A DNA stretch of 64,000 nt, taken from an uncultured Prevotella sp. GTDB taxonomy: Bacteria > Bacteroidota > Bacteroidia > Bacteroidales > Bacteroidaceae. Location of the stretch: positions 1-64,000 of the forward strand of contig CAMWVS010000004.1 in the NCBI GenBank assembly GCA_947177775.1, written 5' to 3'. Shown piece by piece: positions 1 through 64,000 of the stretch. The notes beneath the pieces were generated by a model. That model was not told where the DNA came from, did no database searches, and saw only the letters and a program-made list of their open reading frames with translations. The position numbers were made by a program, and so were the translations under genes. Position 1 is the stretch's first letter, and the number at the start of each line of letters is the position of its first letter.

Positions 1-31
1 AAAGAATATACTGAACGAAGAAAATATATGA
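1..31 (+). CDS. 3' tail of an upstream CDS (partial)
   Basis: Frame 2 reads KNILNEENI* and stops with TGA at 29-31, giving an ATGA overlap with the ATG at 28; too short to identify. Confidence 0.35.
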   Translation, partial: KNILNEENI

Positions 32-1311
32 TATATTTTGTATTGCTTTTAATATTCATTGCGACTTGTCTTTGGATTATTTGCCGATATTATAAAAAAG
101 ATAAAGGAGTATTTCAAGCTCCTTTTATTTTTAGTTTGGCAAGTATGCTAATGATGACCCCTCAATTTACAACAATTATATTAAATCCATATTATGATTC
201 TGACTTATTACAGGACTTGACATGGATGATGGTGACCGGAACATTAGCTTTTGCTTTCGGATTTGAAAAAGCAGATAAAAAGATTGTAAGGCAATGTAAG
301 GATTTGCATACGAATAAAGCTCTGAAGACACTGTTTGTTATATTTTTAATTGGTCTGTATTCAGCATGGAAAAGTGATGTAGTCGCAGAAGAATTTAGAA
401 ATAATGGTGGAGTAGATATTCGTGAAAATCATTCATATCAAGTATGGCATTTTTTTAGACTCTTTTTAGATTTAGGATATTTTTATGCATTGGCTTATGT
501 TGCGAAAACAAAAAAGTTTCCGCTAATTGTAAAAATTATAATCATAATAGGAACTTTATATTACCTAATGATAGTATTGGCATTTGCAAGACGTGCACTT
601 ACCGTGAAATTATTTTTATCATTAGCTCTTTTGCTTTCTATGATAAAACCATTTTGGATGAAAAAAATACGTATTGCCGTTATCGTATTTTTCTCTATTG
701 GTATGATATATAATGCAAGTATAGGAGAGATTCGTTCAAATCTTAGTGATGATGCAGAAAAGGTAGAGGTTAATTATTGGGAAAATTACAAGCGTTCATT
801 CTATTCCCCATCACTAATACATGGTATGGACTTGGGCAATGGGGCACTTTTCATTAAATATGCAAAAGATAATATGAACTATGACTTCGGCTTATTCCTT
901 TGGAATGATATTGTAACATGGTATTGTCCCAGTTTTATTTTTGGCAAAGATGGTAAAGAAGCGTTGAAAGTTGCAAACAATAATGAAAGATATATCAAAC
1001 GTGTTACTTATGGAGTAACAACTTGTACTGGTTATTATTTTGCATTTGCTGCATTTTCTTATTTAGGGTTTATTCTATTTTATGCGATTGGATATATTTT
1101 GGGATTTATTTGGAATAGATCAAAATATTCATTATTATATTTGACACTTTATATGAACTTGATGTATAATCTTCCAAATTTGGCATCGCATGGTTTTAGT
1201 TATATTGTTGGAAATATAGAAACTTTTCTCATATTCTGTATACCAGTAATTTACCCGTACATCTATTCAAAGCAATTAAGAAAAAAAACATATAATGAGT
1301 ATATCAATTAG
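28..1311 (+). CDS. Multi-pass membrane protein, O-antigen/oligosaccharide repeat-unit polymerase-like (Wzy type)
   Basis: 427 aa, many hydrophobic helices, upstream of glycosyltransferases, markedly AT-rich. Confidence 0.7.
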   Translation: MIYFVLLLIFIATCLWIICRYYKKDKGVFQAPFIFSLASMLMMTPQFTTIILNPYYDSDLLQDLTWMMVTGTLAFAFGFEKADKKIVRQCKDLHTNKALKTLFVIFLIGLYSAWKSDVVAEEFRNNGGVDIRENHSYQVWHFFRLFLDLGYFYALAYVAKTKKFPLIVKIIIIIGTLYYLMIVLAFARRALTVKLFLSLALLLSMIKPFWMKKIRIAVIVFFSIGMIYNASIGEIRSNLSDDAEKVEVNYWENYKRSFYSPSLIHGMDLGNGALFIKYAKDNMNYDFGLFLWNDIVTWYCPSFIFGKDGKEALKVANNNERYIKRVTYGVTTCTGYYFAFAAFSYLGFILFYAIGYILGFIWNRSKYSLLYLTLYMNLMYNLPNLASHGFSYIVGNIETFLIFCIPVIYPYIYSKQLRKKTYNEYIN

Positions 1312-2422
1312 AATTCTTTATGTCAATGGAGGTTTGATGAACCGTGGCGGAATAGAGTCTATGATGATGAACTATTATCGTCATTTTGATCGTCAAGAAA
1401 TTCAGATAGATTTTGCCGTGCATGACGCTGGCGGTTTTGGTTACTATGATGAGGAAATACGGAGTATGGGTGGACGTATCTTTGTGTTGCCAAAGAAGAG
1501 TACACATCCTTTTTTTTATATGCGTCGATTGAAATCCGTGTTGAGGAAAGGTGCTTATCGCGTTGTTCATACACACATGGATGCAATGGGGACTTGGGTA
1601 TTAAAAGCCGCTAAGGAGTGTGGTGTGGCAGTGAGGATAGCCCATAGTCATAATACGCAACATTTGACGTCAAATCCACTGAAGTTATATTTGCTTGAGA
1701 AAGCCAGGCAAAGCATAAACCGTTATGCAACACATCGTATGGCTTGTAGTGATGCGGCTGGCAAGTGGCTTTTTGCAGATGCACCATTTGAAGTGGTCAG
1801 GAACGCTATTGATGTAGAGAGATTCGCTTTTGATGCAGAGTTAAGGACGAAGGTCCGAAGAGAATGGAATCTTGGTGATGATGAGTTCGTTATTGGACAT
1901 GTGGGCCGTTTTGACCATCAAAAGAATCATCGGTTTCTGATAGATGTATTTGCAGAGGTGGTAAAGCAAAACCCAAAATGTAAACTAATGTTAATCGGGG
2001 GGGGTAAAATCACCCAAAGTGATTGTAGAGAACAAGTTAAACGACTCGGTTTGGAGGACCGTGTGATATTCACAGGTGTGAGAGATGATGCTTTCAAACT
2101 GTATAATGCTTTCGACCTTTTTGCTTTGCCTTCACTTTTTGAAGGTCTGGGGATTGTTTCTGTGGAAGCGCAAGTGAATGGCTGTCCCAATCTTCTTTCC
2201 TCCACAATCCCCGGTGAAGTGAATGTGTCTGGTGAGGTTGAGTTTTTGCCTCTGCAAAAAGAGGATTGGACGAGAAGAATCGTTGAATTAACGGTGACAT
2301 GCGGGCAAAGGCATAAGGCTGATTTTGACATTCATAACAGTGGCTATGACATCAATCAAGAAGCACGGCTCTTACAGCAAAAATACATAGAGCTATGGAA
2401 CAGCAACACAAACGGGTGCTGA
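1295..2422 (+). CDS. Glycosyltransferase, GT4/GT1 type
   Basis: GGIESMMMNYYRH N-terminus, HVGRFDHQKNHRFLIDVF, LFALPSLFEGLGIVSVEAQVNGCP motifs. Confidence 0.9.
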   Translation: MSISIRILYVNGGLMNRGGIESMMMNYYRHFDRQEIQIDFAVHDAGGFGYYDEEIRSMGGRIFVLPKKSTHPFFYMRRLKSVLRKGAYRVVHTHMDAMGTWVLKAAKECGVAVRIAHSHNTQHLTSNPLKLYLLEKARQSINRYATHRMACSDAAGKWLFADAPFEVVRNAIDVERFAFDAELRTKVRREWNLGDDEFVIGHVGRFDHQKNHRFLIDVFAEVVKQNPKCKLMLIGGGKITQSDCREQVKRLGLEDRVIFTGVRDDAFKLYNAFDLFALPSLFEGLGIVSVEAQVNGCPNLLSSTIPGEVNVSGEVEFLPLQKEDWTRRIVELTVTCGQRHKADFDIHNSGYDINQEARLLQQKYIELWNSNTNGC

Positions 2423-3495
2423 TAGTAACCAATCTTCCGACACCCTATAAAATAGATTTTTATAAAGAACTGGGCCGGCACTGTGACCTCACTGTGGTCA
2501 TTGAAGCGCGGCGATTGGCAGCCCAGAAGTTTAATTGGAATGATGACAACATAAAGACTTTCCGCCTTGTTTATTTAGACGAAGGGTTTCTTAATGAGCG
2601 GAGAGTCAATTTCAAGATACTGCGTTATCTCAAACGGAGTTATGATCACATCATCATTGCTGCCTACTATATGCCCACGGAGCTTCTGGCTCTGCTCTAT
2701 CTTAAAGTTCTGCGCATACCATATTGGTTTGAGAGTGACGGAGGTATGATCAATCGTGGCGAGACTGAATTGCACCGCCGTTTCAAAAACTTCCTTGTGT
2801 CGGGAGCAAGGGGGTATATCAGTCCCAGTGCAGGGTCTGACGAATACCTCTCTTATTATAAGGCAGACCCATTCAGAATATATCGTTATCCATTCACATC
2901 GCTTTTGTCGAGTGATATTCTTCTTTCTCCGTTGACGATGGCGGATAAGAGCAGATTGCGTATGCAACTTGGCATCAAGGAAGCAAAAGTTGTGGTAGCT
3001 GTCGGGCAGTTTATCCCCCGCAAGGGTTTTGATATCTTAATGAAAGCGGCAGCAGGAATGGACAAAAGCATCGGATTTTACATTGTGGGTGGTGTCCCTA
3101 CTGAAGAATATCTGCAAATGCAAAGGACATTCAGTTTGTCTAACGTACATTTCGAAGGTTTCAAGAACAAGGCAGAATTGGCCGACTATTTCAAAGCGGC
3201 AGACTTGTTCGTTTTGCCCACAAGAGAAGACATCTGGGGCCTGGTCATCAATGAGGCGATGGCGCATGCCTTGCCAGTGGTGACAACTAAGAAATGTGTA
3301 GCTGGTGTAGAACTTCTTCAGGACAAACATTGTCTTGTAGAAGTTGAAGATGTTGATGGTTTGCGAGTGGCGATGGAGCGTATCCTTGATGACAACGGTT
3401 TGGCTCAACGGCTTGCCGTGGAAAATCTGAAAAAGATAAGAGCCTACACCATTGAAAGAATGGCAGAGGCGCATGTGAAGATACTTGGATTATGA
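2395..3495 (+). CDS. Glycosyltransferase, GT4 type
   Basis: VGQFIPRKGFDILMKAA and DLFVLPTREDIWGLVINEAMAHALPVVTT motifs. Confidence 0.9.
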   Translation: MEQQHKRVLIVTNLPTPYKIDFYKELGRHCDLTVVIEARRLAAQKFNWNDDNIKTFRLVYLDEGFLNERRVNFKILRYLKRSYDHIIIAAYYMPTELLALLYLKVLRIPYWFESDGGMINRGETELHRRFKNFLVSGARGYISPSAGSDEYLSYYKADPFRIYRYPFTSLLSSDILLSPLTMADKSRLRMQLGIKEAKVVVAVGQFIPRKGFDILMKAAAGMDKSIGFYIVGGVPTEEYLQMQRTFSLSNVHFEGFKNKAELADYFKAADLFVLPTREDIWGLVINEAMAHALPVVTTKKCVAGVELLQDKHCLVEVEDVDGLRVAMERILDDNGLAQRLAVENLKKIRAYTIERMAEAHVKILGL

Positions 3496-4568
3496 AATCA
3501 ATTTGTTTCTTGGCTCAGTTTCCTCCACCGATGCACGGCCTGTCGAAAGCGGTGGAGACACTGTATGACTCACGGTTGAAAGAGAAATACAGGTTTTCGA
3601 AGATAGATATTACTGACAACAAGCGTATTCTGCAAACTCTTTGGGCTTTGTTGCGTTGCAAGACAGACTTGGTTTATTTCACGCCATCGCAGACTGTTGG
3701 GGGCAATCTGAGGGACTTGATGTTTCTAAAGCTCATCCAGTGGCGGGGACTGCCTTGTCTGGTGCATATTCATGGTGGCTATTATCGCCAGTTAGTGGAT
3801 CATGACTGCAGATATTGGCAACGACGGATGAACTACGACGTGGTGGGCAGATTGGCTGGCGGAATTGTTCTGGGACATTCTTTGCATGGTATATTTGAGA
3901 GGATGTTGCCTGATGAGAAGATTTTTGTCTGCCCAAACTGCGTGGATGACGTTTTCATTGCTCCGTCTGTTGATGAGAAGATGGAGAGACTGCAAAACAC
4001 AGACGGGCCTTTGCACATTCTGTATCTGAGTAATTTCATTGAGACAAAAGGCTATCGGGAGGTTGTTGAATTGGCACGTATGGCGCAGGAGAAAGGAGCG
4101 GCCGGCCGGTTTGTGTTTCACTTTGCCGGCAAATTCTTTGATGCTGCGGAAGAAGATTGGTTTAAGACGCACACCCGCGGACTTGACAATGTTGTCTTTC
4201 ATGGCGTCGTTTCGGGCCAGAACAAGGTGGACTTGCTCCGCCAGTGTCATCTTTTTGCGTTGTTGTCACGCTATCCCAATGAAGGTCAGCCGATTTCCAT
4301 TCTTGAAGCTATGGGCAATGGATTGGCCGTCATAACGACAGACCATGCCGGTATTCCGGAAGTGGCCAACGCCGACAATGGTTATGCTTGCAGCAAACAT
4401 TCTATTGAGGTGGACAAGATATATGAATATATGACTGCATGCTATGAGAACAGAGACGTGCTTTCCGGGGTATGTCGTCGCAACTACGAAACGACGAAGC
4501 GGAAATATACAGAACGGCAGTATATTGATAATATGGATAAGATATTTGAAAGCGTATGCAAAAGGTAA
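3492..4568 (+). CDS. Glycosyltransferase, GT4 type
   Basis: LSNFIETKGYREVVELA and FALLSRYPNEGQPISILEAMGNGLAVITTDHAGIPEV. Confidence 0.9.
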   Translation: MKSICFLAQFPPPMHGLSKAVETLYDSRLKEKYRFSKIDITDNKRILQTLWALLRCKTDLVYFTPSQTVGGNLRDLMFLKLIQWRGLPCLVHIHGGYYRQLVDHDCRYWQRRMNYDVVGRLAGGIVLGHSLHGIFERMLPDEKIFVCPNCVDDVFIAPSVDEKMERLQNTDGPLHILYLSNFIETKGYREVVELARMAQEKGAAGRFVFHFAGKFFDAAEEDWFKTHTRGLDNVVFHGVVSGQNKVDLLRQCHLFALLSRYPNEGQPISILEAMGNGLAVITTDHAGIPEVANADNGYACSKHSIEVDKIYEYMTACYENRDVLSGVCRRNYETTKRKYTERQYIDNMDKIFESVCKR

Positions 4569-5110
4569 ATCTGTCTGCGTTTGATGGTTCTGGCTTCGAC
4601 AAAGGAGCCGGTTTCATACGAATAATATTGTGGTATTTCGTGAATGTGCTTTTTGTGCGTGCATCGTGGAATCCGTTTATGGGTGTGAAGATCTGGCTGC
4701 TCCGGCTTTTTGGTGCGACCATCGGTCGTGGTCTTGTGATAAAGAATAATGTCGTGATAAAGTCGCCGTGGAATCTCGTCGTCGGTGATAATTGCTGGAT
4801 TGGTGAGAACGCGTGGATAGATAATCTCGACAAAGTCTTCATCGGTAGCAATGTTTGTATCTCGCAGGGTGCGATGTTGCTTACGGGAAATCACGATTAT
4901 ACGATGTATAATATGCCTTATCGCAATGCGCCAATCTCCATTGAGGATGGAGCATGGATAGGAGCTCAGACGGTTGTCTGTCCCGGAGTGACGGTCTGTC
5001 AGAACGCAATTCTCACTGTCGGTAGTGTTGCGACTAAGGACATGGAGCCATGTGGAATTTATCAAGGCAATCCGGCTGCTAAGATAAGAGAGCGTAGAGT
5101 CTCTGAATAG
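4556..5110 (+). CDS. Hexapeptide-repeat acetyltransferase, WcaF-like
   Basis: Left-handed beta-helix hexapeptides; WIGENAWIDNLDKVFIGSNVCISQGAMLLTGNHDY...WIGAQTVVCPGVTV. Confidence 0.88.
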   Translation: MQKVNLSAFDGSGFDKGAGFIRIILWYFVNVLFVRASWNPFMGVKIWLLRLFGATIGRGLVIKNNVVIKSPWNLVVGDNCWIGENAWIDNLDKVFIGSNVCISQGAMLLTGNHDYTMYNMPYRNAPISIEDGAWIGAQTVVCPGVTVCQNAILTVGSVATKDMEPCGIYQGNPAAKIRERRVSE

Positions 5111-5204
5111 TTTGATTCATCCGACGTCTTTTGAGTGATGCGACGTCCGGCATATTGCCATTGTAAACATCGTTACGCAAAAAACGATGACAAATGAAAA
5201 TCTC

Positions 5205-5530
5205 GTTTTAGAGCGGCGGAAAGGCGGCTGAAAGGCGACGGAAGTGTGGCGGAAATGGTCCGGTTCTGCCGTAAGGGCCTTACGGGGTTGCAAGGAGGCC
5301 GTTGTTGCATTGCGACAAGGCCGCCGTTGCATGATGACGGCGGCCCCGTTGCAAGCCCGGGAGGCCCTTACGGCAGAACAAATCCGGACATTTTGGCCCG
5401 AAAAAGCGGTTTTTCAGCGTTCTGAAATTGCACAGATTCTGAAAATTGAGGGTAACTGCATGGATGACAGTCGGTTATACATGCACGCGCAAATTTCAGG
5501 AATTTGCGCCCATCAGGAAAATATTTCAGA
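5205..5530 (+). repeat. Palindromic MITE-like element, copy A (core 5267-5375)
   Basis: Core TGCCGTAAGGGCCTTACGG...GGGAGGCCCTTACGGCA; right flank has ATTGCACA (5427) and TGCACGCGCAAA (5482), shared with copies B and C. Confidence 0.8.
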
Positions 5531-5633
5531 CAGAGGGCATTCCTGATGCCGTTTAGAGGGCTTTTTTGATGTTTTTTGTCAATCGTTTTCTGAAAGGGCA
5601 GGTCTGGTCCTATTGGATTAACCATTGAGACAA

Positions 5634-6722
5634 ATGAAATTGAACAACGATTTTCTGTATTTCCTGAAGAATGTCAGCCGTGCCTTGCATGGAACACGGA
5701 CTATGGAAGAAGTACACTTCGAGAGTCTTCAGTCCATTGCACGGAAACAGGCCTTGGACGGTCTGACGTATGACATACCGGGGATTGTAATGCCCGTAGA
5801 CAATGCTTCGCGACTGAAGTGCATCGGCAATCTGATGGCTATTGAGAAGCACAACAGATGGATGGATGCCCAGGTTGCACAGTTGGCCCGCCGGCTTGAT
5901 GAGCAAGGCATACGTTATGCAGTGATGAAGGGGCAGACGTGTGCGGCATTTTGGCCGCAGCCGGCGCATCGCATGCCGGGCGATATTGATGTCTATGTCG
6001 TGCCCGGTCTGTTTGAACGAGCCAACGGCTTGCTCGTGGAGTGGGGCGCCAAGCAGGTGGACAAGACTATGCTTCACTCCACTTACCGGCTTGGCAAACT
6101 TGAAGTCGAGTTGCATTTTGCTGTCCAGAAGCTTCAGTATCCGCCTTATTATGGGAGGTTGAAGCGAATGACGGCCATAGAGTTTGACAGTTCGGGGAGC
6201 GACGTGAGGCAGACGATAGGTGGCTATGACGTGAGTGTTTTGCCGGACGTATTGAATATCGTGCTGCTTACGACGCATGCTTTCAATCACGTCATAACGG
6301 CAGGTCTGGGACTGCGCCAGGTCATTGACTGGCAGATGGTGCTTGCGGCCAAGGCTGAATCGATTGACTGGGACAGGCTGATGTGCTATATTGACATGTT
6401 GCATCTCAGAAAGATGTTTCTTGTCCTGGCCCACATCAATGTCCGTTTTCTCGGTATGGACGGCAGTGTGTTCTCTTCCCGTGGTCTTGACATCAATACG
6501 GATGGAGTAAGGCGGATGTCGGAACAGCTGATGGCATGGATTGAGGTGTGCGGCAATTTTGGCCATTCCATGGATTTAGGCACAGGCTGGGCGTATCAGT
6601 TACGTTATTACGGGCTGTTCCTTCTCAATCTCATGCGTTTTTTCAGGCTCAGTCCAATGGAGATGTCAGCCTGGCCGTGGATGAAGGCATACAGGGCTGT
6701 TACGCATACAAACCATATCTGA
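5634..6722 (+). CDS. Nucleotidyltransferase-family protein (uncharacterised NTP_transf_5-like)
   Basis: GIRYAVMKGQTCAAFWPQPAHRMPGDIDVYV resembles the KG...R..GDIDl signature; ATG at 5634 preferred over the TTG at 5625. Confidence 0.7.
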   Translation: MKLNNDFLYFLKNVSRALHGTRTMEEVHFESLQSIARKQALDGLTYDIPGIVMPVDNASRLKCIGNLMAIEKHNRWMDAQVAQLARRLDEQGIRYAVMKGQTCAAFWPQPAHRMPGDIDVYVVPGLFERANGLLVEWGAKQVDKTMLHSTYRLGKLEVELHFAVQKLQYPPYYGRLKRMTAIEFDSSGSDVRQTIGGYDVSVLPDVLNIVLLTTHAFNHVITAGLGLRQVIDWQMVLAAKAESIDWDRLMCYIDMLHLRKMFLVLAHINVRFLGMDGSVFSSRGLDINTDGVRRMSEQLMAWIEVCGNFGHSMDLGTGWAYQLRYYGLFLLNLMRFFRLSPMEMSAWPWMKAYRAVTHTNHI

Positions 6723-6775
6723 TTGTTTTTTTCTTTTTATGACTTAAACAAGTCGTTATAGCAGTATTTATCTGA

Positions 6776-7537
6776 ATGAAAATTTCGATTATAACATCAT
6801 GTTACAACCGTGAGCGAACGATTCGTGCTTGCGTGGAGAGTGTTTTGGCGCAGGATTATCGTGACATTGAGTATATCATTGTGGATGGTGCTTCGACGGA
6901 CCGTTCTGTCGATATCATACGTGAAGCGATTGCCGGTCATGAATCGCGTGTGAAACTTATCTCCGAACCTGACCGCGGGATGTATGAGGCCATCAACAAG
7001 GGCATACGCATGGCGACGGGCGATTACATCGGGCTGGTTCATTCGGACGATTTCCTTTTCTCGTCCCGGACCGTGAGCCATATCGTTGAACGGCTTGCGG
7101 AGACGCATGCCGATTTTCTATATGGCGACGGACTTTTTGTAGATTCCGGGAATACCGACAGAATCGTTAGGAAATGGATTGGCGGGACATATCGGTTGTG
7201 GAAAGTGCGTCACGGCTGGCTGCCGCTTCATCCTACGTGCTACATCCGTAGAGAGACGATGGAGAAACGAGGGCTTTATAACGAGTCTTACAGGATTGCA
7301 GCCGACTCGGACCTGCTTTTCCGTTATCTGCTTGGCGGAGATTTGACTGTCGCATATCTGCCGGAATACATTGTGAGGATGCGCATGGGAGGTATGAGCA
7401 CCGACAGCGCACGCCGGAAACAGATGTGGAATGAGGACATCCGCATGTATCATTCTCATGGTATGAACGCCACCGTCACGAAGATTGAGAAGATGATGTG
7501 GAAAGTGCCACAGTTCATCAAAGCGAAGTTCATGTAG
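6776..7537 (+). CDS. Glycosyltransferase family 2
   Basis: ISIITSCYNRERTIRACVESVLAQDYRDIEYIIVDGASTDRSVDI, GDYIGLVHSDDF. Confidence 0.93.
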   Translation: MKISIITSCYNRERTIRACVESVLAQDYRDIEYIIVDGASTDRSVDIIREAIAGHESRVKLISEPDRGMYEAINKGIRMATGDYIGLVHSDDFLFSSRTVSHIVERLAETHADFLYGDGLFVDSGNTDRIVRKWIGGTYRLWKVRHGWLPLHPTCYIRRETMEKRGLYNESYRIAADSDLLFRYLLGGDLTVAYLPEYIVRMRMGGMSTDSARRKQMWNEDIRMYHSHGMNATVTKIEKMMWKVPQFIKAKFM

Positions 7538-7589
7538 GTAATGTTCAAGATGAGGAATTATAACTCCTTTTACCTCCTTTTATAATAAA

Positions 7590-9938
7590 TTGATGGTTTC
7601 TCTCCACGACTATCAGAATGACATCAAGTCGCGTCTTGCGGAGGCGTGGCGAGAGCATCGCAGTGTGATGGTGCAGATGCCGACGGGCACCGGCAAGACG
7701 CATGTGCTGGCGGCCGTGGTGAGGGACTTTCTGGCTGAAGTGGACGATGGGGTGGTGTGGATTGTCGCCCATCGTCGTGAGCTGGTCGCTCAGACGGAGG
7801 AAACCATCGCGCGTTATGGGATTGCGGAGAGCAACGTGCGCGTAAGGGTGTTGTCCATACAGTGGCTGTCGCGTCGTTGGACGGGCATGGAGGCCGGAGA
7901 GCGGCCGTCGCTGGTGATTGTTGATGAGGCCCATCATGCTCAGGCGCGGACTTACCGCATGTTGTGGGACAGGTTGCCGGGAGCAAGATTCCTTGGACTG
8001 ACCGCCACGCCATGCCGTATGAACCGCAGCGGTTTCACTGATTTGTTTGACGTGCTGCTCACGTCATGGAGTATATCTGAGTTTATAAGAAAGGGCCGGC
8101 TCTCGCTGTTTGACTATGTGTCCATCCGTCCGGACAGCGGGACACAGATGCTTATTGACGGGCTGGAAAAGCGTGGGGTCGACGGCGACTATCAGATAAA
8201 GGAGATGAACGACATGCTCAACAGGAAGCAGAGCATCGTTCAGTTGTATGAAAGTGTGCGCAGATATGCCGACGGCAAAAAAGGTATCGTATATGCCATC
8301 AGCATAGCCCACGCCAGGGCTATTGCGGACTACTACAGTAGCCGTGGACTGACGGCCGTGGCTATTGACAGCCGGACTCCGGCCGCTGAGCGCAAACGGC
8401 TGGTGAGTGGTTTCCGGAAGGGGAGGACGGCGGTGTTGGTCAATGTCGATGTGTTCAGCGAGGGATTCGACTGTCCCGACGTTGAGTTCGTGCAGATGGC
8501 GCGTCCAACGCTCTCGCTCGCAAAATATCTCCAGCAGGTAGGGCGCGGACTGAGAATGTCGGAGGGGAAGACATCGTGCGTGCTTATTGACAATGTCGGG
8601 CTCTATCGTGTTTTCGGTCTGCCAACGGCCGCATGGGACTGGGAGGCTATGTTCCGTGGGGAATCGGCCGGTAAGGGCGTGCGCGCAATCAACAGACAGG
8701 CAAGTCTCATGATTGCCGGTACGTCTGCGTGTCCGGTGCGGCAGGACTGCGAAATGGAGCTGATTGTGTCCCACGACGCCCTGCTGTCGGCCATAGAAAA
8801 ACAGGAAGAATGTCAAAGCCTGTCCCTCCCGGTGTCACAGAAAATGACGGCATGGCGGGACGACGCGACCGGACTATGGGGACTGAAGGTCGGAAGGCGG
8901 CGGACTACGGAGGCTGTGTTTGCCGCTGTGACGGACATCGGATACGGGATGGCCGTTGTGAGATATGGAGACAGTCAGTGCGGACTGGTTGACTCCTCGG
9001 GCCGTGAGATCGGGGAACGGCGGTATTGTCAGTCGATGAGGTTCTCGAAGGACCGCATTCTGACCGTTCTGATGCCGGATGGACGGAGCCGTTACGTCGA
9101 TCTCTATAACATGAAGGAATATGCCGAGTGTCCGAAGGTGAAACGCTTCGGCGATGTTGAACTGCTGAAAATCCGGGATATGTATTACAGCCGTACCGTG
9201 AAACGATATGTGAACGGTCAGGGTCTCAGTGACGATGATGTCCGGAAATATAAGTCCTTCGTGCTGATTTTCGACTATCATGTGCCTTCCGACTGCCGCT
9301 CGGGGCGGTCTTTCAGCAGTGGCTACAGATGCGGCCATGCATGTCTGGTGGCCGGTGAGCATGAGACGTTCTACTGGTTGTATCGCCGTCTGGCCGACGG
9401 GAGCATAATCGTGACTGACGCCGCTACGGGAAGATACTATCATCTGGCTGATGGCAAGCCCCGCCGGAGTATAGGATGTTCCGGCACGGACTCCGGTTCG
9501 GCTACTGGCTTTGGTTCCGGCCCGGACGTCGGTTCATGTGTTAGGGCGGAAGTGGCGGAACGGAGCGCTGAGGCAGAACGGTGTGCCGTGGAGATTGAAC
9601 GCTTGGCGAAACGGGCGGAATCCGAATGCCGCGTTAACGAGCAAAGGAAGAAGCGGGAAACATTGGGCATGTCTGACGCCGCCGTTCCGTTCCAGTCGGG
9701 AATGAAGTGGGGACTCCGGGTCGGCGAACGCATCACTGTCCCGCCGATCTACAGGCATGTGAAGTGGCCGGTAGGGAGATATTGTGCCGTGGAAAAGAAC
9801 TATGGCCAGTGGGGAGTCATTGCAATAGACGGGACATTGATGGTCGAACCGCGCTATTCGGATATAGAAATAAACAGTCAGGGTATCGTAACGGGCACGA
9901 ACTTCATGGGGCGTAAGACGTCCCTGAAGCTGCCTTAG
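7590..9938 (+). CDS. DEAD/DEAH-box helicase with WG-repeat-like C-terminal region
   Basis: Walker A MPTGTGKT, DEAHH, LTATP, QQVGRGLRM; C-terminus GLWGLKVG..., MKWGLRVGERITVPPIYRHVKW, QWGVIAIDGTLMVEPRYSDIEI. Confidence 0.85.
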   Translation: MMVSLHDYQNDIKSRLAEAWREHRSVMVQMPTGTGKTHVLAAVVRDFLAEVDDGVVWIVAHRRELVAQTEETIARYGIAESNVRVRVLSIQWLSRRWTGMEAGERPSLVIVDEAHHAQARTYRMLWDRLPGARFLGLTATPCRMNRSGFTDLFDVLLTSWSISEFIRKGRLSLFDYVSIRPDSGTQMLIDGLEKRGVDGDYQIKEMNDMLNRKQSIVQLYESVRRYADGKKGIVYAISIAHARAIADYYSSRGLTAVAIDSRTPAAERKRLVSGFRKGRTAVLVNVDVFSEGFDCPDVEFVQMARPTLSLAKYLQQVGRGLRMSEGKTSCVLIDNVGLYRVFGLPTAAWDWEAMFRGESAGKGVRAINRQASLMIAGTSACPVRQDCEMELIVSHDALLSAIEKQEECQSLSLPVSQKMTAWRDDATGLWGLKVGRRRTTEAVFAAVTDIGYGMAVVRYGDSQCGLVDSSGREIGERRYCQSMRFSKDRILTVLMPDGRSRYVDLYNMKEYAECPKVKRFGDVELLKIRDMYYSRTVKRYVNGQGLSDDDVRKYKSFVLIFDYHVPSDCRSGRSFSSGYRCGHACLVAGEHETFYWLYRRLADGSIIVTDAATGRYYHLADGKPRRSIGCSGTDSGSATGFGSGPDVGSCVRAEVAERSAEAERCAVEIERLAKRAESECRVNEQRKKRETLGMSDAAVPFQSGMKWGLRVGERITVPPIYRHVKWPVGRYCAVEKNYGQWGVIAIDGTLMVEPRYSDIEINSQGIVTGTNFMGRKTSLKLP

Positions 9939-10117
9939 GATAAGTCCGTTGCCGGTAGGTAGGGTGGATGGTGTTTCTGAACACAATATAGTTTATCTGA
10001 CTTGCCGGGAGGACATGTTGCCTATGTAAATGGCTTTTCTCCTGTTGGAGGTTTAGAGTCTGTGTATGGCGTGAACCGTACGCGCTCCAGTGTCATTGAC
10101 TGGAAGTCTGATGACGG

Positions 10118-10651
10118 CTATTCTCCAAACTCATAATAGAGGATATTTTTCATTCCCGGCACTCCCATGTATCTTGCTTTTATGCCAATGATATAGATAA
10201 GGCGGTGCCAGTGGCCGGGATTGTCAACGAGATTGAGTGCTCTTTTGTAATCGTTGTGGTCGTTCAGTGAGACGGGGAAGAGGTCGTCCTCGTAGAACGG
10301 GTCATATTCTCCTGGCGTGTCGCCGGCCTTGAAAATGCGGTCGGCCAATATCAGCGACGAACGGCTCTCGAACGGCGGGGCCATTATCGAGTTGTAGAGA
10401 GAGTGCGAGGCCGAGCCGAGGATGTAGCCGCGGATGCAGAACACCTCGCCGACGGGCACTTCCGCGGCTTCAGCAACAGTCAGATAGCCGACCGGCAGCT
10501 GTACGACAGTGATGCTGTCATGCCATCCGTAGTATGTGTCTTCCGGTGGTGACGCCTTTTCGTTGATGTTCTCTTCCTCAAATTTGCTGCAGTTAGTGAG
10601 GAGAATGGCTGATAGAAGAATGATGATGGTTGCGATGGTCCGTGTATTCAT
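10118..10651 (-). CDS. DUF6359-like lipoprotein
   Basis: Lipobox LLTNC; VAEAAEVPVGEVFCIRGYILG...SSLILADR. Confidence 0.65.
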   Translation of the reverse strand: MNTRTIATIIILLSAILLTNCSKFEEENINEKASPPEDTYYGWHDSITVVQLPVGYLTVAEAAEVPVGEVFCIRGYILGSASHSLYNSIMAPPFESRSSLILADRIFKAGDTPGEYDPFYEDDLFPVSLNDHNDYKRALNLVDNPGHWHRLIYIIGIKARYMGVPGMKNILYYEFGE

Positions 10652-10787
10652 GGTTGCGGGGGATTGGATTTCGAACCGTGTGGTTCTTGTATGTTGATAC
10701 TGTTGATGTGGATTTTTGATGAGGTCAGTCAGGCGTAGAGCGGTACATTGACATAGAGCTGTGCGTTGATAATAATCTGATTGATAA

Positions 10788-10834
10788 CAAAAAGGTGGAG
10801 CAATGAAAGAAAATTCGCTGCTCCACCTTTTTTG
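10788..10834. terminator. Intrinsic terminator for the rny operon
   Basis: CAAAAAGGTGGAGCA...TGCTCCACCTTTTTTG inverted repeat. Confidence 0.85.
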
Positions 10835-10857
10835 TATTTGTTGTGTCCGTGATTCTC

Positions 10858-12396
10858 CTACTTGGCGTAAGCCACGCTGCGGGTTTCGCGGATGACTGTG
10901 ATCTTGACCTGACCCGGATAGGTCATTTCATTCTGAATCTTGTTTGCTATCTCGCCCGACAGAGCTTCCGTCTGTGTGTCGTCCATCTTGTCGGCACCTA
11001 CGATGACGCGGAGTTCGCGACCGGCCTGTATGGCGTATGTCTTGGTGACGCCGGGATAGCTCATTGCGATTGCTTCAAGGTCGTTGAGGCGCTTGATGTA
11101 GGCCTCGACAATCTCGCGGCGTGCACCTGGACGTGCGCCGCTGATGGCGTCGCACACCTGGACGATGGGGGCCAGCAGCGTGTTCATCTCACATTCGTCG
11201 TGGTGGGCTGCAATGGCGTTGCAGATGTCCGGCTTCTCACGATATTTCTCCGCAATCTTCGCTCCATAGAGTGCGTGCGGCAGTTCGCTCTCTTCGTCAG
11301 GCACCTTTCCGATATCGTGGAGCAGTCCGGCGCGCTTTGCCTTTTTCGGATTGAGACCCAGTTCCGATGCCATGACGGCACAGAGATTGGCTGTCTCGCG
11401 GGCGTGCTGCAGCAGGTTCTGGCCGTAGGAGCTACGATATTTCATCTTACCTATGATACGTGTCAGCTCCGGATGGAGTCCGTGTATGCCGAGGTCGATG
11501 CACGTGCGCTTTCCTGTTTCGATAACCTCGTTCTCCAGCTGTTTTTTCACCTTCTGAACAACTTCCTCGATGCGTGCCGGATGGATGCGTCCGTCGGCCA
11601 CAAGCTGATGGAGGGCCAGACGGCAGACTTCGCGGCGGATGGGGTCGAAGGCGCTGATGACGATGGCTTCCGGCGTGTCGTCGACCACAATCTCAACTCC
11701 TGTCGCAGCCTCGAGAGCGCGGATGTTGCGTCCTTCGCGTCCGATGATGCGTCCCTTAACCTCGTCGTTGTCGATGTGGAAGACGCTGACGCTGTTCTCT
11801 ATCGCTGTTTCTGTGGCCACGCGCTGTATGGTCTGGATGACGATCTTGCGGGCCTGAGCGTTGGCGTTGAGCTTTGCCTCGTCCATTATCTCGTTGATGT
11901 AGCTTTGGGCTTCTGTCTTAGCCTCGTCCTTTACGGTCTCGACGAGGCGCTGTTTTGCCTCATCGGCGCTGAGTCCTGATAGCTCCTCCAGCTTTGCCCG
12001 TTCCTGAAGCTGCATCTTCTCCAGCTCCTCATTCTTTATCTGGAGCAGTTTCTTCTCGTTGTCAATGCGTGTCTGCTGGTTGTCAAGCTCGTTCTTGCGG
12101 CGTCCCAGTTCTTCCTGACGCTGGTTGAGCGAGATTTCGCGCTGCTTGAGCTTGTTCTCTCCCTGCTGGATGTGCTGGTTGCGCATCTGCACTTCCTTTT
12201 CCAGTTCGCTCTTCTTGTTGAGGAACTTTTCTTTCACTTCCAGCAGTTTCTTCTCCTTGATAACTTCTGCCTCTTTTTCGGCAGAGGCAATCATCTCATT
12301 ATATTTCCCCTTTATGACATGGAGGAACATATAATATCCGCCAAGTCCTCCGATAGCGAGGGCAACGACGGCTACGATTATTATTGTTAATTCCAT
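10858..12396 (-). CDS. rny: Ribonuclease Y
   Basis: N-terminal TM plus coiled coil, KH ([15 protein letters not shown]), HD (LLHDIGK). Confidence 0.96.
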
Positions 12397-12427
12397 AAAT
12401 GTTATTTAAATATGATTGTTAATATTC

Positions 12428-12739
12428 TCATTTCTTTTCTCCGAGAGCATCTTCTATTTCGGCAGTCAGATTTGTGAGAATATCATTATATGGTGCCGTG
12501 TCGTTTTTGGCACGTTCCTTTGAGTATTGCAGCGCGATGTCGACAAGCGTCATCAGTGCTATTGTGTGGTCGCTCTTGTGGGCCTTGTATCTTTGTGCGT
12601 ATATGTTGTAGCGGTCTGTAATGAGTTTGGCCGCTGCTCGATAATACTCTTCCTCGGTCCTGTCAGCCAGGACGACCTCTATCTCTTCATCGTAGACATG
12701 CAGATGTATACGAAATTCTTCTCTCCTCTGTTCTGCCAT
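12428..12739 (-). CDS. zapA: Cell division protein ZapA
   Basis: IHLHVYDEEIEV...EEYYRAAAKLITDRYN...ALMTLVDIALQYS. Confidence 0.85.
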   Translation of the reverse strand: MAEQRREEFRIHLHVYDEEIEVVLADRTEEEYYRAAAKLITDRYNIYAQRYKAHKSDHTIALMTLVDIALQYSKERAKNDTAPYNDILTNLTAEIEDALGEKK

Positions 12740-12742
12740 GGC

Positions 12743-13051
12743 TTAGTCCGTTTTTTGGTCTGTCAGTATCGCGATACATTTGTTTACGTCGCGTATCAGT
12801 TTCGACAGCCGTGTCCGTGCGGCATCCAGATCACCGTCGGTGATCTCAATCATCTTTGCCATCTTGAGTGAATTATAGTCTTTGACCTGCTGATCCATCT
12901 TCTCACGCAGTATCCTGATGTCATTCTCGTTTTTGTCCAGCATAGCATAGAGTTCATCGTTCTCCTGCTTCAGCTGACGGAACCGAAGAATCATCTGGCG
13001 GACACGGGTCTGAAACGTGGCTAAAGTCTGCTCATTGGAAGTCATAACCAT
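12743..13051 (-). CDS. Small coiled-coil protein, conserved hypothetical
   Basis: 3 nt from zapA, coiled-coil sequence, -7 box on the minus strand at 13068-13075. Confidence 0.7.
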   Translation of the reverse strand: MVMTSNEQTLATFQTRVRQMILRFRQLKQENDELYAMLDKNENDIRILREKMDQQVKDYNSLKMAKMIEITDGDLDAARTRLSKLIRDVNKCIAILTDQKTD

Positions 13052-13229
13052 AACTCTCTTTATCTTACAAAGGTATTACATTTTTTGCAGAATATGTTTG
13101 CCGTACCAGTCTCTTTAATGTTTTTTAAAACTTTTCTCTTTGTCGGCAAGTGTCAAAGATACCAAAACGGTTGTTTTGGCGTATCAGTCGTTGTTTTTCC
13201 GGCATTTGTATTGTAAAGTGTGCGGAAGA

Positions 13230-13877
13230 TTAAAGGTTTTTCAGGTTGTGTATTGTTTGTTCCGGCGATTGGCTTTTGAATATATAACTGCCGCTCACGA
13301 GCACGTCCACACCGGCTTTGACAAGTCTTGGAGCTGTGGTGGCGTTAACCCCTCCGTCCACTTCTATAAGTGTCCGGGTTGAATTCTCGGCTATCATCCG
13401 GCGCAGCCGCCCTACCTTGGCGATTGTGTTTTCGATGAAGGTCTGTCCTCCGAAGCCCGGATTGACGCTCATGAGGAGCACCATGTCGATGTCGCCGATG
13501 ATGTCCTCCAGCATTGATACGGGGGTGCTGGGGTTTAGCGTGACACCGGCTTTCATGCCGGCGGCGTGGATTTCCTGAATCGTGCGGTGCAGATGGGTGC
13601 ATGCTTCAAGATGGACGTTCATCATCATTGCGCCGAGACGTGCCGTGCGCTCAATGTAGCGCTCCGGCTTCTCAATCATGAAATGGACGTCGAGCGGCTT
13701 ACGGCAGACGCCGGCAAGGGCTTCGATGACAGGAAATCCGAATGAGATGTTGGGAACGAAAGAACCGTCCATCACGTCAAGGTGGAGCCAATCGGCCTCA
13801 CTGCGGTTAATCATTTCAATCTCGCTGCCGATCCGGAGGAAGTCGGCGGCGAGAAGTGACGGTGATACTAATGCCAT
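13230..13877 (-). CDS. rpe: Ribulose-phosphate 3-epimerase
   Basis: SPSLLAADF, LHLDVMDGSFVPNISFG, MSVNPGFGGQ. Confidence 0.96.
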   Translation of the reverse strand: MALVSPSLLAADFLRIGSEIEMINRSEADWLHLDVMDGSFVPNISFGFPVIEALAGVCRKPLDVHFMIEKPERYIERTARLGAMMMNVHLEACTHLHRTIQEIHAAGMKAGVTLNPSTPVSMLEDIIGDIDMVLLMSVNPGFGGQTFIENTIAKVGRLRRMIAENSTRTLIEVDGGVNATTAPRLVKAGVDVLVSGSYIFKSQSPEQTIHNLKNL

Positions 13878-13898
13878 AGTTTTCTTCTGTTAGTTCTT

Positions 13899-14027
13899 TC
13901 AGTTGAGGCAGTAGGGCATTTTGGTGCCGTCCGCCAGTTTCATGACCCGGTAGGTGTAGGCTATCTGTTTGATGATTTCCAGTGTCCTTTCACTTGGGTT
14001 CAGTGTTTCTTGTGTAAAATACTTCAT
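13899..14027 (-). CDS. 42-aa small protein (not in ORF track)
   Basis: MKYFTQETLNPSERTLEIIKQIAYTYRVMKLADGTKMPYCLN*; intact ORF between fmt and rpe on the same strand. Confidence 0.7.
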   Translation of the reverse strand: MKYFTQETLNPSERTLEIIKQIAYTYRVMKLADGTKMPYCLN

Positions 14028-14100
14028 AGGCTGTTCGTGTTTAATACTTTATATATCAAACGCCGGCAGCCACGGTTTATTATACTGAAGTGCGCTTTTT

Positions 14101-15078
14101 TTATTCAACGGTGTGCTGCGCAGCGTCTTTCATGCCGTTGAGGAAGTCCGCTGCCGTCATCCGCTTCTTTCCTGCCAGCTGCAGTTCACAGACGCGGAGC
14201 AGTCCGTCGGTCGTGGCTATGAACATATCCTTGCGGTCTGTGACCACCGTTCCGGGCTTTTCCGTGCATCCGACGGCAGTCTTTTCCGTGCGGAAAATCT
14301 TCAGGACGGTCTCGCGGCCGTCGGGCGACTTGAGCATGGTCCACGCGCCGGGCACGGGGCTAAGGCCGCGTATGAAGTCGTAGATGCGCTTCTGCGGCAG
14401 GTTCCAGTCAATTCGGCAGGTATCCTTGAATATCTTCGGGGCTGCGTGAAGGACGCTTCCGGTGGCAATCATATCCTCCTGTGGAATGGATTCGGGATGT
14501 CCGCCGGCCTCGACGATGCGTTCAAGCGTGCGCAGACAGATGTCGGCTCCGAGATTCATCAGTCCGTCATAGACGTTTTCCACGTTGTAATCGTCGGCGA
14601 TATCAAACGGCAGCTGCATTATCACGCGTCCTGTGTCTATGTCTCTGTCAAGGAAGAAAGTGGTCACGCCCGTGCGGGTCTCGCCGTTGATGACGGCCCA
14701 GTTGATAGGCGCCGCGCCGCGGTATTGGGGGAGCAGTGCCGCATGTACGTTGAACGTTCCGTATTCCGGCATGTCCCACACCACTTCGGGGAGCATCCGG
14801 AAAGCCACGACGACCTGAAGATTGGCGTTGTATGACCGCAGCTGACTGACGAAATCGGGGTCTTTCATCTTTTCCGGCTGCAACACCGGAATTTCCTGTT
14901 CCAAGGCATATTGTTTCACGGCTGATGCCTGAAGAACGCTGCCGTGGCGTCCTACGGGCTTGTCGGGCTGTGTGACCACGGCCACGACGTTATAACCGTT
15001 CTCCACCAGAGCCCGCAATGTGGCCACGGCAAACTCCGGTGTTCCCATGAATATGATTCTCAGATCTTCTTTCTTCAT
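14101..15078 (-). CDS. fmt: Methionyl-tRNA formyltransferase
   Basis: IIFMGTPEFAVATL, HAALLPQYRGAAPINWAVINGE. Confidence 0.96.
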   Translation of the reverse strand: MKKEDLRIIFMGTPEFAVATLRALVENGYNVVAVVTQPDKPVGRHGSVLQASAVKQYALEQEIPVLQPEKMKDPDFVSQLRSYNANLQVVVAFRMLPEVVWDMPEYGTFNVHAALLPQYRGAAPINWAVINGETRTGVTTFFLDRDIDTGRVIMQLPFDIADDYNVENVYDGLMNLGADICLRTLERIVEAGGHPESIPQEDMIATGSVLHAAPKIFKDTCRIDWNLPQKRIYDFIRGLSPVPGAWTMLKSPDGRETVLKIFRTEKTAVGCTEKPGTVVTDRKDMFIATTDGLLRVCELQLAGKKRMTAADFLNGMKDAAQHTVE

Positions 15079-15141
15079 CGTTATGGTGTTCTTTTTTAAT
15101 GTTCAAAGTGTTCTTTAAAACCATCATCGGGTGTCCGGCCG

Positions 15142-16950
15142 TCAGTCCTGACTCATGTCGGCCACCATCTTCCTGTACATGCCGTAGATGCGCTGGCGGT
15201 AGATATATCCTTTGAGACGGTTGTCGCTGTCCAGCACCGGAAGAGCGTCGGCGTGAGTCCTGTCGAACATCTTCATGACCATGGCCATAGTGGAGTCGTC
15301 ACGGAGCGTGGCAGGGGGCGGCATCATGAGCTGATGGGCTTTGAAGTGATGGTACAGTTCGGTGCGGAAGACGATATGGCGTAGCTTGCTGATGTTTATC
15401 TCGCCAAGCAGATTTCCTGCTGCATCGAGCACGGGAAGAAGGTCATGGCGGCTCCGGCTGATTTTGTGGATTATGTTTCCGAGCTCCATGTCAGGTTCTA
15501 CAGCGGTATAGTTGCGGTCTATCACGCTGTCGAGGCTCATCAGCGTGAGCACGGCATGGTCGGTGTGATGGGTTATGAGCTTGCCCTGTTTGGCCAGACG
15601 CATGCCATAGATGCTGTGCGGCTCGAAGATGCAGATGGTGAGATAGGAGCACACACTGACGATCATCAGAGGCAGGAAGAGATCGTAGCCGCCGGTTATC
15701 TCGGCAATGAGGAATATTCCTGTGAGTGGTGCGTGCATGACACCCGACATGACTCCGGCCATGCCTAACAGGGCGAAGTTTTTTTCCGGGACATGTATGC
15801 CTATGTCGTAGATATTCCAAAGGCGTGCGAAAAGGAATCCTCCGAAGCATCCCACGAACAGACTCGGGGCGAACGTACCGCCGCAGCCGCCACCGCCGTT
15901 GGTCGCCGACGTGGCTACAACCTTTGTCAGGAGCACCAGCGAGACGTAGAGGATGACGAGATTGCCCTGGCCGGAGAAGAGTGAATTGCGCAGGATACCG
16001 TCCCAGTCGGCCTGTGTCTGGCCGTTGAGGAGCAGATTTATGTCGCGGTAGCCTTCGCCGTAGAGTGACGGGAACAGGAATATCAGAAGGCTGAGGATTG
16101 CGCCTCCGATGAGCAGACGGACGAGCGGACGTTCCTTGAAGCGCCCGAATATGCCTTCACAGAACGTCATAGTCCGTATGAAATAGAGACTTATAAGTCC
16201 GCAGGTGGCTCCCAACAGAATACATGCCGGCACACGTTCTACGGTCCATCCGCTGTCTATATGAAACGAAAACAATACGGTGGAACCGCTGAAGATGTAG
16301 GTGAAGCATGTAGCGGTGACGCAGGAGACAAGCACTGGCAGCAGCGAGGTCATCGTCAGATCGATCATCAGTACCTCGAGCGTGAACACCAGGCCTGCTA
16401 TCGGGGCCTTGAAGATGCCGGCAATGGCACCGGCGGCACCGCAGCCGACAAGCAGCATCAGCGTCTTGTTGTCCATTCTGAACAGCTTTCCGAGGTTCGA
16501 GCCTATGGCAGAGCCGGTCAGCACGATAGGGGCCTCTGCTCCCACGGAGCCTCCGAATCCGATGGTTATGGCCGAAGCGACCACCGACGTCCAGCAGTTG
16601 TGGCCGCGCAGGCGGCTTTGCTTGCTGCTGATGGCATAGAGGATTCGCGTGATTCCGTGACTGATGTTGTCCTTGACCACGTAGCGGACGAAGAGCGAGG
16701 TCAGGTAGATGCCGACAACGGGATAGACGAGATAGAGCCAGTTGGCCGTATGGCGGTTGAAAGAGCTGGTCAGGAGCGCGCCTATCTGATTGATGAGACC
16801 GTGGAGGACAAATGCCGCCACAGCCGCGAAAAAGCCCACGAGAAACGCGAGCACGAGTTTGAACGTGCGTTCACTGACATGTTCCTCGCGCCATTTCAGC
16901 AGCGCCAGGAAAGCCGTGGAGCCTTTTTCTTCTATGTGGGCTATATTCAT
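15142..16950 (-). CDS. ClC-family chloride channel/antiporter with C-terminal CBS pair
   Basis: GFGGSVGAEAPIV, GGGGCGGTFAPSLFVG, CBS-like C-terminus. Confidence 0.92.
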   Translation of the reverse strand: MNIAHIEEKGSTAFLALLKWREEHVSERTFKLVLAFLVGFFAAVAAFVLHGLINQIGALLTSSFNRHTANWLYLVYPVVGIYLTSLFVRYVVKDNISHGITRILYAISSKQSRLRGHNCWTSVVASAITIGFGGSVGAEAPIVLTGSAIGSNLGKLFRMDNKTLMLLVGCGAAGAIAGIFKAPIAGLVFTLEVLMIDLTMTSLLPVLVSCVTATCFTYIFSGSTVLFSFHIDSGWTVERVPACILLGATCGLISLYFIRTMTFCEGIFGRFKERPLVRLLIGGAILSLLIFLFPSLYGEGYRDINLLLNGQTQADWDGILRNSLFSGQGNLVILYVSLVLLTKVVATSATNGGGGCGGTFAPSLFVGCFGGFLFARLWNIYDIGIHVPEKNFALLGMAGVMSGVMHAPLTGIFLIAEITGGYDLFLPLMIVSVCSYLTICIFEPHSIYGMRLAKQGKLITHHTDHAVLTLMSLDSVIDRNYTAVEPDMELGNIIHKISRSRHDLLPVLDAAGNLLGEINISKLRHIVFRTELYHHFKAHQLMMPPPATLRDDSTMAMVMKMFDRTHADALPVLDSDNRLKGYIYRQRIYGMYRKMVADMSQD

Positions 16951-17520
16951 TTACTTTCTGATTATCTCAACTTCGCCACCCATGCCGAGCTTGATTATGC
17001 TTGACGGTGTATGCGGCTTGTGTTCCTGCCGGCGGCTCCAGCAGACATAATCCACGGCGTCAATTATTTCCGGAGCTATGTCGCGGTAGTTCTGGGCTGT
17101 GGGTTCGCCGGAAATGTTGGCCGACGTAGATACGATGGCTTTCTGGAAACGGTAGCACAGTTCCTTTGAGAACGGCTCCGCTGTAATCCGCAGTGCGATG
17201 CTTCCGTCATCGGAGATGAGGTTGGGGGCCAGATTGACAGCTCCGTCAAGTATGACCGTGGTGGGTTTGTCGGCGCAGTCAAGCAGCTGCCATGCCACTT
17301 CAGGAACGTTACGGACGTAACGCTGCAGCCGTGCGTCGCTGTCAACGAGACATATCAGCGCCTTTGAATCGTCACGCTGTTTAATCTTATAGACTTTGGC
17401 CACGGCCTCGGCGTTGGTAGCATCACAGCCGATGCCCCATACCGTGTCCGTGGGGTAGAGTATCACGCCGCCATTGCGCATGGTCTCTACTGCTCTTCTT
17501 ATATCTTCTTCTTGGGTCAT
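16951..17520 (-). CDS. L-threonylcarbamoyladenylate synthase (Sua5/YrdC/YwlC)
   Basis: GGVILYPTDTVWGIGCDATN, KQRDDSKALICLV, STSANISGEPT. Confidence 0.93.
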   Translation of the reverse strand: MTQEEDIRRAVETMRNGGVILYPTDTVWGIGCDATNAEAVAKVYKIKQRDDSKALICLVDSDARLQRYVRNVPEVAWQLLDCADKPTTVILDGAVNLAPNLISDDGSIALRITAEPFSKELCYRFQKAIVSTSANISGEPTAQNYRDIAPEIIDAVDYVCWSRRQEHKPHTPSSIIKLGMGGEVEIIRK

Positions 17521-17559
17521 GTTTTCTTATTATGAGTTATGAATTACCTGATTCGTAAT

Positions 17560-19128
17560 TCAAAATTCGCTTGTGAAGTGGAAGCGGATTTTCTTGAAGT
17601 CCTCCTGCGCCATGCTCAGAACGTAGCCGCTGTCGGCGAGGAAGACGTCACGGCCTTCCTTGTCCTTGGCCATATACTGATACTTGCGCTTCTTGAAGTT
17701 CTCCAGTTCAGCCTCGTCGTCGCTCTCAATCCAGCATGCTTTATAGAGATGGACCGGTTCCCAGCGGCATTTCGCGTTGTATTCGTTCTCCAGACGATAC
17801 TGGATTACCTCGAATTGGAGCTGTCCCACGGTTCCGATAATCTTGCGGCCGTTGAACTGATTGACGAACAACTGGGCCACACCCTCGTCCATCAGCTGGT
17901 CGATTCCCTTCTGGAGCTGCTTGGCTTTCATAGGATCGGCATTCTCGATATATTTGAACATCTCAGGCGAGAAACTCGGCAGACCGCGGAAATGGAGCTT
18001 TTCGCCTTCTGTCAGCGTGTCGCCAATCTTGAAGATGCCGTTGTCCGGAAGTCCGACGATGTCGCCGGGGTAGGCTTCGTCGATTGTGCTCTTGCGCTGG
18101 GCCATGAACTGTGTGGGTGACGAGAACCGCACCGTCTTACCCTGACGCACGTGGAGGTAGGGCTGATTGCGCACAAACCGTCCGCTGCAAATCTTGCAGA
18201 ATGCTATGCAGGAACGGTGATTGGGATCGATGTTGGCTGTTATCTTGAATATGAATCCTGTGAATTTTGGCTCTTCCGGTGTTACAATACGTTCTTCCGC
18301 TTTGGTCGGGCGCGGGCTCGGGGCTATTTCCACGAAGCAGTTGAGCAGTTCCTGAACGCCGAAGTTGTTGAGTGCGGAGCCGAAGAAAACGGGTGCGACC
18401 TCGGCCGAACGGTAGTCTTCGACATTGAAGTCGGGATAGACTCCGTCCACCAATTCCAAATCTTCGCGCAGTTTGGCAGCATCAGTTTCACCCACGCGGG
18501 CGTCCAGCTCGTCGCTGTCGATGGCTACTTCAACCTTTTCCGTCACGCGCTGCTTGTCCGGCGTGAAGAGGTCGAGCTTCTTCTCATATATATTGTAGAC
18601 ACCCTTGAACTTTGCTCCTTGATTTATAGGCCAGCTCAGCGGGCGTACTTTGATTTCGAGTTCCTGTTCGAGCTCGTCCAGAAGGTCGAACGGGTCGCGG
18701 CCCTCGCGGTCCATCTTGTTGATGAAAATAATCACCGGGGTGTTGCGCATCCGACAGACTGTCATCAGCTTGCGCGTCTGCGTCTCCACGCCCTTGGCTC
18801 CGTCAACAACGATGATGGCCGAATCTACGGCGGTCAGCGTGCGGAACGTATCTTCGGCAAAGTCCTGGTGACCGGGGGTGTCGAGGATGTTCACCTTGTA
18901 TCCTTCGTAGTCAAACTCCATGACCGACGTCGAAACGGAGATACCGCGCTGCTTTTCGATCTCCATCCAGTCTGACGTCGCCGTCTTTTTTATCTTGTTG
19001 CTTTTCACAGCTCCGGCCACCTGAATCTGGCCTCCGAAGAGCAGGAACTTCTCGGTAAGCGTCGTCTTACCGGCGTCGGGATGCGAAATGATCGCAAACG
19101 TACGTCTTCTTTCTATTTCTTTGTCCAT
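17560..19128 (-). CDS. prfC: Peptide chain release factor 3
   Basis: GTPase motifs [39 protein letters not shown]. Confidence 0.96.
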
Positions 19129-19336
19129 TGTGTATTACATATTTTTTCGAGGAAAGAGGGTGGAGTGTGGGGAGAAGAAGTGAGAAAGATCTTTGTCCAT
19201 CTTCTTGCTATCCCTTTATGCCGTTTATTGGTTTTCGCCCGGTTGCACCCCGTCTGCAAGGCAAGAACTCCTGAACGGTCTTTGCCCGCGACAAATCTTT
19301 CAACTCCTCTTGAGTTCCTGAAACCACGAGCAGAAC

Positions 19337-19882
19337 TCACTCGAATTCGAGCGGTTCCTCCTTGTCTTTCAGATAATAGTCGTTGAGCATGCCCACGAGC
19401 GTCGTGATTTCCTTGACGGCATGGGCTGTGTCGGGACTGATTTCTTTCTTTTGCAGCCGCAGCATCATCACTCCGTAGAGAGAGTTGAAGCATGTCTCCA
19501 CTTCGTTTTCCTCCTTGTTCGCTCCGCGGTTGCGCAGTTCCACGATGAAAGGCAGCACCTTATAATATTCGGCGTTGTAGAACGGGAATTTGCTGCTTTG
19601 CAACAGCCGTGCGTGAAGCTCGGCGAGCTGAATCATCGTCACCTTGTTTATTTGCAGATGGCCGCGCTCGCGACATCCCTCCTCGTTCATCATCCGGATC
19701 AGATAGCCATACCAGTCGGACATATCTTCCTTCTGTTCGTCCGTATAGTCAAACCGGTCTATATACTCCCGGCGTATGCGCGCCAGAGAGCATCCGAAAG
19801 CTCTGATGGTGTCTTCCACCTGCCACATGTAAAGCAGGTATTCCGCTATGTTCTTTTTCCTCAGTTCCTGTGATATATACAT
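19337..19882 (-). CDS. DUF4924 family protein
   Basis: MYISQELRKKNIAEYLLYMWQVEDTIRAF N-terminus. Confidence 0.75.
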   Translation of the reverse strand: MYISQELRKKNIAEYLLYMWQVEDTIRAFGCSLARIRREYIDRFDYTDEQKEDMSDWYGYLIRMMNEEGCRERGHLQINKVTMIQLAELHARLLQSSKFPFYNAEYYKVLPFIVELRNRGANKEENEVETCFNSLYGVMMLRLQKKEISPDTAHAVKEITTLVGMLNDYYLKDKEEPLEFE

Positions 19883-19900
19883 ATATTAAATTCAGAATAA

Positions 19901-20605
19901 TCAGAAAAAACGGTATAGGTTGGTCACCGTGCCGACGAACATAATCACTGAGCATATCACCACGATAGCCCCGATGACCTGATTGATGAGCTTTATGCCG
20001 TTGTCGTCGAACTTGCCCCGTATCTTGTCCACAAGCCATGTCAGCCCGAACCACCACAGCAACGCGCCGGCAACGATGCTCATGAAGCCCACCACCATCT
20101 CGAACGGATGGTCGGGAAGGACAAATGCGAACTGGGCGTAGCAGGCGAGGAAGAGCAGGATGATGAGCGGGTTTGACAGCGTCACGAGAAAGGCCGTCAC
20201 GCCGTTGTGGACCAGTGTGCCCTTGTTTGTGCCCGGCTGGCGTATGTTGCGGGTAGGGTCGGTGCGGTAGGTGTATATGCCGAATATCATCAGCAACACG
20301 CTGCCGACAATCTGCAGATAGAACCGGTTCTGCTGATCGTTCACGAAGTTCATGACGAAGCTCATTCCGAATCCCGTGATGCCGGCATAGATTATGTCGC
20401 TCACGGCGGCACCGATGCCGGTGATGAACCCGTACCACCGGCCTTTGTTCAGCGTCCGTTGGACGCAGAGCACACCGACCGGTCCCATCGGTGCCGAAGC
20501 GATGACCCCGATGAGTATTCCCTTGAATATGAAATCAAGTATGCTTATATGTAATGGAAACGGCATAGCGAATGCAAAGTTGCTAAAATTATGTGAATTA
20601 CACAA
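19901..20605 (-). CDS. LysE family transporter
   Basis: GVIASAPMGPVGVLCVQRTLNKGR and multiple TM. Confidence 0.85.
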   Translation of the reverse strand: MCNSHNFSNFAFAMPFPLHISILDFIFKGILIGVIASAPMGPVGVLCVQRTLNKGRWYGFITGIGAAVSDIIYAGITGFGMSFVMNFVNDQQNRFYLQIVGSVLLMIFGIYTYRTDPTRNIRQPGTNKGTLVHNGVTAFLVTLSNPLIILLFLACYAQFAFVLPDHPFEMVVGFMSIVAGALLWWFGLTWLVDKIRGKFDDNGIKLINQVIGAIVVICSVIMFVGTVTNLYRFF

Positions 20606-20713
20606 GTTTTTGCCCCTAAATGTTTCCTCCTCCGCCGTTTTTCGTGACTTTAAAACTTGTTGGTTTAGGCTTGCAACTTCAGACTTTGGTCGCCTTGTAT
20701 GTCAGGGGTGTTT

Positions 20714-20778
20714 GTGTTACACGGCTCACGTAACGATGTTACACGGCTCATGTAACACCGTTACGCGGGCCGTGTCAT
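20714..20778. repeat. GTTACACGGCTCAYGTAAC repeat cluster (two direct units plus one inverted degenerate unit)
   Basis: Direct units at 20716 and 20738 (22-bp period); third unit GTTACGCGGGCCGTGTCAT is inverted. Confidence 0.75.
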
Positions 20779-20943
20779 AAAAAGAGTTCCATTTTGACAC
20801 ATCCTCGAATCCGAAGTGTGAGCCAATCGTTTCGTCTTCCTTATATTATATATAATGTGATATCCCGCAGCCAAAAACATGAAAGTCTGACAGCCGGAGC
20901 AAGTTTTTGACTCCAAATTCTTGCTCAGTTGCCGTTTTTTTCA

Positions 20944-20951
20944 TAACTTTG
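20944..20951 (+). promoter_or_regulatory. Bacteroidetes -7 box (TAACTTTG) of the ROK kinase gene
   Basis: TAACTTTG 50 nt upstream of the start codon. Confidence 0.6.
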
Positions 20952-20998
20952 CGAGACATTATACAATTATTTATTACCAGTAACAAAAAACATTCAGT

Positions 20999-21985
20999 AT
21001 GAGTGAACAATCTATTATCAAGCCCTATGTGATAGGACTGGATTTGGGAGGAACCAACTCCGTCTTCGGCATTGTTGACAGCCGGGGAGAGATTAAGGCC
21101 ACTACGGCCATAAAAACCCAAGGCTATGAAACGGCAGAAGCATACGTAGCTGCGGCTGTGGAGGCGCTGCAGATCATCATAGATCAGGTGGGCGGTATTG
21201 ACAAAATCAAGGCAATGGGCATCGGAGCGCCCAACGCCAACTACTATAAAGGCACTATTGAGCATGCTCCAAACATCATTTGGGGACGCGGTGTCGTTCC
21301 ATTGGCCGACATGTTCAGCACTGCGCTCGGCATACCCGTGGCCATGACGAACGACGCCAACGCCGCCGCCATCGGCGAGATGGCCTACGGTGCGGCACGC
21401 GGAATGAAGAATTTCATCGTCATAACGCTCGGAACGGGTGTCGGTTCGGGCATCGTTGTCAACGGACAGCTGCTCTACGGACATGACGGATATGCCGGTG
21501 AGCTGGGCCATGTGACGATGGTCCGTGAGGGCGGACGTACCTGCGGCTGCGGCCGTACGGGCTGTCTGGAGACCTACTGCTCGGCTACGGGTGTGGCCCG
21601 CACGGCCCGCGAGATGCTGTCTACAACCGAACGGCCGTCGCTTCTCCGCGAAATGAATCCGGAGGACATAACGTCGCTCGACGTCAGCATTGCCGCTGGG
21701 AAGGGCGACGAGCTGGCCAACGAGATTTTCCGTTTCACGGGAAAGATGCTCGGTGAGGCCTGTGCCGATTTCGCCGCGTTCTCCAGCCCCGAGGCTTTCA
21801 TCTTCTTCGGTGGTCTCGTGAAGGCCGGTGAGCTTATCATGAAGCCTATCCGCGAGGCTTACGACGCCCATGTCATGCCGGTATTCCGCGGTAAGGCACA
21901 GTTCCTCGTCAGCGCTCTTGACGGTTCTTCGGCCGCTGTGCTCGGTGCGAGTGCCATCGGCTGGGACATCAGCGCGTCGGAATGA
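20999..21985 (+). CDS. ROK family sugar kinase (glucokinase-like)
   Basis: GLDLGGTNSVFGIVD, GLGTGVGSG-like loop, CGCGRTGCLETYCS zinc motif. Confidence 0.92.
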   Translation: MSEQSIIKPYVIGLDLGGTNSVFGIVDSRGEIKATTAIKTQGYETAEAYVAAAVEALQIIIDQVGGIDKIKAMGIGAPNANYYKGTIEHAPNIIWGRGVVPLADMFSTALGIPVAMTNDANAAAIGEMAYGAARGMKNFIVITLGTGVGSGIVVNGQLLYGHDGYAGELGHVTMVREGGRTCGCGRTGCLETYCSATGVARTAREMLSTTERPSLLREMNPEDITSLDVSIAAGKGDELANEIFRFTGKMLGEACADFAAFSSPEAFIFFGGLVKAGELIMKPIREAYDAHVMPVFRGKAQFLVSALDGSSAAVLGASAIGWDISASE

Positions 21986-22013
21986 AGGAGGCGTAACGTA
22001 CCCTTGTATATAT

Positions 22014-22074
22014 AAAAAAGGTGCAAGGACATGAACGGCGGCAGTCGCCAGATTCATGTCCTTGCACCTTTTTT
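22014..22074. terminator. Convergent bidirectional terminator
   Basis: AAAAAAGGTGCAAGGACATGAA...TTCATGTCCTTGCACCTTTTTT. Confidence 0.92.
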
Positions 22075-22111
22075 GTTATTGTTTGGCCGTGTCCAGACTA
22101 CGTCCGTAAGC

Positions 22112-22714
22112 CTATCGCTCCATCATGGCCAGTTCGATGTCGTGTTCTTTGGCCATCCGGCGCAGATTGAGTATGGCGTAGCGCATCCGTCCGAGCGCAG
22201 TGTTTATGCTCACGCCGGTGATATTGGCAATTTCCTTGAACGACAGGTTCTGATAGAATCTCATGTAAACCACCTCCCGTTGTGGCGCGGGGAGATTGTC
22301 CATCATGCGCCTTACGTCGTCGAGCACCTGTTCGTTGACCATCTCGCATTCTCTGCTTGTGTCAACTACGGAATTGATTTTGAGGTTGCTCAGATCGTTG
22401 TCTTCGGTGGGTTCGATGATGTGTTCGTTGCGCTGGAGGCGATACCAGTCCATGATGACATTGTGGGCAATGCGTGTTATCCAATAGGAGAACTTTCCGC
22501 TATCGGTATATTTGCCTTCTTGCAGTCTTGTGATGACTTTGACAAAGGTGTCCTGAAAGATGTCGTTGGCCAGTTCCTGATCACGGACAACGAACATTAT
22601 ATATGTAAATAGCTTTGACTGATTTCTCGCCAATAACTCGTCAAAGGCTTTATTGTCCCCTCTGACATACCGTAAGGCCAACTCTTCGTCGGTCGTACTT
22701 TCGAAATTCTTCAT
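22112..22714 (-). CDS. ECF-type RNA polymerase sigma factor
   Basis: DIFQDTFVKVITRL, FSYWITRIAHNVIMDWYR, MRFYQNLSFKEIANITGVSINTALGRMR. Confidence 0.93.
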   Translation of the reverse strand: MKNFESTTDEELALRYVRGDNKAFDELLARNQSKLFTYIMFVVRDQELANDIFQDTFVKVITRLQEGKYTDSGKFSYWITRIAHNVIMDWYRLQRNEHIIEPTEDNDLSNLKINSVVDTSRECEMVNEQVLDDVRRMMDNLPAPQREVVYMRFYQNLSFKEIANITGVSINTALGRMRYAILNLRRMAKEHDIELAMMER

Positions 22715-22999
22715 ACTTAATTGTCTTTTTTATTAAGTAAAATATTCGTCGATAGGCTTTACGGTTTTTGTTAATGAGTTATTGTTGGATTGCTTAACAA
22801 TGCAAAAGTATATAAAATAATCTATACTGCCAAATTATTGTATGTTAAATTTTTAATGTTCACGCAAACGGGTCGGGCGGCCAGGCCGATCGTTTTTCAT
22901 TCACATTATGGTTGGCTTTCGGAATCTTTGCTGCCGCAGATTTCTTCCGGTCGTCTTGGGCGGAAACTGCAGATTGTCGGAGGAGTGGGAGAACTGATA

Positions 23000-23077
23000 A
23001 ATAAAAAGAGGTTGGCGCAGGACGCTGCCAACCTCGGAATCGATAAGGGTCATCGACAACATGGATGTAATCTTATC
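23000..23077 (-). ncRNA. Candidate small RNA (~75 nt) with its own promoter and terminator
   Basis: Minus strand TTTG (23114-23111) - 20 nt - TATATTTG (23090-23083); terminator GAGGTTGGC..GCCAACCTC + TTTTTATTT (23035-23000); no credible ORF. Confidence 0.6.
23003..23035 (-). terminator. Intrinsic terminator of the sRNA candidate
   Basis: 9-bp GC-rich stem followed by TTTTT on the minus strand. Confidence 0.85.
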
Positions 23078-23389
23078 TGTGGCAAATATAGGATTTAACA
23101 ACGTAAAATACAAATATTTTAAGTTAAAACATGAAAAATAATAACCTTTTTGTGGAATATCCTCTGTTTTCTCGCGACCATTGTGCCGGCCGTTGGAAAA
23201 ATTACATGAAGAAACGGCTTGTATGGTCTTTCAATGGCTTTTTGAGTGTAAAATACACTATTTATGCATGTTTTTCTTTGTTGTTTTAGAATATTTTACT
23301 TAAATTTGTGCACTGATAAGTTCCATTGTTGATAAGTGACAGAAGGAACATGAATGGTTTGATACTAAATCTATTAACGAATAAAAGAA

Positions 23390-25324
23390 ATGACAAAGCT
23401 ATTTGTGCCCGGGCGATTGTGTCTCTTCGGAGAGCACACTGATTGGGCCGGCCGCTACCGTACGATGAACGCTGACATCCTTCCCGGAGCAGCCATCGTC
23501 ACGGGTATTGAACAGGGAATACATGCCGAGGTGGAGAAATCGCCTATTTTCGAAATGACAAGCGAGGCTCCTGAGATAAGGGGCATGTGGCAGGACTTCT
23601 CCTGCAGAATGAATGATGTGGAACTGAAGCGGATTGCCAAGTCGGGCTCGTTCTTCAGCTATTGTGCCGGTGTGGCGTCGTATATGCTGGAGTGGTATAA
23701 GGTGGGAGGAGTGCGTATCCATCTGACAGGCATGACGTTGCCTATGAAGAGCGGACTGTCCAGCAGCGCGGCCATCTGCGTGTTGGTGGCGCGGGCGTTC
23801 AATATACTGTATAACCTCAATCTCAATACGATGGGTGAGATGAACATCGCCTATCTCGGTGAGCTTCGGACGGCTTCGCGCTGCGGACGTCTTGACCAGG
23901 CATGTGCGTTTGGTGTGAAGCCATGCCTGATGACTTTCGACGGCGATGAGGTCGGCGTGACCTCGCTCAATGTCAAGAAGCCGCTCCACTGGGTCTTCGG
24001 CGACCTTGTGGCACACAAGGACACTATCCGCATTCTTGCTGATCTGAACAAATCCTATCCCTTTGCATCGACGGACGGCGACCGTATGCTCCATCAGGCT
24101 CTCGGAGAGTGCAACCATGACATTGTCCGGCGGGCCGTCCGCTATATAGCCGAAGGTGAAATAGAAAAACTCGGCCGGCTGATGACCGAGGCGGAAGAAC
24201 TGTTCGACCGGCAGATAGCGCCGATGTCGCCGGCTCTTTGGTCGCCGAAACTCCACCGTTTCCTTAACGACCCCGAGGTGAAACGGCTCACATACGGCGG
24301 TAAGGGGGTTGGTTCACATGGAGACGGCTCCGTACAGTTTCTTGCTCGTGATGCGGAAAGCCAGACCCGGTTGGTCGACTATCTCAATGGTCAGGGACTT
24401 CGCGTATGGTCGTTCACGATTCAGCCTGTACACACTGTGAGGCGCGCCGTCATACCTGTGGCCGGCTTCGGAACACGACTCTATCCGGCTACGCAGGTGC
24501 TCAAGAAGGATTTCTTTCCTATACCGTGCGCCGACGGACAGGTGCGTCCCGTTATACTCATTCTTTTGGAAGAACTTATCAAGAGCGGTATCGAGGATAT
24601 TTGTCTCGTTCTCGGTTCTGAGGAGGAAAGGATTCTTTATTCGGAATTTTTCGAGCGGGCGTTGGACGAGGCACATCTTCAGAAACTCAGTCCGCAGGCA
24701 CGCGAATACAGCAACAGGATATTGGACATCGGAAAACATCTCCACTACGTCTACCAGCATGATAAGCGTGGTTTCGGGCATGCTGTCTATCAGGCTGCGG
24801 AATTTGCCGGTAACGAGCCGGTATTGCTTCTGCTCGGTGACACGCTCTATCGGAGTCACTGTGGAAAGACTTGCACGTTGCAGCTTATTGAGGAATATGA
24901 ACGTTACAACAAGCTGACCGTGAGCATCCATCCTATTCCGCTGCAGGAAGTGAGCCGCTATGGAGTGTTCAGCGGAGTGTGGGAAGACAAGGACCGTAGG
25001 ATTCTTAATGTGTCCGTGATGGTTGAAAAACCAAAACTGAGTTACGCCGAAGAGTATCTAGCCGTACAGGAGCAGGATGGCGGCAAGGGCTACTATTCTG
25101 TTTTCGGGCAGTATATACTCACTCCGGATGTTTTTGAACAGTTGGCTGATGACATCCGTGCGGCCGATGCGGAGGGTGACATGTCGCGTGAAATCGAACT
25201 GACGACGGCACTTGAAGCCGTCCGGAAACGGAACGGCATGGTCGGAGTGCGTATCGACGGAGAAATGTTCGATATGGGCAATCCTGCGGCGTTGCGCAAT
25301 ACGGTCATCCGTTTTTCGGAATAA
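23390..25324 (+). CDS. Bifunctional GHMP sugar kinase / sugar-phosphate nucleotidylyltransferase fusion
   Basis: N-terminus VPGRLCLFGEHTDWAG + LPMKSGLSSSAAICV + GGKGVGSHGDGSVQF; C-terminus RRAVIPVAGFGTRLYPATQVLKKDFFPI. Confidence 0.88.
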   Translation: MTKLFVPGRLCLFGEHTDWAGRYRTMNADILPGAAIVTGIEQGIHAEVEKSPIFEMTSEAPEIRGMWQDFSCRMNDVELKRIAKSGSFFSYCAGVASYMLEWYKVGGVRIHLTGMTLPMKSGLSSSAAICVLVARAFNILYNLNLNTMGEMNIAYLGELRTASRCGRLDQACAFGVKPCLMTFDGDEVGVTSLNVKKPLHWVFGDLVAHKDTIRILADLNKSYPFASTDGDRMLHQALGECNHDIVRRAVRYIAEGEIEKLGRLMTEAEELFDRQIAPMSPALWSPKLHRFLNDPEVKRLTYGGKGVGSHGDGSVQFLARDAESQTRLVDYLNGQGLRVWSFTIQPVHTVRRAVIPVAGFGTRLYPATQVLKKDFFPIPCADGQVRPVILILLEELIKSGIEDICLVLGSEEERILYSEFFERALDEAHLQKLSPQAREYSNRILDIGKHLHYVYQHDKRGFGHAVYQAAEFAGNEPVLLLLGDTLYRSHCGKTCTLQLIEEYERYNKLTVSIHPIPLQEVSRYGVFSGVWEDKDRRILNVSVMVEKPKLSYAEEYLAVQEQDGGKGYYSVFGQYILTPDVFEQLADDIRAADAEGDMSREIELTTALEAVRKRNGMVGVRIDGEMFDMGNPAALRNTVIRFSE

Positions 25325-25427
25325 CAGCGGGACTGCCAGTCGCGGGTCGGACGCATTGCGGCCGCTGATCAGGATGTTTTTTCAATACCAGCCTCAGGGA
25401 TACGAAATACAGAATCTCGAGGTCGCG

Positions 25428-25520
25428 GCAACTCTCAGACGTAAAAAAAGAAACGCGAAAACATAAAGGCTTTCATTCACCTTTGTGTCTTCGCGTTTCT
25501 TTTTTACGTCTGAGAGTTGC
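25428..25520. terminator. Long near-perfect palindrome between convergent genes (bidirectional terminator or repeat-derived)
   Basis: GCAACTCTCAGACGTAAAAAAAGAAACGCGA...TCGCGTTTCTTTTTTACGTCTGAGAGTTGC. Confidence 0.85.
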
Positions 25521-25545
25521 TTCCCTCAGTATGTGTGTCATGGCT

Positions 25546-25989
25546 CTAAATCTGCCACCATTTCTTTTTCGGCCTGTCGGCAGGGGCGCAATATGCGGTT
25601 CCGGAAGAGCCGGCTTCAGCTTCTGCCAGCAGGTTGTGCCACGTGCGCTTCTTCGTTATCATCTCATAGATGACGCCCCATTCGGGCAGTCCCCCGACGT
25701 TTCTGTCATCGATGAAGAGATCGACTTTAAGCTTCCTGCTGTAATTCTGATTGCCTTCCCGGGTTTCTTCGGGATAGTCGCGGTTGACGGCGTAGAACTC
25801 CACACCGCGCTCGCGGCACCATTCCACGGCTTCGTCAAGCAGCTTGCCTTCGCGTACGCTCCACAGAATTAGTCTGTGGCGGTCACGTATGAGTGCCTTC
25901 AGCGTTTCTATGGCGAAAGGTCTTTCCTCGCCAATCTCCGGATAGCAGTGGGTGACGATTGTGCCGTCAAAGTCTACAGCGATTGTCAT
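25546..25989 (-). CDS. Small HAD-like hydrolase
   Basis: IAVDFDGTIV, ILWSVREG, DLFIDDRNVGG. Confidence 0.8.
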   Translation of the reverse strand: MTIAVDFDGTIVTHCYPEIGEERPFAIETLKALIRDRHRLILWSVREGKLLDEAVEWCRERGVEFYAVNRDYPEETREGNQNYSRKLKVDLFIDDRNVGGLPEWGVIYEMITKKRTWHNLLAEAEAGSSGTAYCAPADRPKKKWWQI

Positions 25990-28472
25990 AGCTTGATGGA
26001 TTTATCGTCCTTGTTGCCATAGTGGCTGTTGACATAAGTGCCGTATGTATATCCGCCGTAATGGTTCTTATACGTATATCGTCCGTATGATCCATATCCG
26101 TAATAGTAGCTGTGCTTTTTCTTGGACATGTCAATACCGTTAAGAACGTAGCACATGTTGGGCAACTTGTTCTCCGCATAGAGTCTGTTGAACAGTTCGA
26201 AGCTTGACTTCGGCGTGTAGTCGGCGCGGCAGACGATTACGGTTACGTCTGTCAGCTTGCCGATTTGCAGAGAGTCGCTGACCAATCCGACCGGTGCTGT
26301 ATCCATAATGATATAGTCGTATTCCTTCTTGAGCATTTCGATGATGTCGCCCAGATGTTCGCGTGCAAGCAGCTCGGTGGGGTTCGGCGGTATGGGACCT
26401 GCGGCCATCACGTCAAGATTGGCGCTGATGCCTGACGGACAAATCTGTTTTCTGATTTCTTCCATAGACAGCTTGTCTTTCACGAGCAGGTTGGTGACGC
26501 CCACCTGAGAGCTTGGCAGATTGAAAATCTTGGCCAGACGCGGCTTGCGTATATCCAGACCCATGATGATAACCTTCTTTCCAAGAGTGGCGAAGCTGAC
26601 CGCAAGGTTGACGGCATTGAAGGTTTTTCCTTCTCCGGAGGTCGATGATGTGAACATGACAACCTTCTGATCGCCGTCAAGCATGAACTGGATGTTGGTT
26701 CGCATTGACCTGAATATTTCGTCAATCTGGTTATTCTGATTCTCGCGGACAACAATACCGTTGCCGTCTCCCTCGCTTGACAGGGCGACATCTGCGATAA
26801 TCGGCAGTTTTGTCAGCTTGTTCACGTCGTCATGTCCCTCGATGCGGAAGCGCATCAGCTGTAGCAGATAGATGACCATCAGCGGCAGACCGAAGCCGAT
26901 GATTAACGCAACGAGCATGATCATGTTGCCTTTCGGGCTTACCTTTCCGCCGGAAAGCGGAATGTCGATGAGCTTGCCCTTGTCGGCTGTGGCTGACAGT
27001 GAGATTGAGTTTTCCTCGCGTTTCTGGAGCAACATCAGGTAAAGTCCCGACTTGATTTCCTGCTGACGGCCAATCTGGGTGAGGATACGCTCCTGCTCCG
27101 GAGTGCTGGCCACTTTGTTGCTGTATACCGAATACTGTTTCTCTATGCTCTGCAGCTGGATGTTGGCCTGCTGGCGTGCCTGTGAGAGGGCGGTGCGGAT
27201 ACTGTTTTCGAGGTCGTTGAGGGCCGACGTTATGGTCTGTACCTGCGGAGATATCTCGGAAACGGTGCGCAACATGCGGTTGCGGTCAAGCACCGACTGG
27301 TTGTATTTGTTGATGAGCGCCGTAGACGAAACGTCCGTCAGTCCGACGTTTGAGGGAATAATCTGATAGCGGTTTTCCGGATTGTCCACATATTCGCGGA
27401 GGAAGTCGAGCATCTGTATCTGAGAGCGGGCTTCCGAAAGCTTGGCCGAATACTGGCTTGTCTGTGCCAATGTTTCCGTAGCGTCGAGCTTGAGCTGGGT
27501 CAGATTGTTGCGCTTCTTATACTCTTCAAGCTCACTTTCGGTTGTTCCCAGTTCCGCGCTGATTTTCTCCAGACGTCCGTTGATGAACTCTTCCGTCTTG
27601 ACTGCAATCTCATTCTTGTCGGCATTTGCCTGACGGTTGTAGCAGATGGCGAGCTGCTTGAGGTAGTCCATAGCTCTGGTCAGATTGTGATCCCGCAAGG
27701 TTATGAGGGCTATGGAGGTCATCTTTGAGGTTGGTTCGACGCTCATGGATCCGACGTATGCACTTGCCATGGCCATAGGCGGATAGATGCGGACGTAGAT
27801 GTCCTTCTCCCATGGAGCTTTGCTTGTCTGATTTTTTGTGAATGTCAGCACTCCGGCCGGTGTCTTAAATGTGGCTGGCAGTGTCGTGAATGACGTTTCG
27901 AACGGAACTTCATTGCCGGTTTTTTCGTCATAAGTCTTACCGGTCACCTCGTATGTTCTTCCGTTTTTCGTTATTTTCATGTCAACCGGCAGCATGGTCT
28001 CGTCCATCCTGTCGAGACTTGCCGGGTCTATGTCCACGTTGATGGGCTGTGTCTTGTAAATGAGTTGTTTCTTGACAAGCCCTTTGAATTTGTATTCCAC
28101 ATAGAGACGAAGGTCCTTCACGGTCTCGCGGGCAAGAATACGGCTCTGGAGAATCTCCACTTCGTTCTCGATTCCGGCACTGTTGGAGATGAAACCAAGT
28201 TCCGACATGTTTGCCAGCATCTGATTGCCGGTGTTCCTGTGTGAACTGTTGTCGTCTTTGATAAGCATCTTGACGGATGCCTGATAGACGGGACTTTTGT
28301 AGCGCAGGTAAAGGAACGCTCCGCAAAGGAAAATGATGACCGATAGTACGAACCACTGCCAGTTGAGCAGAAACATGGTCAGAATGCTCTTGAAATCGAA
28401 CGACGATTCTTCCTTCTGGGTCTCGACGGCTTCGAAATTAGCCAAAGTGTCAATCTTGTTCTTTTCTTCCAT
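25986..28472 (-). CDS. Wzc-like polysaccharide co-polymerase / BY-kinase with Tyr-rich tail
   Basis: Wzz domain, Walker A-like SSTSGEGKTFNAVNLA, IIMGLDIRKPRLA, YDYIIMDTAPVG, C-terminal YYYGYGSYGRYTYKNHYGGYTYGTYVNSHY. Confidence 0.93.
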   Translation of the reverse strand: MEEKNKIDTLANFEAVETQKEESSFDFKSILTMFLLNWQWFVLSVIIFLCGAFLYLRYKSPVYQASVKMLIKDDNSSHRNTGNQMLANMSELGFISNSAGIENEVEILQSRILARETVKDLRLYVEYKFKGLVKKQLIYKTQPINVDIDPASLDRMDETMLPVDMKITKNGRTYEVTGKTYDEKTGNEVPFETSFTTLPATFKTPAGVLTFTKNQTSKAPWEKDIYVRIYPPMAMASAYVGSMSVEPTSKMTSIALITLRDHNLTRAMDYLKQLAICYNRQANADKNEIAVKTEEFINGRLEKISAELGTTESELEEYKKRNNLTQLKLDATETLAQTSQYSAKLSEARSQIQMLDFLREYVDNPENRYQIIPSNVGLTDVSSTALINKYNQSVLDRNRMLRTVSEISPQVQTITSALNDLENSIRTALSQARQQANIQLQSIEKQYSVYSNKVASTPEQERILTQIGRQQEIKSGLYLMLLQKREENSISLSATADKGKLIDIPLSGGKVSPKGNMIMLVALIIGFGLPLMVIYLLQLMRFRIEGHDDVNKLTKLPIIADVALSSEGDGNGIVVRENQNNQIDEIFRSMRTNIQFMLDGDQKVVMFTSSTSGEGKTFNAVNLAVSFATLGKKVIIMGLDIRKPRLAKIFNLPSSQVGVTNLLVKDKLSMEEIRKQICPSGISANLDVMAAGPIPPNPTELLAREHLGDIIEMLKKEYDYIIMDTAPVGLVSDSLQIGKLTDVTVIVCRADYTPKSSFELFNRLYAENKLPNMCYVLNGIDMSKKKHSYYYGYGSYGRYTYKNHYGGYTYGTYVNSHYGNKDDKSIKL

Positions 28473-28494
28473 TAAAATATGATTGTTTATGTTC

Positions 28495-29361
28495 TTAAAT
28501 GCTCATGAGATATTTTCCGTAATCATTCTTCACCATGGGTTCAGCCAGACGGTGAAGTTCTTCGCGTGTAATCCAGCCTTTGCGATAGGCTATTTCCTCC
28601 AGACATGCGACTTTCAGTCCCTGTCTTTTTTCGATTACTTCAATGAAAGTGCTGGCTTCGCTCAGGCTATCGTGTGTGCCTGTGTCCAGCCATGCGAAAC
28701 CGCGTTGCAGCGTCTGCACCCTGAGCTGGCTTCGGCGGAGATACTCCTGATTGACGGACGTGATTTCCAGTTCGCCCCGTTCGCTTGGCTTTATGGAACG
28801 TGCAATCTCCACAACGCTGTTCGGATAGAAATAAAGCCCCACTACGGCATAGTTCGATTTGGGATGTCGGGGTTTCTCCTCGATGCTCAGACAGTTGCCT
28901 TCGGCGTCGAATTCGGCCACTCCATATCTCTCCGGGTCGTTGACATAATAGCCGAAGACCGTAGCCTTGTTTTCCGTTTCCACATTATCGACACTCTGAC
29001 GGAGCATTCCGGAAAATCCGCTGCCGTAGAAGATATTGTCACCGAGCACGAGGCAGACGTTGTCCTTGCCGATGAAATCGGCTCCGATGATGAAAGCCTG
29101 GGCCAGACCGTCAGGCGACGGTTGTTCCGCATAGCTGAAACTGACTCCCATCGCTTTACCGTCACCAAGCAGCCGACGGAATCCCGGAAGATCGTCGGGA
29201 GTGCTGATGATGAGTATATCCCGTATTCCGGCCAGCATGAGGACGGATATGGGATAGTATATCATTGGCTTGTCAAAGATGGGTATCAGCTGCTTGCTGA
29301 TGCCCTTTGTGATAGGGTACAGCCGCGTACCGCTGCCACCGGCCAGAACGATACCTTTCAT
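28495..29361 (-). CDS. rfbA: Glucose-1-phosphate thymidylyltransferase
   Basis: [46 protein letters not shown]. Confidence 0.96.
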
Positions 29362-29393
29362 TGAAATTGTATTTTAATATTAAAAAATCGTTG

Positions 29394-29401
29394 CAAAGGT
29401 A
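29394..29401 (-). promoter_or_regulatory. -7 box (TACCTTTG) for the rfbA/wzc/HAD operon
   Basis: CAAAGGTA on the plus strand, 33 nt upstream of the rfbA start. Confidence 0.6.
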
Positions 29402-29579
29402 AGAATTTATTTTATTAATACCATTATTTATAATGGATTTTAATTAGAATGTGCGGAATAATCCTTAACTTTGCACCCGTAAATACCAATCCATGTCCGT
29501 CAGTGGCATGTTTCCGCCGGCCTGTCAGTGCCGCGGGAATTGGCGTGAGGCGGCATGAATGAATTTAAAAATCAGAATT

Positions 29580-30209
29580 ATGAGTATATTTTCAAAACTG
29601 TTCGGCAAGAAGGCCGAGGAAGAGTCGAAAACCGGTGGAATGGAAGACTTCATGACTCTCATACGCGTCTATTTTCAGGCTGCCATTGCGGCAGACCTCG
29701 GCATAACCAATCTGGCCATGCTGCCGGATCTGAGAGTGTTCAAGACAACATTGCGTGTTCCTACTGTAAACAACAAGCTGGGAGTGGGCGAGAAAGCCCG
29801 TTGCCGCAAGATGCTGAAGGAAATCTATTCCATGGACGATTCTTTTTTCAAGGAGATAGACCAAAGTCTGCGCCGTAACTGCCGCAAGATTCAGGATGTC
29901 CAGATTTATCTCGTCCAGTTCCAGAATTTCACTCAGGACCTCATGATGCTCATGGGCAATCTGATGAAGTTCAAGCTCCGGTTGCCGGGATTTTTCAAAA
30001 AAGCCATGTACACAATGACGGAGAAGACCGTCAACGACATCTTCACAAAGAACAACTACACCGATCCGGGCGTTATGAAGACCGTTGTGGCCATCCGCGA
30101 ATATGACAAGCGGCTCGGTTTCTCCCAGCGTTGGGTGACGGATTTTGTCTATAAAGTGGTCATGCTGGCCAAGAAAGAACCGCGTCCGAAAGACGAAGAG
30201 GCTAAATAA
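29580..30209 (+). CDS. Conserved hypothetical protein
   Basis: MSIFSKLFGKKAEEESKTGGMEDFM...; -7 TAACTTTG at 29466; start at 29580 or 29559. Confidence 0.75.
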   Translation: MSIFSKLFGKKAEEESKTGGMEDFMTLIRVYFQAAIAADLGITNLAMLPDLRVFKTTLRVPTVNNKLGVGEKARCRKMLKEIYSMDDSFFKEIDQSLRRNCRKIQDVQIYLVQFQNFTQDLMMLMGNLMKFKLRLPGFFKKAMYTMTEKTVNDIFTKNNYTDPGVMKTVVAIREYDKRLGFSQRWVTDFVYKVVMLAKKEPRPKDEEAK

Positions 30210-30250
30210 AATACGCCCGTCTTTTCCCGCATATTTCCATAATTAGAAAA

Positions 30251-30301
30251 ACAAAGGCTTCGGTCCGGACAAAACCACACAGTCCGGGCCGAAGCCTTTG
30301 T
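30251..30301. terminator. Terminator hairpin
   Basis: ACAAAGGCTTCGGTCCGGAC...GTCCGGGCCGAAGCCTTTGT. Confidence 0.9.
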
Positions 30302-30330
30302 CTATGAAAGACTCTCTTGCCCGTTGTCCC

Positions 30331-30366
30331 GTTTTGACACGCCATCTGCATTTTTGACGCACACTC
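30331..30366. repeat. Degenerate copy of the GTGTGTCAAAATG hairpin repeat
   Basis: GTTTTGACACGCCATCTGCATTTTTGACGCACACTC resembles the reverse complement of the 35311-35347 copy. Confidence 0.5.
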
Positions 30367-30590
30367 ATGAGGCTCCACCTGTAGGGATATGCCCCGGAGG
30401 CATCCGCTCCATCATATGCCGTCAACCGACATTCTGACATTCCGGATGTGCCGGAGAACATCCCTGCACGAAGCTGAATTTCAATCATGTGAATAGATGA
30501 GTAGCCACCAGTTCCTTTCGTCAGAACATAAAAAACGTTAAACGCAATCATTATTCTTCCGCTGATAATCCGATGTTTGTCTTTTTGTGT

Positions 30591-30598
30591 TAATTTTG
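30591..30598 (+). promoter_or_regulatory. -7 box (TAATTTTG) for the riboswitch transcript
   Basis: TAATTTTG immediately upstream of the riboswitch. Confidence 0.55.
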
Positions 30599-30605
30599 CA
30601 TCTGT

Positions 30606-30770
30606 TAAGGTTCGCATAACAGCGATTAAAAGGGAATGGTGGTGGAAATCCCCAACTGTCCCGCAGCAGTGAGTTCCTTTTAAAGGCTCTGATAGCAAAT
30701 CCACTGTTTTCACAGGAAGTGAAAATGGGAAGGAGTCAGAAGCCGGAACGAAGTCTGAAGACCTGCCTTG
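30606..30770 (+). ncRNA. Cobalamin (B12) riboswitch
   Basis: GGTGGAAATCCCCAACTGTCCCGCAGCAGTGA, CCACTGT, ATGGGAAGG, AGTCAGAAGCCGGAA, AGACCTGCC in canonical order. Confidence 0.93.
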
Positions 30771-30845
30771 CTGATAAACAAAAGCTGAAATTCCTCGGAG
30801 TAAGGAAGCCTGAAGCGCTCATAAATTTACGATTAACGAACAGAA

Positions 30846-30983
30846 GTCCGCGTGTGCGGACAGAACTGGCGCTGGCTTCGTCTTAGGGAATGTTACGGTT
30901 TGTCACTGACATTTTCTGAACCGTACGTGTATTATTATATAAGTTTGTTTACTGGCAAGTCCCGGCCGTGAGGTCGGGACTTG
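30846..30983 (+). ncRNA. Hairpin-rich non-coding region downstream of the riboswitch
   Basis: GTCCGC-GTGT-GCGGAC (30846-30861); TACGGTT..AACCGTA (30894-30925); CAAGTCCCGGCC-GTGA-GGTCGGGACTTG (30956-30983). Confidence 0.5.
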
Positions 30984-31193
30984 TCTCTTATATCCCTTGC
31001 TTTTTCCGTAAACAATCTGTTGTCTGCTTTGTTTTCAAAAGTCCTGCTGCCCGTTCTCTGCGGATAGAGATGACATTTCTCCTGTATTTGAAAGCGATTG
31101 GTGGTATAAAAGTGAGCGTGTTCGGAAATTTTGATGTACTTTTGCAGGACTTATAAAAGAACAGGAAATATACCGTAAAATCAATCTGAAGTT

Positions 31194-32492
31194 ATGGAAA
31201 TATCAGAATTGTATAGCATTTATGCCGCCAATCCCGTGCTGACGACTGACAGCCGCGACTGTCCCGAGGGTTCTGTCTTCTTAGCTCTGAAGGGAGCGTC
31301 GTTCAATGGCAACCGTTTTGCCGCCGCGGCGTTGGAGAAAGGTTGCGCATGGGCGGTAGTGGACGAACCGGAGTTTGCCACAGATCCGCGCTGTATCCTC
31401 GTTGACAACTGTCTGAAAACGTTTCAGCAGCTGGCCCGCCATCATCGTCGCCGGTTCTCTATTCCCGTAATCGGTATCACCGGAACTAATGGAAAGACAA
31501 CCACCAAGGAGCTTGTCTCGGCCGTGTTGGCCCGCCGCTATCGTGTTCTTTATACCGAAGGCAATTTCAACAACGATATCGGTGTGCCCAAGACGCTCCT
31601 GCGTATCACTCCCGACCACGAGATAGCTGTAGTGGAGATGGGGGCGAGCCATCCCGGAGACATCCGCACGCTGGTTGAAGTGGTAGAGCCCACATGCGGA
31701 CTGATCACCAACGTCGGCCGTGCCCATCTTCAAGGTTTCGGCTCGTTGGAAGGCGTGATCCGCACAAAAGGTGAACTCTACGACTATCTGCGCGGGCGTG
31801 AGGATAGCGTCACGTTCATCAACACGGACAATTCCCATCTGATGTCCATTGCCGGCGGCCTGCCCCGCATGGTGACCTACGGCCGTGGAGAGTCGGCTTC
31901 CGTGAGGGGCGAGATTGTCGGTTGCGCTCCTTTTCTCCGTTTCCGCTGGCAGGCTGAGGCCGCAGGAACGGAATGGCACGAGGTCGCTACCCATCTCATC
32001 GGGGCTTACAATATGGACAACATGCTGGCGGCAATCACCGTAGGACTACATTTTGAGGTTGCTCCGGAAGACATTTGCCGTGCGCTGGAGGACTATGTTC
32101 CAGGCAACAACCGTTCGCAGCTCACCATTACCGAAAATAACCGTCTGATTGTAGATGCCTACAACGCCAATCCTACGAGTATGGCGGCCGCAATAGAGAA
32201 TTTCCGTGATATGACGGCCGACGGAAAGATGGCTATCCTCGGCGATATGGGTGAGCTTGGCGACGTCAGCGCCGAGGAACACCGGCGTGTGGTGCGGCTG
32301 CTCATGGATGCCGGCCTGAAGGACGTGTGGCTCGTCGGAAGTGAATTCGGACGGACGGAATGTCCGTTCCGCAAGTTTGCCGATGTCGATGAGGTGAAGA
32401 CAGTCTTGGCCGCTGAACGTCCCGAAGGCCGCTGTATACTCATCAAGGGAAGCCACAGCACGCGTCTCTGCGAACTTCCTGAATTGCTCTGA
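31194..32492 (+). CDS. murF: UDP-N-acetylmuramoyl-tripeptide--D-alanyl-D-alanine ligase
   Basis: GITGTNGKTTTKELVSAVL, EMGASHPGDI, NANPTSM. Confidence 0.96.
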   Translation: MEISELYSIYAANPVLTTDSRDCPEGSVFLALKGASFNGNRFAAAALEKGCAWAVVDEPEFATDPRCILVDNCLKTFQQLARHHRRRFSIPVIGITGTNGKTTTKELVSAVLARRYRVLYTEGNFNNDIGVPKTLLRITPDHEIAVVEMGASHPGDIRTLVEVVEPTCGLITNVGRAHLQGFGSLEGVIRTKGELYDYLRGREDSVTFINTDNSHLMSIAGGLPRMVTYGRGESASVRGEIVGCAPFLRFRWQAEAAGTEWHEVATHLIGAYNMDNMLAAITVGLHFEVAPEDICRALEDYVPGNNRSQLTITENNRLIVDAYNANPTSMAAAIENFRDMTADGKMAILGDMGELGDVSAEEHRRVVRLLMDAGLKDVWLVGSEFGRTECPFRKFADVDEVKTVLAAERPEGRCILIKGSHSTRLCELPELL

Positions 32493-32522
32493 CGGTCAGG
32501 CGGATATGCCGTATTTTTTTAT

Positions 32523-32595
32523 CGGAGAAATCCGGTTCTCGCGTTTTCAGGCCCACAAAACGGTCTCCGGAAACGGCGGAAACCGGATCTCTCCG
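32523..32595. repeat. Imperfect inverted repeat after murF
   Basis: CGGAGAAATCCGGTT...AACCGGATCTCTCCG. Confidence 0.7.
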
Positions 32596-32774
32596 TTTTT
32601 AGGGTGGCTTCACGTCTTTTGAGGGTGACTCCAGATTGATGCCGTTCGTTTTCGTAAAGTGTTGATATTCCGTTATATACGCATCGGGTATTGGCCTCCG
32701 CCGCATCATTGCGTTCACTATGCCGAAGGCTCCGAAAAGGCTGTTTTTGTCTTTATTATTCTGAATTTCGGCTG

Positions 32775-33085
32775 TTCCAATCTGGAGAGCCGGCCCGCTT
32801 GATTTTTCATTTTCAGTCATGTTTTTCGCCGGAAAAATCGCTGCCGTTTTGCCGTAAGGCCCTCCCGGGGTTGCAACGGGGCCATTGTTGTCGTGCAACG
32901 GTAGCCCCGTTGCAATGCAACAATGGCCCCGTTGCAACCTCGGGAGAGCCTTACGGCTTGGAAAATCTTGCGTTTTCAGGTCTTTGGAATTGCACACTTG
33001 TTGCTGTTTCGGGCTAATCCGGCTGACAATCAGCTGGTTGCGTTTGCACGCGTAGAATTCGCGAATTTGAAAATAAAAATCCCGT
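32775..33085 (+). repeat. Palindromic MITE-like element, copy B (core 32850-32957)
   Basis: GCCGTAAGGCCCTCCCGGGGTTGCAACGGGGCCATTGTTG...CAACAATGGCCCCGTTGCAACCTCGGGAGAGCCTTACGGC. Confidence 0.85.
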
Positions 33086-33233
33086 GGTCCGAAATTCTCG
33101 AAATTTGAGACCTTTATGTCCGTGTTTTTCCGAATTTGGAAGAAGTGGCGGTGTTTTGCTCCGGGAATGGCGTTTTCCGGATGCTGCTCATAAAAAGTCC
33201 GGCCATTTTCGTATTCTCGCGCTTTTTGACTAA

Positions 33234-35282
<2,049 letters not shown>

Positions 35283-35310
35283 GGATTTCGGGTTGTGAGA
35301 ATTTCGGGAA

Positions 35311-35347
35311 GGTGTGTCAAAATGCAGATGAAGCACATTGACACACC
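35311..35347. repeat. GTGTGTCAAAATG hairpin repeat/terminator
   Basis: GGTGTGTCAAAATGCAGATGAAGCACATTGACACACC. Confidence 0.8.
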
Positions 35348-35361
35348 CTCCTGGAAATATA

Positions 35362-37635
35362 TCAGGCATAAGAGTGCATACCGCCGAGAACATAGTTCAC
35401 TCCGAAGTATGTCATCAGGACGGTGAGGAAAGCGGCGGTCATGAAGATATGGTATGTCAGCGGCCGGCGGAGCGACGGCAGTGAGCCGGCATGGACACCT
35501 ACGGCATAGACCATCATCGTTATGAGCGCCCAGACCTCCTTGGGGTCCCATCCCCAGTATGTTCCCCATGAGACATTAGCCCATACGGCTCCGATGAAGA
35601 TGCCGACGGCGAGCGTCGCGAGGGCGGGGTGGAGGAACAGCAGACTGAGCACGCGGAGCGCTTCCGGTGCGCCGGTCCGGCTGCTTCCGATGGTTTTCCG
35701 CGTAGCCGCCGCAACGACAAGGGCTGTCACACCGCAGATGAACGTCATGGCGAGCAGGGCGAATGAGAACATTATGGCGGAAACATGGAGACTGAGCAGA
35801 GGCGAGTTGAGCACAGGCATGACGTGGCTTATGTTCGGGTCCATCTGTCCGATGTGGGAAACGAGCAGGAAGAAGCCCGACATGAGGAAACCGAAGGCGA
35901 GCGCGATACGGAAGCGGCGGGCGGCTGCCAGCGATACGGCCATGACCACCCACGCCACGAACAGCATCGTCTCGTAGCCGTTTGACATCGGGATTGTGCC
36001 GCTGATGATCCACCGTAGGGCCTCACATACGGTCAGGGCGGCCAGCGACAGCGCCATCACGGCGCAGCAGAGCCGGAATGCGGCGCCCTTTGTTTTCCTG
36101 CCGCAGCCGGTCATCCGCCTTATTGCGACGGTCAGCATGACGACTCCGAACGTGAGATTGACCATGAAAAGGATTGTGGCGAACGGCACAGCGTTGTAAA
36201 TCCGTTCGGCTTTCGTCTGTAAAGACGACGGCAACGACATTCCCCCGTTTTTCTCCTGATAGCGCTTCATCTTGCCTATGAGCATTGCGGCGCGCTCCGT
36301 GTTGCCGCCGCCGGCCGCCTCGGCGAGCAGCGGGATGGCGCCTGCGATATAAAGGGCGTCGGGCGTAGGCACTGTGGCTGCGGGCTTGTCCGTCGGGGCA
36401 TTCCACGTCGTAGCGGCGTCGACAGTATATGGGAATATCTTCAGCAATGTTCCGCGTGTCACCTCCATGATCATCATCAGGCGGTCGTCTACGGCCGCCA
36501 CGTCCTTGTGGAACTTATCCGACGCTCCCGCCATGGTTTCCTGGACGTACGGGCCGAGGATATAACCGCCCATGTCGCGGTTGAAGAACGTGTTGACGGA
36601 ACAGTATTCCGGCAGCATCAGCGTCTCGCGCAGCGGTCCGTTCTTCATTTTTATTATCGGTTCGTCAAACCACCGGTCTCTCCACAGGATAAATCCCGTG
36701 AGCACCTGTTCGGCCGTCAGCCCCTCGTATGAAGTCTTTCCGCAGAGCTTCCGCGTGAAATCGACGGCCAGAGTCTGGACCGGACAGATGCGTCCGTTGT
36801 GAAGGACGTAGAGCCGGCCGAAATCCTCGGCCGTTTCCTTGGGCAGCACTGGCGGAGTTCTCTCACCGCCGTCAGCGCCCGATGCCGGAATGAAGCCGGC
36901 GGGAGCCATGAGAATGGTCATGACGAGCACGCTCTCCCTGACGGCCGGGCTTCTGAGAAGCCGCCGGAACGTTCCGGACGGATCCGCCAGCGACCAAAGA
37001 AACGAGATGAAGAGCAGCGCATAGCCCAGATATGTGACGGGAATACCCCACGGGTCGGCGTTGAGCGCGAGTATGCTGCCCTGCATGTCGGGGTCGTAGT
37101 CGCTCTGATAGAGCCTCACGCCGCGATGGGAGCAAATCCGGTTCATTGAGACGACAGCGCTTCGCGTGTCTCCGTCGGTGACGGTGATGTGGGAAATGTA
37201 GTCTGCGGCGGACGTCGTGCCTTCATGATACGCCACCTCGAAACGGTCGAGACGTATGCCGAACGGAAGCTGACGCTCACTCACGTCGTCACCGTCCTGA
37301 ACCAGATATGTCACGACTGTTTCGCCCTGACGCAGATGGATCATGCCACGTGTGGCCGTGAGGTGTGTCAGCAGCGCCCCGGCGAGTATGATGACGAACG
37401 ACAGATGGAGCAGAACCGTTGACGCGCGGCGCACCCTCCGCCTGATGAAATGGACGGCGGCAAAGGCTGTCAGCAGTGCCCACAACGCCGTGAACCACCA
37501 CGCGCCGTAGATGTTTTCAGCCGTGAAGTGTGTGCCGTGGCTCTTCTCGACGAACGTTGCCGCGCCCATGCATATTATGGTAAGGACGTAGAGAAATTTC
37601 AGGTATGCCGTAAATGATATTCCGGATGTTGTCAT
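35362..37635 (-). CDS. Cytochrome c biogenesis protein, ResB-CcsA fusion (CcsBA)
   Basis: N-terminal ResB-like half, C-terminal CcsA WWD-type ANVSWGTYWGWDPKEVWALI. Confidence 0.92.
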   Translation of the reverse strand: MTTSGISFTAYLKFLYVLTIICMGAATFVEKSHGTHFTAENIYGAWWFTALWALLTAFAAVHFIRRRVRRASTVLLHLSFVIILAGALLTHLTATRGMIHLRQGETVVTYLVQDGDDVSERQLPFGIRLDRFEVAYHEGTTSAADYISHITVTDGDTRSAVVSMNRICSHRGVRLYQSDYDPDMQGSILALNADPWGIPVTYLGYALLFISFLWSLADPSGTFRRLLRSPAVRESVLVMTILMAPAGFIPASGADGGERTPPVLPKETAEDFGRLYVLHNGRICPVQTLAVDFTRKLCGKTSYEGLTAEQVLTGFILWRDRWFDEPIIKMKNGPLRETLMLPEYCSVNTFFNRDMGGYILGPYVQETMAGASDKFHKDVAAVDDRLMMIMEVTRGTLLKIFPYTVDAATTWNAPTDKPAATVPTPDALYIAGAIPLLAEAAGGGNTERAAMLIGKMKRYQEKNGGMSLPSSLQTKAERIYNAVPFATILFMVNLTFGVVMLTVAIRRMTGCGRKTKGAAFRLCCAVMALSLAALTVCEALRWIISGTIPMSNGYETMLFVAWVVMAVSLAAARRFRIALAFGFLMSGFFLLVSHIGQMDPNISHVMPVLNSPLLSLHVSAIMFSFALLAMTFICGVTALVVAAATRKTIGSSRTGAPEALRVLSLLFLHPALATLAVGIFIGAVWANVSWGTYWGWDPKEVWALITMMVYAVGVHAGSLPSLRRPLTYHIFMTAAFLTVLMTYFGVNYVLGGMHSYA

Positions 37636-37696
37636 ATTTTAAATTTCAAGCATCTTGATTGGGCTCTTTTGACGCCCTGTTATTTGAAAGAATGAG

Positions 37697-37733
37697 GGTG
37701 TGTCAAAATGAAGATGAAGCATTTTGACACACC
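37697..37733. repeat. GTGTGTCAAAATG hairpin repeat/terminator, second copy
   Basis: GGTGTGTCAAAATGAAGATGAAGCATTTTGACACACC. Confidence 0.85.
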
Positions 37734-37788
37734 TTTTAAAATGACCGACAGAGCCTGTCTTATCCGCTAAAACAGGCTCTATTGTCTT

Positions 37789-39618
37789 TTATATGGCCTC
37801 GATGAAGGCTACGACAGCGTCACGGTCAGCCTTGCCCAGGCGGTAGAACTTCTCTGCAGTCCAGTAGGCATCAGACTCCTTGGAGTATCCGTGCCATAGA
37901 ATAGCCTCGACGACGTTGCGTGCGCGGCAGTCGTGCAGACGGTCGTCGGCACCCGTGAGGCGCTTGGACAGACCGCGGCCCCAGAGCGGAGTCGTGCGGC
38001 ACCAGCCCGTGCGGATGTCGTTCTTCATGAACAGACGGTGCTGGACCATATCCGTGTACGGCCATATCGTCTGATGGGGGAAGCGCGGCAGGACGTTCTG
38101 CGGGTCGAGACCGTTGGCTGCGGCATACGCCTTGATGCTGTTGTCCACCCAATAGTTGTCGGCGCCGGTGGTCCACGACGGACGGTGACACGTGGCGCAT
38201 CCCATCTCGTTGAACAACTGCTTTCCGCGTTTCACCTTGGCGTCGTCAAGATTGCGTGCCGCCGGAACGGCCAGACCGCGGTGCCAGACCATGAGGTCAT
38301 AGTAGTCCTTGTCGCTCATCTCCTCCTCGCCGTTGTATGGCGCACCATTGACGAAATAGCGCTCGAACGTCTCCGAGTCGGCGGCGGAGTTCAGACCGAG
38401 CAGCGTGTTGACCTTCTCGGCAATCTCCTCCTTTGTCTGTGCGAAATAAGGATAGAGTACCGACGTGTTGTCATCGCCGTTGCGGCTGATATAGTCAATC
38501 ACCTCCTCATCCTCAGACATGGCCTTTGCCCATGCCTTGGTCGTGTAGAAGTAGTGACGGTCAGAGCGGGTAACGTTGGTGATGTTCCAGATGGCGTTCG
38601 CTCCGGCACCGTCCTGAAGCGACGCGCGCGTCATGGCGTAGGTGAACTTCTTGACCTTCAGTTGACCGTCGGCCAGCTTATAGTAGGCACCGTTGGCCGT
38701 TCCGAGACTCTTGTCGCCGGCCCAGTCGTTGGCAGCGGCGTCCCACATGGCCGGATTGAGCACGTCGCTGACGTTCTGTCCGCGGCTGGCGGCATCGCCG
38801 GCCTGCTTCCGGTATTCCTCGCGCATGTCGTCCTCGTCGATGGCGTCAAGCAATCCGGTTCCGTAGATACCTATGGTCGACTCCAGGCGCACCTCGTAGT
38901 CGTTCGGCCGCGGGTTGGTGTTGAACGCATCTTCGGGAATGGTCACCTCCGGATAGATGAGCGAATAGGTCTCGCCGTCGGCGAAAGCCATAGGCAGACC
39001 GCTCGGCATGGCGTCAACCGTTCGCCATTCAATGCGTATCTTGCTCTCGTCGATGGGTGCCTTGAAGGGGTGCATGGCCTGTGTCTGGGGCATGCCCGTC
39101 ACTTCCGTCACGTAGGAGTTGGCGGCAAACGGATTGCCCGCGCGGTCGACACCGGCGTTGGGATGGTAGACAACGAGCAGATAGCCGTTGCCGACGGTGT
39201 TGGCCCGGTATTCCGTCTGGCGCTTGCCGTGGCCGTAGGCCGGGTGACAGTGGATACAGCTGTTGCGCGTCCATGACGGTCCGAGACCCTTGCGCGGGTT
39301 TTCGGTGATGGTGTAGACGTGCTCAAAGAAGTCTTCTCCCTTGTTGAAACTCGTCTCCATTCCGGCTACTCCGATCACGGCTGGAGCAGGTGCCGAGTAG
39401 CTGGCTTTCTCCGTCGTGCCGAGGAGTCCGCCCGGATACCACTCATCGGCTGTGAACGTGTCGTTGGCCTTGCCGAACTGGCTGTCGCCTGCGGCCAGCT
39501 CTCCGAGGCCGTTGGAGGTAACGGACTGCTGTGTCTCGTCGTCGTCAGAGCATGCCGTAGTCAGCTGGGTGGCCAAAATGGCTGCGAGGGTGAGTTTTGA
39601 AATGTCTGTAAATCTCAT
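37789..39618 (-). CDS. Di-heme oxidoreductase/peroxidase-like c-type cytochrome lipoprotein (former DUF1111)
   Basis: Two CXXCH sites, SCIHCHPAYGHG and GCATCHRPSW; lipobox-like TTAC. Confidence 0.9.
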   Translation of the reverse strand: MRFTDISKLTLAAILATQLTTACSDDDETQQSVTSNGLGELAAGDSQFGKANDTFTADEWYPGGLLGTTEKASYSAPAPAVIGVAGMETSFNKGEDFFEHVYTITENPRKGLGPSWTRNSCIHCHPAYGHGKRQTEYRANTVGNGYLLVVYHPNAGVDRAGNPFAANSYVTEVTGMPQTQAMHPFKAPIDESKIRIEWRTVDAMPSGLPMAFADGETYSLIYPEVTIPEDAFNTNPRPNDYEVRLESTIGIYGTGLLDAIDEDDMREEYRKQAGDAASRGQNVSDVLNPAMWDAAANDWAGDKSLGTANGAYYKLADGQLKVKKFTYAMTRASLQDGAGANAIWNITNVTRSDRHYFYTTKAWAKAMSEDEEVIDYISRNGDDNTSVLYPYFAQTKEEIAEKVNTLLGLNSAADSETFERYFVNGAPYNGEEEMSDKDYYDLMVWHRGLAVPAARNLDDAKVKRGKQLFNEMGCATCHRPSWTTGADNYWVDNSIKAYAAANGLDPQNVLPRFPHQTIWPYTDMVQHRLFMKNDIRTGWCRTTPLWGRGLSKRLTGADDRLHDCRARNVVEAILWHGYSKESDAYWTAEKFYRLGKADRDAVVAFIEAI

Positions 39619-39733
39619 GGTGTTTAATGTTTCTGATGTCTTTTATTGCTGAAAATCACTGTGGCGTCCAGCCCGAACAGAGTCGGACGGGACGCCTTTG
39701 TGAGGTGAAAGAGAGACCGTGAAGCGCTACAGA

Positions 39734-41071
39734 TCAGTCTTCTTCGGGGATTTCGGCGTCCTCGAATTGGATGTTCCATATCGTGCAGACATACTTCACG
39801 AACGGTGACGGCATGTTGCTGATACCTTCAATAGCGCTGACGTATGCGTTCTCGATGCTGTTGTTGATGTCGCCGCGGCTGACGCTCGCAAAGAACGTGT
39901 GGAAGCTGTAGCGTGCGGCCGTGCGGTCGGTAGAGCCCAGCCATACGTTGCGGATGGAGCGGATGTTGTCGCGGAAGTCGGTGATGGAGTTGTAGCTGTA
40001 GGGCGACTCCACGTAGGAGACGTCGCCGGCAGAGAACGGATTGGCAATCTTGGCTGTGCCGACCTCGTTGGCTATGCCGAGACAGCTGCCCTCATCGTCA
40101 GAGAGAACCTGAGATATGGCGGCCTGAATGTTGGGGTAGGAACTGCGCGAACCCTCCACGCCGGCCTTGGCGAGGTTGTCGCCGTAGGAAAGTCCGTCCT
40201 GAGTCTTGTAGTCGAGCCCGGCGTTGCGTACGACAGCCACACGTGAGGCGTTGGCTGTAGTCTCGCCCTCCCATGCCACCTGCAGCTGGAACGTGCGGTT
40301 CTTGAGCAGCGTGCAGATGTCCTGAGCATACTTCAGCTCTTGTGCTCCGCTGATGTTGCCGAAGCCCTTGTAGGTGTCATAACCTCTGAGCTCCTCCACA
40401 CGGCGCGGCTGTCCGTCGCGGAAGAGGATGAACTCAAGGGCGTGGAAGCCGAGGATGCTCTCGTCGTTGAGGTCCTCGGGACGTCCGCCGCGGTTGAAAT
40501 AGCCGAGGAGCATGGTGCGGTTGAGGGGCCAGGAGTCGATTGTGGGGTCGATGTTGAAGTCGGAAGCGGCACCGCCGAGGAACGCCTCGCTCATTTCCCA
40601 GTGGGAACGGGCCTTCTTGAAGTCCTCACAGGCGCTGTTGATCTGGGCCTGAGTGATGGTCGACGCGGTCAGACCGTGGAGCGTGGCTTCGAGGTGTTCA
40701 ACGTCGTCGGCCAGACGTGTGTATGTCGGAACGATGACGTTGGAGACAAGATTTTCCAGCGTCTTGCGCAGGTAGGCCTCCTGTTCAGACGAGAGGCGGG
40801 CCTGGCCGATGACGGCATTGGCGTTCTCCAGTTCGTCGCAGAGGTCTTCACAGCCGTCGATGGCGTTCTGGCCGAACAGCCTGTTGGCGTAGGCTGCGGC
40901 GGTGGTGTTGGACGGATAGTTCTCCTGGTCGAGGATGGGAGCTGTCTCGACGATGCCGAACTCGTTGTCACCCAGTGTCGTTGTTTCTCCGTTGTCGTCA
41001 TTTTCAGAACATGACGTGAAGGTTATGGCTCCCATGATGACTGTCATGGGAAGGAAAAGATACTTTTTCAT
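39734..41071 (-). CDS. Imelysin-family lipoprotein
   Basis: Lipobox FTSC; GxHxxE-type motif ILGFHALEFILFRDGQPR. Confidence 0.88.
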   Translation of the reverse strand: MKKYLFLPMTVIMGAITFTSCSENDDNGETTTLGDNEFGIVETAPILDQENYPSNTTAAAYANRLFGQNAIDGCEDLCDELENANAVIGQARLSSEQEAYLRKTLENLVSNVIVPTYTRLADDVEHLEATLHGLTASTITQAQINSACEDFKKARSHWEMSEAFLGGAASDFNIDPTIDSWPLNRTMLLGYFNRGGRPEDLNDESILGFHALEFILFRDGQPRRVEELRGYDTYKGFGNISGAQELKYAQDICTLLKNRTFQLQVAWEGETTANASRVAVVRNAGLDYKTQDGLSYGDNLAKAGVEGSRSSYPNIQAAISQVLSDDEGSCLGIANEVGTAKIANPFSAGDVSYVESPYSYNSITDFRDNIRSIRNVWLGSTDRTAARYSFHTFFASVSRGDINNSIENAYVSAIEGISNMPSPFVKYVCTIWNIQFEDAEIPEED

Positions 41072-41173
41072 TTGGTTTGTTTATTTGTGAATTGATTTAT
41101 TCGTTGATTATATAGTCCATTCCAGAGCTGCAGGCGGGCTTCCGTCATGATGTCCGGGAGACCCGCTGTCGGT

Positions 41174-42487
41174 TCAGAGGAACCATCCCTCATATGCCAC
41201 ACCGATGCTGACGGACGGCTCGTCGTTGTAGACGCTCTTGAGGAAGCGGTGGGAATATTCAGCCTTGACGGCCACCTGCGGCAGCGGGTGGTAGTTGATG
41301 CCGGCGGCCATGCGCTTCACCTCGGTATAGTCGTATGACGTGTTGCGCGTCTTTGAGGCGTATGGATTGTACTGCTCGTAGCGTCCGAAGACATAGAGCC
41401 GCTGGGCGTCCCGGCGCAGGGCGGGAATCTGGGAGAACACGTCGTATCCCGCCTCGATGCCGACGGCATAGGCATTCTTGCTCACGGAAGCCGAGTGGTG
41501 GTAGGGTGACTTCTTGTTCGTGCGGTTGTAGATGTATTTCAGCTGGTCGGCGGCACCGAGATAGCCGTAGTCGGCCTGACCGCGTACAATCCAGTTGTGG
41601 CCTTTGTAGGTAAAGTCGATGGCACCGATGGCCACGATTCCCTTATACTGTGACTCTACTCCGTTGGCATTGCGCGGATAGCTGTTGCCGATGGAGTGGC
41701 CGTAGTAGCCGCTCAGACCGATGCGCAGCCCTGGGACGGAATAGTTGTCGAGGCGGAGCGACGCACCGTATTTGTTGGCTACCTCAAATTCCAGCGGTGT
41801 TGACGTTCCCCGGTTGATCCATCCCGTGTTGGTGAAGTTGTCGGCGTTGAGGCCGGCCAGCAGCTGTGCTTCATATCGGAAGTCGCCCGAACGTCCCCAG
41901 AAGCTGATACCGGTCTGATGCCATGTTGACGGCATAATGGTGTTTTCGCCTTCCGGACGGTAGACGGTGAAGAAGTTGAGCGGTTCGTGGCGGGCGTTTG
42001 TCAGGCCGACTGGTACGACGATATGGCCCATCCTGATGTTGGCCCAACGTCCGAACGACTTCTGAATCCAGAACTGTTCCAGCTCTACCTCGCCGCCTTT
42101 TTCGGTCTCATGTTCCCATTCGCCACCTTCTTCTTCCTCCTTTTCGTAGGCGGCTCCGGTTCCACCGTGTTCAAATTCAATTTCCGTTCCCATTGTCCAG
42201 CCCTTTCCGAAGTCGTAGCCGATATAGATAACGGCGTGGGGAATGTCGAAACGTCCGTGGCTCGGGTCGTTCTTGTGGCTTTCGGCCTGGCTGTAGCGGC
42301 TCAGGTGGTCGCTGAAGAAATTGCGTGTCAGAGCCACTTCGCCGTATCCGCCGATGCTGAGACGCTTGCCTCCGGCGTGCTCCATGACGCTGTCTGCGGC
42401 AGAAACCTGTGCCATGACGGGAGCCGCTGTGAGCGACATTCCGGCCATGATGGCGCAGGCTGATAGATGATGGTAGATTGTGTTCAT
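41174..42487 (-). CDS. Outer-membrane porin-like beta-barrel protein
   Basis: Signal peptide from ATG at 42487; alternating beta strands; terminal aromatic WFL; -7 box at 42515-42522 places the track start (42538) upstream of the promoter. Confidence 0.82.
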   Translation of the reverse strand: MNTIYHHLSACAIMAGMSLTAAPVMAQVSAADSVMEHAGGKRLSIGGYGEVALTRNFFSDHLSRYSQAESHKNDPSHGRFDIPHAVIYIGYDFGKGWTMGTEIEFEHGGTGAAYEKEEEEGGEWEHETEKGGEVELEQFWIQKSFGRWANIRMGHIVVPVGLTNARHEPLNFFTVYRPEGENTIMPSTWHQTGISFWGRSGDFRYEAQLLAGLNADNFTNTGWINRGTSTPLEFEVANKYGASLRLDNYSVPGLRIGLSGYYGHSIGNSYPRNANGVESQYKGIVAIGAIDFTYKGHNWIVRGQADYGYLGAADQLKYIYNRTNKKSPYHHSASVSKNAYAVGIEAGYDVFSQIPALRRDAQRLYVFGRYEQYNPYASKTRNTSYDYTEVKRMAAGINYHPLPQVAVKAEYSHRFLKSVYNDEPSVSIGVAYEGWFL

Positions 42488-42747
42488 TGTCGTTTTATTG
42501 TTTTTTTGTCGGTGCAAAGGTATGCCAAACCGTGGCACCGTGCAATACTTAAAAATAGTGAAATATCAATCAAACGCAGACAGAAAGCCCATTCTGATAC
42601 CGATGAATAATTAGAAAACCACTGTGATACCTAAATCTTGCTAACGTCGCGGCTTTCTTCTGTATTAAATACCTATAAATTATTATTGCGACGGTATGCT
42701 TTTTTTTGTAATTTTGCACCTTGATATGGTATTATAATAAGGTGACG

Positions 42748-43707
42748 ATGAAAAATCAGAAGATATACGAGGCCGGCGACAAGATGATTTCGCTCATCAA
42801 GGACAACTACGATCTGCTCCAGTCACTGGGCAGTTTCGGCATAAACCTTGGTTTCGGCGACAAGACAGTGCGTGAGATATGCGAGGACAACGGCGTGGAT
42901 ACATACACTTTTCTCGCCGTGGTCAATCTGACCATCAACGGATATTCCGACTATGACAATGACGAGCAGTTGTCTGTTCCAACGCTGATGCACTATCTTG
43001 AGGCCAGCCACATTTATTATCTCGATTTTCAGCTGCCCTACATACGCCGCGAGCTGGAGGAGTCCATCGACCGGAAGAGCAGTCTCGGTATGCTGATAAT
43101 GAAACTCTATGACGACTACGCCAACGAAATCCATAAGCACATGGCGTTCGAGAAGAAGATTCTCTTCCCTTACGTCAACGCTCTTGTGGAGGGACGGCCC
43201 GGCGGCGACTACAGCATAGAGACTTTCTCACGCAACCACGAAGAGCCGGCAGCCAAGCTGAAAGAGCTGAAGATGCTTATTATCAAGTATATGCCGCAGG
43301 ATTCACACCGAAATAATCTGCTCATGGCGACGCTCCACGACATATATAATAATGAGGAATGGCTCAATCTTCATGCCCAGGTGGAAGACAGGATATTCGT
43401 TCCGGCAATACGCCGGTTGGAACAGATGTCGCGCCAGACGGACGTTGCGAAGAACATTTCTACCATGGTTTTCAAGGGTGGGACGGACAATGGCGATCTC
43501 CTTTCCGAACGCGAACGTGACGTTGTGGTGGCTTTGGTTCAGGGTATGGCCAACAAGGAAATTGCCGACCATCTCTGCATCAGTATCAATACCGTAATAA
43601 CCCACAGACGCAACATCGCCCGTAAGTTACAGATACACAGTCCGGCAGGTCTGACCATTTACGCAATAGTTAACGGACTGGTCGATATTTCGTCTGTCAA
43701 GCTCTGA
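42748..43707 (+). CDS. RIC/ScdA-like hemerythrin domain fused to LuxR-type HTH
   Basis: YLEASHIYYLDFQLPYIRREL, EIHKHMAFEKKILFPYVNAL, LHAQVEDRIFVPAIRRLE; C-terminus LSERERDVVVALVQGMANKEIADHLCISINTVITHRRNIARKL; -7 TAATTTTG at 42709. Confidence 0.85.
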   Translation: MKNQKIYEAGDKMISLIKDNYDLLQSLGSFGINLGFGDKTVREICEDNGVDTYTFLAVVNLTINGYSDYDNDEQLSVPTLMHYLEASHIYYLDFQLPYIRRELEESIDRKSSLGMLIMKLYDDYANEIHKHMAFEKKILFPYVNALVEGRPGGDYSIETFSRNHEEPAAKLKELKMLIIKYMPQDSHRNNLLMATLHDIYNNEEWLNLHAQVEDRIFVPAIRRLEQMSRQTDVAKNISTMVFKGGTDNGDLLSERERDVVVALVQGMANKEIADHLCISINTVITHRRNIARKLQIHSPAGLTIYAIVNGLVDISSVKL

Positions 43708-43740
43708 GAAAATCTTTCTTTGGGGGATAAAAATTCTATG

Positions 43741-43767
43741 AAATCCGGTACAAGGTATCGGATTTTT
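43741..43767 (+). terminator. Terminator of the LuxR-type regulator
   Basis: AAATCCG...CGGATTTTTATT. Confidence 0.75.
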
Positions 43768-43771
43768 ATTG

Positions 43772-43779
43772 TATCTTTG
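43772..43779 (+). promoter_or_regulatory. -7 box (TATCTTTG) of nrdD
   Basis: TATCTTTG about 120 nt upstream of the nrdD start. Confidence 0.6.
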
Positions 43780-43901
43780 CGACCGCTTTTATGTTTGGAA
43801 AAGGAAAACTGAAGGCCTTAAACTTAAACGATAAATTATCAAAAACGGAAAACTTTTTCTGAAAAGAACGACGAAAAGTTTTCCAAAATGGAAAAGAAAA
43901 C

Positions 43902-46001
43902 ATGAAGATGAATACCTTTACCATCACCAAACGCGACGGTTCTGTGGACCGTTTTTCGCTTGACAAGATAATGAACGCAGTCATCAAGGCGTTCCAGTCT
44001 GTGGACATTCCGGCCGATCTCGGACGCATATCAAAGATATTGAGTCATCTCGATATCCACGAGGGAATCACCGTCGAGGAGATACAGAATCAGGTTGAGG
44101 AGGCCCTGATGAAAGAAGAGTTCTACAGTGTGGCCAAATCGTTCATGCTATATCGCCAGCGCCACACGGAAGACCGTGAGACAATGGACAAGCTGAAGTT
44201 TCTGGCCGACTACTGCGATGCAGCCAATGCCGCTACAGGCTCGAAATATGATGCCAACGCCAACGTGGAGCACAAAAACATAGCCACGCTCATCGGCGAA
44301 CTGCCGAAGTCGAGCTTCATCCGTCTGAACCGTCGTCTGCTCACTGACCGCATAAAGAAGATGTACGGAAAGGAACTTTCCGACCGCTACATAGATCTGC
44401 TCACCCACCACTTTATATATAAGAACGACGAGACAAGTCTTGCCAACTATTGTGCCTCGATAACAATGTATCCATGGCTTATCGGCGGAACAATGTCAAT
44501 CGGAGGCAATTCCACGGCTCCAACAAACCTGAAGTCGTTCTGCGGCGGATTTGTCAATATGGTCTTCATGGTCTCAAGTATGCTCAGCGGAGCATGCGCT
44601 ACACCGGAGTTCCTTATGTATCTCAACTATTTCATCGGACTGGAATACGGACAGGAATACTATAAGGAGGCTGACAAGGTGGTAGACATGTCAAACAAGA
44701 AGCGCACGATTGACAAGATGATCACCGACTGTTTTGAGCAGATTGTCTACTCAATCAACCAGCCGACCGGCGCACGCAACTATCAGGCCGTGTTCTGGAA
44801 CATAGCCTACTATGACCGTCCTTACTTTGAAAGCCTCTTTGGGGAGTTCTATTTCCCGGATGGAAGTCGTCCGGACTGGAACGGACTGAGCTGGCTGCAG
44901 AAGCGGTTCATGAAATGGTTCAACAAGGAACGCACAAAGACCGTGCTCACTTTCCCCGTCGAGACAATGGCGCTTTTGAGCAAAGATGGCGAAATGGTTG
45001 ACGAGGAATGGGCCGATTTCACGGCAGAGATGTATTCCGAAGGTCACTCGTTCTTCACTTATATGAGTGACAATGCGGATTCGCTGTCAAGCTGTTGCCG
45101 CCTGCGCAATGAAATACAGGACAATGGTTTCAGCTATACGCTGGGCGCAGGAGGAGTGTCGACAGGTTCCAAGAGCGTGCTGACGGTCAACCTCAACCGT
45201 TGCATACAGTATGCAGTGAACAACAAGATGGATTATTGTGAGTTCCTCACCGATATCATCGACGTGTGTCATAAGGTGCAACTGGCCTACAACGAAAACC
45301 TGAAGGAACTTTGGCAGCATGGCATGCTGCCGCTCTTCGACGCAGGATATATCAATATCGGACGGCAGTATCTGACCATCGGAGTGAACGGACTGGTAGA
45401 GGCGGCAGAGTTCATGGGACTCCGCATCAACGATAATCCTGACTACCTGAAGTTCGTTCAGACCATTCTGGGACTGGTGGAGAAGAAGAACAGGGAGTAC
45501 AGAAGCAAGGATGTGATGTTCAACTGTGAGATGATTCCGGCCGAGAATGTCGGTGTAAAGCATGCCAAGTGGGACCGCGAGGATGGCTATTTCGTTCCGC
45601 GCGACTGCTATAACAGCTATTTCTATATCGTCGAGGACGACTCGCTGAACATCATAGACAAGTTCAAACTCCATGGCGCACCCTACATCCAGCACCTCAC
45701 GGGAGGCTCTGCGCTCCACATGAACCTTGAAGAACATCTCTCGCAGGCACAATACCGTCAGCTGCTGAAGGTGGCGGCAAAGGAGGGATGCAACTATTTC
45801 ACGTTCAACATACCGAACACACTATGCAACGACTGCGGAACGATAGACAAGCGTTATCTTCACGAGTGTCCTCATTGTCACTCGAAGAACATCGACTATA
45901 TGACGCGTATAATCGGCTATCTCAAACGCGTGAGCAACTTCTCGGAAGCGCGTCAGCAGGAGGCGGAACGCAGATTCTACGCCGAGGCGACAAGAATGTG
46001 A
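43902..46001 (+). CDS. nrdD: Anaerobic (class III) ribonucleoside-triphosphate reductase with ATP-cone
   Basis: N-terminal ATP-cone TITKRDGSVDRFS; C-terminal CNDCG...CPHCHS and glycyl-radical segment RIIGYLKRVSNF. Confidence 0.95.
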   Translation: MKMNTFTITKRDGSVDRFSLDKIMNAVIKAFQSVDIPADLGRISKILSHLDIHEGITVEEIQNQVEEALMKEEFYSVAKSFMLYRQRHTEDRETMDKLKFLADYCDAANAATGSKYDANANVEHKNIATLIGELPKSSFIRLNRRLLTDRIKKMYGKELSDRYIDLLTHHFIYKNDETSLANYCASITMYPWLIGGTMSIGGNSTAPTNLKSFCGGFVNMVFMVSSMLSGACATPEFLMYLNYFIGLEYGQEYYKEADKVVDMSNKKRTIDKMITDCFEQIVYSINQPTGARNYQAVFWNIAYYDRPYFESLFGEFYFPDGSRPDWNGLSWLQKRFMKWFNKERTKTVLTFPVETMALLSKDGEMVDEEWADFTAEMYSEGHSFFTYMSDNADSLSSCCRLRNEIQDNGFSYTLGAGGVSTGSKSVLTVNLNRCIQYAVNNKMDYCEFLTDIIDVCHKVQLAYNENLKELWQHGMLPLFDAGYINIGRQYLTIGVNGLVEAAEFMGLRINDNPDYLKFVQTILGLVEKKNREYRSKDVMFNCEMIPAENVGVKHAKWDREDGYFVPRDCYNSYFYIVEDDSLNIIDKFKLHGAPYIQHLTGGSALHMNLEEHLSQAQYRQLLKVAAKEGCNYFTFNIPNTLCNDCGTIDKRYLHECPHCHSKNIDYMTRIIGYLKRVSNFSEARQQEAERRFYAEATRM

Positions 46002-46041
46002 TGTAAATGGCGTGTTCGGATAAGATAATAGATTCTATTGT

Positions 46042-46509
46042 ATGCTGAAATATGTCAATACGGGCATTGTCTTTCAGGAAATTCCTGATGAAGTGACGCT
46101 GTCCATAAATCTTTCCAACTGTCCGTGCCGATGCCCGGGCTGCCATAGCCAGTATCTCTGGCAGGATATCGGTGACCCGCTGACGCCAATGGCTCTGGAG
46201 TGTTTTATCCGTGACTACGGCGGCGATATAACCTGTATCTGTTTTATGGGTGGCGATGCGGAACCTGACTATATCAACACGCTTGCCTGTTATCTGCACC
46301 GTGAACATCCGGAACTGAAAGTAGCGTGGTATAGCGGGCGGACGAAAGTGCCTTCAACGGTGCGCAAAGCCGATTTCGACTACATAAAGCTCGGCCCTTA
46401 CATTGAGCATTTGGGATGTCTGAAGGAGCGTACCACCAATCAAAGGCTTTACAAAAGGGCTTCCGGTGACGATTTTACAGACATAACATCCCGGTTCTGG
46501 AAGAAGTGA
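46042..46509 (+). CDS. nrdG: Anaerobic ribonucleotide reductase activating protein
   Basis: Radical SAM CPCRCPGC (CX3CX2C) directly downstream of nrdD. Confidence 0.94.
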   Translation: MLKYVNTGIVFQEIPDEVTLSINLSNCPCRCPGCHSQYLWQDIGDPLTPMALECFIRDYGGDITCICFMGGDAEPDYINTLACYLHREHPELKVAWYSGRTKVPSTVRKADFDYIKLGPYIEHLGCLKERTTNQRLYKRASGDDFTDITSRFWKK

Positions 46510-46543
46510 AAGGGTTTGTTTGACGTTGGAATCTGTTTGTTCT

Positions 46544-46606
46544 AACAAAATCAAGAGGCCATACCGACTCATTGATGAAGTGTCGGTATGGCCTCTTGAT
46601 TTTGTT
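46544..46606. terminator. Convergent bidirectional terminator
   Basis: 25-bp perfect arms AACAAAATCAAGAGGCCATACCGAC / GTCGGTATGGCCTCTTGATTTTGTT. Confidence 0.95.
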
Positions 46607-46630
46607 TTTTTAGGTCTGGTTGTCTTGCTG

Positions 46631-47704
46631 TCACTTTCTCGTTATATGCAGAAATCTTGTCGCTTTTCTCATGATGCTGTTGTCCTTGTTGTTTATGAAA
46701 GCATCAAGAAGTTTGACGTGTCCGTTCCCGTAGCTGCTGTCGGGCAGGGGAATGACGTCATAATCGGCTATGGCAGCAGGAATGAGACATGACCAGCCTT
46801 CTTTGAGAAGAACCTCGTCGCCCGTTGCGCGTATTTTTATCAGACAGTTGTTCTCCATACACATGGTTATGATGAACGAGTCATATTTGATCAGATTGCG
46901 GTGGAAAGGAGCGTCGATGTCAACCACCCGCACGTTGAAGAACTGGGAGTCGATGCAATGGTTGGCTTGTGCTTCCGCACTCTTATATATCGTCCGGTAT
47001 TCATCATAGACGTTGAAGTCCAATGCCTGGGCTGCCAGTTGGGTGTGAAGTTCGCGTGGATGTCCGTCCATACCGGGGCGATTGTAGTCGAATATGCGAT
47101 AGGTAACGTCGCTGCTCTGTTGTACTTCCGCCAGGAGTATGCCGCCGCAGATGGCATGCACGCGTCCTGCCGGAATATAGAACACGTCGCCGGCATGGAC
47201 CTCGTGGCGTGCCAGTGCTTCGGTTATCGTTCCGTCGGAAATCTTCCGTATGTATTCGTCTTCCGAGAGTTTTTCTTTGAATCCGGCATAAAGGTAGGCT
47301 CCCGGCTTAGCATCGATGACATACCACATCTCGGTCTTTCCGAATTTCCCGTGTTCGCGCTGCGCCATCGTGTCGTTCGGGTGGACCTGGATTGATAAAT
47401 CGCGCTCTGCATCGATGAACTTGACCAACAATGGAAGTTTGTTTCCGTAACGTTTGGCTACTGCGGAACCCAGGATTTCGGCCGGCATCTCGCTGATAAC
47501 GTCCGGTAGCAGCCTGCCGGCATGTTTTCCGTTGGCTATTATTGACGGAGATGAGGCCACGGCGCTGACTTCCCAGCTTTCTCCGACAGGCGCTTCGGTC
47601 TCTGTCGCGTTGAGTTTTTTCCAGGGTGCGAGTCTTGTTCCACCCCAGATCACCTGATGCAGGTTGGGTTGGAACATCATTGGATATAGTCTTTGTTCTG
47701 TCAT
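46631..47704 (-). CDS. manA: Mannose-6-phosphate isomerase, class I type
   Basis: FQPNLHQVIWGGTRLAPWK, SIQVHPNDTMAQREHGKFGKTEMWYVID. Confidence 0.93.
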   Translation of the reverse strand: MTEQRLYPMMFQPNLHQVIWGGTRLAPWKKLNATETEAPVGESWEVSAVASSPSIIANGKHAGRLLPDVISEMPAEILGSAVAKRYGNKLPLLVKFIDAERDLSIQVHPNDTMAQREHGKFGKTEMWYVIDAKPGAYLYAGFKEKLSEDEYIRKISDGTITEALARHEVHAGDVFYIPAGRVHAICGGILLAEVQQSSDVTYRIFDYNRPGMDGHPRELHTQLAAQALDFNVYDEYRTIYKSAEAQANHCIDSQFFNVRVVDIDAPFHRNLIKYDSFIITMCMENNCLIKIRATGDEVLLKEGWSCLIPAAIADYDVIPLPDSSYGNGHVKLLDAFINNKDNSIMRKATRFLHITRK

Positions 47705-47957
47705 TATGCTGTTTTCTTATTATATAGATTATTATATAGATGATACGAAAAGAATGTGATAATAATACAAAAGTAATGAATTCCGGCGACAACGGCGTTC
47801 TGGCGCGTATTAAAAATATAAAAATAGAAAACTCTTTCAACAGCTTACAGGTTTTCTTTATATAATCAGCCATATCTTTTTCAAACAACTTGCAGGCATT
47901 TCTTGTGTATTCCGGCTGTTTGTTGATTGTGCGGGATGCTTTTGTTCGTGTTTCAGG

Positions 47958-48590
47958 CTATATCTTGTTAATATCAACGTAGCCGTTCATGACGGCATAT
48001 ATGGTCAATGCCGATACACTTTTGAGTCCGAGTTTGTCCATGACATTCTTTCTGTGGGTGACCACTGTGGTCAGACTGATGTTCAGACGGTCGGCTATTT
48101 CCTTGTTGATGAAACCGCGGACGATGAGTGCCATTACCTCCGTTTCGCGTTCGGTGAGACTTTTCCGAGTGCCGTTGTCGGTGGTTTGACGGTTATTTGT
48201 TGTGGCTGGAAGGTTGCGGCCGTGTGCATGTGCGCTTTGAACGAGTGTCAGCAAAGACTTTATCAGCTGTTTTTCGGGTACGTTGATACACAGACAGTGG
48301 AAACCGCCAGGCTGTGAAGTGTCGAACGATAGTGTGAGTACTATGGTTTTGTTGCGGCGCCGGCAGAAGAAGTCCCTGTTGGGAAGCAATATGTCCATTG
48401 ACACAAAGTAGTGGAAATAGCTGTCCGGTTCATTGGCGTCGAGTTCTGCAAACGAACCGAAAGTGTCCACTTGTGCTATTGGCATGACGTCCTGCAATAT
48501 ATATTTCAACCCTAACACCGCAAGAGTGTTAGGGTTGATTATTGCTATTTTGGGCATGTCGTACATGCCTTTATGGTCTTTCAGGTTCAT
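47958..48590 (-). CDS. LuxR-type regulator with atypical receiver-like N-terminus
   Basis: C-terminal SLTERETEVMALIVRGFINKEIADRLNISLTTVVTHRKNVMDKLGLKS; N-terminus lacks the usual acidic pair. Confidence 0.85.
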   Translation of the reverse strand: MNLKDHKGMYDMPKIAIINPNTLAVLGLKYILQDVMPIAQVDTFGSFAELDANEPDSYFHYFVSMDILLPNRDFFCRRRNKTIVLTLSFDTSQPGGFHCLCINVPEKQLIKSLLTLVQSAHAHGRNLPATTNNRQTTDNGTRKSLTERETEVMALIVRGFINKEIADRLNISLTTVVTHRKNVMDKLGLKSVSALTIYAVMNGYVDINKI

Positions 48591-48596
48591 CCTTTT

Positions 48597-49754
48597 CTAT
48601 GACAGGAATCCGAGCAGCGTTCCGGCTGCGACAGCCGAACCTATCACACCGGCCACGTTCGGACCCATGGCATGCATGAGGAGGAAGTTGCGGCGGTCAT
48701 ATTCCAATCCGAGATTGTTGCTGATGCGTGCGCTCATCGGTACGGCGGAAACGCCGGCGTTGCCGATCAGCGGGTTGAGTTTCTTGTCGGCAGGCAGGAA
48801 GAGGTTCATCAGTTTGACGAACATTACTCCACTGGCAGTGGCAACCATGAAGGCACAGGCACCTACAAGGAATATGAACAGCGTGTTGAGCGTCAGGAAT
48901 TCGCTTGCCTGTGTGGAGCAGCCGACGGTCAGACCGAGCAGCATCACGACGATGTCGTTCAGAGCCGAGCCGGCTGTTTTTGCCAGACGAGTGGTTTTTC
49001 CAGATTCTTTCAGCAGATTACCGAAGAAGAGCATGCCCAGCAGGGGAAGACCGGAAGGCACGAGGAATGTCGTCAGCAGAAGTCCGATGATGGGGAAGAG
49101 TATGCGTTCGGTCTGACTGACCTGACGTGCCGGTTTCATGCGGATGACGCGCTCTTTCTTCGTTGTGAGCAGACGCATCAGCGGTGGCTGGATGAGCGGA
49201 ACAAGGGCCATGTACGAATAGGCGCACACGGCAATGGCACCCATCAGGTTGGGGCTGAGCTTGGAAGACAGGAAGATGGCTGTAGGACCGTCGGCTCCGC
49301 CGATTATGGCTATGCCGGCAGCCTGATTCGGCTCGAATCCCAGTGCCAGTGCCACCATGTAGGCTCCGAAGATTCCGAACTGTGCTGCGGCTCCGATGAG
49401 CACCAGCTTCGGGTTTGCAATCAGTGCGGAGAAGTCTGTCATGGCTCCGATACCGAGGAAAACCAATGGCGGATACCATCCCATGCGCACACCCTGATAG
49501 AATATGTTGAGCACGGAGTTGTCTTCGTAGAGTCCTATTTCCAGTCCGGCATCGGCGCGGAACGGAATGTTGCCCAGGATGATGCCCAGTCCGATAGGTA
49601 TGAGCAACAGGGGCTCGAAGTCTTTCTTTATCGCGAGGTAGATGAGCACGGCTCCCACCACGATCATAATGAGGTTTCCGGCAGAGGCGTTGACAAAGCC
49701 CGTGTAAGTCAGAAACTCGTTGAAGTTTTCTATCAGAAAGTCAGTAAATCCCAT
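48597..49754 (-). CDS. Sodium-pumping decarboxylase beta subunit (OadB/MmdB family)
   Basis: IGLGIILGNIPF, GIAIIGGADGPTAIFLSSKL, GNAGVSAVPMSARIS. Confidence 0.95.
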   Translation of the reverse strand: MGFTDFLIENFNEFLTYTGFVNASAGNLIMIVVGAVLIYLAIKKDFEPLLLIPIGLGIILGNIPFRADAGLEIGLYEDNSVLNIFYQGVRMGWYPPLVFLGIGAMTDFSALIANPKLVLIGAAAQFGIFGAYMVALALGFEPNQAAGIAIIGGADGPTAIFLSSKLSPNLMGAIAVCAYSYMALVPLIQPPLMRLLTTKKERVIRMKPARQVSQTERILFPIIGLLLTTFLVPSGLPLLGMLFFGNLLKESGKTTRLAKTAGSALNDIVVMLLGLTVGCSTQASEFLTLNTLFIFLVGACAFMVATASGVMFVKLMNLFLPADKKLNPLIGNAGVSAVPMSARISNNLGLEYDRRNFLLMHAMGPNVAGVIGSAVAAGTLLGFLS

Positions 49755-49761
49755 ATCGATG

Positions 49762-50232
49762 TCATCCTATTGTGAGCAAAACGGCTCCTTCCATAACCGA
49801 GTCGCCCTGATTAACTACGATCGAAGTCACTGTGCCTGAGACTTCTGCCTCTATATTGTTCTGCATCTTCATGGCTTCAAGCACAACGACGGTGTCGCCG
49901 GTATTGACTTTGTCGCCCACCTTGACGCATACCGTTGTGATTGTGCCGGGCAGCGGAGCCTTGATGGCTGTTCCAGCACCGGCTGCTGCAGTGGGAGCCG
50001 GCTGCTGTGGCGCAACGGAGTGGGTTGTCGTTGTCTTCGACATGTTGGCTGCGGGTTTCGGAGCTTCCACCTTGTGGCGTGTGACGGCGTGTGACGGATT
50101 GATGGGTTGTTTGAGTTCCACCTCAAACGATATGCCGTTTACGTTCACTTTGGCGAGATTGCCTTCCATTTCTTCTATTTCAACGTCGTAGTCGACGCCC
50201 TGTACTTTATATTGAAATTTATTCTGGTTCAT
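49762..50232 (-). CDS. Biotin carboxyl carrier protein (decarboxylase delta/gamma-type)
   Basis: Biotinylation motif VVLEAMKMQN after a Pro/Ala-rich linker. Confidence 0.95.
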   Translation of the reverse strand: MNQNKFQYKVQGVDYDVEIEEMEGNLAKVNVNGISFEVELKQPINPSHAVTRHKVEAPKPAANMSKTTTTHSVAPQQPAPTAAAGAGTAIKAPLPGTITTVCVKVGDKVNTGDTVVVLEAMKMQNNIEAEVSGTVTSIVVNQGDSVMEGAVLLTIG

Positions 50233-50266
50233 ACCTGCGTGTCTTATTATATATGGTTAGTATTTC

Positions 50267-51241
50267 TTACTCATGGAACTGGGTCATCTGTATGTATTCG
50301 ACGTTCCAGTCTGTCTCTTTGGGTTTGATTGTGATGACACCGCTTTCGATGTCGTGGACATTGTTCTGATACTGTTTGATGGCCATTGCGATGACGGCTA
50401 TATAGATTTCCTTGTCTATACCTTTCGACTTGAGTCCGTCCTGCAGGATGACGCTTGTCTTGTTTCCTATTTCGGCTGCCGTCTCCACCATCTTCACACC
50501 GGCTTTCAGCGGTTGTATGCTGGCTACTTTCTTGGCTGCCGAGCGGTGGCTCATGATTAGTCCGAAGACCGTGAAGAAGATGAAGAGCATGGCCAGACAG
50601 GAGAACACAATCCCCATTGCGAGCACCGAGATGCCGAATCCGTGAGGGTCTTCACGCTTGAGTTTGGCAACTTTCGATTCGCTGACCGTAGTGTGGTTTG
50701 CGATTCCCGGTGTGACGGTGTCAACCGTTTTGACCTGCCATTGTGCCGCGCCGTCGTGAAGACGTGCGTACGACTGGTTGGGGCCGAGAACCGGAATGGT
50801 GACCGAGTCGATCAGCTGGGTTGCATTTCCGTTGTAGAGAGCAATCCACGTCGGGCGTTCCGGGTCGATGTTCACAGAGAGATGCAAAGCTCCTTTTGCT
50901 GGCTCGCTGTTGCAAAAGAAGAGCAGATGCTGGCGTGCACCCAGATTGGTGCGTGGTTCCCCGTTGGGGATGATGCTCATGCGCTTGATGCGTTCCGGCA
51001 CGCTCATGTCCGGGTCGAGCACGGAGCGGTCAGTGGTGAGGAACATGCCGCGTATGTTATACGTAGTGTATGAAACATTGGCAATCTCCACCCAGGCCTT
51101 GCACCGTCCGTATTCGTCCTGCATACTGGCCGTGTTGGCGGTCATGACCTCGTTCAGTTTGATGCTCTTCTCCATTTGTCCGAACATCATTGAATGGCCG
51201 GCCACCATTAGAAGCCCTAACAGTAATCCGAATTTTTTCAT
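50267..51241 (-). CDS. Lamin-tail-domain-like N-terminus fused to an OadG-type decarboxylase gamma subunit
   Basis: Signal peptide; KLNEVMTANTASMQDEYGRCKAWVEIANVSYTTYNIRGMFLTTD (LTD-like); TM GISVLAMGIVFSCLAMLFIFFTVFGLIM. Confidence 0.8.
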   Translation of the reverse strand: MKKFGLLLGLLMVAGHSMMFGQMEKSIKLNEVMTANTASMQDEYGRCKAWVEIANVSYTTYNIRGMFLTTDRSVLDPDMSVPERIKRMSIIPNGEPRTNLGARQHLLFFCNSEPAKGALHLSVNIDPERPTWIALYNGNATQLIDSVTIPVLGPNQSYARLHDGAAQWQVKTVDTVTPGIANHTTVSESKVAKLKREDPHGFGISVLAMGIVFSCLAMLFIFFTVFGLIMSHRSAAKKVASIQPLKAGVKMVETAAEIGNKTSVILQDGLKSKGIDKEIYIAVIAMAIKQYQNNVHDIESGVITIKPKETDWNVEYIQMTQFHE

Positions 51242-51302
51242 TTGGTGTAGTCAGTTTATTATATAAGTTTATTTAAAAAGAGTTTCCCTCATGTCTCAGT
51301 CG

Positions 51303-52991
51303 TCATCCTCCGCAGCAGAAGAGGATGATCAGCTGTGCCGTCAGGATTCTGAGGAACATGCTCAGCGGATAGACAGTGGAGTATCCCACGGCAGGTGCTT
51401 CTTTTGAGCAAATCTGATTGGCGTAGGCCAATGCTGGCGGATCCGTGTATGTTCCGGCGATCATACCCATGATGGTGAAGTAGTTGAACCGGAATTTCAG
51501 ACGGGCGATTGTGCCTATGATGAGAATAGGAATGATGGTGATGAGAAATCCTGTGTAGACATATTTCAGACCGTCTCCCTGAACGACCGTGTCCCAGAAT
51601 CCCGCACCGGCCTTGATGCCCACGCTGGCGAGGAAGAGCACGAGGCCAATCTCGCGCAGCATCATGTTGGCGCTGGTCGTCGTGTAGGTCACGAGGTGGA
51701 ACTTGTAGCCGTAGCGTCCGATGAGGATTGCTATGATCAGCGGTCCTCCGGCGATACCGAGTTTCAGCGGAACGGGCATTCCCGGGATAGCTATCGGCAG
51801 GCTGCCGAAAATGATACCTATGATTATTCCGAGGAAAATCGTCGCGATGTTTGGTGCGTCGAGGCGCTTTATGGAGTTGCCGAGCACTTTGGCCACGTGG
51901 TTGACGGCGTCTTCCGGTCCTACGACCATCACGCGGTCACCCACCTGCAGCGACAGGTCGAGGCTGGCGAAGAGGTCCATGCCCTGACGTGTGACGCGCG
52001 TCACGTTGACACCGTGTACGGAAGAGAAGTGCATCTGTCCGAGTGTCTTTCCGTTGATGGACGGCTGTGTGACGAGAATCCGTTTGGAGACGAGCGGCTG
52101 GTCCTGTTTTTCCCATGCCACTTCCGTTTCCGGTCCGATGAAGGCTATGATGGCTTCGGCGTCGGCTTTGGCGCAGACGATGAATACCTGGTCGCCGAGT
52201 TCGAAAACGGTATCACGGTTGGGGATGCTGACGTGGCCTTCGTGGAGGATGCGCGAGCAGACGAAATCGCGGTTGAGGAAGTCGTGAATCTGCTTCAGTG
52301 TGCGTCCGGCCAGATAGGTGTTCGTCACCTTCAGGTGCATCATGTGGGGCTTGACGTGTGCGTTTTCGGCCGCGTCGTCGTTGAGCCGCTTTTCCTCCTT
52401 CTCAAGTCGGATTCTGCAGATGTATCTTATGGCTATAGTGGCGCTGATGATACCGAGCACGCCGAGCGGGTAGGCGCAGGCATAGCCCGAGGCAATCTGT
52501 GGCTTGGGGGCGCCCGTGAAGACACTTCCGAGGGCTTCGTTGGCCGCTCCGAGTCCCGGGGTGTTGGTAACGGCACCATACATCGTGCCGACCATCATGG
52601 GGAGGTTGGAACTGATGCTTGTGTCGAAAAAGAGGAAGTAGCATCCGAACATGACCGCCACGTTCAGCAGTACGGTGGCCGTGGACAGGGCGTTGAGTGT
52701 CACTCCTCCCTTACGGAAACTCTCAAAGAATCCGGGGCCGACCTGCAGGCCGATCATGAAGACGAATAGAATAAGACCGAAGTCCTGGATGAATGTGAGA
52801 ATGTTTGTGGGTCCTGTCATTCCGACGTGACCGGCAACGATGCCGGCGAACAGCACAAATGTTACTCCGAGGGATATTCCCCCAAACTTCACCTTGCCAA
52901 GCAACACGCCCACAGCTATGACCAAAGCATAGAGCAAGGCTATATGTGCTACCGAGTCGGTGGTAGAAAACAGATTAATAAGCCAATCCAT
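51303..52991 (-). CDS. AspT/YidE/YbjL-type putative transporter with two RCK_C (TrkA-C) domains
   Basis: Duplicated membrane halves ([18 protein letters not shown] / [18 protein letters not shown]) around RCK_C-like regions. Confidence 0.9.
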
Positions 52992-53157
52992 AAATTACGT
53001 TGATAATATACAAACCATTTATATCCGTATTGTGAATGTCGTGCAAAATTAGGTAAAATATTGCGCAAAAGCTAATTTTTGTGCTGTTATTTTTAGTACT
53101 GTGATTAACTTTTTGCTTTTTTTTACCAATGGTGTTGCAAAGTGATGAGCAAATGCT

Positions 53158-53286
53158 GTCCGTTTCTTCCGGATTTCAACGCAAATACGCGGTTTTTTCA
53201 ATTCGAGGCTGCCACGTCTTCGAGTTGGGATTGTCGTGCCTCTGAGTTGAAGTAGCGGAGTGTTAAAAACTCGGAAGAAAGCGGAC
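53158..53286. repeat. Nested imperfect inverted repeat
   Basis: Outer arms GTCCGTTTCTTCCG / CGGAAGAAAGCGGAC; inner arms TTCAATTCGAGGC / GCCTCTGAGTTGAA. Confidence 0.7.
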
Positions 53287-53304
53287 AAAAGCCTTCAAAT
53301 CCTT

Positions 53305-53620
53305 GCGATATTTTGAAATAAAAATCCTGTGGGCGCAAATTCGCGAGTTTTGCGCGTGCATCTTTTATTGTCTGAGCAACAGTATGTTACGGGTAAAAAC
53401 GGTGAAAGTGTGCAACTTTTTGGGCGCTTTTGTTTTGCCGTAAGGCCCTTACGGCATTGCAACGGGGCTGCCGCGGTGTTGCAACGGAGCCACCGTTGCA
53501 GTCCGATAGTGGCCCCGTTGCAGGGTCGGGAGGCCTTTATTGCAAAACAATTTGCAGTCCGACGTCGGAAAACGGAGCCGCAATGTCAAAATTTCAGCTT
53601 TGCCGCTCTCCAGAATTGAA
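53305..53620 (-). repeat. Palindromic MITE-like element, copy C (core 53434-53547), inverted relative to A and B
   Basis: GCCGTAAGGCCCTTACGGC core; reverse complement of left flank gives TTGCACAC-56 nt-TGCACGCGCAAA; GCCGCTCTCCAGAATTGAA at 53602 matches reverse complement of TTCCAATCTGGAGAGCCGGC in copy B. Confidence 0.85.
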
Positions 53621-53832
53621 TTTTTCAAGTGTTAAATTCCGTGATATTATTATTACTTTATTTCTCCGCCGCATCATATCGTGTTACATTTGTGTCATAC
53701 AGTTTTGTTTCTGTCTGCAAACTGTTTTCGGATCTTTGGGAAACCGATGGCATTGGGACGGAGAAAAACAAGCGTTTGGCGGGACGAAGATTAAATAATC
53801 TTTTATTTTTAGTAATTATAAAAAAAATACGT

Positions 53833-53840
53833 TATCTTTG
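53833..53840 (+). promoter_or_regulatory. -7 box (TATCTTTG) of mutA
   Basis: TATCTTTG 80 nt upstream of the mutA start. Confidence 0.6.
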
Positions 53841-53920
53841 CATGTTGATATATCGTCACGATGCAGTCGTAACTATATTAGTTTAAGGTATAACTTATAT
53901 AATAAACATAAAAAAGGACT

Positions 53921-55774
53921 ATGTCAAACAACAGAGAAAGACTCTTTAGCGAGTTTGCTGCTCCCACAACTCAGGAGTGGCTGGACAAGATTGAGGTCGA
54001 CCTGAAAGGTGCCGATTTCAACAAGAAGCTCGTGTGGAGGACAAACGAGGGGTTCAACGTGCAGCCCTTCTATCGTAGAGAAGACGTTCTGAAGCTGAAG
54101 ACTCCCGAGGCTCTGCCCGGCGAGTTCCCCTTCGTGCGTGGTAACAAGAAGGACAACAACGAGTGGTACGTGCGTCAGAATATCGTTGCCGAAGATGCCG
54201 CTGAGGCCAACGCCAAGGCTCTTGACATCCTCAACAAGGGTATCGACTCGCTCGGCTTCCGCATCCCCGGCGACAAGGTGAGCGCCGAGTTCATCGACGT
54301 GTTGCTCAAGGACATCCGCTGCGACATCGTTGAGGTGAGCTTCCGCACATGTCCCTGCCACGTTCTCGAACTGACCGACATACTGACGGCCTACTTCGAG
54401 AAGCAGGGTTACGACAAGGAGAAGATTGTGGGCGGAATCGGTTTCGACCCCATCGAGAAGATGCTCATGAAGGGAAAGGACACGTCGAAGCTGCTTGCCG
54501 ACGCCCCCGTGCTCGTTGAGAAGCTGAAGGACTATCCGGGCATGCGCTGCATCATGGTCCACTCGGAAACTCTCAACAACTCCGGTGCATACATCGTTCA
54601 GGAACTCGGATATGCCCTTGCCTGGGGTAACGAATATCTCCACCAGCTCGTCGAGGCCGGGGTTGACGTCGACCTGGCTGCCCGCAGCATCAAGTTCTAC
54701 ATGGGCGTGAGCGAAAACTACTTCATGGAGATTGCCAAGTTCCGCGCCGCCCGTCTGCTCTGGGCTGAGATTGTCAAGCAGTATGAGCCAAAGTGCGACT
54801 GCTCATGCAAGATGATTGTCAACGCTCAGACGACAACATACAACAAGACCATGTTCGACAGCTATGTCAACCTGTTGCGCACGCAGACCGAGACCATGAG
54901 CGCCGCTCTGGCCGGTGTCCACTCTATCGTTGTCACTCCGTTCAATGCCGTCTACGAGCAGCCCACGGAATTCTCCGAGCGCATAGCCCGCAACCAGCAG
55001 CTGCTGCTCAAGGAAGAGAGCCACTTCGACAAGGTTGTAGACCCGTCGGCCGGTTCTTATTATATAGAGGAATTGACCCACTCACTGGCCGACGTGGCCT
55101 GGAAACTATTCCTCAAGATTGAGGAGGAGGGCGGATTCCTTGCTGCCGTCAAGGCCGGCACCGTTCAGGATGACATCAACGCCACCAACGACAAGCGTCA
55201 TGCCGACGCCGCCAAGCGCAAGGAGTTCATTCTCGGAACCAACCAGTTCCCCAACTTCACCGAGACATCCGAGGGAAAGGAGCCGAAGGCATGCTCTTGT
55301 GCCTGCGGTCACAAACACGAGTCCACGCTCAAGGCCATCTCCACAACACGTCTGGCCGCCGATTTCGAGCAGCTGCGCCTCGCAACGGAGAAGAGCGGAA
55401 AGACGCCCGTAGCCTTCATGCTGACCATCGGAAACCTCGCATGGCGTCAGGCGCGCGCGCAGTTCTCGTCGAACTTCCTCGCCTGCGCCGGATATAAGAT
55501 TATCGACAACCTCGGTTTCGAGACAGTAGAGGAAGGTGTGGACGCAGCTTTGAAGGCCGGTGCCGACATCGTCGTGCTCTGCTCAAGCGATGACGAATAC
55601 GCCACCTACGCCATCCCGGCATACCAGTATCTCGACAACCGCGCCATGTTCATCGTTGCCGGTGCTCCCGCCTGCACGGAAGATCTGAAGGCTGCCGGAA
55701 TTGAGAACTTCGTTCACGTGAAATGTAATGTGCTTGAAACACTGAAGGAGTATAATGCGAAGTTAGGAATATAA
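53921..55774 (+). CDS. mutA: Methylmalonyl-CoA mutase small subunit
   Basis: EFAAPTTQEWLDKIEVDLKGADFNKKLVWRTNEGFNVQPFYR; paired with mutB. Confidence 0.94.
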   Translation: MSNNRERLFSEFAAPTTQEWLDKIEVDLKGADFNKKLVWRTNEGFNVQPFYRREDVLKLKTPEALPGEFPFVRGNKKDNNEWYVRQNIVAEDAAEANAKALDILNKGIDSLGFRIPGDKVSAEFIDVLLKDIRCDIVEVSFRTCPCHVLELTDILTAYFEKQGYDKEKIVGGIGFDPIEKMLMKGKDTSKLLADAPVLVEKLKDYPGMRCIMVHSETLNNSGAYIVQELGYALAWGNEYLHQLVEAGVDVDLAARSIKFYMGVSENYFMEIAKFRAARLLWAEIVKQYEPKCDCSCKMIVNAQTTTYNKTMFDSYVNLLRTQTETMSAALAGVHSIVVTPFNAVYEQPTEFSERIARNQQLLLKEESHFDKVVDPSAGSYYIEELTHSLADVAWKLFLKIEEEGGFLAAVKAGTVQDDINATNDKRHADAAKRKEFILGTNQFPNFTETSEGKEPKACSCACGHKHESTLKAISTTRLAADFEQLRLATEKSGKTPVAFMLTIGNLAWRQARAQFSSNFLACAGYKIIDNLGFETVEEGVDAALKAGADIVVLCSSDDEYATYAIPAYQYLDNRAMFIVAGAPACTEDLKAAGIENFVHVKCNVLETLKEYNAKLGI

Positions 55775-55868
55775 TTTTAATTTAAACGCAAAGACACGGT
55801 ATAGAATATATCCAAGGAGTGAGTTGGAAAACTCAGAGTCTCTGTGTTACAGAATTAAATAAAATAAA

Positions 55869-58016
55869 ATGAGAAAGAATTTTAAAGACATAGATATATA
55901 TGCCGGTATAAAGGCTGCCGACGGCGCCGACTGGCAGAAGGCTAACGGCATTGCTCCCAACTGGAAGACTCCGGAGCACATTGAGGTTAAGCCCGTTTAC
56001 ACTAAAGAGGACCTTGAGGGCATGGAGCACCTCGACTTCACGGCCGGTATCCCGCCGTTCCTGCGTGGTCCGTACTCGATGATGTATCCGTTCCGCCCGT
56101 GGACCATCCGACAGTATGCCGGATTCTCCACGGCCGAGGAATCCAACGCGTTCTACCGCCGCAACCTCGCTTCGGGACAGAAGGGTCTGTCCGTTGCGTT
56201 CGACCTGCCGACACACCGTGGCTACGACCCCGACAACGAGCGTGTGGTCGGTGACGTGGGCAAGGCCGGAGTGTCCATCTGCAACGAGGAGAACATGAAG
56301 GTGCTCTTTGACGGCATCCCATTGAACAAGATGTCAGTATCGATGACCATGAACGGAGCCGTGCTCCCCATCCTTGCCTTCTATATCGTGGCCGGACTGG
56401 AGCAGGGAGCCAAACTCGAAGAGATGGCCGGAACGATTCAGAACGACATTCTGAAGGAGTTCATGGTGCGCAACACCTATATCTATCCGCCAGCCTTCTC
56501 AATGAAGATAATCGCCGACATCTTCGAGTACACATCGCAGAACATGCCTAAGTTCAACTCGATTTCAATCTCCGGTTATCACATGCAGGAGGCCGGTGCC
56601 ACTGCCGACATAGAGTTGGCATACACCTTGGCCGACGGTATGGACTACATCCGTGCCGGTGTGAACGCCGGAATCGACATCGACGCCTTCGCTCCGCGTC
56701 TGTCGTTCTTCTGGGCCATCGGCGTGAACCACTTCATGGAGATTGCCAAGATGCGCGCCGGCCGTCTGCTGTGGGCAAAGATTGTGAAGAGCTTCGGCGC
56801 AAAGAACCCGAAGTCGCTCGCTCTGCGCACACACTCGCAGACATCGGGATGGTCGCTCACCGAGCAGGACCCGTTCAACAACGTGGGACGTACCTGTATC
56901 GAGGCCATGGCAGCAGTGCTCGGACACACCCAGTCGCTGCACACCAACGCGCTTGATGAAGCCATCGCCCTTCCTACCGACTTCTCCGCGCGTATTGCCC
57001 GCAACACCCAGATCTATATCCAGAACGAGACCAAAGTCTGCAAGCAGATTGACCCGTGGGCAGGTTCCTACTATGTGGAGACGCTGACCAACGAGCTGGT
57101 TCACAAGGCATGGGAGCACATCCAGGAGATTGAGAAGCTCGGCGGTATGGCCAAGGCCATCGAGACCGGCGTGCCCAAGATGCGCATCGAGGAGGCTGCT
57201 GCCCGCACTCAGGCCCGCATTGACTCCGGCGTACAGACAATCGTCGGTACGAACAAGTATCGTCTTGACCACGAGGACCCCATCGACATCCTCGAAGTGG
57301 ACAACACCGCCGTGCGCAAGCAGCAGGAGGAGAGTCTTGCCGCCGTTCGCGCGTCGCGTGACGAGGAGGCTTGCCGCAAGGCGCTGTCCGGCTTGACGGA
57401 GTGCGTCCGCACAGGCGAAGGCAACTTGCTGGCTCACGCCATCGAGTGCGCCAAGCTGCGTTGTACATTGGGAGAGATAAGTGACGCCTGCGAGGAAATC
57501 GTGGGACGTTATAAGGCTGTAATCAGAACTATTTCAGGCGTGTATTCATCAGAAAGCAAGAATGACAAGGACTTCGAGCTGGCATGCCAGCTGACGGAGG
57601 AGTTCGCCAAGAAGGAGGGCCGTCGCCCGCGTATCTTCGTGGCAAAGATGGGACAGGACGGTCACGACCGCGGCGCAAAGGTTGTCGCAACGGGTTATGC
57701 CGACTGCGGTTTCGACGTGGACATGGGTCCGCTCTTCCAGACTCCTGCCGAAGCAGCGCGTGAGGCAGTGGAGAACGATGTCCATGTAGTGGGCGTTTCT
57801 TCGCTTGCCGCAGGTCACAAGACGCTCGTTCCGCAACTCATCGAAGAGCTGAAGAAAGCCGGCCGCGAGGACATCATGGTCATTGCCGGCGGTGTAATTC
57901 CCGCTCAGGACTACGACTTCCTCTATCAGGCAGGCGTTGCGGCAATCTTCGGTCCCGGCACATCGGTTGCCAAGGCTGCCGTAGAGATGATGAAGATATT
58001 GCTCGACAAGGAGTAA
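55869..58016 (+). CDS. mutB: Methylmalonyl-CoA mutase large subunit
   Basis: [40 protein letters not shown]12-binding [31 protein letters not shown]. Confidence 0.97.
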
Positions 58017-58034
58017 TTCTATTTCAAGGAGATA

Positions 58035-58136
58035 GAAGAAGATAAAAGGAGAAAGAGGGAGATAGAGGACAACGGTCTTAGTTCTTGCAACAAGACATAG
58101 GTCCTTTATCTCCCTCTTTCTCCTTTTATCTTCTTC
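58035..58136. terminator. Homopurine/homopyrimidine convergent hairpin
   Basis: 36-nt arms AGAAGATAAAAGGAGAAAGAGGGAGATAGAGGAC / GTCCTTTATCTCCCTCTTTCTCCTTTTATCTTCTTC with one G-T. Confidence 0.85.
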
Positions 58137-58180
58137 TTTTTTCTTCTTTCTCCCTTTTTCTCCTTCTATCTTCTTTATTA

Positions 58181-58972
58181 TCAAATAACGTTGAAATGGC
58201 GCAGGGCGTTCATGACGCCGTCGTCATCGACCGCCGTCGTCACATAGTCGGCCACGGCTTTCACGTCGTCGCCGCCATTTCCCATGGCCACACCAATGCC
58301 GGCACGGCGGATTATGGATATGTCGTTGCCGCCGTCACCGAAGGCCATCGTCTCCGAGATGTCGAGACCGAGATGACGGGTCATTGCCACGAGCCCCTTG
58401 CCCTTGTCCGCCCCGTCGGCCGTAATGTCAGTGAAAGCCGGATGCCACCGTCCGGAGACGCAGCCGCCGACACGTGACATGAGTTTCTGCTCCTGTTCCG
58501 GAGAGCAGAACGACGTCACCTGCAGGACCTTTCCGGCCAGCACTTCGTCTGCCGGGCGGTCAATGTCGAGGTTGCTCACGTTGAGTTCGCCGCGGAAGAC
58601 GCGGTCTACAATCTCGCGGGCGTTGCCATAGACGGCTATGCCACGGTCGCCGGCCACGATACATGGGTAGCCTTCAGCGATGGCGTCGGCCGTCAGTGTC
58701 AGCACATCGGCCGTCGGGATAGGGGTGCTGCATACTTCTTTGTCACCCACGAAACAGTAGGCCCCGTTGGTCGTGATGTATCCGTCGACGAGGTGTTCAA
58801 TGGCCCCGATGTTGTTGATAATCTGTATTGGACGTCCGGTTGAGATGAATATCTTCACTCCTTGCGCCTTGGCTGCTTCGAGCGCTTCTACGGTTGACAG
58901 CGGAATCTCATGGGTCTTGAGGCTGCACAGCGTGCCGTCGATGTCGAAAAACAAACTTTTAATCATCGTCAT
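58181..58972 (-). CDS. Cof-type HAD phosphatase
   Basis: SLFFDIDGTLCSLKTHEIP, FISTGRP, DKGKGL, AFGDGGNDISIIRRAGIGVAMGN; -7 box at 58994-59001 supports the downstream start. Confidence 0.92.
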   Translation of the reverse strand: MTMIKSLFFDIDGTLCSLKTHEIPLSTVEALEAAKAQGVKIFISTGRPIQIINNIGAIEHLVDGYITTNGAYCFVGDKEVCSTPIPTADVLTLTADAIAEGYPCIVAGDRGIAVYGNAREIVDRVFRGELNVSNLDIDRPADEVLAGKVLQVTSFCSPEQEQKLMSRVGGCVSGRWHPAFTDITADGADKGKGLVAMTRHLGLDISETMAFGDGGNDISIIRRAGIGVAMGNGGDDVKAVADYVTTAVDDDGVMNALRHFNVI

Positions 58973-59217
58973 TACAATTAAATTTCGTCGTGCAAAGGTA
59001 CATAAAAAACCGTATCTTCTGCCATGCCGGACCGCCAAAGACGCCGTTTCTGTTCACGTCCGGACCATTCGGAACCGCTTTTTATGCTGAAAAAGATTTA
59101 AATAACGCCCCCCATTGGCAATATTCCGCGCACTCCTTGCGTTATATAATAAAGCGGCGGTGCGCTTGCATCCCTCCCGCAACCATTTCGTAAAAACCGA
59201 CAAAAGAACCCGCAATC

Positions 59218-59997
59218 ATGAACATTCCGTCTTTAGCCGAACTAACCGGCATCGTCAAGGAAGCCTCCGGGCTTATGCTGACCGACAGTTTTGATATTTC
59301 CAGGAAAGAAGGCTATTCAAACATAGTCACCTCATCGGACGTTGCCGTACAGGATTTCCTTTGCGGACGGCTGGCTTCATTGCTCCCAGGCAGCGGCTTC
59401 CTCTGCGAAGAGGAAGATATCCACGACACGTCCCACGCCCTGACATGGATTATCGACCCCATCGACGGAACGGCCAACTACAGCCGCGGCATAGCCCAGT
59501 GCGCCATCAGTGTGGCGTTGAAGCGTGACCGTGACATTGTGCTTGGCGTTGTCTATCTGCCGCGCACGGGCGAACTCTTCACCGCCGAACGTGGCGGCGG
59601 AGCGTTTCTCAACGGCCGGCGCATAAGCGTGTCCGCCCGTCCGTTCGCCGACGCGGTGATGTGTACGGCCCTACCGGTCTATCATAAGGAACATGCCGGT
59701 GTCTGTTCATCTGTCATCCTCGATACGTTCATGGAGTGCAACGACATCCGCCGTTTCGGCGCAGCCGCTCCCGAACTGTGCTATCTGGCCCTTGGACACT
59801 GCGAACTTTACTTCGAATACCTGCTCAGCCCGTGGGATTTTGCCGCTGCGTCGCTAATCCTGACTGAGGCCGGCGGGACTCTGACTGACCTTGCCGGCCG
59901 GCCGCTCACATACACGAAGCCGTCGGGAGTGATAGCCGGCAACAGCCGTGAGAATCATGGAAAATTGCTGGAGATAGTGAAGCGGTATATCGGCTGA
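59218..59997 (+). CDS. Inositol monophosphatase family protein
   Basis: WIIDPIDGTANYSRGI, WDFAAASLILTEAGGTLTD. Confidence 0.92.
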   Translation: MNIPSLAELTGIVKEASGLMLTDSFDISRKEGYSNIVTSSDVAVQDFLCGRLASLLPGSGFLCEEEDIHDTSHALTWIIDPIDGTANYSRGIAQCAISVALKRDRDIVLGVVYLPRTGELFTAERGGGAFLNGRRISVSARPFADAVMCTALPVYHKEHAGVCSSVILDTFMECNDIRRFGAAAPELCYLALGHCELYFEYLLSPWDFAAASLILTEAGGTLTDLAGRPLTYTKPSGVIAGNSRENHGKLLEIVKRYIG

Positions 59998-60062
59998 GGC
60001 AGCTTGATATATTTTTTTTGATTTCTGCAATTCTTTTTGATTTCCGTAAATGTATAAAATAG

Positions 60063-60098
60063 AAAAACGACCGGAACAGATATCCGGCCGTTTTTTTT
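60063..60098. terminator. Terminator hairpin
   Basis: AAAAACGACCGGA...TCCGGCCGTTTTTTTT. Confidence 0.85.
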
Positions 60099-60268
60099 AT
60101 GCGTGTCATATATAGTGTGGTCATTGGATAGTATTATCCTGGAAAAGAACCATACGTAGCTCTTTAATATAGGTATGGACTGATACCGATGACTTTCTTA
60201 TATATGTTTCTTATGTGTGTTTGAGGCATCCTCATCTCTTGTTTCTTCCACCGTGTCATCCGTCATAT

Positions 60269-62101
60269 TCAGAACGGAAAGAGGAGCGGTAGCAGGAAAG
60301 TCATGACTACGCCCATTATGATTTGGAGCGGCAGACCGACCTTGACATAGTCGCTGAACGTATATTCGCCGGCGTGCATGACGAGCGCGTTGGGCGGTGT
60401 GGAGAATGGAGAGGCGAAGCACATGCTTGCTCCCAGCGTCACGGCAAACAGAAGCGGGTAGGGGCTTACACCGATTTCAACGGCCGACGACATCGCTATG
60501 GGAGCCATGAGGACGGCGGTGGCGGTGTTGCTGATGAACATCGTGAGCAGTGAGGTGGTGAAATAGATTCCGGCCAGGAGCACCGTGGGACCGACGCTGC
60601 CAAGCGACGCCACGAGCGAGTGGGAAATCATGGCCGATGTTCCGGTCTTCTCCAGTGCTACGGACATGGGCATCATGGCTGCAATCAAGACTATGCTCTC
60701 CCAGTTGATGGTCTTATAGGCCGCCTCGACATTTCGGAAACAGCCGCAGAGAACCATCAGCAGGCCGGCTGCCATTACGGCTGTAACGGGAGCTATGGGT
60801 ATGAAGTCAAACACCATCATGGCTATCATGGCCAGCATGATGACGGCGGCCAGCGGTGCGCGGTAGTTCAGCGTCACCTGCTGGGCCTGTTGCTCTGGCT
60901 GTCCAAGCACCACCCAGTCGCTCTCCTGCTCGTCAAGCCGCGAGATGTTGGTCCACTTTCCCTGCACGAGCAGGACGTCGCCCGACTGGAGTTTCTCTTC
61001 CGGCAGCCCGGTCATGATGTAGTTTCCGGAACGCTTGATGCCGAGAACGTTGATGTCGTAGCGCTCGCGGAAGCCCGAGTTGCGCAGCGTCGTGCCGAGT
61101 AGGCGCGATGTCGGTATGAGGACAATCTCGGCAATGCCGATGTCATAGAAGTCGATGTTGTTGTTGTCGAGCCGCTTCAGGCCGTTGCTTTTGGCAAACT
61201 TGTCCATGACGGTGGTGTCGCCGGTGAGATAGACGATGTCTCCGGCCGAAAGAATACTGTCCGGGCCGGCAAGGCTTTGGCGCACGTTGCGTATCAGTCC
61301 GCTGCGGTCGGTGCTCTCGCTGCGTATCTCTATGATGGACAGTCCGTACCGGCCGCGGAGGTTCAGTTCCGCAACGGTTTTGTTCTTTATGGCCGACTGC
61401 TCCTTGATCTGATACCGCCGCAGACCGTTGACGAGCTGATATTCCTCCACCAGCTCGTCGAGTGTCTTGCTTCCGCCAGTCCTGCCGACGCCGCTTCCTT
61501 TCTTCTTGTAGAGAAACATCCGTGTGAGCGGAAGCATGACGACGATTCCCACGGCGATACATATCAGGCCCACAGGCAGGAACGAAAAGAATTTCAGCGG
61601 GGCATGGCCGGCCGCTGTCAGGGCGTCCTGTATGACGAGGTTTGGCGGTGTACCGATGAGCGTCAGCATTCCGCCCATGCTGCTGGCAAAGGCCAGAGGC
61701 ATGAGAAGACGTCCGGGGCGCATGTTGGCCTGTGCCGCCATGCTCACTACGATTGGCATCATCAATGCCACCGTTCCCGTATTGCTGATGAAGGCCCCTA
61801 TCACGGCCGTCACGATGATGACGAGCAGGAATATGCGTGTCTCGCTTCCGGCTGCCAGTTTCATTATCCGTTGGCTGGCCGCCTTGGCCAGACCGGTCTG
61901 GAGTATGGCTCCTCCCACTACGAAGAGCCCCACCATCATGATCACTACCGTAGATGAGAAGCCGGAAAGTGCCTCCTCGGGCGTTAGTATGCCGAGCAGG
62001 AGCATGGCTGTCAGGGCGCAAAGGGCAACGATGTCTGCACGGATGCGTCCGCTGATGAAAAGTATTACGGTTATGGCGAGGATGATGATTGTCGCTGTCA
62101 T
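60269..62101 (-). CDS. SLC13/DASS-type transporter with central RCK_C domains
   Basis: Start MTATIIILAITVILF at 62101; TM halves around RCK_C-like region; SNTATAVLMAPIA, FSTPPNALV. Confidence 0.9.
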   Translation of the reverse strand: MTATIIILAITVILFISGRIRADIVALCALTAMLLLGILTPEEALSGFSSTVVIMMVGLFVVGGAILQTGLAKAASQRIMKLAAGSETRIFLLVIIVTAVIGAFISNTGTVALMMPIVVSMAAQANMRPGRLLMPLAFASSMGGMLTLIGTPPNLVIQDALTAAGHAPLKFFSFLPVGLICIAVGIVVMLPLTRMFLYKKKGSGVGRTGGSKTLDELVEEYQLVNGLRRYQIKEQSAIKNKTVAELNLRGRYGLSIIEIRSESTDRSGLIRNVRQSLAGPDSILSAGDIVYLTGDTTVMDKFAKSNGLKRLDNNNIDFYDIGIAEIVLIPTSRLLGTTLRNSGFRERYDINVLGIKRSGNYIMTGLPEEKLQSGDVLLVQGKWTNISRLDEQESDWVVLGQPEQQAQQVTLNYRAPLAAVIMLAMIAMMVFDFIPIAPVTAVMAAGLLMVLCGCFRNVEAAYKTINWESIVLIAAMMPMSVALEKTGTSAMISHSLVASLGSVGPTVLLAGIYFTTSLLTMFISNTATAVLMAPIAMSSAVEIGVSPYPLLFAVTLGASMCFASPFSTPPNALVMHAGEYTFSDYVKVGLPLQIIMGVVMTFLLPLLFPF

Positions 62102-62159
62102 ATATATTATATGCTTATTGGTTTTCTGTTTTGTAAGCGGACACAATCAGTCTATATAG

Positions 62160-62253
62160 CGTAAACGCAAAGACGCGAGAAATTCGGAGTGCCATTGCAA
62201 TGGAACAGATATCACAAGCGGCGGCTTGACGCCTTTTTGTATCTGCGTTTACG
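62160..62253. repeat. Inverted repeat with CGTAAACGCA arms
   Basis: CGTAAACGCAAAGACGC...GACGCCTTTTTGTATCTGCGTTTACG. Confidence 0.6.
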
Positions 62254-62310
62254 TCATACGGATTGGTTGTGGCGTTATGATTGATGATATTTACGTTGCT
62301 GTGGATACTG

Positions 62311-63108
62311 TCAGCGTTCTATCATGTTGCGCCCTTCCTGTGTCAGGTATGGCCAGACTTTGTCGTACGGGATTGTGAACGATGGCTGTCCGGCAGCATA
62401 CGGTGCTATCTCGTATTGCTGATAGACGAACTTGACGCCATCTTTAGTCAGATACGGGTCATACTGCGGCAGCGGCAGGAAGTCTAATCCGCTTTCTGTC
62501 ATCAGCATTTCCGCCAGATTGTCGTCGGTCGTTACCTCTTCACCGTTTTCCTTGAAGTACGTCCGCAGTCCTTCCTTTATCATGGTGCGGAACTCGTCGG
62601 TGTTGACGTTGCACATCATTTCAACACAGAAACGCCGTCCGTCCGACTTGCGGAATGTTGTTCCTGTGCTTGTGCCCATGCCGTGGGCACCGCCCATATA
62701 GCTGTAGCTTGAGGCCGTGAATGTCACTGCGCGGTCTGTATCATACATCTTTCTGATGTCCATGCTGCATGAATACGGAGGTCTGCTCTCGTCGCCGACG
62801 TCGCCATATTCTTCTTTCAGTTTTCCATCGATAGTGTTTCCGTAGTATGCCAGAAGCGAATCGCTTTTCTGCAGGTCGCCATAATATGTGCCACCGAGGT
62901 TCTCGTTCACATATTCTGCGATGGCGTTGACCAGCACCTGATTGCCGGCTGTGGGGTAGTCGACAATAATTTTGACCTCGCTCGCCTTTGTATTCTGTTC
63001 AAACTTGACAGAGTCTGTTTTCAGTCCTTTGGACTCCGTTCCGCTTCCGGAACCACATCCCATCATGGCAATGGCCATGATGGAGGCGCATAGAAATGTC
63101 TTTTTCAT
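62311..63108 (-). CDS. RsiV-type DUF3298/DUF4163 lipoprotein
   Basis: Lipobox MMGC; YSYMGGAHGMGTSTGTTFRKSDGRRFCVEMM; EIAPYAAGQPSFTIPYDKVWPYL. Confidence 0.85.
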   Translation of the reverse strand: MKKTFLCASIMAIAMMGCGSGSGTESKGLKTDSVKFEQNTKASEVKIIVDYPTAGNQVLVNAIAEYVNENLGGTYYGDLQKSDSLLAYYGNTIDGKLKEEYGDVGDESRPPYSCSMDIRKMYDTDRAVTFTASSYSYMGGAHGMGTSTGTTFRKSDGRRFCVEMMCNVNTDEFRTMIKEGLRTYFKENGEEVTTDDNLAEMLMTESGLDFLPLPQYDPYLTKDGVKFVYQQYEIAPYAAGQPSFTIPYDKVWPYLTQEGRNMIER

Positions 63109-63242
63109 AATTCCATTTGTTTTTTTAATGTGTTTAAATCTGATGTGTCATCGTGCCTCTTAAGGTTCGTTCCGCCGTCGCCGTGAAGTGACACGGGCTG
63201 TCTTGCCAGGCAATATGGGCCATGTTACTTTCCAACTATGAC

Positions 63243-63282
63243 TCATATTACAGAATAAAAAGAGTCATATTACAGAATAAAA
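63243..63282. repeat. Direct repeat TCATATTACAGAATAAAA x2, 22-bp period
   Basis: Two exact 18-mers at 63243 and 63265. Confidence 0.85.
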
Positions 63283-63377
63283 TGACTTATATAACTTTTA
63301 TAACTTTTCCGGTTCTGCACCATTGAGCTCATGCCGTGGGCGGACGGGTTCTTGCATACCGGCGTCTGGAAAACAAA

Positions 63378-63411
63378 GAGGGCGGCTCAGTGTTGTCATT
63401 GGGCCGCCCTC
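63378..63411 (-). terminator. pgk terminator
   Basis: GAGGGCGGCTCA...TGGGCCGCCCTC. Confidence 0.8.
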
Positions 63412-63440
63412 GGATTGTTGCTTATCAGTAAGTGTATTTC

Positions 63441-64000
63441 TTATTCACCCTTGATGGCTGCTACGCCGGGCAGAATCTTACCCTCGATAGCCTCAAGCAG
63501 CGCGCCTCCACCGGTAGAGATGTAGCTCACTTTGTCGGCCATGCCGAATTTGTTGATGCAAGCAACGGAGTCGCCACCGCCTATGAGTGAGAAAGCTCCG
63601 TTTGCAGTTGCCTTTGCGATGGCTTCGGCAATCACCTTTGAACCGCCGGCGAAGTTGTCGAATTCGAATACACCGGCCGGACCGTTCCATAAGATTGTCT
63701 TTGCGTCCTCGATGGCTGCGGCAAATTTCTGACTTGTTTCAGGACCTGCATCCAGACCTTCCCAGCCTTCAGGGATGTCGTTAACCTGACAAACCTTCGT
63801 ATTGCAGTCGTTCTTGAAGTCGTCGCCGGCGATGCAGTCTGTGCCGAGCACAAGATTCACACCGTTTTCCTTAGCCTTCTTGATGATATCGAGAGCCAGG
63901 TCGAGCTTGTCGTTCTCGCAGATTGAGTTGCCGACGTTGCCGCCCAGAGCCTTTGCGAATGTGTATGTCATACCGCCGCAGAGGATGAGATTGTCAACCT
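63441..64000 (-). CDS. pgk: Phosphoglycerate kinase, 3' portion (runs off the window)
   Basis: [79 protein letters not shown]. Confidence 0.96.

Follow-up and report, generated by a model that had tools for sequence, protein, structure and literature searches.

A cobalamin riboswitch of Prevotella that may control a base-pairing small RNA for the B12-dependent propionate branch

We suggest that a cobalamin (B12) riboswitch in an uncultured Prevotella species controls a small RNA (sRNA) that base-pairs with mRNAs and, at low B12, represses the B12-dependent branch leading to propionate; judged from sequence comparison, this proposal is very probably correct. The sRNA gene lies at positions 30591-30989, forward strand, of the 64,000-nt stretch of contig CAMWVS010000004.1 (assembly GCA_947177775.1) that was analysed, hereafter the window. 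Its RNA of about 385 nt would start near 30604, run through the riboswitch and end at a terminator at 30985, with a 3′ part made up of an invariant AU-rich seed followed by the terminator hairpin. Aptamers of this class lower the RNA behind them on binding B12, and the full sRNA would then accumulate when B12 is scarce; its seed would pair with complementary sites just before the start codons of mutA and oadG, and pairing so near the start would block ribosome entry and lower expression of mutAB and oadG-mmdCB. Such an arrangement would amount to cofactor sparing, with B12 sensed by the riboswitch and the signal carried in trans, through base-pairing, to the succinate-to-propionate branch. Pairing of the seed with the two leaders is strongly supported by the comparisons given below; synthesis of the sRNA, its fall with B12, pairing in the cell and repression are steps that we infer, B12 control being the weakest of them. 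This would quite probably be the first riboswitch-controlled sRNA to pair in trans with the mRNA of an enzyme using the sensed cofactor, a genus-wide 20-nt seed repressing methylmalonyl-CoA mutase and its partner decarboxylase. Propionate is a main energy source of ruminants and a major short-chain fatty acid of the gut, and Prevotella is a dominant gut and rumen genus in which few sRNAs have been characterised; if the proposal is true, the sRNA would set B12-dependent propionate production in Prevotella, and the genus would gain an sRNA family with predicted targets.

An initial sequence-only reading of the window had placed a riboswitch core at 30606-30770, directly behind a -7 box, and had proposed a search with the Cobalamin model of Rfam. 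That search was run and bears the claim out: RF00174 matches positions 30591-30783 of the forward strand over its full length (1-189) with 79.4 bits (E 6.5e-18; gathering score 31.5), and the Rfam scan of the window returned no family besides it, none other at E <= 5. The Bacteroidota-type promoter -7 box of the sRNA gene, TAATTTTG, a match to TAnnTTTG, is at 30591-30598 on the forward strand, with the transcription start predicted from it as given above. A TAnnTTTG box is found just 5′ of the aptamer in 50 of 54 homologous riboswitch-linked loci, compared with 5% of random 120-nt stretches. The source genome holds four RF00174 copies, three besides that of the window; behind two of these (L001, L003), open reading frames (ORFs) of at least 478 aa start 64-65 nt past the aptamer, one of them TonB receptor-like and the other secreted protein-like.

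As had been claimed, no credible ORF follows the riboswitch within 30771-31190, where the longest are 55 and 62 aa, and in the conserved stretch described below the third codon positions are as invariant as the others. A conserved small ORF was considered and rejected, as the reading frame across the seed (VYYYIS) is not maintained and both the stop positions and the spacer length vary. About 140 nt separate the end of the aptamer from a 20-nt element at 30925-30944. Comparison with homologues identifies this intervening part (30784-30924, forward strand) as a variable spacer, 48-258 nt long depending on the species, which opens with a P13-like hairpin (TTCC-TCGGAGTAA-GGAA, at about 30796-30818; motif present in 41/54 homologues). 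Three ordered hairpins had been described downstream of the aptamer. The last, at 30956-30983, proved to be a genuine intrinsic terminator, GGCAAGTCCCGGCC-GTGA-GGTCGGGACTTGTC followed by TCTTAT (30954-30985, forward strand), with 14 pairs and a GTGA loop; its stem covaries across species, with double changes in 9 of the 18 pairs of the consensus fold, and the CGTGAG loop is nearly invariant. The other two, at 30846-30861 and 30894-30925, fall within the spacer and do not hold up as parts of a family-wide module; the closest relative retains the second, and the first minus its two outermost pairs. The 230-nt stretch downstream of the aptamer folds better than shuffled sequences (z = -3.4). No intrinsic terminator was found between aptamer and seed, and in Xylanibacter ruminicola the P13-like hairpin alone separates the two, so that control by B12 could be Rho-dependent or could act through decay or masking of the seed. 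The next gene on the strand, murF, begins 205 nt past the terminator, and the -7 box of its own that had been proposed near 31134 was located at 31137 (TACTTTTG). By its sequence signatures the unit is free-standing, with its own promoter and terminator and no ORF.

The most informative feature, absent from the sequence-only reading, is the 20-nt element ACGTGTATTATTATATAAGT at 30925-30944 (forward strand), which is near-identical in hundreds of species and which we propose to be the base-pairing seed. It was first seen when a 630-nt query was compared with related genomes and gave an additional perfect or near-perfect match of about 24 nt just 5′ of the terminator, at a similar spacing from the riboswitches of the other species. 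A pattern search for the conserved stretch was positive in 16 of 80 genomes of the genus, and in an alignment of 17 copies ACGTGTATTATTATATAAGT hardly varied and the terminator stem after it showed compensating changes around a constant CGTGAG loop. The covariance model built of seed and terminator (66 positions) matches 223 of the 399 genomes covered from Prevotella sensu lato, usually with one to three copies each; about 150 of the matches listed in this search have E < 1e-6. No match was obtained in the sampled genomes of 29 other genera of the family, the same search being positive in 8 of 22 members of the genus. An independent exact scan of GTDB genomes likewise returned mostly Prevotella and Prevotellaceae, including P. 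communis, P. koreensis and X. ruminicola; all 78 loci that were re-scored match the covariance model, and a search of a plasmid collection gave no match. The consensus fold consists of one weak mini-hairpin in the seed and the GUGA-capped terminator, and in predicted folds the seed is unpaired only to a moderate degree (0.45, vs 0.39 for the RNA as a whole). A search of the rest of the source genome for an RNA exactly antisense to this stretch gave none within 3 mismatches of 22. A promoter reading of the conserved stretch, in which TAAGTTTG at 30940 fits a -7 box, was rejected, since its TTTG is not kept (TTTT, TTGT and GTAT occur).

The module travels with B12-regulated transcripts and not with any particular neighbour, as it stands beside unrelated genes and nevertheless within B12 riboswitch transcripts or operons. 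A cobalamin aptamer core lies at most 500 nt upstream in 54 of 75 oriented loci, where chance would give about 2.6e-4 per locus. These 54 thus have the layout of EutX and Rli55, a B12 riboswitch 5′ of a non-coding RNA, and cmscan adds further riboswitch-linked loci (L050/L146, L101, L113, L142). Most other copies sit in btuB-cbiK-cob operons, either in the gap between cbiK and btuB or past btuB ahead of a corrin methylase gene; whether the module belongs to the leader of such an operon, separates two of its genes or closes it, synthesis of the RNA would still be tied to B12. In five loci (L110, L111, L113, L124, L139) the module is either followed immediately by btuB or occupies the cbiK-btuB gap, and its terminator must there be read through for btuB to be expressed. 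The neighbours of the orphan copies are diverse (sigma factor/rpe, glucokinase, nrdD, murF and others). Of the proposed test of conservation in 30771-30990 and of synteny with murF, the former was borne out for seed and terminator across the genus; the latter was not, as murF adjoins the module in the closest relative only among the 75 loci. In Prevotella communis E15-14 (L150, 5824-6412), two cobalamin riboswitches stand back to back and diverge, one of them leading into the seed-terminator module.

Two sites complementary to the seed are found before genes of the propionate pathway in the window. The first, AACTTATATAATAA (53892-53905, forward strand), is a 14-nt perfect complement of 30932-30945 and ends 15 nt before the ATG at 53921 of mutA, which encodes the small subunit of methylmalonyl-CoA mutase (53921-55774, forward strand; Pfam MM_CoA_mutase, E 1.1e-150); mutB, encoding the large subunit with the B12-binding domain (55869-58016, forward strand; Pfam MM_CoA_mutase, B12-binding), lies downstream of the site. 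The second, AAACTTATATAATAA (51256-51270, reverse strand), is a 15-nt perfect complement of the seed region and ends 14 nt before the ATG at 51241 of oadG, a methylmalonyl-CoA decarboxylase subunit gene (50267-51241, reverse strand; Pfam OAD_gamma, OAD_beta), which faces mutAB and is the first gene before those for the biotin carrier and MmdB (48597-49754), naming of mmdB-mmdC-oadG following PMC11575231. The oadG product has an N-terminal lamin-tail-like domain (LTD, below the Pfam cut-off) fused to OAD_gamma, and is probably the missing delta/gamma subunit of the methylmalonyl-CoA decarboxylase. An antisense 16-mer scan of the whole genome at up to 2 mismatches gave 13 non-self sites, two of which are those 14-15 nt before the mutA and oadG starts; with sites this sparse, the expectation for the 40 nt before the two genes is about 2e-4 sites. 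Ranking of the window genes by raw duplexfold energy over long leaders had missed mutA because of spurious bulged duplexes, and was replaced by the length of the ungapped complement compared with shuffled sequences. The earlier hint at MutAB as an AdoCbl enzyme encoded nearby was correct, mutA being the clearest target. Other antisense matches that recurred, CTTATATAATAAAGAGGTGATG and CTTATATAATAATAAGGATG among them, were set aside as chance matches within coding sequence.

The same sites recur across the genus, so that both the seed and its complements in the mutA and oadG leaders are conserved. Ninety mutA leaders were collected, 62 from genomes with the sRNA and 28 from genomes without a model match; a perfect complement of at least 9 and up to 18 nt is present in 56 of the former vs 10 of the latter (Fisher p 2e-7, a value overstated by the relatedness of the species). 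Of the six leaders that seemed to fail, three (G019, G100, G121) carry interrupted versions of the same site, leaving G090, G136 and the second copy of G140 as mutA leaders without a site despite an sRNA in the genome. The gain in duplex energy over shuffled mutA leaders is 8.8 kcal/mol with the sRNA, 3.2 without it and 1.0 for the reversed seed. Grouped by flanking sequence, the 56 site-bearing leaders make up 40 clusters; recently shared sequence alone therefore does not account for the sites. For oadG, 37 of 47 leaders have the site where the sRNA is present vs 6 of 23 where it is absent (p 5e-5, likewise overstated by relatedness). In both genes, about 2-27 nt (usually 7-15 nt) separate the 3′ end of the site from the start codon. 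The mutA sites mainly use one half of the seed and the oadG sites extend into the other half, which explains why all 20 nt are retained. The mutA gene itself is present in 54/57 genomes with the sRNA (E <= 1e-4) vs 28/68 without (p 7e-11, overstated for the same reason); three genomes with a strong sRNA match (G013, G034, G139) gave no mutA match. Conversely, five genomes without a model match (G143, G020, G112, G098, G152) have both sites, which suggests that their sRNA was missed or recently lost. A laxer search recovered a match below E 0.01 in G112 only and a marginal one (0.047) in G098; G020, G143, G152 and G081 carry target sites with no model match even on this search, possibly reflecting assembly gaps.

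In X. ruminicola KHP1, mutA and mutB rise with B12 in RNA and protein (log2 1.3-1.7), oadG, mmdB and mmdC beside mutAB rise weakly in RNA, mmdA and mmdC at another locus show no rise, and the PduO adenosyltransferase also goes up; genes near riboswitches fall strongly, a riboswitch-linked B12 operon being among the top changes (PMC11575231). The authors of that study considered it unknown how mutAB, mmd and the adenosyltransferase are controlled and saw no apparent direct role of riboswitches, because none of the four that they found is close to these genes; just two of the four stand ahead of B12 genes (PMC11575231). An sRNA under one of the other KHP1 riboswitches would predict the published pattern, and riboswitch, seed and terminator are all present in an X. 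ruminicola metagenome-assembled genome (L164). The sRNA would thus provide a testable answer to how B12 raises the mutase and decarboxylase in rumen Prevotella and Xylanibacter without a riboswitch nearby, the KHP1 fold changes for mutAB and oadG-mmd being modest (PMC11575231). A PduO adenosyltransferase gene was sought in the fetched loci and none was there.

It is already known that B12 riboswitches control regulatory RNAs which trap a protein or act on a neighbouring gene, as for EutX, Rli55 and the Listeria antisense RNA. Rli55 of Listeria and EutX of Enterococcus are sRNAs under B12 riboswitches that trap the ANTAR protein EutV (PMC7602753). As in these systems, a B12 riboswitch here precedes a gene-less RNA that would restrain a B12-dependent pathway in the absence of B12; it differs from them in that its conserved part is complementary to the start-codon regions of target mRNAs, and in that the very enzyme needing B12 is among the targets. 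The likeness to Rli55 and EutX noted earlier therefore holds for a B12 riboswitch controlling an sRNA and fails for the mechanism, because those RNAs trap a protein and the Prevotella RNA appears to base-pair with mRNA. A riboswitch-controlled antisense RNA in Listeria propanediol catabolism, as cited in PMC11575231, is a further parallel. Both would lead from a B12 riboswitch through a regulatory RNA to a B12-dependent pathway expressed only with B12. The Listeria RNA, which we take to be AspocR, is a cis-antisense RNA of the neighbouring gene, whereas the 20-nt seed described here would act on unlinked mRNAs tens of kb away or on other contigs. Among Bacteroidales, FopS and GibS of Bacteroides thetaiotaomicron have a conserved single-stranded seed and an intrinsic terminator and pair with translation initiation regions (PMC11697453). 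The present RNA shares the conserved seed, the terminator and the position of its sites; it differs in its link to a riboswitch and in its mutA and oadG sites, FopS and GibS having other promoters, polysaccharide-gene targets and no riboswitch. The cofactor-sparing logic is that of RyhB-type sRNAs, which at cofactor scarcity lower enzymes needing the cofactor; RyhB is controlled by the Fur protein, and here an aptamer within the sRNA transcript would instead sense the cofactor directly. An open literature search combining riboswitch, sRNA, methylmalonyl-CoA mutase and base-pairing gave no result.

Other explanations of the module have to be weighed against a B12-controlled sRNA. The sequence-only reading had offered such an sRNA alongside an attenuated leader and a remnant left when a transporter gene was lost. 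That murF comes next on the strand suggests that riboswitch and terminator could be its leader or attenuator, but murF has its own promoter box and the same module stands beside many unrelated genes; a remnant would not have kept an invariant 20-mer in more than 200 species. With so many unrelated neighbours, conservation in hundreds of species and an invariant part that is antisense to two propionate-pathway mRNAs, both readings fail and retain a negligible probability, and the B12-controlled sRNA is favoured. Equally negligible is the chance that the complementarity merely follows from the AT-richness of the leaders: seed and leaders are indeed AU-rich, and shuffled sequences too would give ungapped matches of 6-7 nt, but perfect matches of 9-18 nt in a fixed position (p near 0 by shuffling, with the reversed-seed control near zero), their absence in most genomes without the RNA and the two sites found before mutA and oadG against the tiny genome-wide expectation argue otherwise.

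The seed-terminator unit could also be a cis-acting or protein-binding element, such as an antiterminator or RNA chaperone site, with the orphan copy serving as a decoy in the way that EutX and Rli55 trap EutV. The same sense-strand module does recur in the leaders of btuB-cbiK operons, between their genes and in orphan copies, and the CGUGAG loop and the weak mini-hairpin of the seed are conserved; we nevertheless regard a decoy as improbable, as it leaves unexplained the antisense copies before mutA and oadG that track the presence of the RNA, the position of the module in operons varies freely, and the seed does not have the two-hairpin ANTAR layout. A dual-hairpin EutV site of the EutX/Rli55 type was not found, RF00174 being the sole Rfam match and the consensus comprising only the mini-hairpin and the capped terminator. 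Slightly less probable again is an sRNA whose pairing with mutA and oadG leads to activation, or one that accumulates at high B12, for instance as a terminated btuB leader. Where the module forms the immediate leader of btuB (L110, L111, L113), a B12-induced stop would yield a short RNA, and the rise of KHP1 MutA with B12 (PMC11575231) would be expected from a B12-induced activating RNA as well. Orphan copies, however, are without a second terminator by which B12 could raise the RNA, RNAs near riboswitches drop with B12 in KHP1 (PMC11575231), and pairing next to a start codon usually blocks initiation. Repression at low B12 by a base-pairing sRNA thus remains the reading that we prefer.

Some sequences outside this pattern also contain the element or its complement. 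A record labelled 'uncultured Clostridium' (L153, 6291-6326) has the 20-mer with a weak and shortened match to the model (31 bits), and is probably a chance occurrence or a misbinned contig. Two genomes (L040 and L041, 1501-1522) carry the same 22-mer, exact, within a coding sequence, where it encodes VYYYIS in a signal peptide (MK[N/Y]VYYYIS...); these copies are without riboswitch and terminator and are too long to be easily explained by chance. On the antisense side, the source genome has weaker sites 13 nt before genes that, judged by eye, resemble those for pyruvate kinase and a SusC-type receptor (L312, L308). In two species (L392, near 484; L393, near 427) an L-lactate permease gene is immediately preceded by an antisense seed site and is thereby a possible further target of the sRNA.

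Follow-up and report, generated by a model that had tools for sequence, protein, structure and literature searches.

The window analysed here, a stretch of 64,000 nucleotides from an uncultured Prevotella sp., encodes a 319-aa protein in which a RIC-like hemerythrin domain is joined to a LuxR-type helix-turn-helix (HTH), and a predicted operator in the promoter of its gene recurs upstream of a divergent operon and of a set of genes resembling the iron-starvation stimulon. The protein is probably an autoregulated, iron-responsive (possibly O2/NO-modulated) regulator of an iron-starvation regulon; we infer from sequence data that it is the operator's binder, that the signal is iron, and what the sign of the control is. 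By sequence identity the window comes from a Prevotella/Xylanibacter-type genome, its closest records being uncultured Prevotella (98%) and Xylanibacter rodentium (86%). The features of the region are presented in Table 1.

Table 1. Features of the regulator locus (positions are those of the window)
Feature	Position	Strand	Evidence or remarks
RIC-like hemerythrin / LuxR-HTH fusion regulator	42748..43707	+	319 aa; Pfam, NCBIfam, AlphaFold, Foldseek, profile match
Hemerythrin domain (aa 99-221)	43042..43410	+	Pfam; ligand conservation; YtfE profile match
GerE/LuxR helix-turn-helix (aa 251-306)	43498..43665	+	Pfam; Foldseek; HTH tree
Predicted operator of the regulator's own promoter, AATACCTATAAATTATTATT	42668..42687	+	17.9 bits (99% null, 10.3); EM motif
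-7 promoter element of the regulator gene, TAATTTTG	42709..42716	+	separated from the operator by 21 nt
Predicted operator of the divergent porin operon, AATACTTAAAAATAGTGAAA (read on the + strand)	42544..42563	-	13.9 bits; 21-nt spacing to the porin -7 box
-7 promoter element of the porin operon, TACCTTTG	42515..42522	-	sequence read directly
Porin-like outer membrane protein, first gene of the predicted target operon	41174..42487	-	437 aa from ATG 42487; weak OMP beta-barrel match
Imelysin (peptidase M75) of the predicted target operon	39734..41071	-	Pfam, E 4e-35
Di-haem oxidoreductase (DHOR) of the predicted target operon	37789..39618	-	Pfam, E 4e-32
ResB/CcsB cytochrome c assembly protein of the predicted target operon	35362..37635	-	Pfam/NCBIfam
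Intrinsic terminator between the regulator gene and nrdD	43740..43766	+	12-pair hairpin; sequence

The ORF of the regulator begins with the ATG at 42748 and ends with the stop codon at 43705-43707. A preliminary description of this DNA had assigned the span 42515-43707 to the gene; the 319-aa plus-strand ORF was retained but its start was corrected, since the -7 element of the divergent porin operon has 42515 as its first base, and the longer span therefore takes in the intergenic region. An alternative TTG start at 42721 was rejected, because the homologues begin at an ATG equivalent to that at 42748.

Pfam analysis revealed two domains, (i) Hemerythrin (PF01814; aa 99-221, E 2.9e-10, 41.1 bits against a cut-off of 25.3) and (ii) the C-terminal GerE domain of LuxR/GerE regulators (PF00196; aa 251-306, E 1.6e-16), the latter also recovered by Foldseek; the same analysis found in this protein no receiver domain with a phosphoacceptor Asp, no FUR match and no canonical ScdA_N domain. 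The AlphaFold model (mean pLDDT 79, pTM 0.65) contains long helices at residues 77-106, 112-147, 165-180 and 186-241 and a low-confidence stretch (243-247), followed by the HTH. In Foldseek searches, the first part of the model matched YtfE/RIC and the second the LiaR, FixJ and NarL domains; every match had E > 0.01, yet a probability of 1.0, and the HTH reached a TM of ~0.8 (target-normalised) with the LiaR/NarL/GerE DNA-binding domains. Domain matches and structural prediction thus agree with the earlier proposal of a RIC-like hemerythrin and a LuxR HTH within one protein, and the predicted structure places the split between a YtfE part and a LuxR-HTH part.

Six residues are candidate di-iron ligands: H88 (narrowly missed by the Pfam match), H131, E135, H164, H209 and E213. 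Five of them are invariant in all 149 homologues, while H164 is kept in 147 and replaced by Asn in two, which bears out the His/Glu motifs of the di-iron hemerythrin fold recognised previously; together, domains, fold and ligand conservation support the prediction of a one-component regulator that combines a LuxR HTH with a sensor of the di-iron fold. A search with an N-terminal profile of the protein matched E. coli YtfE in the PDB (E 4.8e-5, over residues 68-220). The NCBIfam RIC model TIGR03652 was matched with E 3e-14, but its equivalog cut-off was missed (53.3 bits against 204.7), so that by this model the protein is RIC-like and not RIC. The Cys-Cys pair of RIC is missing; the aligned stretch, GINLGFGDKTVREIC, holds one Cys, and only C45 is conserved, being invariant in the 149 homologues. 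The first description of the N-terminus as ScdA/YtfE-like is corrected accordingly, both a ScdA_N match and the Cys-Cys motif being absent.

The regulator therefore shares the di-iron hemerythrin fold and the aligned ligands with the YtfE / RIC (ScdA) di-iron repair proteins, from which it differs in lacking the Cys-Cys motif, in scoring below the RIC cut-off and in carrying an HTH. The common fold and ligands would suit a RIC-like repair or iron-donor protein with a DNA-binding tail and repair as its main role, a reading that these same differences make barely credible: the HTH is moreover strongly conserved, and a split version of the regulator also pairs the hemerythrin domain with a regulator.

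In the family Bacteroidaceae, 137 of 151 species genomes contain a match at E 1e-20. Prevotella-like genera encode one fused protein; other genera encode a RIC-like protein of ~235 aa followed by a ~200-aa protein with a pseudo-receiver and an HTH (the two genes overlap in the one example inspected), and among 20 sequences of the LuxR partner almost all are without the phosphoacceptor Asp in the pseudo-receiver, N or S mostly taking its place. In a tree of the HTHs (80 aa, low resolution), fused and split-pair sequences were intermixed within one CdhR-type clade; the split pairs came from Bacteroidaceae genomes and included no named P. gingivalis sequence. As both forms share one clade, the fusion most simply arose through loss of the pseudo-receiver of CdhR, perhaps more than once. 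By description, the same two domains occur in PG1236-PG1237 (CdhR) of Porphyromonas gingivalis and BT0519-BT0520 of Bacteroides thetaiotaomicron, both iron-starvation induced; these are pairs of proteins with a pseudo-receiver in the LuxR partner, whereas the regulator of the window is a single protein with no receiver. CdhR regulates hmuYR in P. gingivalis by a mechanism called unclear by the authors, and in one source it is described as a repressor.

The fusion as such is already known, since a figure legend in PMC10434189 presents PIN17_RS10465 of Prevotella intermedia, which has the same fused form as the protein of the window, as the one-protein version of the PG1236-CdhR / BT0519-0520 pair. 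Within the consulted passages of that paper we found no operator, ligand or regulon analysis of PIN17_RS10465, and a literature search for hemerythrin and LuxR yielded no description of such a regulator beyond it. The novelty here is the operator, not the fusion.

Alignment of the regions upstream of the regulator genes revealed a conserved block beside the -33 region, and an unbiased EM search of these regions returned one NarL-type palindrome, AATACCTA-N4-TAGGTATT, in each of three groups (close-fused, distant-fused and split); in a fourth, small group only the -7 box was returned. The predicted operator is a 7-2-7 NarL-like palindrome, TACCTAT-N2-ATRGGTA. It overlaps the -33 element, its promoter-proximal half running into the -33 TTG, and both operators of the window lie 21 nt from a TAnnTTTG box. 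Two more pairs of weak half-sites, TACCGAT-GA-ATAATTA (42598-42613) and TACCTAA-AT-CTTGCTA (~42628-42643), are located between the two main operators. Scores of a symmetrised matrix exceeded the 99% null upstream of 84% of the regulator genes (counting the training sites) and in 88% of 67 porin promoters, a figure that partly reflects the same sites, as in divergent loci the porin and regulator genes share an intergenic region. The same matrix did so in 0-2% of the regions upstream of the imelysin, DHOR, ccs, nrdD, nrdG, manA, LuxR2 and oadB genes. In about 44 regulator promoters the operator is separated from the -7 box by 36-37 nt instead of 21, so that a single divergent operator may be common to the two genes in these cases.

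The minus-strand neighbours confirmed that the regulator gene is divergent from a porin-imelysin-di-heme operon, the porin-like label being based on a weak sub-threshold Pfam match and on the annotation of a similar B. theta locus. A GTG start at 42538 was rejected for the porin, since its -7 box would fall inside the ORF. For an independent test, a matrix was trained only on split-type regulator promoters unlinked to the porin operon; 40 of 47 porin promoters passed, as did all four of the non-divergent ones. Porin operons located on contigs other than that of the regulator (four loci) also carry the operator at the standard spacing. The previously suggested control of this operon is thus supported, as a prediction, by a conserved operator that is present even where the genes are unlinked or non-divergent. 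Of the fused loci, 68 had adequate flanks, and 51 of these contained at least two of the porin, imelysin and DHOR genes, as did 1 of 15 split loci; these counts are a description and not a test of linkage because close relatives dominate the fused set.

The other flanking genes proposed as targets, nrdD and nrdG, do lie downstream of the regulator gene in the window (NCBIfam), and in this the early description was correct; this adjacency is confined to the window and ~10 close relatives. Their control by the regulator was rejected: the operator is present upstream of nrdD in none of 13 loci, with the split-trained matrix as well, and a terminator separates the genes (Table 1).

The wider distribution of the operator was examined by a pattern search for a composite, operator-N21-TAnnTTTG, with up to 3 mismatches and the reversed pattern as a control. 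This revealed 126 matches (control, 13) in 10 genomes of the genus and 114 (control, 28) in 8 split-type genomes. An intact -7 box was the criterion for selecting the loci to be read, and a few overlapping ones were counted more than once. The genes directly downstream included 44 TonB-dependent receptors (some of them at a second, related palindrome), 10 copies of the regulator, 8 flavodoxins, 7 porins, 5 TetR genes, 4 enolases, DUF2023, HmuY-associated genes and others. Among the HmuY loci, a canonical-like site lies 21 nt from the -7 box in a subset (four loci), and the others have a variant or none. An operator-like site is also present at a FeoAB locus, where the -7 box is ~49 nt away, and FeoAB was left as a weak candidate and not accepted as a target. 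In a split-type genome (G032, contig C3, ~772700-772860), a flavodoxin gene is divergent from the RIC-CdhR gene, with an operator for each; the enolase gene is preceded by the iron operator in four genomes.

This predicted regulon resembles the iron-starvation stimulon, gene classes being compared across species. According to the published RNA-seq data, growth without iron raised flavodoxin-DUF2023 159-598-fold; TetR/ABC operons, TonB receptors and HmuY were also raised, many classes at least 100-fold. The porin-thiol oxidoreductase-M75-CcsA locus BT2473-82 rose 63-324-fold. Phosphopyruvate hydratase is on the B. theta iron-depletion list (2-7.7-fold for its cluster, p 0.14), and RIC-CdhR itself was raised 7-20-fold (PMC10434189).

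The protein had been proposed as an O2/NO/iron sensor. Because of the resemblance to the iron-starvation stimulon, the signal is better read as iron; O2 and NO are less favoured, with modulation by them possible. It is quite improbable that the di-iron site senses O2 or NO and drives a redox or nitrosative response with iron genes among its members. Such a role would be consistent with the link between RIC proteins and NO and peroxide damage (PMC9268430) and with the reaction of the hemerythrin-like iron sites of plant iron sensors with O2 and H2O2 (PMC12022348), but the predicted targets serve mainly iron/heme uptake and iron sparing, no NO or O2 detoxification genes were identified among them, nrdDG is not a target, and the induction of RIC-CdhR by iron depletion (PMC10434189) points in the same direction.

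As regards the binder of the operator, 159 Bacteroidales genomes were compared: those with a relative of the regulator contained 199 composites (control, 45) and those without it 36 (control, 16). The number of composites tracks the presence of the regulator (Mann-Whitney p 2e-7, uncorrected for ancestry and hence confounded by it). Genus g24 offers a natural knock-out: strong composites are absent from four genomes that lack the regulator. This gives only mild support to the regulator as the binder, because genome G104, with no detectable regulator, has two strong composite loci. The latter would suit an explanation in which the gene is a mere member of the iron-starvation regulon, or a downstream sub-regulator, and the palindrome is bound by Fur, another LuxR protein (LuxR2, 47958-48590) or a sigma/anti-sigma system; the two Fur-family proteins of this genome and the iron induction of the gene itself in relatives (PMC10434189) fit it too. 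We nevertheless find this explanation rather unlikely. Besides the correlation with the regulator, the geometry of the palindrome suggests NarL/LuxR half-sites and not a Fur box, and the published fur locus of B. theta did not respond to iron, although Fur could still be involved. LuxR2 was rejected as the binder, since its own promoter contains the site in 0 of 37 cases and its HTH falls outside the CdhR clade.

LuxR2, encoded on the minus strand, is of the LuxR type, and its N-terminus resembles a degenerate receiver; its gene lies tail-to-tail directly after the hemerythrin-LuxR gene in many Prevotella loci. Two palindromes related to the operator, with the same spacing, precede heme-synthesis and other genes, and other regulators may therefore share part of the gene set. 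The second palindrome (~AATCCNNATAAATRAGGATTG; nine loci, same -7 spacing) precedes genes for TonB receptors, HemN radical SAM, uroporphyrinogen decarboxylase and an amine-oxidase/HemG-like protein, and perhaps marks a heme regulon of its own, under a related LuxR protein. The third (~AATGGTTATTNATNANNATTG, same promoter spacing) was found on contig C87 of genome G000 (~7216-7993) and at three further loci; in the window's own genome it lies near a third LuxR-type HTH gene, which suggests that each paralogue has its own operator.

Returning to the iron-responsive regulator, we propose a one-component factor with a YtfE-like di-iron hemerythrin input and a CdhR-type LuxR HTH, which would bind the palindrome, presumably as a dimer. 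Judging from the usual position of the -7 box, the operator would be centred at about -41 from the transcription start, the position of a class-II activator, and the protein probably acts as an activator. The regulator would control (i) its own gene, (ii) the adjacent porin-imelysin-diheme-ccs operon and (iii) an iron-starvation regulon of TonB receptors, flavodoxin, DUF2023, TetR-linked and HmuY-associated genes. Occupancy or redox state of the di-iron site would report cellular iron, and loss of iron would turn the regulon on. An autoactivator also suits the induction of the gene in low iron; reports on CdhR conflict, though, as the title of another paper reportedly names it an activator.

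That the di-iron site senses iron is suggested by the predicted regulon and by analogy with the eukaryotic hemerythrin iron sensors FBXL5 and BRUTUS/BTSL, in which a di-iron site senses iron, the principle proposed here (PMC12022348). These are ubiquitin ligases and not DNA-binding proteins, and are likened to the regulator by principle alone. If the proposal is true, we know of no other bacterial transcription factor using this principle, which is known in eukaryotes.

In gut and oral Bacteroidales, iron starvation elicits a large response with a link to inflammation, for which no regulator has been established; the authors of the iron stimulon study considered the regulatory mechanism unclear and noted that iron binding by CdhR had not been shown. 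The regulator described here is a good candidate for this role, and the fusion suggests that the sensor is the hemerythrin partner. More tentatively, and with somewhat less than even expectation, the hemerythrin di-iron domain of a bacterial DNA-binding protein may itself sense iron directly, within a single chain in Prevotella and as a RIC and CdhR pair elsewhere; this system would be the main iron-starvation regulator of Bacteroidales and would do there what Fur does in many other bacteria. With the operator, the regulon becomes a concrete prediction that can be tested in many genomes.
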